64,000 nt of DNA from NCBI RefSeq assembly GCF_003932895.1, contig NZ_RQYW01000009.1:1-64000 (forward strand), read 5' to 3'. This document shows, piece by piece, positions 1 through 64,000 of this stretch; positions within the stretch are counted from its first letter, which is position 1; each line of letters begins with the position of its first letter. This DNA comes from Leptotrichia sp. OH3620_COT-345 (GTDB lineage Bacteria; Fusobacteriota; Fusobacteriia; Fusobacteriales; Leptotrichiaceae). The notes beneath the pieces were generated by a model. The model searched no databases, was not told the origin of the DNA, and worked only from the letters and a program-made list of their open reading frames with translations. A program made the translations under genes and the position numbers.

Positions 1-816
1 TTGAATAGAAACATATGATGTATTTAAATCAGTATACACAATTTTCCTTTGTGTACAATGTATAGATTGAATAGAAACATATGATGTATTTAAATTGTTC
101 GCTTCCTTCCTCTGGAGAATATCCATGTATATTGAATAGAAACATATGATGTATTTAAATTTGGATAATTCCGCTTTGGAACTAAGTAAAAGGCAGATTG
201 AATAGAAACATATGATGTATTTAAATATGGTTCTTTCTGCGTCTCCTTGTATATGTGCTGTTATTGAATAGAAACATATGATGTATTTAAATGCTGACGC
301 AATATGAAAGTGAAACACCAACAGGAGATTGAATAGAAACATATGATGTATTTAAATCTTGGCAAGACGGAAGAAGCGTCTTACAAGTTTACATTGAATA
401 GAAACATATGATGTATTTAAATCTTGTAGTAGATGGAAAGAGTTATAGCTATAGTGGTATTGAATAGAAACATATGATGTATTTAAATAACAATGGGGAT
501 TTGGTTATGTGTTTGGCTGGTATTATTGAATAGAAACATATGATGTATTTAAATTATAAATTAAATAATAAAAATAAATTTACTACTAAAATTGAATAGA
601 AACATATGATGTATTTAAATATCTACGGTATAAGTTGTCTTATTCATTAAAAATGCATTGAATAGAAACATATGATGTATTTAAATAAATTACAAAAGAT
701 ACCATATACCAAAAGCACAGATTGAATAGAAACATATGATGTATTTAAATTAACATTGGAGAAAAAGAGTTTTTTGATAAATACCAATTGAATAGAAACC
801 TATAATATATTTAAAT
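1..816 (+). CRISPR. CRISPR array, 13 repeats and 12 spacers, trailer end
   Basis: A 30-base repeat beginning ATTGAATAG and ending GTATTTAAAT occurs at 1-29 (first base cut by the window edge), 66, 131, 197, 263, 328, 393, 459, 525, 591, 657, 721 and 787. The first twelve are identical; the one at 787-816 has three substitutions (positions 14, 18 and 21 of the repeat). Spacers are 34-36 bases and all different. Loss of repeat identity at the right end marks the trailer, so the leader and probably the cas genes lie left of the window. The 3' end ATTTAAAT resembles repeats I associate with type I-B loci of Clostridia and Fusobacteria; the subtype is inference because no cas gene is visible. Confidence 0.98.
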
Positions 817-818
817 GA

Positions 819-844
819 CGGTTTAAGAAAGCCGCTTTTTTTAA
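819..844 (+). terminator. Possible CRISPR transcript terminator
   Basis: CGGTTT pairs with AAA-g-CCG across a very short loop and is followed by CTTTTTTT. The stem is weak with one bulge, but it lies in the last spacer position directly after the array, where a pre-crRNA terminator is expected. Confidence 0.4.
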
Positions 845-851
845 TTTAAGT

Positions 852-881
852 ATTAAATAGAAATATAGCTTTTTAAAAGAA
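852..881 (+). repeat. Fossil CRISPR repeat
   Basis: Exactly 35 bases after the last recognisable repeat there is a stretch matching the CRISPR repeat at 18 of 30 positions, and at 14 of the first 16 (ATTAAATAGAAATATA). The distance equals a normal spacer, which makes chance similarity unlikely. It is best read as a fourteenth, decayed repeat. Confidence 0.6.
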
Positions 882-1012
882 TTGATTTTAAAGTGAAATA
901 CAGAATTAATAATTTACAAAAAAATAATAATATAAAAATATTATATATTCTACATATAGCAAATAAAAATAAGAATTTTGAAATATTTTTAATTAAAAAA
1001 TTATGATAATAA

Positions 1013-1040
1013 TTGAAAAAGAAAAAAAACAAGGTATAAT
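1013..1040 (+). promoter_or_regulatory. Sigma-70-like promoter of the PTS operon
   Basis: TTGAAA (1013-1018), a 16-base spacer and a perfect TATAAT (1035-1040) lie about 70 bases before the first gene of the PTS operon. The rest of 882-1113 is AT-rich with no gene that I can see. Confidence 0.55.
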
Positions 1041-1113
1041 AAAATTAGATTGAAGTACAGCAAAAAAGTATGATAATCAAAAACAGAAAAATTTATAAAG
1101 AAAGGAAGGAATT

Positions 1114-2010
1114 ATGAAAAAAAGATTATTAAACTGCTTTGCCAGTGATTTTAGGAAAATGAGAAAAGATGACTTAAAAAATGCTATTAAAGCAAGTGAG
1201 GGAAGAACAATTCTTTCAGAAAATGTTGCAGACAGGAGAACTGTCACAGGTGATATTACAAATAGTGAATTGGCAAGAGCTTTTGGTGCGGATTTAATTT
1301 TACTAAATGGATTGGATGTCTATAATCCGATCATAGCTGCTTTACCTAAAACTGATGAACCGATAAAATTATTGAAAAAACTTACAGGAAGACTCGTAGG
1401 ACTAAATCTTGAGCCTGTAGATTTAGAGGCGGAAATGCTGGAAGAGATGGAAATTATCCCTGAAGGTAGAATATGTTCAAAAATGACATTGCAAAAAGCT
1501 ACTGAAATGGGATTTGATTTTGTTTGTCTAACCGGAAATCCCGGAACAGGGGTTACAAATAAAGAAATTTTAAATGGAACAAAACTTGCAAAACAGTTTT
1601 TTGAAGGAATGATAATAGCTGGAAAAATGCATGGGGCAGGAGTAAATGAACCGGTTGTGGATACAGAAATCATAAAACAGTTTTTAGAAAACGGAGCTGA
1701 TGTTATTATGCTTCCTGCTGTAGGGACTATACCGGGATTTACTCACGATGAAATGATAAAAGCGGTAAAATACATCAAAGAAAACAAGGGACTTGTAATG
1801 TCTGCAATAGGTACAAGTCAGGAGAGCTCTACAAGGGAAACTATAAGAGAAATAGCAATAATGAATAAAATAGCAGGAGTAGATATTCAGCATATAGGAG
1901 ATGCGGGTTATGCAGGAGTAGCTCCTTTTGAAAATATAATGGAACTGTCTATAGCCGTAAGAGGAGTAAGACATACATTAAGAATGATTTCTGCTTCAAA
2001 TGACAGATAA
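1114..2010 (+). CDS. DUF7916-like protein of PTS operons
   Basis: A 298-residue cytosolic protein with no signal peptide or membrane segment. Alternating hydrophobic strands and helices with glycine-rich turns (VCLTGNPGTGVTNKE near 137-151, AGVDIQHIGDAGYAGVAPF near the C-terminus) suggest a TIM-barrel-like fold. I recall this family being annotated as DUF7916 or loosely as haloacid dehalogenase-like or PEP-mutase-like, and it commonly sits next to cellobiose-type PTS genes, as here. The reaction is unknown; metabolism of a PTS-imported sugar phosphate is an inference from context. The start is supported by AAAGGAAGG just upstream. It is followed after 25 bases by the IIB gene, so the three genes form one operon. 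Confidence 0.7.
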   Translation: MKKRLLNCFASDFRKMRKDDLKNAIKASEGRTILSENVADRRTVTGDITNSELARAFGADLILLNGLDVYNPIIAALPKTDEPIKLLKKLTGRLVGLNLEPVDLEAEMLEEMEIIPEGRICSKMTLQKATEMGFDFVCLTGNPGTGVTNKEILNGTKLAKQFFEGMIIAGKMHGAGVNEPVVDTEIIKQFLENGADVIMLPAVGTIPGFTHDEMIKAVKYIKENKGLVMSAIGTSQESSTRETIREIAIMNKIAGVDIQHIGDAGYAGVAPFENIMELSIAVRGVRHTLRMISASNDR

Positions 2011-2035
2011 AAATATATAATTACAAGGAGGATTT

Positions 2036-2362
2036 ATGAAAAGAATTTATTTATTTTGCAATGCCGGAATGTCAACAAGTTTAGTAGCAAAGAAAATGCA
2101 GGAAGTAGCAGATAGTTACAAACTTCCTATTGAGGTCAAGGCTTTTCCTGATCATAAATTGGATATTACGGTAGAAGAATTTCATCCGGATATTATTTTA
2201 TTAGGACCTCAGGTGAAATTTAAACTTGAAGAAACAAGAGTTAAATACAAATCTAAAGGAATTCCTGTAGAAGTTATTGATTTGGAAGACTATGGAAATG
2301 TTGATGGAGAGCGCATTTTAAAAAGAGCAATAAAAATCTTGAAAGAGAAGGAGGCTAAATAA
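2036..2362 (+). CDS. PTS lactose/cellobiose-type IIB component
   Basis: A 108-residue phosphocarrier. Cys8 in the loop after the first strand (LFCNAGMSTS) is the classic phosphorylated cysteine of the lactose/chitobiose IIB family, which passes phosphate from IIA to the sugar bound by IIC. The length matches the family (about 100-110). AGGAGG precedes the start, and the stop is one base from the IIC start, so the two are probably translationally coupled. No IIA gene is seen beside it, so IIA must be supplied from elsewhere. Confidence 0.92.
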   Translation: MKRIYLFCNAGMSTSLVAKKMQEVADSYKLPIEVKAFPDHKLDITVEEFHPDIILLGPQVKFKLEETRVKYKSKGIPVEVIDLEDYGNVDGERILKRAIKILKEKEAK

Positions 2363-2363
2363 T

Positions 2364-3707
2364 ATGTTTGATAAATTGGAAAAAATTTTAGGTCCTGTAG
2401 CAGTTAAGTTAAGTAGTAATAAGGTGCTTACAGCAATTCGTGATGGTTTTTTAGTAGCCACTCCTTTAATTATAGTAGCTTCAATTTTTCTTGTTGTAGC
2501 AAATTTTCCTATTCCCGGATATTCTGAATTTTTAGCGAGGATTTTCGGAGAAAACTGGGAAGGATATCTTGATTCAGTTGTAAATTCGACATTTGGAGTA
2601 GTAGCTTTACTTGGAGTAATAGGGATAGGATATTATTATGGAAAAGCAAGAGGTATTGAAGGAATAGCCGGAGCAGCAGTATCTCTTGTAGCATTTCTGA
2701 TTTTAAGCCCTCAATCTCATCCGTTTTTTGTAAATCAGGACGGGAAGTCGTTTAGAGGATTTGCATTCAGTAATTTAGGTTCTGCAGGACTTTTTCTTGC
2801 AATGATTACTGCACTGATTTCAGTATCAATATTTGTAAAAATTAAAGACAGAGGTTGGACTATAAAGCTTCCTGAAGGAGTACCGCCAGCAGTAATAAAT
2901 TCTTTTGCAGCATTAATACCGAGTATGTTTGTAATGCTGACATTTTTTGTAGTAAGACTGGTATTTAATTTCACTGAATATAAATATGCTCACGATTTTA
3001 TATATAAAGTTTTACAGACACCATTGATGGGATTCGGTCAAAGTTTGATTTTTGAGCCTATTTATCAATTTTTGTCAACATTATTCTGGTTTTTTGGTAT
3101 TAACGGTCCTGCGGTTACAAATACTATCTTCGGTCCGATACATCTGGCCTTGACTACAGAAAACTTAACAGCATTTAATGCGGGGCAGCCGTTACCTAAT
3201 ATATTTACAGGTCCTTTTGGGGATTTCTTCGGTAACTTCGGTGGTGGAGGAAGTACACTTTCCCTTGTTCTCCTTATGCTGTTTGCAGGAAAATCTCAAC
3301 GTATGAAAAAACTTGGAAAACTATCTATTGTACCCGGAATTTTTGGAATAAATGAAATGGTTATTTTCGGACTTCCTGTAGTTCTTAATCCGATTATTGT
3401 AATTCCGTTTCTGCTCGTTCCTCTTGTGAATATTATTTTGTCTACTATTGCAACAGTAATAGGTATTATACCTTATACAACAGGAGCATCACTGCCATGG
3501 ACAACACCTTTATTTTTTTCAGGATGGTTGTCTACAGGAAGTATAATTGCAGGATTTTTTCAGATAGGTCTGGTGGCTTTAGGATGCTTAATTTACTATC
3601 CTTTTTTCAAAGTTTTGGATAATCAGTATCTAAAAGATGAAACTAAACCGATTGAGGAAAAAGACGATCTTAATGATATTTCTCTTGAAGATATATCGTT
3701 TGATTAA
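2364..3707 (+). CDS. PTS lactose/cellobiose-type IIC permease
   Basis: A 447-residue polytopic membrane protein. The N-terminal signature (FDKLEKILGPVAVKLSSNK, then IRDGFLVATPLIIVASIF) and the cytoplasmic motif around FGINEMVIFGLPVVLNP near 325-340 are typical of cellobiose/chitobiose IIC. It would translocate and help phosphorylate a beta-glucoside or chitobiose-type sugar; the exact sugar cannot be told. The C-terminus is an acidic tail (EEKDDLNDISLEDISFD). It closes the operon and is followed by a hairpin. Confidence 0.93.
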   Translation: MFDKLEKILGPVAVKLSSNKVLTAIRDGFLVATPLIIVASIFLVVANFPIPGYSEFLARIFGENWEGYLDSVVNSTFGVVALLGVIGIGYYYGKARGIEGIAGAAVSLVAFLILSPQSHPFFVNQDGKSFRGFAFSNLGSAGLFLAMITALISVSIFVKIKDRGWTIKLPEGVPPAVINSFAALIPSMFVMLTFFVVRLVFNFTEYKYAHDFIYKVLQTPLMGFGQSLIFEPIYQFLSTLFWFFGINGPAVTNTIFGPIHLALTTENLTAFNAGQPLPNIFTGPFGDFFGNFGGGGSTLSLVLLMLFAGKSQRMKKLGKLSIVPGIFGINEMVIFGLPVVLNPIIVIPFLLVPLVNIILSTIATVIGIIPYTTGASLPWTTPLFFSGWLSTGSIIAGFFQIGLVALGCLIYYPFFKVLDNQYLKDETKPIEEKDDLNDISLEDISFD

Positions 3708-3750
3708 CAATATTAAAGTAATTTACCTGAAAAAACTAATAATATTTTTT

Positions 3751-3804
3751 ACTCCCGTTATCTGAAGCTTGTATAATAAAGTTTAAAACGATACGGGAGT
3801 TTTC
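3751..3804 (+). terminator. Terminator after the PTS operon
   Basis: ACTCCCGT (3751-3758) pairs perfectly with ACGGGAGT (3793-3800), with further ATC/GAT pairing inside, followed by TTTTC. The T-run is short, so strength is uncertain. Confidence 0.6.
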
Positions 3805-4239
3805 AAAAAATATTTTATGATTGATAAAAATAATTTTATACTTAAAAAAATTTTGGAATATTTCATAAAACAGAAAATATATTGAGTTAAAAAAATAAAA
3901 TTAGTAAAATCAGTATTTTATGATTTTCTAAATATAAAGTTTATTGTTAGATAATTATTTTTGATTTATGAGATAGTTCAGGGAAAAAAGCTGTTTGGTT
4001 AAAAAGTGTTTTTTTATGAAATTTTTGATTTCATGTATTTCTCCTTTGATTACAAAACTTTCCAATTTTCAAAAATATAAATTATGTTTGAAAAAATAAA
4101 CAAACTATGTCCAGAGAAATTTTTCTTAATCAGTATAATTTATATTTTCCGGAAATTTATAGTCTTGGAGAAATTAAAGTTACGGTAAATTAGGACAGAT
4201 TAAACATATAAAATTTTAAAATTATGGAGGTGTATACCA
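3805..4239. repeat. Gene-free AT-rich stretch with a degenerate dispersed element
   Basis: No open frame with a ribosome site. Bases 4055-4151 align along their length with 16561-16667 (shared core CTTAATCAG-TATAATTTATATTTT versus CCTAATCAG-AATAATTTTATATTTT), and 3951-3983 holds the motif TTTTTGATTTATGAGATAGT, variants of which recur in other gaps. It looks like an old non-coding repeat. Confidence 0.4.
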
Positions 4240-4758
4240 GTGAGAGTTGTATTGTTTTTTGACCAGATACAGTCAGGAACAGGAGGAAAAGAAAATTCCA
4301 ATGTAGAATTGACTGTTGAAAAGGGAGGAATAGGTTCGTATATGATGTTTGAAGAATATATGAAAGAAATAGGTGCATCAGTATTAGCGACTACTTATTG
4401 CAGTGATAGTTATTTTAGAGAAAGCAAGGAAACAGTATTATCTAAAATGGAGGGATTTTTAAATAAAGTAAAAGCGGATATACTTTTGTGCGGTCCTTGT
4501 TTTAATTATGATGGATATGTTCAAATGTCAGCTATTTTGTCAGAGTACGTAAAGCAACATACAGAATGTACACCTATTATAGTATGTTCTGAAGAAAATG
4601 AAGATATTATTCAAAAATATAAAGATAAAATAGTAATAGTGAAAATGCCTAAAAAAGGCGGTGTAGGTTTAAGAGAATCATTGAAAAATATGGCAAAAGT
4701 AATTAAGTCAATATATAATAAGGAAAAGAAAGAATCTATATCAGCTTATATATATTAA
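4240..4758 (+). CDS. Stand-alone GrdB-like domain (glycine/betaine reductase component B family)
   Basis: A 172-residue protein starting at GTG, with GGAGG upstream. It matches the N-terminal third of GrdB-type selenoprotein B: the opening MRVVLFFDQIQSGTGGKE, the TTYCSDSYF motif (family T-x-C-G-D-N-Y-F), LLCGPCFNYDGY (family GPAFN-x-x-x-Y), and a closing GGVGLRESLKNMAKVIKSI. Full GrdB is about 430 residues, with a selenocysteine motif in the C-terminal half; that half is absent here and no glycine-reductase gene is nearby. It is therefore either a remnant or a free-standing ligand-binding or regulatory domain. The 150-base gap to the next gene leaves operon membership open, but orientation and theme (amino-compound breakdown) agree. 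Confidence 0.7.
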   Translation: MRVVLFFDQIQSGTGGKENSNVELTVEKGGIGSYMMFEEYMKEIGASVLATTYCSDSYFRESKETVLSKMEGFLNKVKADILLCGPCFNYDGYVQMSAILSEYVKQHTECTPIIVCSEENEDIIQKYKDKIVIVKMPKKGGVGLRESLKNMAKVIKSIYNKEKKESISAYIY

Positions 4759-4910
4759 TTTTAAATTGATTTTAAACAAAATACAAAAATATTAAAGCCT
4801 GAAGTTTATATACAATTAATACAATATATTTGCTGAATTTGATTTTCAGTTCTTTTTTGGAAATTAAAGAATAGTATTATTCATAAATTTATGAAATGAG
4901 GTGAAATTTT

Positions 4911-5867
4911 ATGTGGGGAATAATTGCCACATGGTGTATGGCACGGGACGGTGTCGAAAAAGCAACAAAAATGCTTAAAAATAAGGAAAAGGCTGAAAAT
5001 GCTGTAGAAATTGCAATAAAGGATGTGGAAGATTTTCCCTATTATAAATCTGTAGGATATGGAGGATTACCTAATGAAGAAATGGAAGTAGAGCTTGATG
5101 CTGCTTATATGGACGGCTCCACTTTTAATTTTGGAGCGGTATGTGCCATAAAGGATTTTGCAAATCCCATATCTGTGGCAAAAAAACTGAGTAAACTTAG
5201 TGAAAATAACATGCTTGTAAGTTCGGGAGCAGAAGCTTATGCTCATAAGGAAGGATTTGAAAGAAAAAATATGCTTACAGATAGAGCAAAGATTCATTAT
5301 AAAAATAGAATAAAAGATATTGCAGAGTACGAACTAAAACCTTATTCCGGACATGATACAGTAGGAATGGTATGTCTTGATGTATATGGAAATATGGTTT
5401 CAGGTACATCTACAAGTGGTCTTTTTATGAAGAAAAGGGGGCGGATAGGAGATTCTCCCATAATCGGATCAGGATTATATGTGGATAATGAAGTTGGGGG
5501 AGCGAGTGCTACGGGCTTAGGAGAGGATATAATGAAAGGTATTATTTCCTATGAAATAGTAAGGATGATGGAAACAGGAGCAGATCCTCAGACAGCGTGT
5601 GATAGAACTGTATATAATTTTGAAAGAAAAATGATGAAAAAAAGAGGGAAAATAGGAGATATATCAGTGGTTGCAATGAATAATAAAGGAGAATGGGGTG
5701 TTTCAACAAATATTGATAATTTTTCATTTGTAGTAGCAAATGAGTTGTCTGATATAAAAATTTATCGTGCAAAGCGGATTAACGGAAAAACGATATGTGA
5801 ACTTGCTTCAAAAGAGTGGATAGAAGAATATATGAGTAAAAGAATGGAACCGTTGGAGGAGAAGTAA
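4911..5867 (+). CDS. N4-(beta-N-acetylglucosaminyl)-L-asparaginase (Ntn hydrolase)
   Basis: A 318-residue member of the glycosylasparaginase/isoaspartyl peptidase family, which frees aspartate from GlcNAc-asparagine or isoaspartyl peptides. Motifs in order: GGLPNEEMEVELDAAYMDGS (51-70), the autoprocessing site GHDTVGM with the nucleophile Thr150 created by cleavage after Asp149, TSTSG (166-170), RIGDSPIIGSG with the substrate-binding Arg (178-188), and TGLGED (201-206). All key residues are present, so the enzyme should mature and work. No signal peptide, so it is cytosolic. It ends one base before the dipeptidase gene, a tight coupling that suggests the two act on the same imported peptides or glycopeptides. 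Confidence 0.9.
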   Translation: MWGIIATWCMARDGVEKATKMLKNKEKAENAVEIAIKDVEDFPYYKSVGYGGLPNEEMEVELDAAYMDGSTFNFGAVCAIKDFANPISVAKKLSKLSENNMLVSSGAEAYAHKEGFERKNMLTDRAKIHYKNRIKDIAEYELKPYSGHDTVGMVCLDVYGNMVSGTSTSGLFMKKRGRIGDSPIIGSGLYVDNEVGGASATGLGEDIMKGIISYEIVRMMETGADPQTACDRTVYNFERKMMKKRGKIGDISVVAMNNKGEWGVSTNIDNFSFVVANELSDIKIYRAKRINGKTICELASKEWIEEYMSKRMEPLEEK

Positions 5868-5868
5868 A

Positions 5869-7008
5869 ATGGATAATGGAAAAAAAAGAGAAATTTCAGA
5901 AAAAGTAAAAATAATACAGAAAGAACTTTTAAATTCTTTAAAAGAGCTTGTATCTATTTACAGTGTTGAGTCTTCTCCTTCTGAAAATGCTCCTTTTGGA
6001 GAAGGACCTCGTCTTGCTCTTGACAAAGCCTTGGAAATTTCTCAAAAAATGGGATTTTATACAAAAAATATAGATAATAAGGTAGGATATGCACAATATG
6101 GAGACGGAGACGAAGATTATATAGGGATTTTCGGACATGTAGATGTTGTTCCTATAGGAACAGGGTGGAAATATGATCCTTTAAAAAGTAAAATAAAAAA
6201 TAACAGAATATACGGACGGGGAGTATTGGATAATAAAGGTCCTATTCTCGCGAATTTATATGCTCTATATATTTTAAAAAAGTGTAATGTAACTTTTAAA
6301 ATTCCTGTGAGAATTGTATTTGGAACAAATGAAGAGACAGGATTTAACTGTGTAAAGCATTATCTGAAAAAAGAAAAACCTCCGATTTTCGGCTGGACTC
6401 CTGATTGTAAATGGCCTGTTGTATATGGAGAAAGAGGTAGAATAAAAGTAAGAATTTGGGCAGAATACAGTTATGTAAAGGAGTTTTATGAATTTGTAAA
6501 TGACTATATTTTATCTGCACCGAATAATGGAGTAAAATTAGGTATAGATTTTAAAGATGATGATTTTGGAGAAATGATTCTGAGAGGATACAAATTTGGT
6601 ATTTCTGATAATAAGCATTATTTTGAATGGACAATGAGTTATCCCGGAAATTGTACAGGAGAAAAATTGATTGAGCTTATTAAGGAATGTCTGACAGAAA
6701 ATTTGAAAATAGAAGAAGTATCTAACTGGAATCCCGTATTATATGATAAGTCATCTGAATACGTAAAAATATTGCAGAAAGTTTATAATGATATTACAGG
6801 ATTTAATTCGGAACCTGTTACAACGACTGGAGGAACTTATGCAAAAATTATACCTAATATTATAGCTTACGGACCAAGCTTTCCGGGACAGAAAAATATA
6901 GCACATCTCCCTGATGAATGGATGGATTTGAATGATCTTGAAAAAATTACTGAAATATACACAATGGCATTATATGAAATAAATAAATTTTTGGAAAATA
7001 AAAAATAA
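5869..7008 (+). CDS. M20 family metallodipeptidase (PepV-like)
   Basis: A 379-residue zinc peptidase. Metal and catalytic residues are visible: His90 and Asp92 (GHVDVV), bridging Asp121 (LDNKGP), catalytic Glu in NEETG (155-156), Asp179 (WTPDC) and His346 (AHLPDE). The C-terminal TTGGTYAKI and YGPSFPG are typical of PepV/Sapep dipeptidases. PepV is usually about 470 residues, so the lid domain is shortened, which may relax or alter substrate choice. GGAGGAG overlaps the end of the preceding gene and serves as ribosome site. Likely cytosolic cleavage of di- and tripeptides. Confidence 0.9.
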   Translation: MDNGKKREISEKVKIIQKELLNSLKELVSIYSVESSPSENAPFGEGPRLALDKALEISQKMGFYTKNIDNKVGYAQYGDGDEDYIGIFGHVDVVPIGTGWKYDPLKSKIKNNRIYGRGVLDNKGPILANLYALYILKKCNVTFKIPVRIVFGTNEETGFNCVKHYLKKEKPPIFGWTPDCKWPVVYGERGRIKVRIWAEYSYVKEFYEFVNDYILSAPNNGVKLGIDFKDDDFGEMILRGYKFGISDNKHYFEWTMSYPGNCTGEKLIELIKECLTENLKIEEVSNWNPVLYDKSSEYVKILQKVYNDITGFNSEPVTTTGGTYAKIIPNIIAYGPSFPGQKNIAHLPDEWMDLNDLEKITEIYTMALYEINKFLENKK

Positions 7009-7128
7009 TGTGAATTTTATATTTTTAAAATATTATTTTACATTATAATCATATTTACTTGATTTTATTTTTTTTATGTGATAAAAATATATTAAATAAA
7101 AGTAAAATGTTTAAAGAAAGGATGATGT

Positions 7129-7665
7129 ATGACACAGAAAATTTTAATATCATTAGTTTTGATGTTATGTTTTGGGTTGACATTTTCAAATCAAAAATCG
7201 GAAACGAAAAAAAGATTTGAAAAAGTGTACATTCAAAAACAGAGTTTATTTGATTTTGAAAAAACAGTGGAAACTATTAAAAATAGACTTGCAGAAAAAA
7301 AAGTTACAATTTTTTCAACAGTAGATCACAAGAAAAATGCAAATGGAGTTCAGCTTAAGCTTAGACCTACAACTGTTATTATTTTCGGAAATCCTAAAGT
7401 GGGGACATTGTTAATGCAGGAAGATCAAAAAGTATCTTTTGAACTCCCTTTAAAAATTTCCATATATGAAGATGAAAAAGGAAAAGTTCAGGTAGTTTAT
7501 TATGATGTGAGATTATGGGGAAAAAAATTTAACATAAAGAATATCGAGATTTTGGAAAATATATCAAAACTTTATGATTATATTGTTCCGGTGGAAAATA
7601 ATATGAACAACATGAAGATGAATGACATGAAAAAAGATAATATGAAAAATATGAATAAAAAATAA
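7129..7665 (+). CDS. Exported DUF302 protein with Met-rich tail
   Basis: 178 residues with a signal peptide (MTQKILISLVLMLCFGLTFS). Residues about 40-125 show the DUF302 pattern: VETIKNRLAEKKVTIFSTVDH, then LRPTTVIIFGNPKVGTLLMQ, LPLKISIYEDEKGKVQVVYY. The last 25 residues are methionine- and lysine-rich (NNMKMNDMKKDNMKNMNKK), resembling copper-binding Mets tails. It is followed after 25 bases by two exported flavodoxin genes whose N-termini carry the same type of Met-rich segment, so the three likely act together outside the inner membrane. Function unknown; a redox or metal-related envelope role is inference. Confidence 0.8.
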   Translation: MTQKILISLVLMLCFGLTFSNQKSETKKRFEKVYIQKQSLFDFEKTVETIKNRLAEKKVTIFSTVDHKKNANGVQLKLRPTTVIIFGNPKVGTLLMQEDQKVSFELPLKISIYEDEKGKVQVVYYDVRLWGKKFNIKNIEILENISKLYDYIVPVENNMNNMKMNDMKKDNMKNMNKK

Positions 7666-7690
7666 AATAGCAGAAGGAGAAAAAGAGAAA

Positions 7691-8293
7691 ATGAAAATAA
7701 TTCAGTCAAAAATATTAGTATTGTTAAGTTTAGTTGTTTTAACAGTTTTAGGATGTTCAAAAGGGAACTCATCAGATACAGCAAAAGAAAATATGAAATC
7801 TGATATGAAAGATGATAAAATGACAATGAAAAAAGTACTTGTAGTTTATCATTCAATGACAGGGACAACAGAAAAAGTAGCTGAAATGATAAAAGAAAAA
7901 TTGGGAGCAGATATTTTAGAAATTGAACCTGAAAATGAGTATGATTTGAAAACAATAGAAGAAGTAGTAAAAAAACAAATGGCAGATAAAGAAAAAGTGG
8001 CAATAAAGAAAGTTGAGGGAGATCTTTCAGAATACGATACTATTATTATAGGAACGCCTGCATGGTTTTCAGAAGTATCTTTACCATTACAGACATACTT
8101 ATCTGAACAGGATTTATCAGGAAAAACGGTAGCAGTTTTTACAACTTACGGAGGAACATATGGAGATTTACTGACTAATTTTGAAAAAAATGTAAAAGCT
8201 AAAGAAGTAAAAAAAGGAATAGCATTCAGTGGAAAACAGGTAAATGAAGGTATTGAAAAAGAACTCGATGCTTGGCTTGAAACTTTAAAATAA
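7691..8293 (+). CDS. Lipoprotein flavodoxin
   Basis: 200 residues. A type II signal peptide ends in LTVLGC with lipidation Cys22. A Met/Lys/Asp-rich linker (ENMKSDMKDDKMTMKK) leads into a flavodoxin_4-like domain: VLVVYHSMTGTTEKVA is the FMN phosphate loop, IIIGTPAWFSEVSLPLQTYL and AVFTTYGGTYG the loops that cradle the flavin. Most flavodoxins are cytosolic electron carriers; this one would be tethered outside the inner membrane. Its partner is unknown. It is paralogous to the next gene (very high identity through the domain). Confidence 0.88.
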   Translation: MKIIQSKILVLLSLVVLTVLGCSKGNSSDTAKENMKSDMKDDKMTMKKVLVVYHSMTGTTEKVAEMIKEKLGADILEIEPENEYDLKTIEEVVKKQMADKEKVAIKKVEGDLSEYDTIIIGTPAWFSEVSLPLQTYLSEQDLSGKTVAVFTTYGGTYGDLLTNFEKNVKAKEVKKGIAFSGKQVNEGIEKELDAWLETLK

Positions 8294-8321
8294 AAGGATA
8301 AAATAATAATTAGGAGAAAAA

Positions 8322-8924
8322 ATGAAAAAAATTAAAGGACATTTTTTAATGATGTTAAGTTTAGTCATACTGTCATTTTTCGGTTATACAAATACAGGAA
8401 TAGCAGCTATGATGAAAAACAATATGAAATCTGATATGATGAAAGATAGCGGCAAAGTACTTATAGTTTACTATTCTTTAACAGGAACAACGGAAAAAGT
8501 AGCTAAAATGGTACAGGAGAAATTAGGAGCAGATATTTTAAAAATAGAAACACAAAAACCGTATAATATATCTTCTATACCAAAATTAGAAGCATTAGTA
8601 AAAAAACAAATGGCAAATAAAGAAAAAGTGGCAATAAAAAAAATTAATAAAGACCTTTCAAAATATGATACTATTATTATAGGAACACCTGCATGGTTTT
8701 CAGAAGTGGCTTTACCTGTACAGACATATTTATCAGAGCAGAATTTATCAGAAAAAACGGTAGCAGTATTTACAACTTATGGAGGAACATATGGAAATTT
8801 ACTGACTGATTTTCAAAAAAATGTGAAAGCTAAAGAAATAAAAAAAGGAATAGCATTCAGTGGAAGACAGGTAAAAAATGGAATTGAAAAAGAACTTGAT
8901 GTTTGGGTTAAAACTTTAAAATAA
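8322..8924 (+). CDS. Secreted flavodoxin paralogue without lipobox cysteine
   Basis: 200 residues, a tandem duplicate of the upstream flavodoxin. The signal region aligns without gaps, but the lipidation residue at position 22 is Tyr (LSFFGYTNTG), one base change away from Cys (TGT to TAT). A signal-peptidase I-like site may lie near GIAA, so this copy is probably released or left membrane-anchored rather than lipidated. The Met-rich linker (MMKNNMKSDMMKD) and all flavin loops (YSLTGTTEK, GTPAWFSEVALPVQTY, TTYGGTYGN) are kept. Spacing of 28 bases indicates one operon, which ends at the hairpin at 8955. Confidence 0.88.
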   Translation: MKKIKGHFLMMLSLVILSFFGYTNTGIAAMMKNNMKSDMMKDSGKVLIVYYSLTGTTEKVAKMVQEKLGADILKIETQKPYNISSIPKLEALVKKQMANKEKVAIKKINKDLSKYDTIIIGTPAWFSEVALPVQTYLSEQNLSEKTVAVFTTYGGTYGNLLTDFQKNVKAKEIKKGIAFSGRQVKNGIEKELDVWVKTLK

Positions 8925-8954
8925 AATTTGAAATTTTAAGAACAAATAATAAAT

Positions 8955-9017
8955 AAAGAACCGTTTTAAATGACAGTAAGTGGTAAAAAATTGTTATTAA
9001 AAGGTTCTTTTATTTTT
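8955..9017 (+). terminator. Terminator of the DUF302-flavodoxin operon
   Basis: AAAGAACC-g-TTTTAA (8955-8969) pairs with TTAAAAGGTTCTTT (8997-9010), a 14-pair stem with one bulge, followed by TATTTTTT. Confidence 0.8.
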
Positions 9018-9361
9018 TATAAAATTTTGATTTTGTGTTTTTTATTGTTATCATAATTTTACTATATTTTTTTATTTAAAGCTATTTTTGTAATTTCCGA
9101 CTTTCGATTCAATATTCAAAAATTTCAGAGTAAGCAATTATTTTTGAGTCTTAATAAAAGTACATTTAATTGTTTTTTTGAATGCTGTCTTAAAGTACAA
9201 AAATATGTAGAATGATAAATTTTGTACATATTTAATTTTTATAAAGTTTAGTAAAAATAAATAAAATTTTTATTTTTTTAAATATATATTGTTTATGGTT
9301 ACGGGATTATTTTTAACTTATGAAACAGTTTTCGAATATATTTTTTAAAAAAATGAAAAAA
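9018..9361. repeat. Gene-free gap containing one end of a dispersed repeat
   Basis: No coding signal. Bases 9306-9321 are the exact reverse complement of 53697-53712 (ATAAGTTAAAAATAAT), and similarity continues outward to an ACTGT terminus on both. This identifies the stretch 9301-9335 as one end of the inverted-repeat element described at 53688. Confidence 0.45.
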
Positions 9362-9955
9362 CTATACTTCTCTATTAAAATCATGTTTTATTAATTCAAT
9401 AAGAGTAAATTTTTCATTTTCGTATTCATATTTAAAAATGGAACAGTTGGGGATGCCTGTAAAAGGAAATTCAGGAGCCCATCTGAGAAAAAAAGCATAG
9501 CACGCTGCTCCATGACTTACTGCAAGGACGGTATTATGATCTTCCTTTTCCATAATATTTGTCAGTGTTTCAGTCATTCTTTTTTCCACTATTTTTTCAG
9601 ATTCTCCTTTAAACTTTAGAAAGAAATTTCCGTAACTTTTATCACCGGGTTCGTGAGGTGGATTCAGGTCTTCACTTTCTCCTTCAAATAAACCGAAATT
9701 CCACTCTTTAATTCCTTTTAGTCTTTCATAGGACATTTTAAAATCTGTTACTATTTCAAGAGTATCTGAAGCTCTTTCCTGTGTGGATGAGTAAGCATGA
9801 TCAAAGGTAATTCCGTTCTCTTTGAAATACAGTCCTGCAATTTTTGCCTGTTTTACACCTTCGTCAGTAAGAGGAGAGTCACATGCTCCCTGAATTTTTC
9901 TTCTTAAATTGAAAAGCGTCTGTCCATGCCGCATTAAATAAAGTGTTTTTTTCAT
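9362..9955 (-). CDS. Histidine phosphatase family protein
   Basis: 197 residues of the phosphoglycerate-mutase-like superfamily. LMRHGQTLFNLRRKIQG (8-24) carries the catalytic RHG histidine and the second arginine; SSTQERASDTLE and VSHGAACYAF supply the remaining catalytic Arg, Glu and His. The substrate is unknown (phosphosugar or nucleotide). The start codon is odd: AAAGGAGAG lies about 40 bases before the ATG, with an 8-base inverted repeat (GTATGATA/TATCATAC, plus-strand 9964-9997) in between, so a folded leader may be needed to bring the ribosome site near the start. The gene points toward the gap at 9018-9361 and is transcribed from the AraC-gene side. Confidence 0.88.
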   Translation of the reverse strand: MKKTLYLMRHGQTLFNLRRKIQGACDSPLTDEGVKQAKIAGLYFKENGITFDHAYSSTQERASDTLEIVTDFKMSYERLKGIKEWNFGLFEGESEDLNPPHEPGDKSYGNFFLKFKGESEKIVEKRMTETLTNIMEKEDHNTVLAVSHGAACYAFFLRWAPEFPFTGIPNCSIFKYEYENEKFTLIELIKHDFNREV

Positions 9956-9963
9956 ATTTTTTT

Positions 9964-9997
9964 GTATGATAAATATTTAGATATATAAATATCATAC
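9964..9997 (-). promoter_or_regulatory. Inverted repeat between Shine-Dalgarno and start (split ribosome site)
   Basis: On the minus strand AAAGAAAGGAGA is followed by GTATGATA, an 18-base middle, TATCATAC, then eight bases and the ATG. Folding the repeat would leave about nine bases between Shine-Dalgarno and start. A very similar leader precedes the formate-THF ligase gene at 57890-57944. Confidence 0.5.
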
Positions 9998-10022
9998 TCT
10001 CCTTTCTTTAGATTTTATCTAT

Positions 10023-10904
10023 TCATTCATTTGATAATACATTCAGTTTGTAGAAATTTTTGTAATAATTCCGATATTTTGTAGGAGATATTTTGAATTT
10101 GTGTCTGAAAGCCTTAGCAAAATAATTTCCACATGAAAATCCTACCTTTTCAGAAATTTCCTCAATAGTCATATTTGAATTTAATAATAATGAAGTTGCA
10201 TTTTTTAAACGAGTTTTTATGAGATACTGTCCGGGAGATATTCCTGTTTCAGCTTTAAATTTTCTTGTTAAATGAAATTTTGATAAACTTGTATAATTGG
10301 AAATATCCTCTATAGACAGAGGTTTTGCATAATTTTTTTTAATATATTTTTTTATATTTTCAGTAACTAATGAGTTTTTCTTTTTTTCCACTTTATTGTA
10401 TCCGTTCAGAAGTTCAAAAATCAGGTTATATGTATATCGGGAACATTGGAAAATATCGTGAATTTCACGACTTGTAGCAGCATAAAATGTTTCCCAAAGT
10501 AAAGATACAAATTTAGAATCAGGAGTAAATTTTAAAATGTCCGAAGCTGCATTTTCAGTAATCTGTTTTCTAAAATCTTCGACTTCGATGGAAAATTCCA
10601 CATAAAGAACTTCCCATGAAGAAGCATTTTCAGGGAGATAATAAACGTGTTTTCCCGGAATTTTTACAAAAAATGCTTCATTTTTACCTATTTTGTAAGT
10701 TTTTCCATCAATTTTTATTTCTCCATGTCCGTTTATAGTATATTGAAACAGGCAATATGTGCCGTCTTTAGAACGATTCATATTATCCCAGTAATATTGA
10801 GGATCAGTGATTTTGTGTCGTCCTATGGCATTTATTGTAGCAATGGGAAAAGGTTTTTTAAATTGAAATATATTAAGTACCCATTCTTTATCTTTTTTCA
10901 GCAT
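10023..10904 (-). CDS. msmR: AraC-family regulator of alpha-galactoside operon
   Basis: 293 residues. An N-terminal cupin-like sugar-sensing domain (about 25-120: YTINGHGEIKIDGKTYKIGKNEAFFVKIPGKH, given here in part as GHGEIKIDGKTYKIGKNEA) and a C-terminal pair of helix-turn-helices (about 185-285: PLSIEDISNYTSLSKFHL, then MTIEEISEKVGFSCGNYF) ending in the family's SPTKYR-like motif. Divergent from the sugar-binding-protein gene with 119 bases between, the arrangement of msm/raf loci in streptococci where MsmR activates the operon with melibiose or raffinose. The gene symbol is by analogy. A 6-base-arm palindrome at 10977-10992 is a candidate operator. Confidence 0.85.
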   Translation of the reverse strand: MLKKDKEWVLNIFQFKKPFPIATINAIGRHKITDPQYYWDNMNRSKDGTYCLFQYTINGHGEIKIDGKTYKIGKNEAFFVKIPGKHVYYLPENASSWEVLYVEFSIEVEDFRKQITENAASDILKFTPDSKFVSLLWETFYAATSREIHDIFQCSRYTYNLIFELLNGYNKVEKKKNSLVTENIKKYIKKNYAKPLSIEDISNYTSLSKFHLTRKFKAETGISPGQYLIKTRLKNATSLLLNSNMTIEEISEKVGFSCGNYFAKAFRHKFKISPTKYRNYYKNFYKLNVLSNE

Positions 10905-10976
10905 TTTTTTACCCCTATATTATTTTTTTACTCTTTTCTTATTAAGAAATCAGGTTATTATATATTATACAATACA

Positions 10977-10992
10977 TTGTTTATTAAAACAA
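10977..10992. promoter_or_regulatory. Candidate operator in the divergent regulator/transporter gap
   Basis: TTGTTT-ATTA-AAACAA is a perfect inverted repeat with a four-base centre, 32 bases before the binding-protein start. Dimer-sized palindromes are not the usual AraC site, so catabolite or another repressor could equally use it. Confidence 0.3.
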
Positions 10993-11023
10993 ATAAAAAA
11001 TAAAATTTTCGGAGGTTACAGAA

Positions 11024-12268
11024 ATGAAAAAATTTCTTATTTTAATAGTAACATTTTTATTTTTATTGAGCTGCGGTGCTGGAAAATCATCGGAAAGTTC
11101 AAAAGGAAATGTCGAAGAAGGGACAAAAGAATTGAGTTTTATGATTTGGGATAAAAATCAGGAGCCGGGAATGAGTGAAATAATAAAGGAATTTGAAAAG
11201 GAAAATCCTAATATCAAAGTAAAACTTCAAGTAATAGGCTGGGATGAATATTGGACAAAACTCGAAGCGGCAGCAACAGGAGGGGCTTTGCCTGATATAT
11301 TTTGGATGCATTCGGAAAGATTCTATGATTATGCTGCAAATGGAATGCTTATGGAAGTGGATAAAGGGATAGATGAAGGATTTAAGCATTTTCCTCAAGA
11401 TTTAGTGAAATTATATCAGTTTGACGGAAAACAGTATGCAGTACCTAAGGATTTTGACACAATAGGATTATTTTATAATAAGGCTTTATTTGACAAAGCA
11501 GGTGTGCCTTATCCTGATGAAACATGGGATTGGAATAAATATCTTGAAGCTGCTAAAAAACTGACAAAAGATGGAGTATATGGATTGGCCGCTCCTTTAA
11601 GTGCTCAAGAAGGTTTCTGGAATCTTATATACCAGAATGGCGGATATGTAGTGAAAGATAATAAATCAGGCTATAACGATCCTGCTACACAGGAAGCTAT
11701 TCAATGGTGGGTAGATTTAAGTTTAAAAGAAAAAGTATCACCTACTCAGAAAGAATTTGATGAAGTAAGATTTAATCTGATGTTTACATCAGGAAAAGTG
11801 GCTATGGTTCAGTTAGGGTCATGGAACTTACCTGCTATAGAAGAAAATAAAGAGTTTGCTAAAAATGTAGGAGTGGCTTATCTACCTAAAGGAAAGAATC
11901 GGGCTACAATATATAACGGACTTGGGTATTCCGGATCAGCTAAAACAAAATATCCTGAAGAAGTGAAGAAATTTTTAACATTCCTTGCTTCAGAAAAAGC
12001 AAATGTAATACAGGCTCAGTATGTTTCGGCAATTCCTGCATATGAAGGAACACAGCAGGCATGGATAGATCATAATAAAGATATGGATTTGAAAGTATTT
12101 GTAGAACAGTTGAAATATGGAGTAATATATCCTGTAGCAAGTAACGGAGGAAAATGGAGAGATTTGGAGAATGAAATATTTGCACCGGTATTTGCAGGAA
12201 AAGTCGATGTTAAAACTGCGACTGATGAATATGCAAAAAGAATGAATGAAATGATAGAAGGGAAATAA
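11024..12268 (+). CDS. msmE: Sugar ABC transporter binding lipoprotein (MsmE-like)
   Basis: 414 residues. A type II signal peptide ends LLSC (Cys near 17), followed by a family 1 solute-binding protein: FMIWDKNQEPGMSEIIKEF, the canonical LPDIFWMHSERF hinge segment, PKDFDTIGLFYNKALF and the C-terminal NEMIEGK. It would capture an alpha-galactoside such as raffinose or melibiose, judged only by the alpha-galactosidase downstream. First gene of the operon, with GGAGG before the start. No ATPase subunit is encoded here, so a shared MsmK/UgpC-type ATPase elsewhere is expected. Confidence 0.93.
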   Translation: MKKFLILIVTFLFLLSCGAGKSSESSKGNVEEGTKELSFMIWDKNQEPGMSEIIKEFEKENPNIKVKLQVIGWDEYWTKLEAAATGGALPDIFWMHSERFYDYAANGMLMEVDKGIDEGFKHFPQDLVKLYQFDGKQYAVPKDFDTIGLFYNKALFDKAGVPYPDETWDWNKYLEAAKKLTKDGVYGLAAPLSAQEGFWNLIYQNGGYVVKDNKSGYNDPATQEAIQWWVDLSLKEKVSPTQKEFDEVRFNLMFTSGKVAMVQLGSWNLPAIEENKEFAKNVGVAYLPKGKNRATIYNGLGYSGSAKTKYPEEVKKFLTFLASEKANVIQAQYVSAIPAYEGTQQAWIDHNKDMDLKVFVEQLKYGVIYPVASNGGKWRDLENEIFAPVFAGKVDVKTATDEYAKRMNEMIEGK

Positions 12269-12301
12269 AAGAAACGGGTAAAATGAAATGAGGCGGAAAT
12301 T

Positions 12302-13207
12302 ATGAATAACAGAAAATCAAACTATTTAAAAAACCAAAAAATGGGAAATATATATTGGGGTTATCTTATGATAGCCCCTACAATGATAGGTTTATTTATT
12401 CTTAATATTTTTCCCATATTTCAGACTTTATATTTGAGTCTTACAAAATCAGGAGCTTTTGGTAAGGTTACATTTATAGGATTAAAAAACTATATAGATA
12501 TATTTCATGATAAACTTGTTATACAGTCGTTCCTGAATACATTTATTTATACTATATTAACAGTACCTGTAGGAGTATTTCTGTCTTTGACTGCGGCAGT
12601 CCTTCTAAATTCAAAAATAAAGGGAAAAACAGTGTACAGAACATTGTTTTTTCTTCCCGTTGTTTCCGTACCTGCGGCAGTTGCTCTCGTATGGAGATGG
12701 ATATTTAATTCAAAATTCGGATTTATAAATAATATACTTTCATTATTAGGTGTAAAAGGTATAAATTGGCTGACTGAGCCGAAATTTGCAATGATAGCCA
12801 TTGTAGTAGTAGGGATATGGTCTATGATAGGATATAATATGATAGTCCTTTTAGCAGGACTTCAGGAAATATCGCCCACATATTATGAAGCGGCTGAAAT
12901 AGATGGTGCAGGACCAATAAGAAAATTTTTTTTCATAACGTTACCTCTAATTACGCCGACATTGTTTTTTGTTATAATTACTACTTTTATAAGTTCGCTA
13001 CAGGTATTTGATCTTATTTATATGATGATAGAAAGAACAAATGCCGTATTGCCGAAAGTACAGTCAGTTGTTGTACTTTTTTACAGATATTCTTTTGAAA
13101 GAAATATGAAGGGATATGGTTCAGCAATTATAACAATGTTATTTTTTGTAATACTTTTAATAACTTATGTTCAACTGAAATTACAGAAAAAATGGGTTCA
13201 TTATTAG
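12302..13207 (+). CDS. msmF: Sugar ABC transporter permease (MsmF-like)
   Basis: 301 residues, six predicted membrane helices in the MalF/MsmF pattern (GYLMIAPTMIGLFILNIFP at the start). The EAA loop that docks the ATPase is EAAEIDGAGPIRKFFFITLP (about 198-217). It lies 33 bases behind the binding protein and ends just before the partner permease start, with which it forms the membrane channel. Confidence 0.95.
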   Translation: MNNRKSNYLKNQKMGNIYWGYLMIAPTMIGLFILNIFPIFQTLYLSLTKSGAFGKVTFIGLKNYIDIFHDKLVIQSFLNTFIYTILTVPVGVFLSLTAAVLLNSKIKGKTVYRTLFFLPVVSVPAAVALVWRWIFNSKFGFINNILSLLGVKGINWLTEPKFAMIAIVVVGIWSMIGYNMIVLLAGLQEISPTYYEAAEIDGAGPIRKFFFITLPLITPTLFFVIITTFISSLQVFDLIYMMIERTNAVLPKVQSVVVLFYRYSFERNMKGYGSAIITMLFFVILLITYVQLKLQKKWVHY

Positions 13208-13239
13208 AAAGTTCTGAAAAAGGGAAAGGAGATATAGTA

Positions 13240-14070
13240 ATGAAAAAATCTACATATAAATATAAAAACGGATTGACAATACACACTTTACTGATAATAG
13301 GATCAATATTCATGTTTATTCCATTTATATGGACTATTCTGACTGCATTCAAAACGTTGCCTGAAGCTATTCAGGTACCTCCTACAATATTACCTGAAAA
13401 TTATAATTTCAGTAATTTTACAAAGGCTTTGAAATCTTTACCGTTTTTCAGATTTTATTTTAATACGATAGCAGTAATAATTATAAGAGTTATTGTTTCG
13501 ACATTTTTTGCAGCAATGGCAGCATACGCCTTTGCAAGAATAAAATTTCCGGGAAGAAATATAATGTTTATGTTTGTTCTTATCCAGATGATGGTACCTA
13601 CACAGATATTTATTATTCCTCAGTATTTGATAGTACAGAAGTTGGGAATGCTGAACAGTATAGGTGCATTGGTTTTTCCGGGAATTGTAACGGCATTTGG
13701 AACTTTTCTTTTAAGACAGTTTTTCATGGGATTGCCTATGGAACTTGAAGAAGCTGCAATTATTGACGGAGCAAATAAATGGCAGATATTTACGAAAATT
13801 ATGCTTCCCCTGGCAAGATCCGGAATGATTTCGTTAAGCATATTTACGGCACTGTTTGCGTGGAAAGACCTTATGTGGCCATTAATAGTCAACAGTGATT
13901 TAGAAAAAATGCCTCTTTCAGCAGGGCTGGCACAACTTATAGGGCAGTTTTTTACAGATTATCCTGTGCTTATGGCCGGGTCAATACTTGCTATTACACC
14001 TATGGTAATTGTTTTCATACTGTTTCAGAAACAGTTCATAAGCGGAGTGGCGCTTAGCGGTGGAAAATAA
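13240..14070 (+). CDS. msmG: Sugar ABC transporter permease (MsmG-like)
   Basis: 276 residues from the ATG at 13240, chosen because AAAGGAGA lies seven bases upstream; an in-frame ATG at 13192 inside the previous gene adds 16 charged residues without homology in the family. Six membrane helices, with the EAA motif EEAAIIDGANKWQIFTKIML in the fourth cytoplasmic loop. MalG/MsmG-type partner of the preceding permease. Confidence 0.94.
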   Translation: MKKSTYKYKNGLTIHTLLIIGSIFMFIPFIWTILTAFKTLPEAIQVPPTILPENYNFSNFTKALKSLPFFRFYFNTIAVIIIRVIVSTFFAAMAAYAFARIKFPGRNIMFMFVLIQMMVPTQIFIIPQYLIVQKLGMLNSIGALVFPGIVTAFGTFLLRQFFMGLPMELEEAAIIDGANKWQIFTKIMLPLARSGMISLSIFTALFAWKDLMWPLIVNSDLEKMPLSAGLAQLIGQFFTDYPVLMAGSILAITPMVIVFILFQKQFISGVALSGGK

Positions 14071-14190
14071 TATCAAAAATAAGAACGGATAGTAATTGAT
14101 AGCTAAAGATAAGTTGGCAAATAAAACCAATTTTCTGAAAAATATAAAAGCAGAATAAAATATTTTAATTTAAAGAGAGCGTGAAAAACA

Positions 14191-16410
14191 GTGATAAAGT
14201 ATAATGAGAAAACGGGAGAATTTCATTTGTCTAATGCTAGTCTGAGTTATATAATGGGAATACTTAAAAACGGACACATAGGACATTATTATTTCGGGAA
14301 AAAAGTAAGACATAAGGATAATTTTTCGCATTTATTTGAAAAAATTGCAGCAGAACCTCCTATTACTCCTTCAATAGATGAGAAAGGATTTTCTCTCGAT
14401 ATTGTGAAGCAGGAATATCCAAGCTACGGAACAGGGGATTATAGAGAACCTGCATTTAAAATATTACAGGAAAATGGAAGCAGAATAACGGATTTTAAAT
14501 ATAAAAATCACTCTATTATAAAAGGGAAGAGAAAACTTAACGGACTTCCGTCAACATATTTAAATGAAGATGATGAAGCTGAAACATTGGAAATTATATT
14601 GGAAGATGAAGTGATTAATGCGGAAATTATATTGAGTTATTCAATTTTTGAAAAATATTCTGCTATAATGAGAAGCGTAAAAATTATAAATAAAGGTAAA
14701 GAAGAACTTAATATAGAAAAGATAATGAGCATGTCTATTGATTTACCTGATTCGGATTATATACTTACCCAATTAAGCGGTACATGGGGGAGAGAGAGGC
14801 ATGTAGTCGAAAGTGAAATAAAAAGAGGAATAATGATAATAGACAGTAAAAGAGGTACAAGCAGTGCCTTGAATAATCCGTTTATAAGTCTGAAAAGAAA
14901 AGATACGACTGAAATTTCAGGAGAAATAATCGGATTGAATCTCATTTACAGTGGGAATTTTTCTACAGCTGTGGAAGTGGATCAGTATAATGTTACAAGA
15001 GTAAATATGGGAATAAATCATTTTGATTTTAACTGGTGTCTGGAACCGGGAGAAGAATTTCAGGCTCCTGAAGCAGTACTTGTATATTCAAACAGAGGTA
15101 TAAACGGAATGAGCCAAACTTTCCATAATTTGTATAAAAATAATTTAATAAGAGGATATTATAAAAATAAAATAAGACCTATACTTTTAAATAACTGGGA
15201 AGGTACCTATTTTGATTTTAATGAAGAAAAAATATTGAAAATAGCTGAAAATGCAAAAAAATTAGGAGTAGAACTTTTTGTACTGGATGATGGTTGGTTT
15301 GGGACAAGGAATGATGATTTTCAAGGGCTTGGAGATTGGGAAGCAAATTTGGAAAAGCTTCCTCACGGAATAAAAGGATTAGCTGAAAGAATAAATGAAA
15401 TGGGATTAAAATTTGGATTATGGTTTGAGCCTGAAATGGTAAATAAGAACAGTAATTTATACAGGGAGCATCCTGACTGGATAATTTCTGCACCTGAGAG
15501 GTTTCAGACTCCGGGAAGACATCAGCATACTCTCGATTTATCAAGAAAAGAAGTGGCAGACTACGTTTATGAATCAGTTGCTCGAAATTTGAGAGAAGCG
15601 AATGTAGAATATGTGAAATGGGATATGAATAGATGTATGACTGAAATATATTCACATGGTAGGGAAGGTAAAAGACAGAAAGAGACAGCTCACAGATATA
15701 TCCTCGGATTGTATTCAGTGCTGGAAAAGCTTGTAAATGAATTTCCGAATGTTCTTTTTGAATCATGTGCAAGCGGAGGTAATAGATTTGATCCGGGAAT
15801 GCTTTATTATATGCCTCAAACATGGACGAGTGACAATACAGATGCAGTAGAGAGGTTGAAAATACAGTATGGTACTTCAATGGTTTATCCTATACCGTCA
15901 ATGGGAGCTCATGTGTCTATAACTCCGAATCATCAGACCGGAAGAAATACAAGCCTTGATATGAGAGGGAATGTAGCTATGTTCGGAACATTCGGATATG
16001 AGCTTGACCCTGAAGACTTGACTTCTGATGAAAAGGAAGAAATTAAAAAACAGATAGTAGAATTTAAGAGATATAGACAATTAATAGCAACAGGTGATTT
16101 TTACAGGATAAAATCTCCTTTTGAGGGGAATGAAACTGTATGGATGATAGTAAATGAGGATAAAAAAGAAGCGCTGGTAGGATATTATAGACAGCTTGTT
16201 GAAGTAAACGGAGGATTTAAAAGAGTGAGACTCACAGGACTTGATAACAGTTTTGATTACAAAATTTATAAAAAAAATAAGGAAACTGCAAAAATAATAG
16301 GTGGAGATGAACTTATGAACATAGGTTTGTTTGTAAATGAATCATATAGTGAACATAAAGATATGCAGGGAGATTATTATACGGAACTGTATTATTTAAA
16401 AGTTGAATAG
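14191..16410 (+). CDS. aga: Alpha-galactosidase, GH36
   Basis: 739 residues, GTG start. The N-terminal beta-sandwich is followed by a TIM barrel with the GH36 signatures: LDDGWFG (DD pair near 368), WFEPEMV, the nucleophile Asp478 in KWDMNR, ESCASGGNRFD and the acid/base Asp548 in TSDNTDAVERL. The full set of catalytic residues and the usual length (about 730) are present. No signal peptide, so it hydrolyses imported raffinose, melibiose or related alpha-galactosides in the cytosol. Last gene of the operon; a 120-base gap separates it from the permease, and a strong hairpin follows. Confidence 0.96.
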   Translation: MIKYNEKTGEFHLSNASLSYIMGILKNGHIGHYYFGKKVRHKDNFSHLFEKIAAEPPITPSIDEKGFSLDIVKQEYPSYGTGDYREPAFKILQENGSRITDFKYKNHSIIKGKRKLNGLPSTYLNEDDEAETLEIILEDEVINAEIILSYSIFEKYSAIMRSVKIINKGKEELNIEKIMSMSIDLPDSDYILTQLSGTWGRERHVVESEIKRGIMIIDSKRGTSSALNNPFISLKRKDTTEISGEIIGLNLIYSGNFSTAVEVDQYNVTRVNMGINHFDFNWCLEPGEEFQAPEAVLVYSNRGINGMSQTFHNLYKNNLIRGYYKNKIRPILLNNWEGTYFDFNEEKILKIAENAKKLGVELFVLDDGWFGTRNDDFQGLGDWEANLEKLPHGIKGLAERINEMGLKFGLWFEPEMVNKNSNLYREHPDWIISAPERFQTPGRHQHTLDLSRKEVADYVYESVARNLREANVEYVKWDMNRCMTEIYSHGREGKRQKETAHRYILGLYSVLEKLVNEFPNVLFESCASGGNRFDPGMLYYMPQTWTSDNTDAVERLKIQYGTSMVYPIPSMGAHVSITPNHQTGRNTSLDMRGNVAMFGTFGYELDPEDLTSDEKEEIKKQIVEFKRYRQLIATGDFYRIKSPFEGNETVWMIVNEDKKEALVGYYRQLVEVNGGFKRVRLTGLDNSFDYKIYKKNKETAKIIGGDELMNIGLFVNESYSEHKDMQGDYYTELYYLKVE

Positions 16411-16481
16411 ACTAAGCTTCTAGATTTACGGAATTATAAAATTTATAATTTAATTAACCAACATCTTTATAAAATAATTTT

Positions 16482-16528
16482 ATACCCGAAACGGATTTGT
16501 GAGAATTTCGGGTATTTATATTTTTTTC
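16482..16528 (+). terminator. Terminator of the alpha-galactoside operon
   Basis: ATACCCGAAA (16482-16491) and TTTCGGGTAT (16506-16515) form a perfect 10-pair stem, followed by TTATATTTTTTT. Confidence 0.92.
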
Positions 16529-17177
16529 ATGAAAGTGTCGCCTTCATACATATACTAACAACTGGAAAGTTTTTAATTCCTCAAAAATATTCATTATGCC
16601 TGAAAAGATAAAACTTACAATACTTAGACAGCTGTTTTCCTAATCAGAATAATTTTATATTTTTTCAAAAAAATTTTTGAACATTGGAAGAATTTAAAGA
16701 TGAAATAAAATAATTTTAAACTTAAATTATAGTTAAATTATAATTGCAATAGAAACATAAAACTGAAATAGAAGAAAAAATCTCAATATTCAAAATATTT
16801 AACGGAAAAAATAATAAAGTAAATGCAAAGAAAAATCGTTGTTTGATTAAAATAAATTTGTGAGTTTTTAGTGAAAGAAGTATTTTTGAGTATGAAATAA
16901 TTAGAGTTGGTAAATTTTTTTCAAACTTTTTGTAAAAAAATTTGGAGATTTTTACTAAGTTTTCAATTTAAAGTATGGAAAAAAATTACAAAAGCAAGAA
17001 TAAATTCTTGCAGGAAAAAAGCTTTTGAATTAGAATGTTGAGGATAAAAAAATAGAAAAACTTCTGTATTTAAAATTATAAGATTCTAAAAAGAAATTTC
17101 CTAAAAAATGTGATATAATTATAATGATAGGTAGAAATCGGAAAATTGAATATGTATTTTAAAGGAGAGATGTATCA
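16529..17177. repeat. 650-base gene-free gap with a second copy of a dispersed element
   Basis: No supported gene. Bases 16561-16667 are homologous to 4055-4151. The remainder is AT-rich with scattered short direct similarity to other gaps (TATTTTTGAGTATGAAATAATT near 16880 resembles the TTTATGAGATAGTT motif). A TATAAT lies near 17111 before the flavodoxin gene, without a clear -35. Confidence 0.4.
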
Positions 17178-17693
17178 ATGGCAGAGTTAATAGCTTTTTA
17201 TTCGAGAAGGGGAGAAAATTATTTTGACGGTATTATAAAAAATGTGGAAAAAGGAAATACTGAAATAGTTGTAGAAAAGCTTCGTGAGCTTACAGGTGCG
17301 GATGTATTTCAGATAAAACAGCTAGTTGAGTATTCTGATAATTATAACAAGTGTGCAGAAGAAGTAAATGAGGATTTTAAAAATAATGCGAGACCTGAAT
17401 TGGATGAATATCCTCAGGAACTTGAGAAATATGATACCATTTATTTGGCATATCCTAATTACTGTAATACAATGCCTATGGTAGTGTTTACGTTTTTAGA
17501 GGAATTCGATTTTTCAGGAAAAACTATAAAACCTATATGTACAAATGGAGGAGGCGGAGTTGGAAACAGTATTTCTGACATAAAAAAGCTATGTCCGAAT
17601 TCAGAAGTATATAAAGGACTTTCAGTAAACAATTCTGAAGTACCTGAAGCGAAACAGCTTATAAAAGATTGGCTTGAAAAAAGTAAAATATAG
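17178..17693 (+). CDS. Flavodoxin
   Basis: 171 residues, cytosolic, flavodoxin_4-like. The N-terminus LIAFYSRRGENYF replaces the usual T/S-rich phosphate loop but keeps its position; YDTIYLAYPNYCNTMPMVVFTFL and PICTNGGGGVGNS are the flavin loops. Likely an FMN electron carrier or small reductase. AAAGGAGAG precedes the start. It is followed after 23 bases by a secreted protein gene, so they may be cotranscribed. Confidence 0.85.
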   Translation: MAELIAFYSRRGENYFDGIIKNVEKGNTEIVVEKLRELTGADVFQIKQLVEYSDNYNKCAEEVNEDFKNNARPELDEYPQELEKYDTIYLAYPNYCNTMPMVVFTFLEEFDFSGKTIKPICTNGGGGVGNSISDIKKLCPNSEVYKGLSVNNSEVPEAKQLIKDWLEKSKI

Positions 17694-17716
17694 TTTAAAA
17701 GTTATAGGAGAATATT

Positions 17717-18214
17717 GTGTTCAGAAAATTAGTGACGATTTTAGTATTTGTAATAAGTATACTTTCATTTACATTTGAAAGTAAAAAGTTTAATTCACCT
17801 GAAGCGGTGATTTACAATACAAATAAAAAAATGCCTGCAAATTTCAGATTTGAAATGCAGGATGATAACTGGGAAGATACAAATTATATTATTCATGTAT
17901 TTAAAGATGGAGAAGAATATAAAATAGCATATAGTTATTTAAAAACCGACTCACCTAAATATTATGATGAAAACGGTTATCCCAAACTGGAATATATAAC
18001 AAAGGATTTTGAAAAAGTTCATTTTACATATTTTTCAGCTCAGCCGGGAAGTTATATTAAAGATGGAAAAAAACATGAGAGAATAACTTATCAGTCGTTA
18101 TCTTTTTCTCAACTTGAAGAATTTTTAAAAGAAAAAAATGCAAGAAAACTTGAAGATAATCTTCAGAAAAGAATAAAAGAGCATTTGTTGTGGCTTGACA
18201 GTATTGCAAATTAA
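17717..18214 (+). CDS. Secreted protein of unknown function
   Basis: 165 residues starting at GTG, with TAGGAG correctly spaced. A signal peptide (FRKLVTILVFVISILSFTF) precedes a mixed alpha/beta domain with many aromatic and charged residues and no recognisable motif; no cysteine for lipidation. I do not recognise the family. Envelope location is the only safe inference. Confidence 0.65.
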   Translation: MFRKLVTILVFVISILSFTFESKKFNSPEAVIYNTNKKMPANFRFEMQDDNWEDTNYIIHVFKDGEEYKIAYSYLKTDSPKYYDENGYPKLEYITKDFEKVHFTYFSAQPGSYIKDGKKHERITYQSLSFSQLEEFLKEKNARKLEDNLQKRIKEHLLWLDSIAN

Positions 18215-18224
18215 ATGAAAAAAG

Positions 18225-18276
18225 AAAGTTGTTTTTAAATAATTCAGGATATCCTGTAGTTATTAAAAACAGCTTT
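18225..18276 (+). terminator. Long near-perfect hairpin
   Basis: Bases 18225-18250 and 18251-18276 are complementary over 26 positions, apart from a G-U at the fifth pair and an imperfect patch of about four near the middle. There is no spacer, so the centre GGATATCC forms the loop. GCTTTT follows. It is probably the terminator of the flavodoxin/secreted-protein pair, but it is longer than such hairpins usually are. Confidence 0.6.
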
Positions 18277-18451
18277 GCTTTTAAATTGAGTCAATAAAAA
18301 AATCATGGTCAAAATAAAAAAAATATTCAAATATACTTTACTAGAAAAAGAATAAAATTTCCAAAAATTATAAAAATTTGGTATAATAATAAATATAAAA
18401 TTTGCTTTTATAAATGTAATATGTGTTAAATTTACTATTGAGGAGATAACA

Positions 18452-19267
18452 ATGAAAAGAAAAAATATATTTTTTATAGCGGTATTCTTTCTGTTTTCTG
18501 TAATTTCTTACGGACAGGATATATTTGCCGATTATAGAGTGCATTTTAATAAAATTTATATTACAAATTATGTACAGAGAGAAAATGACAATTTAAAATT
18601 AAAAAGAACAGATAATTTTAGTCATGAAATTTTGGGAACAGGAAATTTTAGAATTTTTGATAGCGGGGGAAGGCAACTTGACATAGCTTTAAAAGATGGA
18701 ATTATTGAAGGACAGTATAATGAATATTATAGTAACGGAAATTTATTTACAACAGGGAAATATAGTGACGGAAAAAGAGAAGGGTCATGGAAAATTTACA
18801 GTGAAAAAGGTCAGTTATGGAAAAGTTACGAGTATAAGAATAATGAATTGAATGGGCAATATATTTCTTATTACACAAATACGGGTATGAGAGAAATCGT
18901 GGGAAATTATAAAAATGATAAACCTGACGGAATATGGAACGAATATTATGCAAACGGGAGCAGAAAAAAGAGCGGAACATATAAAGACGGTAAAAAAATA
19001 GGAATATTTGTCGAATGGTTTATCAATGGAACTAAAAAATCTGATGTAAGTTATATTGATGATGAAATAAACGGAAAAATGAATGTTTATTATGAAAATG
19101 GTATATTATTTTATGAAGCGGATATAAAAGGAAGAGAAGGAAATGTAAAAGGATACCATCAGAACGGGAAAATCAGCTTTGAGGGGAAAGTGACAGAAAG
19201 TAGAAGAATCGGAACATGGAACTATTATGACAATACAGGCAATTTATTCAATAAAATAGAATATTAA
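18452..19267 (+). CDS. Exported MORN-variant repeat protein (YwqK family)
   Basis: 271 residues with a signal peptide (MKRKNIFFIAVFFLFSVISYG). From about residue 85 it consists of repeats of roughly 22 residues with the pattern YYxNGxLxxxGxYxxGKxxGxWxxY (examples: YYSNGNLFTTGKYSDGKREG, YYANGSRKKSGTYKDGKKIG), the MORN_2 type. In databases such proteins are called YwqK-like antitoxins, but here the export signal and lack of a toxin neighbour argue for an envelope or surface role. It starts 28 bases before whiA ends its leader, so it may head that operon. Confidence 0.85.
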   Translation: MKRKNIFFIAVFFLFSVISYGQDIFADYRVHFNKIYITNYVQRENDNLKLKRTDNFSHEILGTGNFRIFDSGGRQLDIALKDGIIEGQYNEYYSNGNLFTTGKYSDGKREGSWKIYSEKGQLWKSYEYKNNELNGQYISYYTNTGMREIVGNYKNDKPDGIWNEYYANGSRKKSGTYKDGKKIGIFVEWFINGTKKSDVSYIDDEINGKMNVYYENGILFYEADIKGREGNVKGYHQNGKISFEGKVTESRRIGTWNYYDNTGNLFNKIEY

Positions 19268-19295
19268 GTTAAATCGAAAAAAATGGAGGGGGAAA

Positions 19296-20201
19296 ATGTC
19301 TTTTTCAGCAACATTGAAAAGAGAGCTTTTTAATAAAGAAATCAAAGAAAAAGAAGAAATTTATGCAGAACTTTTTGGAATATTCATTTCAAAAGATATT
19401 ATAACTGAAAATGGCATATATTTCAGAACTGAAAATGCTTCATTGGCCAAAAGAGTCTATTCAAATTTAAAAGCGGTTGTGAAAATGGATATTTACTTAA
19501 AATATTCTATAAGTAACAGACTTGGTACTCATAAAGTATATGAGATCAAAGTTATAATTACTGAAAAGAATAAGAAAGAATATGGGGAATTATTAAAAAG
19601 GCTATTTTTATATAAAAATTTTTCGAATGAAAAGACTGAAAATGAGCTCGCAGGTATAATAAGAGGTTTTTTTATAAGTTGTGGTTATGTAAAGTCTCCT
19701 GAAAAAGGGTATGCTTTGGATTTTTTTATAGATACTGAAGATTCTGCTACATTTTTATATTATTTATTTAAACAGATGGGAAAAAAAGTATTTCAGACGG
19801 ACAAAAAGTCGAAAAGTTTGGTTTATTTGAGAAATTCTGAAGATATTCTTGATATTATATTTCTTATAGGGGGAATTATTTCTTTTTTTGAGTTTGAAGA
19901 AGTGACTGTTAATAAAGAAATAAGAAATAAAATAAACAGAAATATGAACTGGGAAATTGCCAATGAGGCAAAGAAACTTTCCACATCGGAAAAACAGATA
20001 AAAATGATAAAATATATTGATAAAGAAATAGGACTTTCAGAGCTTTCCGGTATTTTAAGAGAAACAGCTGAAACAAGACTCGAAAATGAAGAGCTTTCAT
20101 TACAGGAACTGGCTGATTTAATGGAAGTATCCAAGTCAGGAATAAGAAACAGGTTTAGAAGGATTGAAGAAGTTTATACTAATTTAAAGGAAAAAAGGTG
20201 A
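19296..20201 (+). CDS. whiA: DNA-binding protein WhiA
   Basis: 301 residues. The opening MSFSATLKRELFNKE and a LAGLIDADG-like homing-endonuclease fold (LAGIIRGFFISCGYVKSPEKG near 118-138) lead to a C-terminal helix-turn-helix (EELSLQELADLMEVSKSGIRNRFRRIEE). WhiA homologues regulate cell division or differentiation in Gram-positive bacteria; in Fusobacteria the role is unknown. GGAGGGGG precedes the start. Four bases separate it from lpxK. Confidence 0.92.
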   Translation: MSFSATLKRELFNKEIKEKEEIYAELFGIFISKDIITENGIYFRTENASLAKRVYSNLKAVVKMDIYLKYSISNRLGTHKVYEIKVIITEKNKKEYGELLKRLFLYKNFSNEKTENELAGIIRGFFISCGYVKSPEKGYALDFFIDTEDSATFLYYLFKQMGKKVFQTDKKSKSLVYLRNSEDILDIIFLIGGIISFFEFEEVTVNKEIRNKINRNMNWEIANEAKKLSTSEKQIKMIKYIDKEIGLSELSGILRETAETRLENEELSLQELADLMEVSKSGIRNRFRRIEEVYTNLKEKR

Positions 20202-20205
20202 AAAA

Positions 20206-21171
20206 ATGAAATTTTTATCTTTAATATACGGTTTTGCAGTTTTTTTAAGAAATAAAATGTATGATACAGGTATCCTTAAATCTCGAGAAGTGGAAAATGT
20301 TAAAATTATATGTATAGGAAATATTGTTGCAGGAGGTTCCGGAAAAACTCCTGCTGTTCAGTATTTTGCAGAGAAATATATAAATAAAAATAAAAAAGTT
20401 GGGATCTTAAGCAGAGGGTATAAAGGAAAAAGAAACATAGATACAATGAGTGTCAGAGATGAAAATGAAATAAAAGCTACAGTTCTGGAAGCAGGAGATG
20501 AAGCATATCTTCATGGGTTAAATCTTGAAATACCTGTAGTAGTATCCAAAAACAGATATAACGGTGCTGTCTATCTAAGGAACAACTATAATGTTGATAT
20601 TATAATAATGGATGACGGATTTCAACACAGAAAATTAAAAAAAAATAAAAATATAGTACTCATTGATGCGACTAATCCTTTCGGAGGTTATGAATATCTT
20701 CCCAAAGGCAGACTTCGTGAGTCAATAAACGAACTGAAAAGGGCAGATGAAATAATAATTACAAAAAGTAATTATGTAGAAACTTCTATAATAGATTTAA
20801 TAAAAAATAAAATTGTAAAATATAATAAGCCGATTTCTGTTGCAATTTATAAAGAAAAATGTTTTTATGATTATATGAGAAAAAATTATAAATTGGATGT
20901 AATAAAAGATAAAAAAATAATGATTTTTTCGTCTATAGCTAATCCTAAAACATTTTATATGACAGTAAAAAAACTAAAACCTGCAAAAATTGATGAAATA
21001 AAATTCAATGATCATCATTTATACAGTGAAGAAGAAATGCAGGAAATATATAGGGAAAGTAAAAATTATGACTATGTTGTAACGACTGAAAAGGATATGG
21101 CGAAAATAAATAGAAAAATTGATAATCTCCTTATTTTAAAAATGGGGTTTGAAATAATTGAGAAAAAGTAG
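20206..21171 (+). CDS. lpxK: Tetraacyldisaccharide 4'-kinase
   Basis: 321 residues. Membrane-proximal N-terminus, then the P-loop region IGNIVAGGSGKTPAV (about 38-52), GILSRGYKGK and the LpxK-specific MDDGFQHRKL (about 140-149) followed by ID. It phosphorylates the lipid A disaccharide at the 4' position, evidence for an LPS-bearing outer membrane. The family length is about 320-330. It lies between whiA and an unknown gene in a tight cluster. Confidence 0.95.
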   Translation: MKFLSLIYGFAVFLRNKMYDTGILKSREVENVKIICIGNIVAGGSGKTPAVQYFAEKYINKNKKVGILSRGYKGKRNIDTMSVRDENEIKATVLEAGDEAYLHGLNLEIPVVVSKNRYNGAVYLRNNYNVDIIIMDDGFQHRKLKKNKNIVLIDATNPFGGYEYLPKGRLRESINELKRADEIIITKSNYVETSIIDLIKNKIVKYNKPISVAIYKEKCFYDYMRKNYKLDVIKDKKIMIFSSIANPKTFYMTVKKLKPAKIDEIKFNDHHLYSEEEMQEIYRESKNYDYVVTTEKDMAKINRKIDNLLILKMGFEIIEKK

Positions 21172-21207
21172 TACAATTATTAACACAGAATAATACCAGG
21201 GAGGATT

Positions 21208-21975
21208 ATGATATTGGAAAAGGGTAAAGAGATAAGTGATATGTTTGCTATTACTGAAACATTTGCAGAATTTATTGATTTATATAAAAATCGTTTTGAA
21301 AAAAGAAAATATTTTATAATAAATGAAAAATTTGAATTTATAAAAAAGGAACCGTCTTTTATTCTGGAATTGGCATACATATATTATAAAATAAAAGATA
21401 AAAAAATAGAAGATATTATAAAAGAGGAATTTTCCAATACGTACAAAGAAAAAGACAAAAGAATAGATAGAATGTCAAAATTGGAAAAAGAAAAACTTAA
21501 AGAAAGTTTTAGACGTTCTTTAGTAAATAAAGATACTGTACATTCGGTTAAACTTGGGAATGAAATATTTCATAGGAATAAAGATGAATTTTTTGAAATA
21601 ATGTACAAATTTTCTTTAATATCAGCTGATTGTAACAAACTTATAAAAACATTTTTTATGGAAATTCTTTTGGAGAATATGGAAAAGTCGTTTAAAAATA
21701 GAAGTTGGACTGATGAAATTATAAGAAATACAGTTAACTATTTTGTAAAATCTGAAAGTGAATTTATAAATTATTCGGATGAAAAAAATGTGCAGTATTT
21801 TGTTGAAAACAAAGTAGATTTGCTTTATGAAGTAATATATATTAAGAAATATGATGAAATTATAAAGAAATATAATATAGATAACATGCCTAAAATAAAA
21901 TTTAAAACAGATAACGGAAAATACGAAGAAATGTCACAAAGTAAACAATATTTATATAGTTATTTAAAAAAATAA
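21208..21975 (+). CDS. Conserved-looking protein of unknown function
   Basis: 255 residues, ATG with AGGGAGG upstream. Mostly helical and rich in Lys, Glu, Ile and Asn, with no signal peptide, no transmembrane segment and no cysteine pattern beyond one or two isolated residues. I do not recognise it. It sits 36 bases after lpxK and 24 bases before serS, so it is almost certainly expressed with them; a lineage-specific housekeeping role is possible. Confidence 0.7.
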   Translation: MILEKGKEISDMFAITETFAEFIDLYKNRFEKRKYFIINEKFEFIKKEPSFILELAYIYYKIKDKKIEDIIKEEFSNTYKEKDKRIDRMSKLEKEKLKESFRRSLVNKDTVHSVKLGNEIFHRNKDEFFEIMYKFSLISADCNKLIKTFFMEILLENMEKSFKNRSWTDEIIRNTVNYFVKSESEFINYSDEKNVQYFVENKVDLLYEVIYIKKYDEIIKKYNIDNMPKIKFKTDNGKYEEMSQSKQYLYSYLKK

Positions 21976-21999
21976 AGCCAGTAAAAGTAGGAGGAAAGT

Positions 22000-23271
22000 A
22001 TGTTGGAAATGAGATATATAAGAGAAAATGCTGAAAAAGTCAGAGAATATTTGAAAAATAGAAATAGTGATTTTGACTTAGACGGACTTCTCAAACTTGA
22101 TGAAGAACGTAGAAATATTTTGCAGAAAGTGGAAATGCTGAAAAAAGAAAGAAATGAGTCAAGTGCATTAATAGGGAAATATAAAAAAGAGGGAAAAGAT
22201 GCAACTGAACTTTTGGAGAGAATGCAAAAAGTGAGCAATGAAGTAAAGAAGCTGGATCAGGCTCTGGCGGAAATAGATGAAAAACAGATAAAATTGACTT
22301 TTACAATACCGAATAAACTTCACGATACAACTCCCATGGGAGAAAATGAAAATGACAATATTGAAATCAGAAAATGGAGAGAGCCGAGAAAATTTAGTTT
22401 TACACCTAAATCTCATGATGAATTAGGTACAGAATTGGGGATTTTGGATTTTGAAAGAGGTTCAAAAATAGGCGGCTCAAGATTTACAGTGTATAAAAAA
22501 CAGGCTGCACGTCTTGAAAGAGCACTGATTAATTTTATGTTGGATACTCATACATCTGAACACGGTTATAATGAAATACTGACTCCTCAATTGGCAAAGC
22601 GTGAAATAATGACGGGAACAGGACAGTTACCTAAATTTGAAGATGATATGTATAAAGTGGAAGGAGAAGAATTATTTCTTATTCCTACTGCGGAAGTTAC
22701 ATTGACAAATCTTCATAGTGGAGAAATACTTGATGAAGAAGAATTACCAAAATATTATTGCGGATTTACTGCGTGTTTTAGAAAAGAAGCGGGATCAGGT
22801 GGAAAAGATCTGAAAGGGCTTATAAGACAGCATCAGTTTAATAAAGTTGAAATGGTAAAATTAGTGCATCCTGACAGTTCTTATGATGAACTTGAAAAAA
22901 TGGTTGCCAATGCTGAAAAAATTTTACAGAAACTGGAATTACCTTATAGAGTTATTGTATTATGTAGTGGAGATATAGGATTTAGTGCCGCAAAAACTTA
23001 TGATATAGAAGTATGGGTACCAAGTCAGAATAAGTATAGAGAAATTTCTTCATGTTCAAATACTGAGGATTTTCAGGCGAGACGTAGTATGATAAAGTAC
23101 AGATCAAAAGAAAATGGAAAAAGTTATTTTGTTCATACATTAAACGGTTCAGGGTTAGCTGTAGGAAGAACATTGCTTGCTATTATGGAAAATTATCAAC
23201 AGGAAGACGGAAGTATAAAAATTCCTGATGTTTTAGTTCCTTATATGGGAGGGATGACTGTTATAAAATAA
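22000..23271 (+). CDS. serS: Seryl-tRNA synthetase
   Basis: 423 residues. The N-terminal coiled-coil tRNA-binding arm (about 28-105, heptads of Lys/Glu/Leu) is followed by the class II core: motif 2 CFRKEAGSGGKDLKGLIRQHQF, the EVWVPSQNKYREISSCSN serine site and motif 3 GSGLAVGRTLLAIMENYQ. Full length. AGGAGG precedes the ATG. No T-box is seen, consistent with its being inside an operon. Confidence 0.97.
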   Translation: MLEMRYIRENAEKVREYLKNRNSDFDLDGLLKLDEERRNILQKVEMLKKERNESSALIGKYKKEGKDATELLERMQKVSNEVKKLDQALAEIDEKQIKLTFTIPNKLHDTTPMGENENDNIEIRKWREPRKFSFTPKSHDELGTELGILDFERGSKIGGSRFTVYKKQAARLERALINFMLDTHTSEHGYNEILTPQLAKREIMTGTGQLPKFEDDMYKVEGEELFLIPTAEVTLTNLHSGEILDEEELPKYYCGFTACFRKEAGSGGKDLKGLIRQHQFNKVEMVKLVHPDSSYDELEKMVANAEKILQKLELPYRVIVLCSGDIGFSAAKTYDIEVWVPSQNKYREISSCSNTEDFQARRSMIKYRSKENGKSYFVHTLNGSGLAVGRTLLAIMENYQQEDGSIKIPDVLVPYMGGMTVIK

Positions 23272-23298
23272 TGCTCATGGCTATGGATAGGAGATAAA

Positions 23299-24009
23299 AT
23301 GAAGAAAATTTTAAAAACTTTATTTTTTCTTGCAGTCTTGGGAAGTGCCGCAATTTATTTGGAGTTATCAGGATATTTGTATCATAATGATATTCTTGCC
23401 AAATTATATAAAGTGGAAGGGCTTGATGTATCACATCATCAAGAAAAAATAAACTGGAAAAAAGTAAGTAAAAAATATAAATTTGTAATAATGAAGGCAA
23501 CTGAGGGAAAAGATTTTTTAGATACTGACTTTTTCTATAATTGGAATAATGCAAGGTTGAATGGTTTTACTGTAGGAGCGTATCATTTCTTTTCAATGCT
23601 CAGTACCGGAAAAGCACAGGCAGATTATTATATAAGTAAAGTTCCTGATTATGACAAAGCTTTTCCTCCGGTGATAGATTTGGAAATACCGACAAAGTAT
23701 CCTAAAAAAATGGTGTTGAAAGAATTAGGGGATATGATAGAAAAATTGGAAAATCATTATAAAAAAAGAGCAGTAATATATGTGACTTATCATACATATA
23801 AAGCGTATATTAAAGGAGAATTTCTTGAAAATAAACTTTGGATAAGGGATATAAAGTTTATTCCTGAGCTGGAGGAAAATGACAGATGGATAATATGGCA
23901 ATTTTCTAATAGAGGAAGAATAGAAGGAATACCTGGATTTACTGATAAAAATGTATTAAGAATTGGAACGGTGGAAGAGCTTATAGAAAGTAGCAGAATA
24001 GAAAATTGA
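23299..24009 (+). CDS. GH25 lysozyme-like muramidase, membrane-anchored
   Basis: 236 residues. An N-terminal hydrophobic segment (KILKTLFFLAVLGSAAIYL) serves as signal or anchor. The catalytic domain has the GH25 signatures GLDVSHHQEKINW (Asp43), VGAYHFF and VIDLEI (Asp127, Glu129), the catalytic acids for cleavage of the MurNAc-GlcNAc bond of peptidoglycan. No binding repeats. It follows serS by 27 bases. It could act in cell-wall remodelling rather than attack, since it is single and in a housekeeping operon. Confidence 0.92.
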   Translation: MKKILKTLFFLAVLGSAAIYLELSGYLYHNDILAKLYKVEGLDVSHHQEKINWKKVSKKYKFVIMKATEGKDFLDTDFFYNWNNARLNGFTVGAYHFFSMLSTGKAQADYYISKVPDYDKAFPPVIDLEIPTKYPKKMVLKELGDMIEKLENHYKKRAVIYVTYHTYKAYIKGEFLENKLWIRDIKFIPELEENDRWIIWQFSNRGRIEGIPGFTDKNVLRIGTVEELIESSRIEN

Positions 24010-24245
24010 TTTTTAATTCTTTTTCTGAAAAAGTTGAGGGAGATTTTCAAAGTTTTTAAAAAATATAGAAATAAATTTCGGAAAATCAATAAAAATCTAT
24101 AAAATAATTATTTATCTTAATTTTTCAAGATTTGAAAATTTTTAAATATATAATAAAATGTTGATTTTTAGTCTGAAATTTGATAATATGTATTTAAAAG
24201 AAAATTGAGAAGTAAATTAAATATAAATATAATTAGGAGGCTAAA

Positions 24246-25232
24246 ATGAAATATCATTTTAAAGATTTAGGACTAAGCAACACAAGAGAAATGTTTGCAA
24301 AAGCAAACAAGGAAGGTTATTCTGTTCCGGCTTTTAATTTTAATAATTTAGAGCAGTTACAAGGAATAATTGAAGCATGTGTTGAAATGGGGTCACCGGT
24401 AATACTTCAAGTATCAACAGGGGCAAGAGATTATATAGGAAAAGAAATGTTACCTTGGCTTGCAAAAGCTGCAACTGAATATGTAAAAGCCGCAGGCTCC
24501 GATATACCTGTAGCATTACATTTAGATCATGGACCGAATTTTGAAGTGGCAAAAGATTGTATAGAATATGGATTTTCTTCAGTAATGATAGATGCTTCAC
24601 ATCACCCTTATGATGAAAATGTAAAAGAATCTAAAGAAGTTGCTGATTTTGCACATAAGCATGATGTAACTGTAGAAGCTGAGTTGGGAGTATTGGCAGG
24701 AGTAGAAGATGATGTAGTAGCTGAAAGCCATGTATATACTCAGCCTGATGAAGTAGAAGATTTTGTAAAGAAAACCGGAGTAGATTCACTTGCTATAGCA
24801 ATAGGAACTTCACACGGAGCACATAAATTTAAGCCTGGAGATAAACCGCAAATAAGATTGGACATTTTAAGAGAAATAGAAAAGAGAATACCGGGATTCC
24901 CAATAGTTCTTCATGGTTCATCTTCCGTACCTAAACAGTTTGTAGATATGATTAATAAGTTCGGAGGGCAAATTGCAGATGCAATAGGTATACCTGATGA
25001 GCAATTAAGAGAAGCTTCAAAATCGGCAGTTTCAAAAATAAATGTGGATACTGATGGAAGATTGGCGTTCACTGCCGGAATAAGAGAAGTTTTAGCTGCT
25101 AAGCCGGGAGAATTTGATCCGAGAAAATACATAGGTCCTGCTAAAAATTATATGAAAGAGTATTATAAAGAAAAAATAGTATCTGTATTTGGATCTGAAG
25201 GAGCATATAAAAAAGGAACTCCAAGAAAATAA
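24246..25232 (+). CDS. fba: Class II fructose-bisphosphate aldolase
   Basis: 328 residues, zinc-dependent aldolase of glycolysis. ALHLDHGPNFE carries a zinc His and the catalytic Asp; SSVMIDASHHPYDENV, EAELGVLAGVED, AIGTSHGAHKF and VLHGSSSVP are the family blocks with further metal and phosphate ligands. TAGGAGG precedes the start. Monocistronic to judge from the gaps of 236 and 293 bases around it. Confidence 0.97.
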   Translation: MKYHFKDLGLSNTREMFAKANKEGYSVPAFNFNNLEQLQGIIEACVEMGSPVILQVSTGARDYIGKEMLPWLAKAATEYVKAAGSDIPVALHLDHGPNFEVAKDCIEYGFSSVMIDASHHPYDENVKESKEVADFAHKHDVTVEAELGVLAGVEDDVVAESHVYTQPDEVEDFVKKTGVDSLAIAIGTSHGAHKFKPGDKPQIRLDILREIEKRIPGFPIVLHGSSSVPKQFVDMINKFGGQIADAIGIPDEQLREASKSAVSKINVDTDGRLAFTAGIREVLAAKPGEFDPRKYIGPAKNYMKEYYKEKIVSVFGSEGAYKKGTPRK

Positions 25233-25298
25233 AAAGTTTAATATTTATCGAACTAAATAATTTGAAATGTAAAAAATTAAAAAAATAAGAAAGATTGC

Positions 25299-25328
25299 TT
25301 ATGAGGGGAGATAATATCTCCCTCATAA
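25299..25328 (+). terminator. Hairpin after fba
   Basis: TTATGAGGGGAGAT pairs with ATCTCCCTCATAA (13 pairs, one bulged G) around a three-base loop. The T-run does not follow immediately, so it may act together with the next hairpin. Confidence 0.6.
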
Positions 25329-25374
25329 TTCGATTATTTAACAGTTTTTAAGTAAAAAGTTTTAAATAATCGAA
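25329..25374. repeat. Perfect 13-base inverted repeat
   Basis: TTCGATTATTTAA (25329-25341) and TTAAATAATCGAA (25362-25374) are exact complements; the 20-base loop contains its own TTTTTA/TAAAAA stem. It begins at the base after the fba hairpin. Confidence 0.85.
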
Positions 25375-25380
25375 AATTAA

Positions 25381-25411
25381 AAATAGAAATTAGTATTAAA
25401 TATTTCTATTT
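25381..25411. repeat. Perfect 10-base inverted repeat
   Basis: AAATAGAAAT and ATTTCTATTT flank an 11-base loop. Third of four consecutive stem-loops between fba and pyrG. Confidence 0.75.
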
Positions 25412-25464
25412 TATGCAATTTTATATGAATTTATACATATATAGATGTAAATTTACTGAAATAA

Positions 25465-25496
25465 GGTGAAAATTTTTTTTTTCATCTTTTTTATTT
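25465..25496 (+). terminator. pyrG: Terminator-like hairpin in the pyrG leader
   Basis: GGTGAAAA (25465-25472) pairs with TTTTCATC (25479-25486), one G-U, followed by TTTTTTATTT, only about 30 bases before the pyrG Shine-Dalgarno. Placement suggests a transcription attenuator for pyrG, though no promoter between it and fba is clear. Confidence 0.45.
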
Positions 25497-25525
25497 AAAA
25501 TAAATAAATTTATATAGGAGGAAAA

Positions 25526-27139
25526 ATGAGAGTAAGGATTGACAAAACAAAGTTTATTTTTATTACAGGTGGAGTTGTTTCTTCACTGGGAAAAGGTATT
25601 GTAGCTTCTTCATTAGGTAGATTGTTGAAAGAAAGAGGATATAAAGTAACTATTCAAAAATTTGACCCATATATAAATGTAGATCCGGGAACGATGAGTC
25701 CCTATCAGCATGGAGAAGTTTTTGTAACTGAAGACGGTGCTGAAACTGATCTGGATTTAGGTCATTATGAAAGATTTATAAATGAGGATTTAACAAAGTA
25801 TAATAACTTAACAATGGGAAAAATTATGTCGAAAATAATTTCCAAGGAAAGAAGAGGAGAATTTTTAGGAGGTACTGTACAAACAGTTCCTCATGTAACA
25901 GATGAAATAAAATACAATATTATCAAAGCGGCGGAAGAAAGTGACTCGGATATAGTTATCACTGAAATAGGAGGAACTATAGGAGATATAGAAAGTGATC
26001 CTTTTATAGAAGCAATAAGACAGCTAAAAAGAGAAGTAGGAAGAGAAAATATTGCTTATATCCATGTTACGTTACTTCCATATCTAAAAGCGGCAGGTGA
26101 ACTTAAAACAAAACCTACCCAACATAGTGTAAAAATGCTTCAAGGACTTGGAATATCTCCTGATATAATTATTTTAAGAAGTGAACATCCCGTGGATCAA
26201 AATATAAAGAAAAAAATATCTCTATTTTGTGATATAGATGAAGAAGCAGTAATAGAGTCCCTTGATGCCGAAACATTATATGAAATACCTTTAACAATGG
26301 AAAAATTAGGGCTTGCAGATGTAATATGCAGACATTTTAAAATTGAAAATAAAAAACCTGCTCTTATTTCATGGGAAAAAATGGTTGAAAAATTTAAAAA
26401 TCCGAAAAAGCTTGTAAAAGTTGCAGTAGTTGGGAAATATGTAGAATTGAAAGATGCATATATAAGTATTACAGAGTCTATTGAGCATGCTGGGTTTGAT
26501 TTAGATACAAAAGTTGAAATAGATTATTTGAAAGCAGGAAATTTTGATATTGAAAAACTTTCAAATTATGATGGAATACTTGTTCCGGGAGGATTTGGAG
26601 ACAGAGGAATAGAAGGGAAAATTGAAGCCATAACTTATGCAAGAAAAAATAAAATCCCGTTTTTTGGAATATGTCTCGGAATGCAGATGGCGTGTGTGGA
26701 ATTTGCAAGAAATGTACTTGGATATGAAGACGCAACATCAACGGAATTTGATAAGGAAAGTAAATATCCTGTAATCAGTTTAATGGAGGAACAGGAAGGA
26801 CTTGAAGACATGGGGGGGACTATGAGATTGGGAGCCTATCCATGTGTGCTGAAAGACGACAGTCTGGCAGTAAAAGTTTACGGAAAGACATTAGTAAATG
26901 AAAGACATAGGCATAGATATGAATTTAACAACAGCTATAGAGAAGAATTTGCAAAAGCGGGAATGGATATAGTAGGACTTTCACCTGATGGTAAATATGT
27001 GGAAGTAGTGGAAATAAAAGAACATCCTTATTTTCTTGCAGTCCAGTATCATCCTGAATTTAAAAGTAGACCGACAAAACCTCATCCGTTATTTACAGGT
27101 TGGATAAAAGCGGCATTGAAGAAAAGACAATATAAATAA
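25526..27139 (+). CDS. pyrG: CTP synthase
   Basis: 537 residues. The N-terminal synthetase domain opens [20 protein letters not shown] with the ATP loop and continues [20 protein letters not shown] and [11 protein letters not shown]; the C-terminal class I glutaminase has the nucleophile in [10 protein letters not shown] and the His/Glu pair in YHPEFKSRP. It makes CTP from UTP, ATP and glutamine. AGGAGG precedes the ATG. The stop codon is embedded in the left arm of the terminator palindrome. Confidence 0.97.
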
Positions 27140-27161
27140 AAGAGGCATATGCCTCTTTTTA
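27138..27161. terminator. Bidirectional terminator between pyrG and ptsH
   Basis: AAAGAGGC-ATAT-GCCTCTTT (27138-27157) is a perfect palindrome followed by T's on the plus strand and by TTTATTTATA on the minus strand. It would stop both convergent genes. Confidence 0.9.
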
Positions 27162-27233
27162 TATTGATTTTTACTGTTTTTTAGATTTATTAGTGTAAAA
27201 CTTATTTGCTATATTTTTAAGTTTATAAATAAA

Positions 27234-27494
27234 TTAGTCTCTGATTGTAGCGAGTAATTCCCCTAAAACTTCAACTGCCTGTTCAGCATCTGCCCCTTCA
27301 GCATGAACTGTAATTTCAGAACCGTTTTTAATTCCTATGGATAATAATTTTAATAATGATTTTCCGTTTACTTTTTTACCGTCATGTTCAACAAAAACAT
27401 CACTTTCAAATTCCTTTGCTTTAGCCACAAATACTCCGCCGGGTCTAGTATGTAATCCTGTAGGATTTGTCATAACTACTGTTTTACTTGCCAT
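27234..27494 (-). CDS. ptsH: HPr phosphocarrier protein
   Basis: 86 residues. The active His15 lies in PTGLHTRPGG (the more common form is GLHARPA), and the regulatory Ser46 in GKSLLKLLSIGI is kept, implying HPr kinase/phosphatase control as in Firmicutes. It relays phosphate from enzyme I to IIA components, including those serving the PTS at 2036-3707. Enzyme I is not beside it. It has its own strong promoter and AGGAGG. Confidence 0.97.
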   Translation of the reverse strand: MASKTVVMTNPTGLHTRPGGVFVAKAKEFESDVFVEHDGKKVNGKSLLKLLSIGIKNGSEITVHAEGADAEQAVEVLGELLATIRD

Positions 27495-27528
27495 TTATAT
27501 TTCCTCCTTGAATATATTTATATACTTA

Positions 27529-27557
27529 ATTCTACATTAGTTTTAGCTATTTGTCAA
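27529..27557 (-). promoter_or_regulatory. ptsH: Promoter of ptsH
   Basis: On the minus strand TTGACA (27557-27552), a 17-base spacer and TAGAAT (27534-27529) lie about 35 bases before the ptsH start. Confidence 0.75.
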
Positions 27558-27585
27558 TAAAATTAATCGTTTTATCATATATAAC

Positions 27586-29190
27586 TTAAATGATTACATT
27601 TATAGAATTGAAGTTTGAATAAGTTACATTTCCCGGTTTTGAATTTCTTATTTTTTTGACAAATTTTTTTTCACAATAATCTACAGTGACTTTGTCACCT
27701 TCTGTTGCTTTAGAATATTTTGCAGCAAGATTGGCAGCATAATTTAAAGTTTCGCTGTCAGGGATTTTACTATCTTTTATAAGAAGTACATGACTTCCGG
27801 GAATGCTTTTAACATGAAACCATATATCGGTATGACTACCTTTGGAAAAAGATATTTCTTCATTTTCTCTATTATTTCGTCCCACAAAAATTTTAAATCC
27901 GTTATGTTCAAAAGAAAGTAATTCTCTTTTTTTAGTTTTATTTAATTTAATTTTATTTTTATTGTTGAAATTAATTTCATTTTCAATTTCTTCTATTCCT
28001 ATAAAATCATTTTCTTTTTCAATAAAAAGTTTAATCTCGTCATAATATCTGATTTCATTTTTAATATCTTTCAGCCTTGAGTTAAGAGCAGCAACAGTAC
28101 GCTTTCCTTTGTTATGTTTATTATAATAAATATTGAGATTTTCATTTGGAGACAATAAAGGATCAAGCTGTATAGTTATTTCATTATTATCATAAAAATT
28201 AAAAAGAGCAACTTTATCCATTCCCTGTTTTAAAGTGTGCATATTTGCAGCAAGAATATCTCCGATTTTTTTGTAGTTTTCATGATTAATATTTTTGCTT
28301 AAATCAATATTTATATTTTTCAGTATTTTTTCAAATTTCTTCATTTGAGAATCTACATATTTTAATAAAGTTTTTTTCTTTTCATTTATAATGTTAGAAG
28401 TAATAGTTTCTTTAAAATATTCATTTAATCCTTTGTTGAGAGTAGTAAAAATTTTGAATGAACTTTGTGTCTTGAAGGAATATTCAGAAAATTTGTTATA
28501 TGTAAAAATTTTTTGTTTTTTTCCTTTTAAAATGATTTCGTATATAATTGGACAATATTCAGAAAAGTATTTTTTAAATACATCGTAATCTGAAAAACAT
28601 TCATTTGAAAATATTTTTCCTACTCCTTCTATTTTATTAATAAAATCTTCAGAAGAATAAAAAGGAAAATTTTCCTTTTCTAAATATAACGGAGAAACTT
28701 TCTTTTTTTCAAAAGGTAAGATGTATTTTGCTCCTGTCATAATAATACGCTTACCTTCGTCAAAAGAAGAAAAATATAAAGCAGATAAAATTTTTTCTTC
28801 TGAAGTTAGGAATATATTACTTGCTCTTCCCATAATTTCAAATATGAGGGTATATTTTTCAATATCTCCAAATTGATTAAGCTTTTCAAAATCAAAATAA
28901 ACTATTCTGTCATAACTTTCCTGTCTTATGTTTATCAAAATGGAGTTTAAGACATATTTTTTAAGAGAAAGGAGAAACTTTGATTGAAAATCGGTATTCA
29001 AATCTTTTTCTTCTTTTAAATAAAAAATAGTAGAGTTATCTTTTACTTGAAATAATAAGTTATTTTTTCCGAAATAAAATGAAAGAGAAGATTTATCATA
29101 CTGATAAATCTTCGTAAGTTTATAATTCAATATTCTTTCCTTTACTTCCTTCACTAAAAATGATATTCCTATACCGTCCATGTACAGCAT
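27586..29190 (-). CDS. rqcH: Ribosome quality-control protein RqcH (NFACT family)
   Basis: 534 residues. The NFACT-N domain starts MDGIGISFLVKEVKERIL and FYFGKNNLLFQV; coiled-coil helices occupy about 265-400 (VALNSRLKDIKNEIRYYDEI); the C-terminal NFACT-R domain is visible as DIWFHVKSIPGSHVLL and NYAANLAAKYSKA. RqcH binds split 50S subunits and adds alanine tails to stalled chains; such proteins are often misnamed fibronectin-binding. It is the last gene of the minus-strand group before ptsH. The usual length is 530-580. Confidence 0.92.
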   Translation of the reverse strand: MLYMDGIGISFLVKEVKERILNYKLTKIYQYDKSSLSFYFGKNNLLFQVKDNSTIFYLKEEKDLNTDFQSKFLLSLKKYVLNSILINIRQESYDRIVYFDFEKLNQFGDIEKYTLIFEIMGRASNIFLTSEEKILSALYFSSFDEGKRIIMTGAKYILPFEKKKVSPLYLEKENFPFYSSEDFINKIEGVGKIFSNECFSDYDVFKKYFSEYCPIIYEIILKGKKQKIFTYNKFSEYSFKTQSSFKIFTTLNKGLNEYFKETITSNIINEKKKTLLKYVDSQMKKFEKILKNINIDLSKNINHENYKKIGDILAANMHTLKQGMDKVALFNFYDNNEITIQLDPLLSPNENLNIYYNKHNKGKRTVAALNSRLKDIKNEIRYYDEIKLFIEKENDFIGIEEIENEINFNNKNKIKLNKTKKRELLSFEHNGFKIFVGRNNRENEEISFSKGSHTDIWFHVKSIPGSHVLLIKDSKIPDSETLNYAANLAAKYSKATEGDKVTVDYCEKKFVKKIRNSKPGNVTYSNFNSINVII

Positions 29191-29232
29191 GATTTTTCCT
29201 CCGTGTATATATGAAATTTTGAAAAAGTTACA

Positions 29233-29895
29233 TTAGACATAATTTTTAGTAACCATTATATCTGTAGCATCATCAATATTTATTACTTTTTCATCCCCAT
29301 CAACCTGTAACATGATGATATGCTTATCAATATCAATTATTTTAATAAGAGATTTCAGAACAATACCTTTTTCATTGAGATATTTTCTTATTGCAGGACT
29401 TCCTTTAATAGAAGAAACCTGTACTGTTTCTCCTTTTTCAAAATTCAATATGGATTCAGGCTGAATTTCTTTTTTAATTATATTAAGGTTATTAACAATT
29501 GTCTGAAATACATCGATAAATGTACTCAAATTTTCTTCAGAAATTTCTGAAGTTATTTTTTCCAAAATGTTGGAATGAAAATTCCCGTGATATTTAAAGG
29601 CTATCAGCCCTTTTTTTGAAAGACGGACAAAAACTTTTCGTCTGTCATCTTCTGACCTGCTTCTTTCAATGAAATATTTGTCAGTAAGTTTATTTACAGC
29701 TACTGAAGCTGTTCCCATAGTAATTCCCAATTTTTCAGAAAGCTCATTCATTGTAAGAGAGTTTTCTCCAATGGCTTCGATAACATGAAGTTCAGTTGTT
29801 GTTAAACATTTTATAACTTGACTTAAATTAATCTCTTCAATTTTATAATATGTTTTGTAAAATTCATCTAATAAAGCTTCAATTTTTGAGTACAT
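29233..29895 (-). CDS. MarR-type regulator fused to a FeoA-like domain
   Basis: 220 residues. Residues about 1-140 form a MarR winged helix: TTTELHVIEAIGENSLTMNE, KLGITMGTASVAVNKL and the wing RSRSEDDRRKVFVRLSKKG. Residues about 150-220 resemble a FeoA/SH3-like domain (FEKGETVQVSSIKGSPAIRK, then LKSLIKIIDIDKHIIMLQVD). DtxR/MntR-type iron and manganese regulators carry such a C-terminal domain, so a metal-responsive MarR is plausible; no obvious metal-ligand cluster is visible. It lies 23 bases after rpe and 42 bases before rqcH. Confidence 0.75.
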   Translation of the reverse strand: MYSKIEALLDEFYKTYYKIEEINLSQVIKCLTTTELHVIEAIGENSLTMNELSEKLGITMGTASVAVNKLTDKYFIERSRSEDDRRKVFVRLSKKGLIAFKYHGNFHSNILEKITSEISEENLSTFIDVFQTIVNNLNIIKKEIQPESILNFEKGETVQVSSIKGSPAIRKYLNEKGIVLKSLIKIIDIDKHIIMLQVDGDEKVINIDDATDIMVTKNYV

Positions 29896-29918
29896 TTTCT
29901 GCCTCCCGTTTTAATTTT

Positions 29919-30554
29919 CTATTTTAAACTGTCAATTTTTTTCTTATAGTCTCCACTGAATATATATGAACCTGCAACTAATATATTTGCTCCGGCTTCT
30001 TTGACCATTCTTCCGGTTTCAGCATTTATACCTCCATCAACTTCAATATCTATGTTTTTGTCCAGAGCTCGAAGTTTTTTTATTTTTTCAATCATATCTC
30101 CTATAAATGCCTGTCCTCCGAATCCGGGATTGACAGTCATTATAAGAATCATATCGACATTTTTCAAATCGTGTTTTATAAATTCAACAGGAGTAGAAGG
30201 ATTTAGGGAAATTCCCACTTTTTTTCCATAAGATTTTACTAGCTGTATTGCTCTGTTTAAGTGTTTTGTAGCTTCAGCATGAATTGTTATTATATCTGCT
30301 CCTACATCAACAAAATCTTTTATAAATCTTTCAGGATTTTCAATCATCAGATGAACATCAAAAACAAGATTGCTATGCTTTCTTATGGCCGAAATTACAG
30401 GTGCTCCGAAACTGATATTCGGAACGAATGAACCGTCCATTACATCTAAATGAAGATATTCTGCTCCATATTTTTCGACTTCCTGAATTTCTTCTTTCAG
30501 TTTACTGAAGTCGGCAGCAAGTAGTGACGGAGCAATAATAATTTTTTTTTTCAT
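29919..30554 (-). CDS. rpe: Ribulose-phosphate 3-epimerase
   Basis: 211 residues from the ATG at 30554; a GTG four codons upstream is part of the Shine-Dalgarno GAGGTG and is an unlikely start. TIM barrel with metal and catalytic residues in APSLLAADFSKL, LHLDVMDGSFVPN, DVHLMIENPERF, VNPGFGGQAF and DIEVDGGIN. Interconverts ribulose- and xylulose-5-phosphate. The PASTA-rsgA-rpe order mirrors the prkC-rsgA-rpe cluster of Firmicutes. Confidence 0.96.
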   Translation of the reverse strand: MKKKIIIAPSLLAADFSKLKEEIQEVEKYGAEYLHLDVMDGSFVPNISFGAPVISAIRKHSNLVFDVHLMIENPERFIKDFVDVGADIITIHAEATKHLNRAIQLVKSYGKKVGISLNPSTPVEFIKHDLKNVDMILIMTVNPGFGGQAFIGDMIEKIKKLRALDKNIDIEVDGGINAETGRMVKEAGANILVAGSYIFSGDYKKKIDSLK

Positions 30555-30672
30555 AAATTTTATCACCTCTTAAATATATTTCTAAGCGTAGTATTAAATT
30601 TTAAGACTTTATAATACAATTTTATCATAAATATCTGAAAGAAGATATTAAAAAAATTATTTAGAGAATAAA

Positions 30673-31563
30673 TTATTTGGAGAATAAATTATTTAGAGAA
30701 TATAAATAAAAATTATATCTCATTTCAGGTATATTCCCTTTTGTAACGTTTTTTTTAACTGCACAGTCAGGTTCATTTACATGTAGACAATCTCTAAATT
30801 TACATTTTGGTATATAATTCATAAATTCAGGAAATAGAAGTTCTAATTCTTTTTTTTCTTTTAATTTTGGAAATTCAAGAGAAGAAAAACCCGGAGTATC
30901 TATAAGATAAGTATTTATATCTATTTTAAAAAATCTACTCTCAGTAGTAGTATGGCGTCCTCTTGAAGTTTTACTGCTTATTTCATTTGTTTCCAGAATG
31001 TTTTCTCCTATAAGGGTGTTGATTAAAGTTGATTTTCCTGTTCCGCTCGGTCCTGATACAGTTACAGATTTTCCCTTTATATAAGATAAAAGAGTATCAA
31101 GTCCAATATTTTTTTCAGTAGACACAGGAAAAACAGGAACAGTATTCCCGAAATTCCTCTTTATTTCATTTAAAAATAATGTTAATTTTTCATCAGAAAT
31201 CAGATCAATTTTTGAAATGATTACTATAACAGGGATATTCTGACTATATGCGTTTAAAAGCATTTTTTGAAAAACTGTAAAATCAAAATTTGGAGAAATA
31301 ACCGATAAAAGGATTCCAATAAAGTCAATATTCGATAATAACGGTCTGTGCAGGAAATTTTTTCTATCCTCAATGTCGGTTATTACTTTTTCATTTTCAT
31401 TAAATTCCACAATATCTCCTATAATGCAATTAAGCTTATCGTTTTTTACCTTCAGCGAACCTCTTAATTTACATTCATATATGTTTTCTTTATTCAGATT
31501 TTTACAATTTTCATCTAATACATAATAAAAACCTTTTATTTTTCTAATAACTTTTCCTTTAAT
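30673..31563 (-). CDS. rsgA: Ribosome small-subunit GTPase RsgA, apparent AUU start
   Basis: 296 residues when read from an ATT codon at 31563. Downstream of it runs an in-frame OB-fold of the correct RsgA type (IKGKVIRKIKGFYYVLDE, YECKLRGS, IIGDIVEF), without which the protein (from GTG 31410) would lack its N-terminal domain. GGAGGT stands seven bases before the ATT, and no ATG, GTG or TTG lies nearby in frame. The circularly permuted GTPase shows G4 ISKIDL before the P-loop GPSGTGKST, then TTT, DTPG and a zinc cluster CKFRDCLHVNEPDC. It checks 30S maturation. The gene starts 18 bases after the PASTA gene stop. Confidence 0.9.
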   Translation of the reverse strand: MKGKVIRKIKGFYYVLDENCKNLNKENIYECKLRGSLKVKNDKLNCIIGDIVEFNENEKVITDIEDRKNFLHRPLLSNIDFIGILLSVISPNFDFTVFQKMLLNAYSQNIPVIVIISKIDLISDEKLTLFLNEIKRNFGNTVPVFPVSTEKNIGLDTLLSYIKGKSVTVSGPSGTGKSTLINTLIGENILETNEISSKTSRGRHTTTESRFFKIDINTYLIDTPGFSSLEFPKLKEKKELELLFPEFMNYIPKCKFRDCLHVNEPDCAVKKNVTKGNIPEMRYNFYLYSLNNLFSK

Positions 31564-31581
31564 AAGTATTACCTCCGAATA

Positions 31582-32526
31582 TTAATTGTCATTTGGAGTT
31601 CTTTCGACTTCCTCATTTGTATTTTCTATTTTTTTCTGATTGCTTTGCTGTTGGTTTCCGTTGTTGTTCTGATTATTTCCTGAATTATCACGTTTTTCAA
31701 TTTTATTGAGGGTATCATTTATAATATTTTCAATTTCTTGATTATTCAGATCTTGATTAGTTTGATTTATAATTTCTTCTACAGACGGTCCTGTAGGCTC
31801 TATTTTTACTCCTGTATTAATTACAATGGAAATTTTTTGGCCTTTGGATATTTTAGTGCCCGGAGCAGGTGAAGTAGATATAATTGCATTTACAGGTAAA
31901 GTAGGATCTTCTCCTTTTGATGTTCCTCCTAATGTCAGTCCTATCTGTGCAAGAAGTACTTTTGCATCATTTATGTCAAGTCCTATAAGGTTAGGCATTA
32001 CTGAAGCATCAAGGATTTTCTGTGATGATACAAGTATTGAAATTTTTTGATTGATTTCCAATTTTGTTCCCGGTCTTGGATATACTCCGATAATAGTATT
32101 GTATTTTTGGTTAGAAGGTTGATAATCTATTTTTTCAATCTGAATATTTTGTCCCTGTAGAAGAGAACGTGCTTCAAGCAGTTCAAGTCCTACAAGGTTA
32201 GGAACTTCTTGTCCTTCTCCATTATTTACCCATATTTGTACAGTTCTGTTTACTTTTACTTCTTTTCCTGCTAATGGGAACTGTATAAACACCGTATCAA
32301 GAGGAACTTTTTCAGTTTTAGAGTTAATGATTTTTACTTTAAGTCCTGCTTCCTTTAAGTATTTCAGCGCATCTTTTTCGTGAAGATTTACGACATTGGG
32401 TATAATTGTATGTCTATTATTGAAAAAATGTCTGAAAAATACTTCTTTTCCTATAGTTCCGATAACTATCAGACATACTAATGTAATTATTGTTTTTATA
32501 ATATTGAATTTAAATTTTTTTGCCAT
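31582..32526 (-). CDS. Membrane-anchored PASTA-domain protein without kinase
   Basis: 314 residues. One transmembrane helix near the N-terminus (TIITLVCLIVIGTIG), then three PASTA domains of about 65-70 residues (TIIPNVVNLHEKDALKYLKE; EVPNLVGLELLEARSLL; VMPNLIGLDINDAKVLL) and a low-complexity Asn/Gln/Glu tail. PASTA domains bind muropeptides or beta-lactams and usually form the outside of Ser/Thr kinases or PBPs. Here only a short cytoplasmic stub precedes the helix, so there is no kinase. Its position directly before rsgA and rpe is the position of prkC in Firmicutes. Confidence 0.9.
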   Translation of the reverse strand: MAKKFKFNIIKTIITLVCLIVIGTIGKEVFFRHFFNNRHTIIPNVVNLHEKDALKYLKEAGLKVKIINSKTEKVPLDTVFIQFPLAGKEVKVNRTVQIWVNNGEGQEVPNLVGLELLEARSLLQGQNIQIEKIDYQPSNQKYNTIIGVYPRPGTKLEINQKISILVSSQKILDASVMPNLIGLDINDAKVLLAQIGLTLGGTSKGEDPTLPVNAIISTSPAPGTKISKGQKISIVINTGVKIEPTGPSVEEIINQTNQDLNNQEIENIINDTLNKIEKRDNSGNNQNNNGNQQQSNQKKIENTNEEVERTPNDN

Positions 32527-32572
32527 TTTAGCACCTCTTCGCCCATTTTTTAAATTTTAATGTTTGTAATAT

Positions 32573-32601
32573 ATGATAACATAAATAAGACTAAAAGACA
32601 A
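32573..32601 (-). promoter_or_regulatory. Promoter of the PASTA-rsgA-rpe operon
   Basis: On the minus strand TTGTCT (32601-32596), 17 bases, TATCAT (32578-32573), about 45 bases before the PASTA gene start. Confidence 0.5.
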
Positions 32602-32695
32602 TAATTATAAAGTTTCTGAATTTTTTAGAATATTTCCGACATTGAAGTAAAATTTATTTATATGAAATTTTTTTACATAATTAGAAAAATATTTC

Positions 32696-32726
32696 TTGAC
32701 TTGGAGTTTACTCTAGGTAGTATAAT
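32696..32726 (+). promoter_or_regulatory. MerR-type promoter with 19-base spacer
   Basis: TTGACT and TATAAT are separated by 19 bases, two more than optimum, and the spacer carries an imperfect dyad (CTTGGAGT-TT-ACTCTAGG). This is the hallmark of promoters that need a MerR-family activator (NmlR/AdhR type) to untwist the DNA. It faces the broken MerR gene and the aldo/keto reductase. The rest of 32527-32860 shows nothing else besides the divergent promoter. Confidence 0.75.
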
Positions 32727-32860
32727 AAGTTATAATTTTGTAATAAAATTTAATTATGCTAATATTTCTAACTTTAAAAAAAATTATAAAAATTGATTTG
32801 TAAAAGTCGGAATTTTTCAAAATTCAAAATAAATAATCCAAAATTTAAGCGAGATGAAAA

Positions 32861-33200
32861 ATGACTATTAAAGAAATAAGTGAAAAATTCAACATTTCTC
32901 GGGATACTTTACAGTATTATGAAAAAGTGGAAATAATACCTCCTGTTATCAGAATATCCGGAAGTATAGGAAATTAAAGGGAGGAAGATCCGTATTGGGT
33001 AAAATGTGCTGTGTATACCGGAAATGCGAGGGTTTAAATAGAAGATATTATGAAATATCTTAAAACAGTTTTAGGAAGGAAATTTCATTATAGCTGAACA
33101 GCTTGAATTGTTAAAAGAGCAGCAGGGAAGATTGTTGGAACAGAAAAAGGAAATTGATGGTATATTTTCAAAAATAGAGGAAAAAAATTTAAAAATATGA
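32861..33200 (+). pseudogene. Decayed MerR-family regulator
   Basis: The frame from ATG 32861 reads MTIKEISEKFNISRDTLQYY and on to EIIPPVIRISGSIGN, a typical MerR N-terminus, then stops. Family-like pieces continue in shifted frames (EDPYWVKCAVYTGNARV with a stop, EDIMKYLKTVLG, and EQLELLKEQQGRLLEQKKEI to 33200). Several frameshifts and at least one nonsense change have killed the gene. The close match to NmlR/AdhR-type MerR proteins over all pieces makes the origin clear. Confidence 0.85.
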
Positions 33201-33212
33201 AAGAATGTTTAG

Positions 33213-34100
<888 letters not shown>

Positions 34101-34397
34101 AAGGAATTTTTTATCTGTGAGGTCTTATTTTCGACTTCGCACACCTACTACGGATTGAAAAGTTTTTAAAAAAATATTGAATATCAGAAAAAATTGGAAG
34201 TAATAAAATTATTAAGTGATTTGAGTTTTGGAAAGATTTTTTGTTTAACTGTTTTATAAAAAGGCCCGGAAAAATAGTTTATATCATTTTTTTAAAAGAT
34301 ACAGGCAACAAAAATATGAAGATGAACAATAAAATTTTTATTATTTTTTTACTTGAAAAAATCTTTTAATCATTTCATAATTTCTTTTTTTAGTATC
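34101..34397. other. Gene-free gap before hpt
   Basis: AT-rich, no supported gene. The stretch around 34155-34196 (GAAAAGTTTTTAAAAAAATA, then TCAGAAAAAATTGGAAG) resembles parts of 51080-51115 and 16561-16610, so it may be another worn copy of the dispersed non-coding element. Confidence 0.3.
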
Positions 34398-34426
34398 TTG
34401 AACAAAAACAAAAAAAGTGTTATAAT
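34398..34426 (+). promoter_or_regulatory. Promoter of hpt-rsmA
   Basis: TTGAAC, 17 bases, perfect TATAAT (34421-34426). Transcription would begin near 34433, about 70 bases before the hpt ATG, which excludes any translation start upstream of it. Confidence 0.75.
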
Positions 34427-34502
34427 TCTCAAAATATACAATAATTTAATATTTTATACAAAATTATTTGGAAAATATTTTGAAGAAACGGAGTTATTAA
34501 GA

Positions 34503-35057
34503 ATGAAAAAGGATTGGGAATTTGGTATTGCTACTCAATTAGTTACAAAAGAAGCGATTGCTAACAGAATTAGAGAATTGGGAAAAGAAATTACAAATGA
34601 TTTTAAAGATGATGAAGCTCCTCTAATTGTAGTCGGTTTGTTAAAAGGTTCTATAATTTTTATGGCTGATTTAGTCAGAGAAATTAAGCTACCTTTAGTA
34701 ATGGATTTTATGGAAGTTTCAAGTTATGGAAACGGCTTTGAAACGACAAGAGAAGTTAAAATATTAAAAGATTTGGAAAATTCAGTTCAAGGAAAAAATG
34801 TGCTTGTAATTGAAGATATAATCGATTCAGGACTTACTTTGAAAAAAGTATTGAAACTACTTGGAGGACGTGGGCCAAAAAAGGTTTCTTTGTGTACGCT
34901 ATTGGATAAAAAAGAGAGAAGAGAAGTGGAAATAGATGTTCAGTATGTAGGATTTGAAATTCCTAATGAGTTTGTCCTCGGATATGGACTTGATTTTAAG
35001 GAAGAATATAGAAATATTCCTTATGTTGCACTTGCATCTGAAGAGCTGTATAAATAA
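34503..35057 (+). CDS. hpt: Hypoxanthine phosphoribosyltransferase
   Basis: 184 residues from the ATG at 34503 (GGAG nine bases upstream). A longer in-frame reading from 34353 would run across the promoter and is rejected. The PRPP motif VLVIEDIIDSGLTLKKVL and the flexible-loop segment MEVSSYGNG are diagnostic; C-terminal FVLGYGLDFKEEYRN binds the purine. Salvages hypoxanthine and guanine. Twelve bases before rsmA. Confidence 0.95.
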   Translation: MKKDWEFGIATQLVTKEAIANRIRELGKEITNDFKDDEAPLIVVGLLKGSIIFMADLVREIKLPLVMDFMEVSSYGNGFETTREVKILKDLENSVQGKNVLVIEDIIDSGLTLKKVLKLLGGRGPKKVSLCTLLDKKERREVEIDVQYVGFEIPNEFVLGYGLDFKEEYRNIPYVALASEELYK

Positions 35058-35069
35058 CAGGAGAAAAAT

Positions 35070-35921
35070 TTGGGAAAAATTGAGAAAAAAAATAAAAAAG
35101 AAAATTACAATATGAAAAAAAAATATGGACAAAATTTTTTAAGTGACGATGAATTGTTGAATAAAATATTCGAAATAGTATCCATAGGAAAAAATGATGA
35201 AGTAATTGAAATCGGTCCGGGACTTGGTTTTCTCACTGAAACTTTAATCGAAAAAGCAAAGTATATAACTGCTTTTGAAATAGATGATGATTTGATACCC
35301 ATTTTAAATAAAAAATTTAAAAATAAAAAAAATTTTTTGTTGGTTCATGAAGATTTTATGGAGGCAAATCTTGAAAAGTTTCTTGAGAATAAAGAAAACG
35401 TAAAAGTAGTTGCAAATATACCTTATTATATAACTTCGCCAATTATAAACAAACTCCTTAAATTCAGAAAAAATATATCTGAGATTTATCTTATGGTACA
35501 AAAGGAAGTTGCTGAAAGAATAACATCGGAACCCCGAAGTAAAAATATGAGTTTACTTACTCACGGGGTACAGTTTTATGCAGAAACGGAATATCTTTTT
35601 ACAGTTCCGAAGGAAAAATTTGATCCGGTTCCTAAAGTGGATTCGGCATTTTTAAGAATTGCCGTACTGAAAGATGAAAAATATGAAAAACAGATATCTG
35701 AAGAAGAGTATTTTAAATATTTGAAGATTTCTTTTTCAAATAAAAGAAAAAGTATTGGAAATAATTTGATGGAGTTGGGATTTTCAAAAGAAACTACGGG
35801 AAATATACTTGAAAAATTAGGAAAAACAAAACTTGCAAGAACAGAGGAATTTTCAGTACAGGAATTTATTGATTTTGTGAAAATTTTAAAAGATAAGAAA
35901 AAGTGGGAGAATAAAAATTGA
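35070..35921 (+). CDS. rsmA: 16S rRNA dimethyladenosine transferase
   Basis: 283 residues from TTG 35070, which has AGGAG well spaced; an ATG at 35112 would give the more usual MKKKYGQNFL start but has only a weak ribosome site. SAM motifs EIGPGLGFLTETL and the catalytic NIPYYITSP (family N-[IL]-P-Y) are present, plus SFSNKRKSI near the C-terminus. Dimethylates two adenines at the end of 16S rRNA. Its stop overlaps the next gene's TTG. Confidence 0.95.
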   Translation: MGKIEKKNKKENYNMKKKYGQNFLSDDELLNKIFEIVSIGKNDEVIEIGPGLGFLTETLIEKAKYITAFEIDDDLIPILNKKFKNKKNFLLVHEDFMEANLEKFLENKENVKVVANIPYYITSPIINKLLKFRKNISEIYLMVQKEVAERITSEPRSKNMSLLTHGVQFYAETEYLFTVPKEKFDPVPKVDSAFLRIAVLKDEKYEKQISEEEYFKYLKISFSNKRKSIGNNLMELGFSKETTGNILEKLGKTKLARTEEFSVQEFIDFVKILKDKKKWENKN

Positions 35922-36157
35922 AAAGTTGGGAATATATAATTCAGACAAAAAAAGAACATATTGATTTCATAAATAAAATAGTGGAAGCATATGAAGGAAC
36001 AGGAAATGTAAGAACACTTGATAACAGGAACGGACTTATAAAAATTATTACGAATTTATATTTACTCGATGATATGGATAATATAATAGAGAGATTGAGA
36101 AAAAAAAATATTTTTATAGAAGTAATGGAAAAAAGAGAATGGTTAGGTATACTTTAA
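35918..36157 (+). CDS. Small DUF4911-like protein
   Basis: 79 residues, TTG start overlapping the rsmA stop with GGGAG upstream. The sequence KKEHIDFINKIVEAYEGTGN and LIKIITNLYLLDDM fits the short DUF4911 family as I remember it. Function unknown; the overlap indicates translational coupling to rsmA. Confidence 0.7.
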   Translation: MKSWEYIIQTKKEHIDFINKIVEAYEGTGNVRTLDNRNGLIKIITNLYLLDDMDNIIERLRKKNIFIEVMEKREWLGIL

Positions 36158-36212
36158 AATCAGTATATACATGAATATTAGTGAAGTATTTATAATCATT
36201 TTAAATATCAAA

Positions 36213-36232
36213 AATGCTGTAGAATCAGCATT
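36213..36232. repeat. Small perfect hairpin
   Basis: AATGCTG-tagaat-CAGCATT, no T-run. Lies between the DUF4911-like gene and khpA. Could be a processing or pausing site. Confidence 0.4.
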
Positions 36233-36341
36233 ATAATATGATATGGCGGTCGGTTATGTTGAAAAATGATAAAATGTTGAAAAATATATGGACTAAATAA
36301 AGTAAAAAATAAAATATAACATATAATGTAGGAGATTAACG

Positions 36342-36584
36342 ATGAGCAAATATTTTGAAACGGTAAATTTCTGGCTTGAAAATTTGTTGGATTCAAACGG
36401 AAATTATACAATTGAAAGTAATGAAAAAGGAAAGTTTGTTGATATTACAATTAATGTAATAAAAGAAGATGTCGGGAAAATAATCGGAAAAAACGGAAGA
36501 ATAATAAGTTCATTAAGAGTTCTCATTTCTTCAATTGCCAAAAAAGAGAAAAAAATTGTAAAAATTGAAGTTAAGGAGATGTAG
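36342..36584 (+). CDS. khpA: KH-domain RNA-binding protein KhpA
   Basis: 80 residues, a single type II KH domain with the GxxG loop in VGKIIGKNGRIISSLRVLI (about 45-63). KhpA works with KhpB in RNA binding and division control in Gram-positives and is widespread. In many genomes it lies between rpsP and rimM; here it is instead 10 bases before a thioesterase. Confidence 0.93.
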   Translation: MSKYFETVNFWLENLLDSNGNYTIESNEKGKFVDITINVIKEDVGKIIGKNGRIISSLRVLISSIAKKEKKIVKIEVKEM

Positions 36585-36593
36585 ACAATTTAA

Positions 36594-36983
36594 ATGAAAA
36601 AAAGTTTTAATGTAAGAACATACTATTATGATACAGATCATATGGGAGTTGTATACCATGCAAATTATTTAAAGTGGATGGAAATAGCAAGAACGGAATA
36701 TTTTCGGGATGTGCTTCCATATAAGGAAATAGAAGATATGGGAATTATGATGCCGGTAAAGTCTTTAAATATTGAATATATAAATTCAATCGGATATGAT
36801 GAAGATGTGGAAATAATTATTGAACTTAAGGAAATCACAAGTATAAAAATAAGATTTTTTTATGAAATCTACGGGAAAGATAAGGTATTAAAAGCCACTG
36901 CGGAAACATTGAATGTAACAATAGACAGGGAAGGAAAGCTTAAAAGACTTCCTAAGGATATTTTAAATATATTAAAAGGTTAA
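36594..36983 (+). CDS. YbgC/FadM-type acyl-CoA thioesterase
   Basis: 129 residues, hot-dog fold. The active-site block YYYDTDHMGVVYHANYLKWM (10-29) carries the catalytic Asp15 and the Tyr/His partners. Likely hydrolyses short acyl-CoA or acyl-ACP in the cytosol. Its ribosome site AAGGAG lies at the end of khpA. Confidence 0.9.
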   Translation: MKKSFNVRTYYYDTDHMGVVYHANYLKWMEIARTEYFRDVLPYKEIEDMGIMMPVKSLNIEYINSIGYDEDVEIIIELKEITSIKIRFFYEIYGKDKVLKATAETLNVTIDREGKLKRLPKDILNILKG

Positions 36984-37154
36984 AAATGAATATTCTTGAA
37001 AAATGTACTGAAGTAATCTTTGTAAATGAAGTTATTTTAGTATATTTTTATAATGTATTTATAAGAGAAATTAATATAATAATATGATAAAATAAATAAA
37101 AAGTCGAAATACATAATTTATTTGACTGAATAACATTGAAAGGAATTATCAATT

Positions 37155-37592
37155 ATGAAAATAGTAATTGGGAATGATCATGCAGGTGTAGATTTGAAAA
37201 CAAAAATTGTTGAATTTTTAAGAAAAAAAGGACATGAAGTTATAAATATAGGAACTGATACTCTTGACTCAATTGATTATCCTGATATAGCAAAAGAAGT
37301 ATCTCAAAAAATCATAAACAGAGAAGCCGAATATGGAGTGCTTATATGTGGGACAGGAATAGGAATTTCCATTTCTGCAAATAAAATAAAAGGTATAAGG
37401 GCAGCTCTTGCACACAACGAATTTACAGCAAGACTGTCAAGACTTCACAACAATGCTAACATTATAGCTTTGGGAGCAAGAGTAATAGGAGATGAATTGG
37501 CAACATCATGTGTTGATACATTTATCAATACTGATTTTGAAGGTGGAAGACATGCAAAAAGAGTGGGTAAAATAGAAAACGGCAGCTATTAG
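37155..37592 (+). CDS. rpiB: Ribose-5-phosphate isomerase B
   Basis: 145 residues of the RpiB/LacAB family. The opening VIGNDHAGVDLK (phosphate and catalytic His), the cysteine loop LICGTGIGISISANK and RAALAHNEFTARLSR are the family blocks. Interconverts ribose- and ribulose-5-phosphate, complementing rpe. It is followed at 23 bases by the HIT gene. Confidence 0.96.
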   Translation: MKIVIGNDHAGVDLKTKIVEFLRKKGHEVINIGTDTLDSIDYPDIAKEVSQKIINREAEYGVLICGTGIGISISANKIKGIRAALAHNEFTARLSRLHNNANIIALGARVIGDELATSCVDTFINTDFEGGRHAKRVGKIENGSY

Positions 37593-37615
37593 TAAAAAGT
37601 GAAAGGAGAGGTAGA

Positions 37616-37957
37616 ATGTCAACAATATTCAAAAAAATTATAGATAAAGAAATACCGGCTAATATAGTATATGAAGATGAAGAATTTTTAGCGTTTCATG
37701 ATATTAACCCGGCTGCTAAAATACACGTTCTTGTTATACCGAAAAAGGAAATAAAGAATCTTGACGATGCTTCTGAAAAAGATTTGGAACTTTTGGGCAA
37801 ACTTCAGCTTACGGTAGCTAAAGTTGCGAGAATTCTTGAAATAGCCGAAGAAGGATATAGAGTTGTCACAAATATAAATAAAAACGGCGGACAGGAAATT
37901 TATCATATTCATTACCATATACTTGGCGGTGAACCGTTGGGTATGATAGTCAAATAA
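37616..37957 (+). CDS. HIT family protein (HinT-like)
   Basis: 113 residues. Opening STIFKKIIDKEIPANIVYED and the histidine triad IYHIHYHILGG near the C-terminus identify a HinT-type purine-nucleoside phosphoramidase. GGAGAGG upstream. Likely cotranscribed with rpiB. Confidence 0.95.
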   Translation: MSTIFKKIIDKEIPANIVYEDEEFLAFHDINPAAKIHVLVIPKKEIKNLDDASEKDLELLGKLQLTVAKVARILEIAEEGYRVVTNINKNGGQEIYHIHYHILGGEPLGMIVK

Positions 37958-38081
37958 TTTTAATAATAGAAATATAGGAAATCTGATAAAACTATTTCAA
38001 ATATTTTCCTTTTGAACAATAATAATTAAAGACAGTTATATTTTTAAGAAGTATATCGAAAGGAGGGATATTACAGAATAA

Positions 38082-38864
38082 ATGAAAAATGGTGTAGTAG
38101 CGAGTCCGGATAATAAATTTTACAAATTATTAAAAAAATTGGATAAGAAAAAATATCGAGATGAAAATAATATTTTTAAAACTGAAGGTGAAAAATTTTT
38201 AAATGAAAATATAAATTTCAATAAAATAATTATAAAAGAATCGAAATATGATTATTTTATTGAAAAATATGGAATTGATAAATACAGTAATGTAACTGTA
38301 CTAAAAGATAATTTATTTGATGAAATTTCAGATCAGGAAAATAGCCAGGGAATAGTTTTTCTTTACTCAAGAAACCTCAATTCCATAGAAGATATTGATG
38401 GAGATGTTGTAGTACTTGACGATATTCAGGATCCGGGAAATCTTGGAACAATAATGAGAACAATGGAAGCTGCAAATTTCAAAAATCTTATATTAACAAA
38501 AGGGTCGGCAGATGTATACAATCCTAAAACAGTCAGAGCAACAATGGGAGGAATCTTTAATTTAAACATAATATACGAAACTCCTGAAAATATAATAGGA
38601 TTTTTAAAAGAAAAAAATTATCTTATAATAACCACTGCTTTGCATAAAGATTCAATTTCTTATGAAAATATAAATCGGAAGTCAAAAAATGCATATATAT
38701 TTGGGAATGAAGGAGGCGGTGTATCTGAATATTTCATAGAAAATTCAGATATAAAGTCGATAATTCCTATATATGGAAATATTGAATCACTGAATGTAAG
38801 TGTTGCAGCGGGGATATTTTTATATAAAATGAGAGAAAAACAGGAGGAAAAATGTTTAAAATAG
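38082..38864 (+). CDS. TrmH/SpoU-family RNA 2'-O-methyltransferase
   Basis: 260 residues. An N-terminal L30e-like substrate domain (about 1-100) precedes the knotted SPOUT domain with motif 1 [17 protein letters not shown], motif 2 FGNEGGGVS and motif 3 [16 protein letters not shown]. Probably methylates a ribose in rRNA or tRNA (RlmB/TsnR-like). Its stop overlaps the nfo start by 13 bases. Confidence 0.92.
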
Positions 38865-39760
38865 GTTCCCATGTGGGAATGAGCGGAAAAGAAATGTTTT
38901 TAGGTTCAGTAAAAGAAGCAATTTCGTATGGAGCAAATACTTTTATGATATATACGGGAGCTCCTCAAAATACAAGGAGAAAACCCATAGAAGAATTGAA
39001 TATAGAAGCAGGACTTAAATTAATGAAGGAAAATAATATTTCTGTTAATGATATTGTAGTTCATGCTCCTTACATAATAAATTTGGGAAATGCTGTAAAA
39101 CCTGAAACTTTTGAGATAGCAGTACAATTTCTGAAAACAGAAATAGAAAGAACTGATGCCATAGGTGCACCGAGAATAGTTCTACATCCCGGAGCCCATG
39201 TAGGAGAAGGGCCTGATATAGGAATTGCAAAAATTATTGAGGGTTTAAATGAAGTTTTGACAAAGGAACAGAAAACAACAGTTGCCCTTGAAACTATGTC
39301 AGGAAAAGGAAGTGAATGCGGTAGAAGTTTTGAAGAAATTGCAAAAATAATAGATGGAGTAAAACTGAAGGATAAGCTTTCGGTATGTTTTGATACATGT
39401 CATGTAAATGATGCAGGATATGACATTGTAAATAATTTTGAGAGTGTTATGAAAGATTTTGACAGAATAGTCGGAATTGACAGGATTTCGGTTGTTCACT
39501 TAAATGACAGCAAAAATCCGAAAGGAGCAATGAAAGACAGACATCAGAATTTAGGATTCGGAACAATAGGGTTTGATGTTTTAAATAAAATTGCTCATTA
39601 TGAAAAATTTAAAGGATTGCCTAAAATACTTGAGACTCCTTATGTAGCATTGACAGAAGAAAAAGGGGCAAAAACTGTACCACCTTATAAATTTGAAATA
39701 GAAATGCTCAAAAATGAAAAATTTGATAAAGATGTTTTGGAAAAAATAAAAAAACAATGA
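38852..39760 (+). CDS. nfo: Endonuclease IV
   Basis: 302 residues; TIM-barrel AP endonuclease with three zinc ions. Diagnostic blocks: [79 protein letters not shown] and the closing LETPYV. Repairs abasic sites. GGAGG lies inside the end of the methyltransferase gene. Confidence 0.97.
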
Positions 39761-39789
39761 ATAAAATAAAGTTAAAGGAGAAAAATTAA

Positions 39790-40452
39790 ATGTCAGGTTA
39801 TTTAGTAATAGGCTTAGGAAGATTTGGAAAAAGTGTTGCACGAACACTGTATAATTATAATAAGAGAGTGTTGGCAATTGATATAAATGAAGATATTGTA
39901 CAGCAGATGACAGATGGAGGGATTGTAAATGAAGCGGTAATTCTTGATGCTTCAAATGAGCATGATTTGAAGAGAATTATAAATGATGATTTCGATACTG
40001 CATTTGTATGTATAGGTGAAAATATACAGGCAAGTATATTAGTAACTCTTGCATTGAAAGAACTTAAAGTAGAAACGGTCATTTGTAAGGCAAAAACGAG
40101 AATGCAGGGAAAAGTTCTCGAAAAAATAGGAGCTTCTTCCGTAATTTATCCTGAAGAGGATATGGGAGAAAAAATTGCCGTAAAAGTAATGCTGCCTAAT
40201 ATAACGGAACATTTTAAATTTTCCGAAGAATATGGAGGATTTGAGTTCAAAGCTCCTGAAAAATTTATCGGAAAAAATTTAATAGAACTTGATTTAAGAA
40301 ATAAATATGAAATGAATATCATAGGAATAAAAAAAGAAAATGAAGATTCAAATTTTATTCCGAAACCTGTGACAATTATAGAAAAAAATGATACATTACT
40401 TGTAATAATAAATTATAATAAAATTTCAGTACTTGATAAATTAATAAATTAG
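39790..40452 (+). CDS. ktrA: Potassium uptake regulatory subunit KtrA
   Basis: 220 residues. RCK_N Rossmann domain with IGLGRFGKS (7-15) and the Asp that binds the adenosine ribose in AIDIN, then RCK_C from about 140. The cytosolic gating ring that binds ATP/ADP and NAD(H) and controls KtrB encoded 20 bases downstream. Confidence 0.95.
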   Translation: MSGYLVIGLGRFGKSVARTLYNYNKRVLAIDINEDIVQQMTDGGIVNEAVILDASNEHDLKRIINDDFDTAFVCIGENIQASILVTLALKELKVETVICKAKTRMQGKVLEKIGASSVIYPEEDMGEKIAVKVMLPNITEHFKFSEEYGGFEFKAPEKFIGKNLIELDLRNKYEMNIIGIKKENEDSNFIPKPVTIIEKNDTLLVIINYNKISVLDKLIN

Positions 40453-40472
40453 AAATCGGAGAACTTTTTTAC

Positions 40473-41810
40473 ATGAAAAGAAATAAAGAAATATCACCAT
40501 ATGTCATAATCCTAACATCGTTTTTAGTTATGATATTTTTGGGCGGAATAGTTCTTTCACTGCCTCTATCTACTGTAGATGGAAAGGGAACCGGATTTAT
40601 TGACGGTATTTTTACTGCAACTTCAGCTGTATGTGTGACGGGACTTACGATAAATGATGTAAGCAGCAGTTATAACTTATTTGGAAAAACTGTAATATTG
40701 ATGCTTATACAGTTGGGAGCATTGGGATTTATAACATTTTCATCAATGTTTGTACTTCTTGTAACTAAAAAAATAAGTTATTACACAAAAAAGGTTGTTC
40801 AGGAAGATTTAAATACAGAAACTCTATTTGACATACAGAATTACATAAGAAAAGTGATGATAACCGTTTTTGGAATAGAATTTGTAGGAGCAGTTTTTTT
40901 GTTTTTTGAATTTATACAAAAATTTGAGTTTAAAAGAGCGGTTTATTACTCTTTATTTCATTCAATTTCGGCATTTTGCAATGCCGGTTTTTCACTTTTT
41001 CCGGATAGTCTTATGTCGTTTAAAGGAAGTGCTGTAATAAATATTTCCGTTCCTCTGCTTATTTTTTTCGGTGGAATAGGATTTGCAACACTAATGAATG
41101 TTTACAGATATTTTAGAGGAAAAGACAAACGACTTACTACAAATTCAAAAGTATCCATAAATATTTCCATTTTTCTTATAATAGCCGGAACGATTTTAAT
41201 ATTTTTTACTGAATATTCTAATAAACTTACAATGGGAAATTATACAATTTATGAAAAAATAGGAGCTTCATTTTTTCAAAGTGTATCTACAAGAACAGCG
41301 GGTTTTAATACAATATCATTATCTGAAATGAAAAGTTCGACAACATTTCTTTTTATTATTCTTATGTTTATAGGAGCTTCTCCGGGGTCAACGGGAGGAG
41401 GCATTAAAACTACCACAATAGGTCTTATTATACTAGGGATAAGGAATATAATAGATAATAGGGAATATCTGGAAATAAATGGAAGAAGAATTAATTGGCA
41501 TAATTTTAATAAAGCTGTAGCAGTAATCACAATATCCCTTACGTATATTACAGTTATTCTTTTTGTAATGACTTCAATTGAAAAAAATATGAATTTTGAA
41601 AATTTACTTTTTGAAATAGTATCTGCATTTGGTACAGTGGGACTGACAAGAGGTATAACCCCTTTACTTTCTGATGTTTCTAAAATTTTTATAATATTGA
41701 CAATGCTTATAGGTAGAGTAGGTCCTCTTACTATGACTTTAGTATTGATTTCGAAAAAACTTAAAAAAGGAAAATATAAATATCCTGAAGAGAACTTGCT
41801 CATAGGATAA
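40473..41810 (+). CDS. ktrB: Potassium channel/transporter subunit KtrB
   Basis: 445 residues, SKT superfamily. The four selectivity-filter segments with their glycines are readable: TSAVCVTGLT, SAFCNAGFS, STRTAGFNT and SAFGTVGLT. Eight membrane helices with four pore loops. Forms the K+ (Na+-coupled) pathway with KtrA. Confidence 0.96.
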   Translation: MKRNKEISPYVIILTSFLVMIFLGGIVLSLPLSTVDGKGTGFIDGIFTATSAVCVTGLTINDVSSSYNLFGKTVILMLIQLGALGFITFSSMFVLLVTKKISYYTKKVVQEDLNTETLFDIQNYIRKVMITVFGIEFVGAVFLFFEFIQKFEFKRAVYYSLFHSISAFCNAGFSLFPDSLMSFKGSAVINISVPLLIFFGGIGFATLMNVYRYFRGKDKRLTTNSKVSINISIFLIIAGTILIFFTEYSNKLTMGNYTIYEKIGASFFQSVSTRTAGFNTISLSEMKSSTTFLFIILMFIGASPGSTGGGIKTTTIGLIILGIRNIIDNREYLEINGRRINWHNFNKAVAVITISLTYITVILFVMTSIEKNMNFENLLFEIVSAFGTVGLTRGITPLLSDVSKIFIILTMLIGRVGPLTMTLVLISKKLKKGKYKYPEENLLIG

Positions 41811-41869
41811 AACTATGTTAAAAAATATATAAGTAATATAACAACAAATCTTAAAAATTTCTTTCTGAA

Positions 41870-41898
41870 TTGCTTTTTAAAAAAGTTTAGGCTATAAT
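41870..41898 (+). promoter_or_regulatory. Promoter of the autotransporter gene
   Basis: TTGCTT, 17 bases, perfect TATAAT (41893-41898), about 45 bases before the start. Confidence 0.65.
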
Positions 41899-41942
41899 TT
41901 AAATACAGTATAAAAATAATACAGAAATTTTTAGGAGGAAAA

Positions 41943-43703
41943 ATGAAAAAACTATTATTATTTGCATCATTGGTTTTGAGTATCAACACTTTTTCTGCAT
42001 ATGTAAATTCAGCAACTACTTTTTCTAGTAAGGTGGATAAACAGTCAATGATAATACCGGCTTATAATTATCCTGACGGAGTTAATGATCAATATTGGAA
42101 TTCCGTGACAGCTCTGGGAGGTTCTAAAGTTCCTTATGTAATTATAAATCCTGATAACGGTTCAGGAAATAACGCTGATCCAAATTATATAAGACAAATA
42201 GAAGCCAATAAAAATGCGGGTATAAAAAGTATAGGATATATTCGTACCAAATATAGAGGCAGATCGGTTGCCGAAGTTGTTGCTGAAGTTGATACTTATT
42301 TTAGATTATACGGAGAAAATAACATAAGCGGTTTTTTCTTTGATGAAATTAAAGTAGATGAAAACAGCAGTGTTGAATATATGGAATCCATTTATAATTA
42401 TGTAAAAAGTAAATCAGCAGATAAACTTGTTATGGGAAATCCCGGAAGACAGATAAATGATAAGATGGCTCCGTATGCTGACATATTTGTGACAAGTGAA
42501 ATAAGTGCCGATGAATATATAAACAGGTTTTCGGCTCCAAAATCAGAATTTGAGAATAATTCTGCAAATTCAAGACATATTATGCACATTGTTTATGGAG
42601 CAACTCCCGATCAGTATGAAACAATAGTCAAATTATCTCGTGAACGTAATGCAGGTTGGCTTATAATAACTGATGATACTCAACCTAATCCATATGACGG
42701 ACTCCCTACAGATATAAACAAAATTGCAAAACTAATTAACAATTTAGGAGGTATTCCCAATCCTAATAATTCGGGAGGAGGTTTAGGCTCAATTCCGAAG
42801 ACAGGAATTCCTCAAGGTGTTTTTGATAAAAAAAGTATAGCGATTCCAAGATCAAAAGTTGATCTTGACCTTGTAAAAAGTTCAAGAGGAACAATTTACA
42901 GAAATATGGAAAATATAAAAGAAGATGGAATTACTTTTGATACAGTGTATATCGGACAATTTGGAACAGATTTTAAAGAAAAAAACGGAAATGTAAAATA
43001 TTCTTCTTCAAGTAACGGAATTCTCCTTTCAATATTTAAAGATTACGGGAAATTTAATTTAGGAGGAGGTTTTGGATATCAAAAATCAAAAGTCAGATAT
43101 GGTGAAAAGTTTAGTGGAATAAAAGAAAATATAGATTCTTTCCAATTTCTATTTGGAGGAAAGTATAAAATAAATGAAAATATTGATTTATCAGGTGTAG
43201 TTACATACTCTGAAAACATTCACAAATATAGAAATGAAAATGGGAGAGTATTTATGGATGGAGCAAAATATAATTCAAAAATACTTGATGCTGATACGAG
43301 AATAGGATATAAATATATGTTTGAAAAAGGGTATATAAAGCCTTATTTAGGATTGGGAATTACAAGTGTAAGAGAAGGTGAAATTTCTAAACTCGGAATA
43401 AAAGGAACGTCAGCTACAGGACTAAACAGTATAATAGGATTATATGCACAGTTGAATTATGGAAATGCGGTTTTATTTGGAAATGTTGAATATGAACAGA
43501 GGCTGAGAAAAAAATCTTATCATAACAGAAGAGAATACAATGTATTATTTGATATAGCTCCGTTGGAATATAAAAGAGGAGTATTTAATGCAGGTCTGGG
43601 AATAGGATATAAATTGTCAGATATGTTAAATGTAATACTAAGCTATGAATTATCAGAAAGCAGAAATAACGTATTTAAATTAGGACTTGAAGCGGAATTT
43701 TAA
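41943..43703 (+). CDS. Autotransporter with spherulin-4 (GH135-like) passenger
   Basis: 586 residues. Signal peptide (MKKLLLFASLVLSINTFSAY), then a passenger of about 240 residues with the spherulin-4 fold: MIIPAYNYPDGVNDQYW, VPYVIINPDNGSG, GIKSIGYIRTKYRGR, GFFFDEI (Asp134-Glu135) and VTSEISADEY (Glu186). From about 330 a beta-barrel translocator with alternating strands ends in Phe, as outer-membrane proteins do. Spherulin-4 proteins were classified as GH135 after fungal Sph3, an alpha-1,4-N-acetylgalactosaminidase; the Asp-Glu and later Glu match that enzyme's key residues as I recall them. It may trim amino-sugar matrix at the cell surface. Monocistronic, own promoter. Confidence 0.82.
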   Translation: MKKLLLFASLVLSINTFSAYVNSATTFSSKVDKQSMIIPAYNYPDGVNDQYWNSVTALGGSKVPYVIINPDNGSGNNADPNYIRQIEANKNAGIKSIGYIRTKYRGRSVAEVVAEVDTYFRLYGENNISGFFFDEIKVDENSSVEYMESIYNYVKSKSADKLVMGNPGRQINDKMAPYADIFVTSEISADEYINRFSAPKSEFENNSANSRHIMHIVYGATPDQYETIVKLSRERNAGWLIITDDTQPNPYDGLPTDINKIAKLINNLGGIPNPNNSGGGLGSIPKTGIPQGVFDKKSIAIPRSKVDLDLVKSSRGTIYRNMENIKEDGITFDTVYIGQFGTDFKEKNGNVKYSSSSNGILLSIFKDYGKFNLGGGFGYQKSKVRYGEKFSGIKENIDSFQFLFGGKYKINENIDLSGVVTYSENIHKYRNENGRVFMDGAKYNSKILDADTRIGYKYMFEKGYIKPYLGLGITSVREGEISKLGIKGTSATGLNSIIGLYAQLNYGNAVLFGNVEYEQRLRKKSYHNRREYNVLFDIAPLEYKRGVFNAGLGIGYKLSDMLNVILSYELSESRNNVFKLGLEAEF

Positions 43704-43980
43704 AAAATGTTTACTATATCTGAAAATATTTATTTTTTATAAAAATGAAAAAAGTTTTTTTATCTAAGATAGAAAATATAAAAATTGCAAATTCGATATT
43801 TTCAATTTTTATAAAATTATAAAACAGTGTATTTTAATTTTTAAGAATATATAATATTAATAGTCAGGGAATTATTTTGATTTATGATATATTTCAAATA
43901 ACCTATTATAATATTTTTTATATTTTAAAATATTAATATCTGAAATTTTAATTAAAGCAATATAGATTTTTAAATTAAAA
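43704..43980. repeat. Gene-free gap with a dispersed-element motif
   Basis: No gene. The motif GGAATTATTTTGATTTATGA (from 43869) is close to 3955-3972 and to the ends at 9301 and 53821. No clear terminator for the autotransporter was found. Confidence 0.3.
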
Positions 43981-44027
43981 GCCTAATTATTCATACTTTA
44001 GATAAAGTCAAGTATAAATAATCAGGC
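43981..44027 (-). terminator. Terminator of the minus-strand lipoprotein gene
   Basis: Arms 43981-43998 and 44010-44027 pair over 18 positions. The two imperfect positions are A-C on the plus strand but G-U wobbles on the minus strand, so the hairpin is complete only in minus-strand RNA, where it is followed by TTTTAATTT. This assigns the terminator to the lipoprotein gene. Confidence 0.85.
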
Positions 44028-44058
44028 TGTTTTTAATTTGAAGTTTAGGATATTTAAT

Positions 44059-44568
44059 TTATTCCGTCGGCTTAGTTAAGCTGAAAGTTTTTTCAATATC
44101 AATAATTATTGATGCAGCTTTTTTAGATAATACATCGAGAGATAGTGCATGGATATTATTTTCATTATCGGTAAATAACCATAAAATAGATGTCGTTTCA
44201 TCTACTTCAGTTGAAACTTTATAAGCGTCAAATCCTGCAAACTTTATTCCTCTTTCAATCTGAAATTTATCTTCAGTCAAGGAATTGTCCTCTATAACGG
44301 ACTGAATAAAAGACTGTAGTGCGGTATCCATAGTATTTTGTTCATTTATATCACCAAAATCAAAAAAACCGATTGTTGCTCCCGATTTAGAGTCGCTAAA
44401 AAATAAGCTTCCACTGTCTTTTTCCGTTTCCATCCAGTTCCCTTTTACAGTAACATAGCCTAAATTGTCTGTTCCTATTGTCATTGACTCTGCCTTATTA
44501 CATGCTGTCAAAATAATCGCTACAAATAATATTCCAATAAATGTTAAATAGTTTTTCATTTTTTTCAT
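44059..44568 (-). CDS. Lipoprotein of unknown function
   Basis: 169 residues. Type II signal peptide with LTAC (Cys23). The mature part (about 145 residues) has alternating strands and an overall PsbP/DcrB-like look (GYVTVKGNWMETEKDSGSLF, then FAGFDAYKVSTEV and LSLDVLSKKAASIIIDIEKT), but I cannot name the family. GGAGG precedes the ATG. Divergent from the sulfatase-maturase gene across 296 bases, in which I see only AT-rich promoter-like sequence. Confidence 0.75.
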   Translation of the reverse strand: MKKMKNYLTFIGILFVAIILTACNKAESMTIGTDNLGYVTVKGNWMETEKDSGSLFFSDSKSGATIGFFDFGDINEQNTMDTALQSFIQSVIEDNSLTEDKFQIERGIKFAGFDAYKVSTEVDETTSILWLFTDNENNIHALSLDVLSKKAASIIIDIEKTFSLTKPTE

Positions 44569-44864
44569 ACTGTTTTTCCTCCGAATTTTATTTTGTATAT
44601 CTTTTTAAACCGTTGAAAGACTTTTTTACTATTTTTAAGTCAAAAGATAAGTTTGAATTTTATTATATCATAGTAAAGTTGTAAAATAAAGCTACTAAAA
44701 ATATTTTTTATTCAAAATTATTTTTACTGTTCAAATTTCTCAATAGTATGGATAGGTTGATTTCCAGAAACTAATAAAATTTTTGTATAATAAATATTTG
44801 AAATTTTAATTATCAGGGTATACTATAATTAGTATAAGGAAAAAATGAATAAAGGGAGAGAATT

Positions 44865-46001
44865 ATGCGTGCATTGAATTTACTTATAAAACCTTATTCA
44901 AGTGGCTGTAATTTAAATTGCAAATATTGTTTCTATTATGATGTTGCAGATAACAGAACAGTGAGAAATTATGGTCCAATGAAATTTGAAGTACTTGAAA
45001 AACTTGTTATGGAAGCTTTTGAATATGCGGATACTGTTATTAATTTTATGTTTCAAGGAGGAGAACCTACGTTAATCGGAACAAATTTTTATGAAAAATT
45101 TCATGAATATGTGGACAAATATAATAAAAAAAATATAAGAACGGAATTTTTTATACAAACTAACGGAACTTTGTTAAATAACGGATGGATGGAACTTTTT
45201 AGGAAATATAATTATCTCGTAGGAATTTCCTTAGACGGGTATGAAGAAATACATGATATTTTTAGAATAAACGGAAAAAATAAAGGAACGTTTAAAAAAG
45301 TTATGCAAGGTATAGAACATTTGAAAATATCAAAAGTGGAATTTAATATTCTTTGTGTAGTAAATAAGCTTGTAGCACAAAATGGTAAAAAAGTTTATAG
45401 ATTTTTTAGGGAAAAAGGTTTTAGATATATGCAGTTTATTCCTTGTATTGATGATTTTGATAATAAAAAGGAAAAGGAATTCACATTAACGGCAAAAGAC
45501 TACGGAAAATTTCTCAATGAGATATTTTTATTATGGTATGAGGATTTTATTGATGGAAATTTTATAAGCATAAGATATTTTGATAATTTAATAAGAATAC
45601 TATTAGGGCAACCGCCTGAAGCCTGTGACATGATGGGATTTTGCAGTGTAAATGGAGTTATAGAATCAAACGGCGATGTTTATCCATGTGATTTTTATGT
45701 ATTGGATGAATATAAATTAGGAAATATAACGGAAAATAAATTTGAAAATATACTGTTTAATGAAAAGGCCGTTGATTTTTATAAAACATCATTGAATATG
45801 AGTGAAAAATGTAAAAAATGTAAATATATAAAAATTTGTAGAAGTGGCTGCAGAAGATATAAAAATTTTGATGGAACTGAAAATAAGTATGAAAATAAAT
45901 TTTGTGATGCATATATGGATTTCTTCAGGAAAAATTTGGAAAATTTGATAGAACTTGCTAAATTGACTTATAAAATAAGACAAGAGAGAACTATACAGTA
46001 A
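44865..46001 (+). CDS. Anaerobic sulfatase-maturating radical SAM enzyme
   Basis: 378 residues. The radical SAM cluster CNLNCKYC uses Cys15, Cys19 and Cys22; QGGEPTL is the SAM-binding GGE motif; the C-terminal SPASM domain supplies auxiliary-cluster cysteines in ACDMMGFCSVNG, YPCDFY and EKCKKCKYIKICRSGC. Such enzymes oxidise a Cys or Ser of sulfatases to formylglycine. No sulfatase is encoded in this window, so the client must be elsewhere or the enzyme modifies another protein. It stands alone with gaps on both sides. Confidence 0.9.
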   Translation: MRALNLLIKPYSSGCNLNCKYCFYYDVADNRTVRNYGPMKFEVLEKLVMEAFEYADTVINFMFQGGEPTLIGTNFYEKFHEYVDKYNKKNIRTEFFIQTNGTLLNNGWMELFRKYNYLVGISLDGYEEIHDIFRINGKNKGTFKKVMQGIEHLKISKVEFNILCVVNKLVAQNGKKVYRFFREKGFRYMQFIPCIDDFDNKKEKEFTLTAKDYGKFLNEIFLLWYEDFIDGNFISIRYFDNLIRILLGQPPEACDMMGFCSVNGVIESNGDVYPCDFYVLDEYKLGNITENKFENILFNEKAVDFYKTSLNMSEKCKKCKYIKICRSGCRRYKNFDGTENKYENKFCDAYMDFFRKNLENLIELAKLTYKIRQERTIQ

Positions 46002-46294
46002 AATTGATTTAAAGATGGAAAGAAAAATTTATGATTAAGAGATTATTTTCCAATTAAAATAAAATTGTAACTGTTATTTTACTGATTTTATAAAAATATA
46101 AAGTTCATAATTTTAATTTATTTTTTTACTTTTATAAATAAAGTATATTTTTGGAAATCATAAAATATTGTTTTATTGCCCTTTATAAAGTAAATGCAAG
46201 ACAGAATAACATTTTTTATATATGAAACAACTCAATTGAATATTTTATTTCATTATAAAGATTCGTGTTAAAAAGTAAAACTGGTATTAATCTA
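46002..46294. repeat. Gene-free gap with a probable dispersed-element copy
   Basis: GAGATTATTTTCCAATTAAA near 46040 resembles the left end at 53705-53724, the segment ACTGATTTTATAAAAATATA near 46080 matches ATGATTTTATAAAAATATAA near 53767, and TATATATGAAACAACTC near 46218 resembles the right end at 53821-53834. The order and spacing agree with the better copy at 53688. Confidence 0.4.
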
Positions 46295-46321
46295 TTGATT
46301 TAAAAAAAAATGAGTTATAAT
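46295..46321 (+). promoter_or_regulatory. Possible promoter upstream of glcK
   Basis: TTGATT and TATAAT with a short 15-base spacer. Would drive the micro-ORF at 46363 and glcK. Confidence 0.3.
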
Positions 46322-46362
46322 TTGAATAGAAAGTAAAAAAATAACTGTTTGGAAAAATAGAA

Positions 46363-46440
46363 ATGAAAACTAAGTTATTCGTATTCTCATTGATAAATAT
46401 AATCACTTTAATGTCATGCCGAGAGAAAATGGAAACTTAA
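46363..46440 (+). CDS. 25-residue lipoprotein-like micro-ORF or remnant
   Basis: Reads MKTKLFVFSLINIITLMSCR then EKMET and stop. The perfect lipobox-like LMSC after a hydrophobic run would leave a mature peptide of seven residues. No clear Shine-Dalgarno. It may be the head of a decayed lipoprotein gene or a genuine micro-lipoprotein. Confidence 0.3.
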   Translation: MKTKLFVFSLINIITLMSCREKMET

Positions 46441-46512
46441 AGAGGAAAAGTCACGAAATGTACTCTAAACTTTTTGAAAAATCATGTTTAAATGAAGAAT
46501 GGAGCAGGAAAT

Positions 46513-47475
46513 ATGAAATATTTTACAGGGATTGATATAGGAGGAACAAATACTAAAATTGGAATATTAAATAAAAATGGAGAAATTTTAAATACCCGAA
46601 GTATAAAAACGGAATCTATAAAAGGACCTGAAAATACCATACGAAGAATATGGGAAACAGTAAAGGAAATGGCAGTTGAAAACTCAGTAAATATAGCAAA
46701 TATGGAAGGTATAGGTGTAGGAATACCGGGTCCTGTAATAGATGAGTCCATTGTAAAAATAGCTGCAAATTTCTCATGGGGTAATGATTTTCCTGCTAAA
46801 AAAATGTTTGAAGAAATAACAGAAAAAAAAGTAAAAATAGCAAATGATGTTAAAGTGATAGCATTGGGAGAACAGCTTTATGGAGCAGGAAAAGGTTATA
46901 AAAGCAGTATAACAATTCCTATCGGAACAGGAATTGCGGCAGGAATAATAGTTGATGGGAAAATACTTTCAGGTTCTACGGGAGCCGGAGGTGAATTCGG
47001 TCATATTGTTATAAAAAAGAATGGGCATAAATGCGGGTGCGGGTTAAGAGGATGCCTTGAAACTTACTGTTCAGCCACAGGAATAGTAAGGGAAGGAAAA
47101 ATTATTCTTGAAAATAATAAAAACAGTATATTGTTTCAGGTAACAAGAGGAGATTTAAATAAACTTGATTCATATTATATTTTCAGTGAAGCTAAAAAGG
47201 GAGACAAAACGGCAATAGAAATAGTGGATCATTTCTGTGATAATCTGGCTCATGGAATAGGAACTCTTCTTAATATAATAAATCCGGAAATAATAATTTT
47301 CGGAGGAGGAGTTTCAAAAGCAGGAGATATAATTATAAAAGGAGTTGAAAAACATCTTTATAAATATGCATTAAAAATGACAATAGATAATTTAAAATTT
47401 GCATTTGGACAACTTCAAGAAAATGCAGGGATAAAAGGTGCAGCGGCATTGATTATACAAGATATGGATGTTTAA
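46513..47475 (+). CDS. glcK: ROK-family glucokinase
   Basis: 320 residues from the ATG at 46513, chosen over an ATG at 46492 because GGAGCAGG lies just before it. FTGIDIGGTNTKIGI binds ATP phosphate, the EFGHIVI histidine and CGCGLRGCLETYC form the ROK zinc site, and IGTGIAAGIIVDG is the sugar region. Phosphorylates glucose, for example that released with galactose from alpha-galactosides or imported by ABC transport. Monocistronic; a hairpin follows. Confidence 0.92.
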   Translation: MKYFTGIDIGGTNTKIGILNKNGEILNTRSIKTESIKGPENTIRRIWETVKEMAVENSVNIANMEGIGVGIPGPVIDESIVKIAANFSWGNDFPAKKMFEEITEKKVKIANDVKVIALGEQLYGAGKGYKSSITIPIGTGIAAGIIVDGKILSGSTGAGGEFGHIVIKKNGHKCGCGLRGCLETYCSATGIVREGKIILENNKNSILFQVTRGDLNKLDSYYIFSEAKKGDKTAIEIVDHFCDNLAHGIGTLLNIINPEIIIFGGGVSKAGDIIIKGVEKHLYKYALKMTIDNLKFAFGQLQENAGIKGAAALIIQDMDV

Positions 47476-47488
47476 AATTTCTGAATAG

Positions 47489-47551
47489 AAAAGTCATTAT
47501 TAAAAATAGTAAAATATTATTATTTTTTTATTGATAATGACTTTTTTATTT
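47489..47551 (+). terminator. Terminator of glcK
   Basis: AAAAGTCATTAT (47489-47500) pairs with ATAATGACTTTT (47534-47545), with extra A/T pairing in the loop, followed by TTATTT. Confidence 0.85.
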
Positions 47552-47787
47552 GTCGAATATTATTCGAAGTTGTGAAAATATTTTAAGTTTTATGAAGTAT
47601 AGTGGATTTCAATTTTTACGTTTTTCAATATATAGCAGTCTATTAATTTTTTATAAAAATATGCTATAATTTTATTGAAAATATATTTATATTATTTTTT
47701 AAAAATACAAATGTATAATGTAAAATTTTTATTCTAAAAAAAATAAAATGTTAAAAAATTAAGAATGCATAAAAAAAGAGAAATATT
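47552..47787. other. Gene-free stretch after glcK
   Basis: Very AT-rich; only a TATAAT near 47665 stands out. I see no gene or structured element. Confidence 0.4.
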
Positions 47788-48105
47788 ATGTCCGATACAT
47801 TTGAAAATCTGGGAAAAGTACTAAATTCTAAAATATTAAAGAAAATTCCTGAAGAAAATCCTGATTCGTCAAAGGTTTTAAAAGAAAAAGTGTTTATATT
47901 TTTCAGATGTTCAGTTTTATATTAAGTACGGTTCAGGAATTAGAGATAAAACTACAAAACAAAAAGGAGAAAAAACCGGAAAATATGACTTAAAAAATAT
48001 ATAGAAAAGAATAAAATAAATGTAATTACACTTAAAATACTTGAAAACTTTAAGCTAAAAGCAATGAGTAATATGCTGAATGAAAAAGATTTTATTAGGA
48101 GATAA
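47788..48105 (+). pseudogene. Frameshifted gene remnant
   Basis: Three consecutive coding-like pieces lie in three different frames: MSDTFENLGKVLNSKILKKI and on to a stop, then FSDVQFYIKYGSGIRDKTTK and on, then EKNKINVITLKILENFKLKA to a stop at 48103. Codon use fits the genome in each piece, so one gene with at least two indels is likely. The opening faintly resembles DUF721/DciA proteins; this is a guess. Confidence 0.5.
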
Positions 48106-48108
48106 ATT

Positions 48109-48599
48109 ATGGAAAAATTAAAAAGAAGAATTTCAGTATTTGTTGTATTGCTTATGTTATATTCCGTGCACTTATTTTCGGTATTCCTATTTGCAGTTTT
48201 AATAAATATATGATTATATTGAGAAAAGTATTGAAAAAGAATTCTATATGGATTGTTACGAAAAGACGAATGACATTATCGTATCTTCTGAAAATGAAGA
48301 AGAGAATATTTATTTAAGAGGAGAAATATATGAAAATAATATATTAAAAGAAAAATTTATATTAAATAAAAAAGTTAAAGAATTTAAAAAAATATGATTC
48401 TTATTCAAAAAAAATGAGATTATCAAATACATAAATTACTTAAAATAAAAATAGATTCGGAATTAAAATAATAATTTACTATAAGGATAAAAATGGAGGA
48501 CAGAGTTTGGACTTATCGCGTGGAGAGAGATTCTTTTTATCCCCACCGTATAATTTTAACTGTACCTTATTAGAGTTATTAAGTAAAAAAATTGACTGA
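48109..48599 (+). pseudogene. Remnant of a small membrane or exported protein gene
   Basis: Starts after GGAG with MEKLKRRISVFVVLLMLYSV and a hydrophobic run, stops, then continues in another frame (DYIEKSIEKEFYMDCYEKTN, then RGEIYENNILKEKFILNKKV) and in a third (YYKDKNGGQSLDLSRGERFF, then LSPPYNFNCTLLELLSKKID to the stop at 48597). The last piece ends exactly at a terminator, supporting a once functional gene. I do not recognise the family. Confidence 0.55.
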
Positions 48600-48616
48600 T
48601 TTCAGTCAATTTTTTA
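48585..48616 (+). terminator. Strong terminator after the pseudogene patch
   Basis: AAAAATTGACTG-ATTT-CAGTCAATTTTT is a perfect 12-pair hairpin with an A-run before it and a T-run after it. It also shields ligA from upstream transcription. Confidence 0.9.
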
Positions 48617-48617
48617 T

Positions 48618-50755
<2,138 letters not shown>

Positions 50756-51271
50756 TTAACAGATTAATTTTAAGTGTATATACATTCAAATACAATTATA
50801 CGAAAATATTAAGACAAAAAGAATATTAATTTGGTATTATTTTATAAAATCTAAGGGGTGGATTAATGTTTTATTGTAAAACTGTCAAACTTGGATTTTT
50901 TTATATTAAAATTAAAATATAACTATTTTATACAATGGTTACTAAAAATGATTTATATTTTATGAATGGACTATAGTAATATAGAGAATATTTACAAATA
51001 TTTTCTGTGTATCAAAAGATACAAATAATTAAATTATGGTATTTTTACTTTAAAATTTAAAAAGATTTATTTTAAAAAAGATGAAAGTTTTTAAAAAAAT
51101 ATAATCAGAAAATCTTTATTACTTTAAAATATTCCGTGAATTAGGAAAAATTTAAAATAAAATATTGGAATATCGGATAAAACAATAAATAGTAAATAGG
51201 AAAAATGACTTGTTTTTTAACTTAATATATGTTTTAATTTTAATATATTATTGTCAGAGAGGAAGAGCAGA
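50756..51271. other. 516-base gene-free gap
   Basis: No supported gene. AT-rich, with local similarity of 51080-51115 (GAAAGTTTTTAAAAAAATAT, then ATCAGAAAATC) to 34155-34190, again pointing to a worn dispersed repeat. No terminator for ligA is clear. Confidence 0.35.
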
Positions 51272-52072
51272 ATGCATGGAAATATTAACATAGATGAGAG
51301 AAAGCGGAAAATAAATGCAAAAATGTCTAAAATAAAACATAAGATAGCCATTATGAGCGGGAAAGGAGGAGTCGGTAAGTCTACAGTATCGGTAAATCTG
51401 GGATATGGATTGTACATGAGAGGATATAAAGTAGGAATACTTGATGCTGATCTTCATGGACCGAACATACCTTTAATGTTTGGAAAAGAGGGAGTAAAAC
51501 TTCCAAATCTTTCAACACCTTTGAAAGTAGCTGAAAATTTATCAGTTTCATCGTTGAGTTTTTTTGTACCTGATAATGATCCTATTATATGGAGAGGACC
51601 TCAAAAAATGGGGGCTATAATGGAAATGTTGGAAGGGATTGATTGGGGAGAAATTGATTTTTTAATTGTGGATCTTCCTCCGGGAACGGGGGATGAAACA
51701 TTGACTATTGCACAGAATATAGGTCCTGAAGCTAAATCAATAGTAGTGACTACTCCTCAGAATGTTTCGCTACTTGATTCAAGAAGAACGGTAAAATTTT
51801 CACGACTTATAAATATGAAATTATTGGGAATTATTGAGAATATGAGCGGTTTTATATGCCCTGATTGTGGAAAAGAAGTTAATATATTTAAAAAAGGGGG
51901 AGCTGAAAAAATGGCTTCTGAAACAAAACAGAGTTTTTTAGGTTCAATCCCGATGGAAGTGTCAATCGTTGAAGCAGGAGATACAGGACTTCCATACATA
52001 GCTACTGATTCTATCGCAGCAAAAAAAATGAATGATATAATAAATAAAATTCTGGAACAGTTAAATATGTAA
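51272..52072 (+). CDS. mrp: Mrp/NBP35-type iron-sulfur carrier ATPase
   Basis: 266 residues from ATG 51272 (GAGAGGAAGAG upstream); a TTG seven codons earlier lies within the leader. Deviant Walker A KGGVGKSTVSVNLG, DADLHGPNIPLMFG, IVDLPPGTGDETL and the CxxC of FICPDCGKE that holds a bridging Fe-S cluster. Assembles or transfers Fe-S clusters, important for the many Fe-S enzymes of an anaerobe. Confidence 0.94.
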   Translation: MHGNINIDERKRKINAKMSKIKHKIAIMSGKGGVGKSTVSVNLGYGLYMRGYKVGILDADLHGPNIPLMFGKEGVKLPNLSTPLKVAENLSVSSLSFFVPDNDPIIWRGPQKMGAIMEMLEGIDWGEIDFLIVDLPPGTGDETLTIAQNIGPEAKSIVVTTPQNVSLLDSRRTVKFSRLINMKLLGIIENMSGFICPDCGKEVNIFKKGGAEKMASETKQSFLGSIPMEVSIVEAGDTGLPYIATDSIAAKKMNDIINKILEQLNM

Positions 52073-52139
52073 TAAATATAATTAAGATGACTAATTGGAG
52101 ATACATGAGTTTAAAATAAAATGAAATTGGAGGAACAAA

Positions 52140-52817
52140 ATGAAAATATTAGTATGTAATAAAAACGAAAAATCAAGGTTGGTGGTCGGTCAGTTACTTA
52201 AAGAAATGAGTTTTAGTGTATTATTGGTTGATTCGGAAGAAAAATTAATAGAAGAAATGAAATCAGATTCGTTGGATTTAATCTTTTTGGATGTAGCATC
52301 ATTTTCAAATTTTCCTAAAATGATGGAACGAATTATAAAAAATAAAAAAGACAGTTATATTTTGATTTCAATAAACAATGATGATAGATATTCTAAAACT
52401 GAAGCATTGTTGAATGGAGTGGATGATTATATTTATAATGATTTCAGACTGGAAGAACTTTCGGCAAAACTTAAGGCAATAGTAAGAATACTGACAAAAA
52501 AAATAAATAATGATGATTCTGAAGTTCTTTCAATCTATGATTTGACATTAAATCCTATTAATAGAGAAGTAATTAGAGCAGGAAAAGAAATTTTACTAAC
52601 AAATAAAGAATTTTTATTGTTGGAATATTTCTTAAGAAATAAGAATAGAGTATTGACAAGAACTATGATTTCCGAAAAAATATGGGATATTGATTTTATA
52701 ACTGAAAGCAATATTGTAGATGTATATATTAATTTTCTAAGAGCAAAGGTAGATAAAGGATTTGATAAGAAAATAATCAAAACTGTCAGAAGTGTAGGGT
52801 ATATTGTAAAAGAATAA
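52140..52817 (+). CDS. OmpR-like response regulator with atypical receiver
   Basis: 225 residues. The receiver domain keeps the phosphoacceptor-position Asp51 (LIFLDVAS) and Ser77, but the acidic pair expected at positions 7-8 is Asn-Lys (VCNKNEKS) and the conserved Lys is Asn100 (DDYIYNDF). It is therefore unlikely to be phosphorylated normally. The C-terminal winged helix is intact (LTNKEFLLLEYFLRNKNRVL, SNIVDVYINFLRAKV, IIKTVRSVGYIVK). No histidine kinase is nearby. Located 98 bases before sodA, a possible but untested target. Confidence 0.88.
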   Translation: MKILVCNKNEKSRLVVGQLLKEMSFSVLLVDSEEKLIEEMKSDSLDLIFLDVASFSNFPKMMERIIKNKKDSYILISINNDDRYSKTEALLNGVDDYIYNDFRLEELSAKLKAIVRILTKKINNDDSEVLSIYDLTLNPINREVIRAGKEILLTNKEFLLLEYFLRNKNRVLTRTMISEKIWDIDFITESNIVDVYINFLRAKVDKGFDKKIIKTVRSVGYIVKE

Positions 52818-52838
52818 TTAAAATTATTAAATAATATG

Positions 52839-52867
52839 TTGATTTTATGGAGTTTGTATGTTAAAAT
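52839..52867 (+). promoter_or_regulatory. sodA: Promoter of sodA
   Basis: TTGATT, 17 bases, TAAAAT (52862-52867), about 48 bases before the sodA ATG. Confidence 0.45.
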
Positions 52868-52914
52868 AAATCAGTTCAAAATTAAAAATTAATATATTAT
52901 AGGGAGTGATTTAG

Positions 52915-53547
52915 ATGTTCGAACAAGTAAAATTACCATATTCTTATGACGCATTAGAACCCAATATAGACACAAAAACAATGGAAATTCACTATACAAA
53001 GCATCATGCCGCTTACACAAATAACTTGAATGATGTGCTGAAAAACAAAGTACCTGAGTTTTTAAACAAGTCTATTGAAGAAATACTTGGGAATTTGGAA
53101 GCATTACCTGAGGATATCAGAGTAGCAGTGAGAAACAACGGTGGAGGTTACTATAATCATAATTTATTTTTTACTGTAATAGGTCCTAATGGTGGAGGAG
53201 AACCTACAGGAGAATTAGCTCAAAAAATAAATGAAACATTCGGAAGTTTTGAAGAGTTTAAAACTGAGTTTTCCAAAGCTGCTGCAACAAGATTCGGTTC
53301 AGGTTGGGCATGGCTTACAGTAAATAAAAAAGGAGAACTGAAAGTCAGATCAACTGCAAATCAGGATAATCCTTTAATGCCGGGAGCTACATGTGAATGT
53401 TCACACGGGACTCCTATTTTAGGAATAGATGTATGGGAACATGCATATTACCTACATTATCAAAACAGAAGACCTGATTACATAAATGCATTTTTCAATG
53501 TTATTGACTGGAATGAAGTAGCAAAAAGATATAATGAAGTGAAATAA
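52915..53547 (+). CDS. sodA: Superoxide dismutase, Fe/Mn type
   Basis: 210 residues. Metal ligands: His26 ([11 protein letters not shown]), the His in YYNHNLFF, and Asp and His in [18 protein letters not shown] is the active-site block. A short insertion with two cysteines ([11 protein letters not shown]) precedes the Asp ligand. Choice of Fe or Mn cannot be decided from sequence alone. Gives an anaerobe protection from oxygen exposure. Confidence 0.96.
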
Positions 53548-53565
53548 TAATTAGGAAATAAATAG

Positions 53566-53604
53566 AAAACGTCATCAAGGGTAATATCTGAAATGACGTT
53601 TTTT
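53566..53604 (+). terminator. Terminator of sodA
   Basis: AAAACGTCAT (53566-53575) and ATGACGTTTT (53593-53602) form a perfect 10-pair stem followed by TT. Confidence 0.9.
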
Positions 53605-53687
53605 GTTTATGGAAAAATAAAAATATGAAAATAATTTTATATTTAAATAAAAAATTATGTATAGAGCAAAATTACCAGTTATATGCG

Positions 53688-53834
53688 GACTGTCTAATAA
53701 GTTAAAAATAATTTTCCAACTAGAAGTATTATATATTTTTAAAAACTAAAAGATATTATTTTTAATGATTTTATAAAAATATAAAATGTATAAGGTTTAT
53801 GATTAAATATATTTTCATATCTTATGAGACAGTC
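53688..53834. repeat. MITE-like element with imperfect terminal inverted repeats
   Basis: GACTGTCTAATAAG (53688-53701) and CTTATGAGACAGTC (53821-53834) are complementary at 13 of 14 positions and bound a 147-base non-coding AT-rich unit. The inner end sequence ATAAGTTAAAAATAAT recurs exactly, inverted, at 9306-9321. The ends resemble those of IS1182-type insertion sequences as I remember them. No target duplication was obvious. The rest of 53605-54101 holds no gene. Confidence 0.5.
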
Positions 53835-54101
53835 TCAGTTTATAAAATAATTTTGATATGATTGAATTAAAAATATTAGAGTAAAGAGAACTTTGAAAAG
53901 TAAACAAATTTTTAAAAATATAAATGAATGAAAGTAACAGAAGAAGAGCTGATAAAATATTTTTGATTTTAAACATATACAAAATATATTGAGTTAATAT
54001 ATATATATATATTGAATATGAAAAAATAATGGAAATATGATATTATTCAATTACAAAGTAAAATCATATAATTTACTAAATAAATTTTAAAGGAGGAATT
54101 T

Positions 54102-54757
54102 ATGAAGAAAAAGTGGTATAAAAAATGGTGAGGTATATTATGAATCATATTATTTCCTTGGCTTTTGTTTATAGTAATCTGGCAAAGCGGATTAACTAAA
54201 ACAAAGAAAATTATTTCTACATGTTGTCTTGGAATGCTTATATTTTCATTTTTTATTTCATCATTATTAGAACCTACACCTGAACGGAAAATTACTGAGG
54301 AAAAGAAAAAACAGGAAGAACTAATAAAATTGGAAGAAGAAAGAAAAAAACAGAGGAATTACTTACTAAGCAAAATGAGGAAAGAAAACAAAAGAAATTG
54401 GAAGAGCAGCGACAAAGAGAATTGGCAGAAAAAGAAAGACAGGAAAGAGAAAAAGAAGAATATATGCATGCGGAACAGCCGGATTATATTACCATTTCTC
54501 GATATCCAAATGAATTTAAAAATAAAAAAGTAAGATTTTACGGTAAAGTTGCACAAATAATAGAACAAAATTATAATATCGTAGCCTTTAGAATGTATGT
54601 TACAAATAGATGTTATGAATATGACTGCAAATGGAATGATGATATTTATGTTATATTTAATAAAGATGATAGTATGAATATTTTAGGAAATGATGAATTA
54701 GAGATTGCAGGGGATTTTATGGGTATAGAAACTTATCAAACAATGTCTTGGCAGTAG
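54102..54757 (+). pseudogene. Membrane-anchored coiled-coil protein gene, interrupted
   Basis: AGGAGG precedes ATG 54102. The first frame reads MKKKWYKKW, then TGA (54129), GIL, TGA (54141), then IILFPWLLFIVIWQSGL and a second hydrophobic stretch; both stops stand where Trp would fit. A long Lys/Glu/Gln coiled coil follows. At the A7 run 54344-54350 the frame must shift by one (one A missing) to continue into ELLTKQNEERKQKKLEEQRQ and a C-terminal domain RFYGKVAQIIEQNYNIVAF ending TYQTMSWQ. The pattern of two helices, coiled coil and a small OB-like domain suggests a former envelope-associated protein. I cannot name the family. Confidence 0.7.
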
Positions 54758-54832
54758 GAGATCTATTCCTAAGGTACGGGTAAAGTATTTGAAACTTAAT
54801 TAATTATAAATAAATTAAAGGAGATGATTTTA

Positions 54833-55123
54833 ATGGGTTACATTAAGCCGGAAGAGGTACTTTCGCCGAAAGGGAGAGTAGGCAATATCAGAATTCTTGT
54901 AGAAAAAGAAGATTATTCAATTGTTCTTCTTGAATGGGACGGTGAAGATGTAATAGCTACAAGATGGAATACTACAAACGCTGAAAAAGATAATATCGGT
55001 ACTCCGCAATCAAGAGGATTACCTACATGGTTTATTCTTCCTGCTGAAATTGCAATTCCTTACATAGAAAAATATGTAAAGGAAAGGGAATTAAAAGAAA
55101 AATTAATTGGATTTTTTAAATAA
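54833..55123 (+). CDS. Small protein of unknown function
   Basis: 96 residues from ATG 54833, which has GGAG correctly spaced; an ATG nine bases upstream overlaps that ribosome site. MGYIKPEEVLSPKGRVGNIR, then IVLLEWDGEDVIATRWN and GLPTWFILPAEIAIPYIEKY; soluble, no cysteine. I do not recognise it. Own terminator at 55139. Confidence 0.75.
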   Translation: MGYIKPEEVLSPKGRVGNIRILVEKEDYSIVLLEWDGEDVIATRWNTTNAEKDNIGTPQSRGLPTWFILPAEIAIPYIEKYVKERELKEKLIGFFK

Positions 55124-55138
55124 AAAATGAAAATTTTT

Positions 55139-55174
55139 AAAACAGATAAATAAACTTTATCTGTTTTATTTTTT
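55139..55174 (+). terminator. Terminator after the small unknown gene
   Basis: AAAACAGATAAA (55139-55150) and TTTATCTGTTTT (55156-55167), a perfect 12-pair stem with a five-base loop, then ATTTTTT. Confidence 0.92.
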
Positions 55175-55474
55175 ATGTGAGAAAATAAAAATGATTTTAA
55201 TCTTTAGTATGATAATAGAAAAAGAAATGAATATACAGAACAAATAAAATTATTTTAAAATATGATAAAGTCAAATATATATTCAATATAAAAAAGAAGG
55301 GAAACAAAATTGAAATATTCTTCTAAATCCCATAGGATGAATTTATGAAAAATATATTTTGGTTTACTTTGGTTAGAAGTTTTATTGATTATAAAGAGCT
55401 GTGTTAATAAATTATGATTTTAATTCAACTTTTGTATATAAAGTTTTTCAAGTTATTTAAAAATTAAAATTAAA
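55175..55474. other. Gene-free gap before ldhA
   Basis: AT-rich; a 20-codon frame from 55345 (MKNIFWFTLVRSFIDYKELC) lacks a ribosome site and is probably chance or a fragment. Confidence 0.35.
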
Positions 55475-55503
55475 TTGCTTAATAAATACTTTTTTGCTAT
55501 AAT
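55475..55503 (+). promoter_or_regulatory. ldhA: Promoter of ldhA
   Basis: TTGCTT, 17 bases, perfect TATAAT (55498-55503). Same -35 variant as the autotransporter promoter at 41870. Confidence 0.7.
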
Positions 55504-55537
55504 TAAAAAGTAAAAGAAAAATAGGAGGAAATGTAGA

Positions 55538-56575
55538 ATGAAAATAGTAGTTTTCGATGCAAAACCCTATGATATCGAGTTTTTTGAAAAGTGGAACGAA
55601 AAATACGGGGCAAAGATAACATATTTTGAAGAAAAATTGAGCTTAAAAAATGTGATGCTTACCAAATATCAGGATGTAGTCTGTACTTTTGTAAATGACG
55701 ATTTGAATGAAAAAGTAATAAATATTCTTTCTAAAAATGGGGTCAGAGCTATAGCAATAAGAGCTGCGGGATATAATAATGTAGATATAAAAGCTGCAAC
55801 CGATAATAGAGTAACAGTATTCAGAGTTCCTGCATATTCACCGTATGCAGTAGCTGAGCATGCACTTGCTCTTTTGATGACTGTAAACAGAAAGATACAT
55901 AAAGCTTATAATAGGACAAGAGACGGAAACTTCAGCTTAGTGGGTCTGACTGGAATGGATTTGAACGGGAAAACGGCAGGAATTGTCGGGACAGGAAAAA
56001 TTGCGAGAATATTTATAAAAATACTGAACGGATTGGGAATGAACGTAATTGCTTATGACAAGTTTCCCAATGAACAGGCAGCAAAAGAGGAAAATTTCAG
56101 ATATGTCGAACTCGATGAATTATTTGAAAAATCAGATGTTATTTCATTACACTGTCCCCTTACTCCTGAAACTAAACATATTGTAAATTATAAAAGTATA
56201 CAAAAAATGAAAGACGGAGTAATAATTATAAATACTGCAAGAGGAGCATTAATTGATACTAGCATACTTGTGGAAGCTTTAAAGGATAAAAAAATAGGAG
56301 GAGCGGGGTTAGATGTATATGAAGATGAAAAAGATTATTTTTTTGCAGATAAATCGGCAAATATTCTTGAAGATGATGTACTGGCAAGATTGTTGTCATT
56401 TAATAATGTAATAATAACATCTCATCAGGCGTTTCTTACTAACGAAGCATTGAACAATATAGTAGAAACTACATTTGAAAATATACTCAAATTTGCTAAA
56501 AAAGACATTTTACAAAATGAAGTATGGTATGATGAAAAAAGTAATAAAATTATTGAAGGTCTAAGAAAAAATTAA
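55538..56575 (+). CDS. ldhA: D-lactate dehydrogenase
   Basis: 345 residues of the D-2-hydroxyacid dehydrogenase family, LdhA type: RAAGYNNVDIKAATDNRVTV, NAD loop GIVGTGKIARIF, catalytic Arg in INTARGALIDT, Glu in DVYEDEKDYFF and His in ITSHQAFLTNEAL. Reduces pyruvate to D-lactate and reoxidises NADH, the expected main fermentation step in Leptotrichia. Monocistronic, strong promoter. Confidence 0.95.
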   Translation: MKIVVFDAKPYDIEFFEKWNEKYGAKITYFEEKLSLKNVMLTKYQDVVCTFVNDDLNEKVINILSKNGVRAIAIRAAGYNNVDIKAATDNRVTVFRVPAYSPYAVAEHALALLMTVNRKIHKAYNRTRDGNFSLVGLTGMDLNGKTAGIVGTGKIARIFIKILNGLGMNVIAYDKFPNEQAAKEENFRYVELDELFEKSDVISLHCPLTPETKHIVNYKSIQKMKDGVIIINTARGALIDTSILVEALKDKKIGGAGLDVYEDEKDYFFADKSANILEDDVLARLLSFNNVIITSHQAFLTNEALNNIVETTFENILKFAKKDILQNEVWYDEKSNKIIEGLRKN

Positions 56576-56592
56576 ATATAAAATAAAAAAGG

Positions 56593-56717
56593 AGTTGTCT
56601 TGAATACGTTTTTATTGTCATTTTTATACTCTGATTATCTCGAATTTTTGTAAACAGGTTAATTTAAGATATCGCAGAATAAAAAAGAATAATTTTCTGT
56701 TTTAAGACAACTTTTTT
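56593..56717 (+). terminator. Long-loop terminator between ldhA and prfB
   Basis: AGTTGTCTT (56593-56601) pairs perfectly with AAGACAACT (56704-56712), followed by TTTTT. The roughly 100-base loop can hold inner helices. It ends 23 bases before the prfB start, so it may act both as ldhA terminator and as a prfB leader element. Confidence 0.5.
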
Positions 56718-56739
56718 ATAATAAAAGAGGTTAAAATAT

Positions 56740-57835
56740 ATGGATTTATTTGAAATAAAAAAGATAAATGAACAGAACAATATGGAAATTCAAGAAATCA
56801 GGAGGCATCTTTGACCTTGATGTATTAAATGAAAAAATAGAAAAACTCGAAAAAAAAACATTTGAACCTGAATTCTGGAATAGTGAAAATAGTCAGGAAA
56901 TATTGAAAGAACTTAATATTTTAAAAAAACTGATTGAAGAATATGAAAAAATAAACGGAATACATGAAGACATATTAATGTTAATAGAATTTGTCGAAAT
57001 GGGGGATGATTCATTTGAACCTGAATTGGAAGTTAAAATCAGTCAGATAGAAAAAGAAATAAAAAACTTTAAAATAAAACTGCTTCTTGATGAAAAATAT
57101 GATAGAAATAACACGATATTAACTATAAATTCAGGCGCAGGAGGGACTGAAGCCTGTGACTGGACGGAAATGCTTTACAGAATGTATGACAGATGGTCTA
57201 ACCAGAACGGTTTCAAAGTAGAGATATTGGATTCACTTTCAGGTGAAGAGGCAGGAATAAAAAGTATAACTCTTAACATAAAAGGAGATTATGCTTACGG
57301 TTATCTCAAAGGTGAAAAAGGAGTTCACAGACTTGTAAGGATCTCACCTTTTGATTCTAACGGGAAAAGACATACATCATTTGCTGCAGTAAATGTCGTT
57401 CCTGAAATAGAAGATGATGTGGAAATAAATATAAAATCTGAAGATTTGAAAATAGACACATATAGAGCGAGCGGAGCAGGAGGACAGCATATAAATACTA
57501 CGGATTCTGCAGTTAGGATAACACATATTCCTACAAATACGGTTGTTACATGTCAGAAAGAACGTTCTCAAATAAAAAACAGAGAAACAGCTTTAAAAAT
57601 CTTAAAATCCAGATTATTTGAGATGGAGCTTGAAAAAAGAGAAAAAGAAATGGAAAATATAAAAGGAACCGAAACAAAAATTGAATGGGGAAGTCAGATA
57701 AGATCCTATGTATTTCAGCCATATAAAATGGTTAAAGATCATAGGACAAAAGCTGAAGAAGGAAATGCGGATAAAGTTATGAACGGGGATATAAGTAATT
57801 TTATAAATGAATATTTGAAATATATAAAAAGTTGA
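56740..57835 (+). CDS. prfB: Peptide chain release factor 2, programmed +1 frameshift
   Basis: The true start is ATG 56740 with AGAGG upstream. The first 24 codons end in AGG AGG CAT CTT TGA C: an internal Shine-Dalgarno AGGAGG (56800-56805) three bases before the slippery CTT, then the in-frame UGA (56812-56814). A +1 shift continues DLDVLNEKIEKLEKK to 57835, giving 364 residues, the normal RF2 length. The GAGGQHINTTDSAVRI loop (GGQ) and the SPFDSNGKRHTSF region are intact. RF2 reads UGA and UAA and so controls its own level. A frame beginning at 56768 is an artefact of the shift. Confidence 0.97.
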
Positions 57836-57889
57836 CGGAAAAAGAAGAAAATTCAAAGTTAAAACCAGTAGTATAAAATGAAAGAAAGG

Positions 57890-57944
57890 AGATGTATGGA
57901 AATTATATAATTTATTTTATATTTTTATCATACTTTAAATTGAG
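57890..57944 (+). promoter_or_regulatory. fhs: Split ribosome site in the fhs leader
   Basis: AAAGAAAGGAGA (57880s-57890s) is followed by GTATG, about 30 AT-rich bases, TTTTATCATAC and eleven bases before the fhs ATG. GTATG/CATAC can pair. A short frame MEII-stop starts at the ATG inside GTATG. The layout and much of the sequence match the leader at 9955-10010 on the minus strand. Confidence 0.45.
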
Positions 57945-59615
57945 ATGACGGATATAGAAATTGCTCAAAAGGCAAAATTAGAAAAAATAAACGTTATTGC
58001 GGGGAAAATAGGACTTACTGAAGAGGATTATGAACTTTATGGAAAGTATAAAGCAAAAGTAAGCCTTAGTGTATTGGAAAAAAATTCAGATAAAAAAGAC
58101 GGCAAGCTTATACTTGTAACAGCTATTACACCGACACCTCCGGGAGAAGGGAAATCAACAGTCACAGTAGGATTAACTCAGGCATTGAATAAGTTCGGTT
58201 ATAATTCCGTTGCAGCATTGAGAGAACCTTCCTTAGGTCCTGTATTCGGAATAAAAGGAGGAGCTACAGGAGGAGGAATGTCTCAAGTGGTACCTATGGA
58301 AGATATAAATCTTCATTTTACAGGAGACCTGCACGCTATTTCAACTGCTCATAACTTAATTTCAGCATGTATTGACAATCATCTTTCACACGGTAACAAG
58401 CTTGATATAGATGTAAATAATATTACATGGAAGCGTGTACTTGATATGAATGACAGAGCATTGAGAAATATTGTAATAGGTATGGGTGGAAAACTGAATG
58501 GAATTACACGGGAATCATCATTTCAAATAACTGTCGCTTCAGAAATAATGGCAATATTTTGCCTTGCTGAATCTATTACTGATTTGAAAAATAAGATAGG
58601 TGAAATTGTATTCGGTTATAATAGAAAAGGTGAAATGCTTAAAGTAAAACAATTGAAAATTGAAGGTGCGGCAACAGCATTGTTAAAGGAAGCTATAAAG
58701 CCCAATTTGGTACAAACATTGGAAAATACTCCTGTGTTTATTCACGGAGGTCCTTTTGCAAATATTGCTCACGGATGTAATTCGATCTTGGCAACGAAGA
58801 TGGCTCTAAAACTGTCAGACTATGTAGTAACTGAAGCAGGATTTGCCGCTGATTTGGGAGCGGAAAAATTTCTTGATATTAAAGCAAGAAAAGCCGGACT
58901 GAAGCCCGACACAATAGTACTTGTAGCAACTGTAAGAGCATTAAAACATCATGGAGGAGATACAGAGCTGAAAAGTGAAAACATAGAAATGTTAAAAAAA
59001 GGAATGTCAAATCTTGAAAAACATATTGAAAATATGCAAAAATATAATGTTTCTGTTGTAGTGGCAATAAATAAATTTATAACGGACACAGATAATGAAA
59101 TCAAAGAAATTGAAAAATTCTGTAATGAAAAAGGTGTAAAGGTGGCACTTTGTGAAATTTGGGAAAAAGGAGGAGTAGGAGGAGAAAAATTAGTTGAAAA
59201 AGTAATAGAAGCTATTAAAGAAAATGAAAAGTCCCCAAAAAAATTTGCTCCTTTGTATGATGAAAAATTACCTATTAAAGATAAAATTGAAATAATATGC
59301 CGTGAAATTTATGGAGCCGACAATGTGAAATTTATGCCTAAAGCATTGAATAATATAAAGAAATATGTGGAAAATGGATATGATAAATTACCCGTATGTA
59401 TATCAAAAACACAGAAATCATTGTCAGATAATCCAAATTTACTTGGAAGACCTATAGGTTTTGAAGTTATGGTAAATGAAGTAAGATTATCAGCAGGAGC
59501 GGGATTTTTAGTAGTTATGGCAGGAGAAATAATAGATATGCCGGGACTTCCGAAAAAACCCGCAGCAGAATTAATAGATATAAATGAAAATGGGGTAATT
59601 ACAGGATTATTTTAA
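57945..59615 (+). CDS. fhs: Formate-tetrahydrofolate ligase
   Basis: 556 residues. [20 protein letters not shown] holds the P-loop; [38 protein letters not shown]-like [16 protein letters not shown] and [15 protein letters not shown]-like [16 protein letters not shown] blocks follow. Makes 10-formyl-THF from formate and ATP. The start codon has only GAG four bases ahead; the strong AAGGAGA lies about 50 bases upstream, see the leader entry. Confidence 0.97.
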
Positions 59616-59731
59616 AAAGTAATAAATGAACGGTATTGAAAAATATCAAAAAATTGAGTGAGGGTAAGATTGTTAAAAAATATATAATCAGATGATTTTA
59701 TAAATTTTTTAGATGAAGAAAGGTTTAAATT

Positions 59732-60934
59732 ATGAAAAAATATGATTTTGAAACAGTAGTAAACAGAAAAAATGTAGGTTCGTATAAGTGGGATCAGATG
59801 TATGAAAGTTATCCGGAATTGGAAGATGGAATAGTACCTTTTTCGGTAGCTGATATGGAGCTGAAAATTGCTCCTGAAATAAGAGAAGGACTAAAAAAGT
59901 ACATAGATGAAATGATATTGGGATATACAGGTCCTTATACGGATTATTATGATGCTGTAATAAATTGGATGAAGAAAAAACATAATTTTGATGTGAAAAA
60001 GGAATGGATATCCTGTTCACCGGGAGTAGTTTCCGCAATATATGATTGTGTCAAGTCATATACTGAAGAGAATGACGGTGTCATAGTTTTTACACCTATG
60101 TATTATCCTTTTTATAATGCTATAAAAGTAAATAACAGAAAAATCATTGATTGCGGATTAATTGAAAATAAGGGTCATTACATGATAGATTTCACAAAAT
60201 TTGAAGAACTTGCAGCAGAAAAGGATAACAAATTGGTTATCTGGTGTAGCCCTCATAATCCCGTAGGTCGAGTATGGACCAAGAAAGAGTTGGAAAAAGT
60301 GGCGGAAATAGCTTTGAAACATAATTTAATTATAGTATCTGATGAAATTCATTTTGATATTATAATGGATGGCTATAAACATACTGTGTTTCAAACGCTT
60401 TCAGAAGAAGTAGCTGATATAACTGTAACATGTACTGCTCCTACAAAGACATTTAATCTAGCCGGAGTAGGTATTTCGAATATAATAATAAAAAATGAAA
60501 AACTGAGAAAAAAATTTAGAAAAAGTCAAGAAAAATCTTCTGTCCATATTTTTTCTCCTTTACCTTATAAAGCATGCGAGTTGGCATATAATGATTCAGA
60601 ACAATGGCTTTCGGAAATGTTGGAATTAATTAACAATAATCAGAAAACTGTAAATAAATTTTTTGAAGAGAAATTTGATGGATTAAGAGCTCCTTTAATA
60701 GAGGGAACATATTTACAATGGCTGGATTTTAGAAAATTGGGACTGGATAATGAAAAACTGAAAAAATTTATGAATGAAAAAGCGAAGTTATTTTTTAGTG
60801 AGGGATATACTTTCGGAGAAAATGGAAGCGGTTTTGAAAGGATAAATCTGGCAATTCCTGTTCATATTTTGGAAGAAGCACTGGAAAGATTGTACGAAGC
60901 AATAAAAAAAGAGTTTCCTGAATTTTGCAAATAA
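59732..60934 (+). CDS. patB: PatB/MalY-type C-S lyase (PLP aminotransferase fold)
   Basis: 400 residues, fold type I. Opening NVGSYKWDQMYESYP and VPFSVADMELKIAPEI are typical of MalY/PatB; WCSPHNPVGRVWTKKEL and SDEIHFDIIM bind PLP; the Schiff-base Lys is in TAPTKTFNLAG. Likely cleaves cystathionine or cysteine, giving H2S, pyruvate and ammonia. Monocistronic with its own terminator. Confidence 0.92.
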   Translation: MKKYDFETVVNRKNVGSYKWDQMYESYPELEDGIVPFSVADMELKIAPEIREGLKKYIDEMILGYTGPYTDYYDAVINWMKKKHNFDVKKEWISCSPGVVSAIYDCVKSYTEENDGVIVFTPMYYPFYNAIKVNNRKIIDCGLIENKGHYMIDFTKFEELAAEKDNKLVIWCSPHNPVGRVWTKKELEKVAEIALKHNLIIVSDEIHFDIIMDGYKHTVFQTLSEEVADITVTCTAPTKTFNLAGVGISNIIIKNEKLRKKFRKSQEKSSVHIFSPLPYKACELAYNDSEQWLSEMLELINNNQKTVNKFFEEKFDGLRAPLIEGTYLQWLDFRKLGLDNEKLKKFMNEKAKLFFSEGYTFGENGSGFERINLAIPVHILEEALERLYEAIKKEFPEFCK

Positions 60935-60947
60935 ATAATAATATTAT

Positions 60948-60990
60948 AAAAGCCTCGTGAATATTTATGAAAAGTTCAGGAGGTTTTTTT
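60948..60990 (+). terminator. Terminator of patB
   Basis: AAAGCCTC pairs with GAGGTTTT (one G-U), followed by a run of T's to 60990. Confidence 0.85.
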
Positions 60991-61015
60991 ATAATCTGAT
61001 TAATATTTTTAAAGT

Positions 61016-61044
61016 TTGACATTTTTAAAGGGAGCTGTTATTAT
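61016..61044 (+). promoter_or_regulatory. Promoter of the VOC gene
   Basis: Consensus TTGACA, 17 bases, TATTAT (61039-61044). The transcript would begin near 61051, 25 bases before ATG 61076. Confidence 0.8.
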
Positions 61045-61075
61045 AGTGTTAATTTTAAAAAATGGGGATATATTT

Positions 61076-61912
61076 ATGAATAGAAAAAATGAAAATGAAT
61101 ATGGTTTTAATTTTGAAACTGTAGTTTTAAGAGTAAAAAATATAAAAAAAATGAAAGATTTTTATTTGAAATTACTGAAAATGGATATTTTGAAAGAAAA
61201 CAGGGAAAAAGAGAAAGAAACTGTAGTATTAGGGGTAAATAAAAGGGAAATAATAAAACTTGTTTCATACGGAAATGAAAATATAAAAGAGAATAACGAA
61301 ATAAATGTATACCATGTGGCTTATTTATTGCCATCAAGGAAAGATTTAGGAAATTTTTTGAAAAACTGTATAAAGGAAAATATAAAAATTGACGGAACGG
61401 GAGATCATAGCGTAAGTGAAGCTATATACCTGACTGATCCTGAGGCTAACGGAATAGAAGTTTATGCTGACAGAGACAGTAATACATGGAAATGGGATAG
61501 AAACTATGTTATAATGGGAACAACAGCGGTTAATATAAAAGAATTACTAGAAATTTCCCAAGAAATATCGGAGTTTAAAATTCCTGAAAATACAAAAATA
61601 GGACATATTCATATGGAAACTTCAGATCTTGAAAAAGAAAAAAATTTTTATATGGAAAAATTTGGAATGGAGATAGTTTCCTGTATACCCGGAGCATATT
61701 TTGTATCCATAAATAAATATCATCATCATTTCGGTATAAACCGATGGAATAGTAAAAGGAAAATTATTAAAAAGGAAAATTCTACGGGAATTGAAGAAAT
61801 TTATATTAGTGTAAATAGGGAAATTTATGATAAAGTGTTTCTGGAATCTGGAAAATTTGAAATAAAAACGCCTAACGGAATAAAACTGATAATTCATCTC
61901 AATGAAAAATAA
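61076..61912 (+). CDS. VOC superfamily (glyoxalase/CatE-like) protein
   Basis: 278 residues from ATG 61076; a TTG at 61016 in the same frame is the -35 box of the promoter and not a start. Two VOC repeats: FETVVLRVKNIKKMKDFYLK with YHVAYLLPSRKDL and AIYLTDPEANGIEVYAD, then IGHIHMETSDLEKEKNFYM with SINKYHHHFGINRW. His and Glu metal ligands sit at the usual places. Resembles catechol-2,3-dioxygenase CatE homologues; the substrate is unknown. The next gene begins 30 bases on, so its regulator may be that XRE protein. Confidence 0.85.
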   Translation: MNRKNENEYGFNFETVVLRVKNIKKMKDFYLKLLKMDILKENREKEKETVVLGVNKREIIKLVSYGNENIKENNEINVYHVAYLLPSRKDLGNFLKNCIKENIKIDGTGDHSVSEAIYLTDPEANGIEVYADRDSNTWKWDRNYVIMGTTAVNIKELLEISQEISEFKIPENTKIGHIHMETSDLEKEKNFYMEKFGMEIVSCIPGAYFVSINKYHHHFGINRWNSKRKIIKKENSTGIEEIYISVNREIYDKVFLESGKFEIKTPNGIKLIIHLNEK

Positions 61913-61942
61913 TTGCAGATTATATAAAGAAGGAGGTTATTT

Positions 61943-62629
61943 ATGAAAAAAACGGGAGAAATACTTGAAGAATATTTAAAGAAAAAGATGACTCAGACTG
62001 ATTTAGCTAAAATAATAGAAGTGTCTCCTCAATATATTAATAATATAATAAAAAACCTAAAAAGTCCTTCTGAAAATTTTTTGGAAAAGTTTTATAAAAT
62101 ATTTGATGTAAATGAAAAAGATAAAATAAAAATAAGTGAGTATGAAGAATTTAGGAAACTTCCCAAAAAATTTCAGGAAGAAATTCTTTTATTAAAAAAA
62201 TCAGGAGAAAGAGAAAGTGAAGATGATGAAATAAATAATATGGAAAAAATTTCCATTTTAGGTAAATTTGATAGTGGAGGACTTTTCAGATATAGTGAAA
62301 ATAGCGAATATCTTTTTTTTCCTAAACATGATACGAATAATGAACTTTTCGGAATAAGGATACAATGTATACACTATATTCCCGATTTTTATATAAATGA
62401 TATTCTTATTTTTGAAAAAAATAATGACTATCGATTAAATGATTTACATGGAAAAATAGCACTTATAGAATATAAAGAAAAAATAGAAGTAAAAAAAATA
62501 GAATATATGGATGAAATCATCGTAGTAAAATCTTTAGGAAATAATGATAATATGATGCTACTGACAAAGGATAAACATTCATTGTTAAAAGTAAGAGGAA
62601 CATTGAAATCTTGTTTTAGAATATTTTAA
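61943..62629 (+). CDS. XRE regulator with degenerate S24 (LexA-like) domain
   Basis: 228 residues. HTH_3 domain at 8-55 (KKKMTQTDLAKIIEVSPQYI) and an S24-like C-terminal half from about 102: ISILGKFDSGGLF aligns with the usual cleavage site (A-G becomes S-G), FGIRIQCIHYIPDFYINDIL aligns with the catalytic-serine block, where Ser is replaced by His144. It should not self-cleave by the LexA route. GGAGG precedes the ATG. No phage genes nearby. Confidence 0.8.
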   Translation: MKKTGEILEEYLKKKMTQTDLAKIIEVSPQYINNIIKNLKSPSENFLEKFYKIFDVNEKDKIKISEYEEFRKLPKKFQEEILLLKKSGERESEDDEINNMEKISILGKFDSGGLFRYSENSEYLFFPKHDTNNELFGIRIQCIHYIPDFYINDILIFEKNNDYRLNDLHGKIALIEYKEKIEVKKIEYMDEIIVVKSLGNNDNMMLLTKDKHSLLKVRGTLKSCFRIF

Positions 62630-62967
62630 AAATTAATTCTTTAATCTTATATTTAATATTCCGAATATTATATGGAATAATTTTAAATCTAAGAGAAAAA
62701 ATAAAAAATACTGAAATTGATGTCGTGATATAGGAAAGGATGGAATTTTATATTCAAGTTTTTCTGCATCTCATAGTTTATTATTTATGACTGCTAATAT
62801 AGTTTGACTGAGGAATGAAACTTACTGTTTTGGAAAATTCAATAAAATATATTTGAAACAGTTAAATTTAAGACTGATAGAATTGATTTATACAAAATAT
62901 GGAGTGATAAAAGATTAGTTTTTAAATTTGCAGGATTTTTTAAATGTTTTTTAAGAAATATATAGAG
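62630..62967. other. Gene-free gap before the infC promoter
   Basis: TATTCC and GGAATA (62657-62679) form a short hairpin followed by ATTTTAA, a weak candidate terminator for the XRE gene. Nothing else is visible. Confidence 0.35.
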
Positions 62968-62996
62968 TTGACAAATATATAAAAATATAGTAAAAT
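62968..62996 (+). promoter_or_regulatory. infC: Promoter of infC-rpmI
   Basis: Consensus TTGACA, 17 bases, TAAAAT (62991-62996). Predicts a leader of about 225 bases before infC. Confidence 0.8.
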
Positions 62997-63002
62997 ATCC
63001 CA

Positions 63003-63232
63003 GTAATTAAATTAGAAAGTAGAAACATTGTTTCTCACCTTTCCATCATGACATAATTATGTCATTAATATTAAAACTTTTATTTAGAAAAAAGTTCATT
63101 GATGAGTAAGGTATGTAGTTATTTTAAAATAATTTTGCATATTTAACTATATGCACATATTTTTACGTGACTATTGAACAAGGTTTCTTATATCTTGTTT
63201 TTTTATTGTATAAAAATTAGGAGGTGTTCTTT
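63003..63232 (+). promoter_or_regulatory. infC: Structured infC leader (L20-leader-like attenuator)
   Basis: In order: AGAAAC-att-GTTTCT (63021-63035); an 18-base perfect palindrome ATGACATAATTATGTCAT (63048-63065); TGCATAT-ttaact-ATATGCA (63136-63155); and an intrinsic terminator AACAAGGT/ATCTTGTT (63177-63199) with a T-run ending 63204, nine bases before the ribosome site. Firmicute infC-rpmI-rplT leaders are attenuated by L20; the same logic is likely, but I cannot align the L20 site. Confidence 0.65.
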
Positions 63233-63757
63233 ATAAAAGGAACTAATAAATCTGATGAACCGAGAATGAATGAAAGAATCAGAGCAAGAGAAATAAGAGT
63301 AATCGGAGAAGACGGAGAACAATTCGGAGTGCTGTCAGTTAATGAGGCAATGGTACTTGCAAATGAGAAAGGACTTGATTTAGTCGAAATATCTCCAAAT
63401 GCTGCACCGCCTGTATGTAAAATTATGGACTATGGAAAATTCAAGTATGAGAAAACAAAAAAAGATAAGGAAAACAAAAAGAAACAAAAAAATGTCATAA
63501 TCAAAGAAATACGAATTAAACCTCATATTGATGAGCATGACAAAGAAACAAAAATATCTCAGATTGAAAAATTCATAGCAAAGGAATATAAGGTGAAAGT
63601 GAGTTTAAGACTTACAGGTAGAGAAAAATTACATGCCGATTCTTCCATTAAAATTTTAGACGAGTTTGCAAATCATTTTGAAGAAACTGCAACTGTTGAA
63701 AAAAAGTACGGAAAAGAACAGGTACAGAAATTTATTATGTTATCACCTAAAAAGTAA
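63233..63757 (+). CDS. infC: Translation initiation factor IF-3, AUA start
   Basis: 174 residues from an ATA codon at 63233. AGGAGGTG stands seven bases upstream; the GTG at 63224 is part of that Shine-Dalgarno and cannot be the start. infC commonly begins with AUU, AUC or AUA so that IF3 represses itself. The protein KGTNKSDEPRMNERIRAREI, GEQFGVLSVNEAM, DLVEISPNAAPPVCKIMDYG is full-length IF3 with both domains and the linker (FKYEKTKKDKENKKKQK). Confidence 0.93.
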   Translation: MKGTNKSDEPRMNERIRAREIRVIGEDGEQFGVLSVNEAMVLANEKGLDLVEISPNAAPPVCKIMDYGKFKYEKTKKDKENKKKQKNVIIKEIRIKPHIDEHDKETKISQIEKFIAKEYKVKVSLRLTGREKLHADSSIKILDEFANHFEETATVEKKYGKEQVQKFIMLSPKK

Positions 63758-63774
63758 AATAAGGAGGAAAAAAA

Positions 63775-63981
63775 ATGCCAAAAATGAAAACACACAAAGG
63801 AACTAAAAAAAGGGTCAAAGTAACAGGAAGTGGAAAACTGGTTATTAAACATTCAGGAAAAAGTCATATTTTGACTAAAAAATCAAATAAAAGAAAGAAA
63901 AGATTAGGACAGGATGCGATAGTTCCAAAAGGTGCAGAAAGAAGAATTAAAAAGTTGTTAGCAGGACAAGAAGGAAGATAA
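63775..63981 (+). CDS. rpmI: Ribosomal protein L35
   Basis: 68 residues: [38 protein letters not shown]. Second gene of the conserved infC-rpmI-rplT operon, with AGGAGG and a 17-base gap; rplT should follow just outside the window. Confidence 0.97.
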
Positions 63982-64000
63982 ACCGGGTATAAATAGTATA

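Follow-up and report, generated by a model that had tools for sequence, protein, structure and literature searches.

The locus of rsgA, which encodes a GTPase of 30S maturation, raises the question of where, and at what kind of codon, the translation of this gene begins, and why such a codon would be kept. In the window, as we call the whole stretch of 64,000 nucleotides analysed here, the TAA stop of a PASTA-type gene lies in the same frame as rsgA. No ATG, GTG or TTG occurs in that frame between this stop and an ATT, nor in the 51 codons from the ATT to GTG 31410, and the ATT is followed by 295 further codons of RsgA. The initial annotation had described the frame of the RsgA OB-fold as open for 51 codons upstream of this GTG up to the ATT, with GGAGGT seven bases before it and no AUG, GUG or UUG in reach. 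This description proved exact: the Shine-Dalgarno (SD) sequence was confirmed on the minus strand, and the frame closes seven codons upstream without an intervening canonical codon (Table 1).

Table 1. Positions of the features around rsgA and infC in the window
Feature	Position	Strand	Remarks
rsgA coding sequence from AUU	30673..31563	-	296 codons plus stop; TIGR00157, Pfam RsgA_N and RsgA_GTPase, PDB 1t9h alignment
rsgA start codon ATT	31561..31563	-	no other start-like codon has proper SD spacing ahead of the conserved OB-fold
rsgA Shine-Dalgarno GGAGGT	31571..31576	-	7 nt before ATT
rsgA SD-start spacer AATACTT	31570-31564	-	
In-frame TAA	31582..31584	-	stop of upstream gene; ends the open rsgA frame 7 codons ahead of ATT
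GTG, first canonical codon in the rsgA frame	31408..31410	-	internal Val of GD-x-V motif, not start
Upstream gene, PASTA-repeat-like protein (name inferred from sequence)	31582..32526	-	ends 18 nt before rsgA start
rpe, downstream of rsgA	29919..30554	-	ordinary ATG start; used as control
infC (IF3), start AUA	63233..63757	+	Pfam IF3_N match; aligned to solved IF3; AUA/AUU in relatives
infC Shine-Dalgarno GGAGGTG	63220..63226	+	GGAGGT 7 nt before ATA, as in rsgA

We then asked whether the protein itself requires the AUU. The product was identified as RsgA (YjeQ/EngC) by the TIGR00157 equivalog model with 199 bits (cut-off 100), its GTPase domain was recognised by PF03193 with 151 bits, and its C-terminal zinc-binding Cys/His cluster CKFRDCLHVNEPDC aligns with CKFRGCLHLKEPKC of PDB 1t9h. 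The alignment with this B. subtilis RsgA begins at residue 2 of the query. Likewise, in the ATT-start protein, residues 2-58 are covered by Pfam RsgA_N (PF16745; profile positions 1-48 of 54); the model exceeds its cut-off solely with this protein, and the match is lost in the GTG-start version. Furthermore, pN/pS was 0.06-0.21 for codons 2-51 in twelve species pairs, and these codons were at least as constrained as the remaining gene in 11 of the 12, so that they are almost certainly translated, as far as codon comparison can tell. GTG 31410 codes for the Val of a GD-x-V motif that is itself conserved, but the codon varies: it is GTA in one congener and GTC in the other, and GTA, GTC or GTT in most relatives. 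A sequencing error at the ATT, which the initial annotation had named as a possible refutation, was excluded by the same codon with a similar SD in both other species of the genus and in four further genera. Another AUU, at codon 6 behind AAAGGA, was rejected as a start, as this codon reads GTT in one species. The gene thus carries the mark of the infC/sigR class, a non-canonical start behind a strong, well-spaced SD, and its translation from the AUU at 31563-31561 is, on these comparisons, very nearly certain.

To place this start among relatives, the family and the order were searched, the start regions were read, and 92 Fusobacteriales genomes were scored by one rule. As a result, codon 1 was ATT in 42 genomes, ATC in 28, ATA in 18 and another codon in 4; the initial annotation had proposed this alignment as its check, and it indeed returned one of the three AUH codons (AUU, AUC or AUA) in 88 of 92, with a GGAGG-type SD at similar spacing in most. 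An ATG at the same place in relatives, which was to speak against the AUU start, was seen in 0 of the 92. From the upstream in-frame stop to the conserved Ile6, 62 of the 92 genomes hold no ATG, GTG or TTG, and 55 of these 62 have an SD-preceded ATT, ATC or ATA. Another 17 do hold a canonical codon, but no SD precedes it by 4-12 nt; often the codon lies within the SD itself or follows it directly. The remaining 13 have a canonical codon with an SD match of at least 4 bases; among these, the ATG is a clear case in four g11 genomes and one g8 genome, and several of the others match by AAAG only. Where ATG is the start, the column of the window's ATT is an internal codon. Both sister species (G001 and G002) carry GGAGGT and ATT before rsgA, and G001 also has an upstream in-frame ATG with a weak SD (AAAG). 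Three genomes outside the 92-genome rule were read by eye: in G071 and G072, AAGGAG is followed after 8 nt by ATT and directly adjoins a GTG; G095, also of the Fusobacteriales, shows ATA codons only and no evident SD.

The comparison of starts covered Fusobacteria. Since the AUH start was found throughout the order and also in G097, from another order of the same class (AAGGAGG, 5 nt, ATT), these alignments indicate that it is old in the phylum. Thus, of the proposal that an AUU start is tied to one lineage, the start itself is strongly supported, and the restriction to one lineage gives way to an order-wide distribution. Later shifts to canonical starts occurred mostly in small-genome genera (g2, g8, g10 and g11), including a possible GTG start in g2 and g10. 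Because some small-genome genera replaced the rsgA start by ATG and kept AUU or AUA in infC, control at the rsgA start appears dispensable. RsgA itself seems dispensable in some species, since the gene is apparently broken in G009 (L028), a 99% complete genome, where it lies in two overlapping pieces in different frames with internal stops, and no rsgA match was found in G075. A scan of genome contigs gave only one distant RsgA-type gene, with ATG. In G023 (L026), one in-frame TGA was reported within rsgA.

We also investigated how exceptional such a start is within the genome, using a control sample of 864 kb that consisted of the window and 800 kb sampled from G001. Among 800 coding ORFs, the first canonical codon behind an SD was ATG in 597, TTG in 65 and GTG in 50. 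When we filtered for an SD match of at least 6 bases before ATT, ATA, ATC or CTG without a competing canonical codon, what remained was rsgA, one frame of negative downstream coding score and a single short, weak ORF, which leaves rsgA as the only intact gene with coding support to pass in the 864 kb. infC escapes this filter owing to an ATG at its twelfth codon, and a looser version also gave a few gene fragments. In the G001 sample, two frames on the plus strand, L078:5264-5617 and L079:1770-2288, share an identical stretch, lack a canonical start near their beginning, and are likely fragments of a repeated mobile gene. As for control genes, rpe, which adjoins rsgA, starts with ATG in 14 of the 14 genomes where it was readable, rbfA, rimM, lepA and era start with ATG in this genus, and thirteen second RsgA copies (paralogues of the same order) start with ATG or TTG behind good SDs. 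These second copies (L202-L214, about a dozen genomes) are often longer than the AUH-started copy.

In each of the four families of the order, the infC genes that were read start with ATT or ATA. Genus g17 is ambiguous, since an ATG follows its SD closely and precedes the conserved ATT by two codons. In the window, the two genes are built alike, as GGAGGT, seven bases, ATA and AAAGGA in infC and as GGAGGT, seven bases, ATT and AAAGGA in rsgA. The AUA of infC lies in the loop of a predicted hairpin, UUCUUU-AUAA-AAGGAA (window 63220-63246), which folds modestly better than shuffled sequences (z -2.0) and may add to the control of infC.

A variant of the rsgA leader was found in ten g6 genomes and the one g3 genome, which have no linear SD at the usual distance from the start. 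Their leaders run from AAAGGAG through a stem and about ten A/U-rich bases to AUC, AUU or AUA, and the loci with a stem between AAAGGAG and the AUH start are L010-L013, L015, L017-L019, L028 and L014. The g6 stem GGGAG/CUCCC is intact in seven genomes with the SD and the start 47-49 nt apart, and also in two genomes with insertions that put them 134-155 nt apart; in L018 and L019 the loop is larger by about 100 nt. L016, the third genome with an insertion, has the same arms with CUCUC on the 3' side, which could still pair, and it was folded only in part. Compared with shuffled sequences, the folding energies were only moderately better in g6 (z -1.6 to -2.1) and strongly better in g3 (z -5.9). 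Most simply, the stem would keep a distant SD close to a weak start, which makes it a candidate hairpin-bridged Shine-Dalgarno; in phage T4 gene 38, a stem likewise brings a distant SD near the start. A mobile repeat was rejected, as the full hairpin sequence occurs in one copy per genome, and so was frameshifting from an upstream ORF in g6, whose ATG is ACG in L016 and L019 and whose frame relation varies between species.

What, then, would preserve the codon? We propose, with a probability of roughly 60%, that the AUU-type start makes the output of rsgA rise with IF3 scarcity or immature 30S, in a negative feedback. Selection would maintain the codon for its rejection by IF3 on mature 30S subunits. 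With mature 30S and sufficient IF3, initiation on rsgA would be weak; a shortage of IF3, or a build-up of incompletely matured 30S that responds poorly to IF3, would raise it, and the additional RsgA would clear the block in 30S maturation. rsgA and infC would then share one control, whose signal is 30S quality and IF3 activity and whose sensor is the start codon. Since RsgA is not an initiation factor, such feedback must run via 30S quality or IF3 and not via direct rejection of the codon by the product. The link to IF3 has circumstantial support from the gene comparisons, because infC has the same kind of start and canonical ones are found in rbfA, rimM, lepA, era, rpe and the RsgA paralogues, and because, in other bacteria, such starts are repressed by IF3 and AUC initiation increases when 30S assembly is defective. 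IF3 destabilises initiation at codons other than AUG, GUG and UUG and thereby controls infC and Streptomyces sigR, whose GTC start it represses (PMC5472188). AUC initiation goes up 2- to 4-fold when 30S assembly is impaired, in data that concern ksgA, rbfA and rRNA leader or trailer defects and not rsgA itself (PMC10250234), and 30S subunits from ksgA or rbfA deletions bind IF3 poorly, as PMC10250234 puts it in citing Sharma and Anand 2019. RbfA is released by RsgA and also displaced by IF3 (PMC13246957), and RsgA keeps initiation factors off unfinished 30S (PMC13246957; PMC10486304). A plausible but more tentative extension is a Fusobacteria-wide loop, in which immature 30S or IF3 shortage would relax start selection, AUH-started rsgA and infC would go up, and maturation would be restored, with the SD-bridging hairpin added in two genera.

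The main rival to this feedback is a fixed low-expression start, in which the AUH codon would serve as a brake that holds RsgA at a low, constant level and reports nothing of the state of IF3 or 30S. AUU and AUA starts in S. aureus indeed give about a tenth (10%) of AUG expression, and ccpN as much as 30% in rich medium (PMC13009471), E. coli pcnB is described, in the account cited by PMC1780047, as translationally limited by AUU, and lineages that switched to ATG exist. Yet a weak SD or a GUG or UUG start would be an easier route to a low level, and the SD of rsgA is strong; the codon is exchanged mostly among AUU, AUC and AUA and seldom for a canonical one; and the module is common to infC but not to rbfA, rimM, lepA and era, which hints at a common signal. 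Moreover, pure constancy would need buffering, because AUU should be disfavoured by IF3 anyway. We therefore consider a fixed brake less likely than the feedback, though worth weighing seriously.

The other readings fare worse. Ribosomes finishing the upstream gene might mainly translate rsgA by reinitiation, the identity of the codon having drifted from AUG, and the 18 nt between the two genes in the window, like the short or abutting distances common in relatives, would suit this. Such drift, however, should often give AUG, GUG or UUG, and ATG is absent from codon 1 in all 92 genomes; rpe, next in line, keeps its ATG in 14 of 14; strong SDs are kept; and some g6 genomes have the SD and the start 134-155 nt apart with a conserved stem, all of which makes reinitiation improbable. 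A general relaxation of initiation, with many AUU-start genes and nothing special in rsgA, could appeal to the AUU or AUA of infC, but is largely refuted by the 864 kb sample, where rsgA alone passed as an intact coding-supported gene and canonical starts abound (597 ATG, 65 TTG and 50 GTG), and by the ATG of the four other 30S-related genes. Least probable of all, to a degree that we regard as negligible, is a true start at GTG 31410 or another internal codon with the upstream frame untranslated. AGGAG does stand 5 nt before this GTG, but the codon is unconserved within the genus, its use would remove the OB-fold recognised by Pfam, and purifying selection acts on codons 2-51 at least as strongly as on the rest of the gene.

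Among known systems, infC of E. coli, Streptomyces and S. aureus, with AUU, AUC or AUA and autoregulation by IF3, resembles rsgA in its strong SD and conserved AUH start, and differs in that the product of rsgA is a 30S maturation GTPase. Streptomyces sigR (PMC5472188) is likewise a second gene with a non-canonical start under IF3, as we infer for rsgA, and in both cases a canonical codon nearby, within the SD, may be mistaken for the start; unlike rsgA, which is known from sequence alone, it encodes a stress sigma factor, starts with GTC, and was established by mutation and IF3 overproduction. ccpN of S. aureus and Bacillus (AUA) and staphylococcal cvfC1 (AUU) share with rsgA a conserved non-canonical start and an extended SD, but are other genes in another phylum, with the start confirmed by Ribo-Ret (PMC13009471). 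In E. coli pcnB (Binns and Masters 2002, as cited in PMC1780047 and PMC13009471), the AUU limits expression; according to these citing papers it is regarded as an expression limiter, and the gene does not encode a ribosome factor. A further parallel is lepA of Borrelia burgdorferi and Bacillus licheniformis, a ribosome-associated GTPase for which AUU was proposed and whose full length needs it (PMC1780047); these are isolated cases from annotation repair, in contrast to the ATG of lepA in this genus.

In the literature that we searched, neither an AUU start of rsgA nor any non-canonical start in Fusobacteria is described. Control of this kind is already known, but here it would act on an unusual gene, and the start is conserved to an unusual depth. 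To our knowledge, few bacterial genes keep a non-canonical start on purpose. Since gene finders usually accept only ATG, GTG and TTG, annotations of RsgA in these species could be truncated, with the OB-fold missing, or else be too long. Finally, a 30S maturation factor with such a start throughout the phylum, like infC, would link ribosome quality and the strictness of initiation in one circuit.
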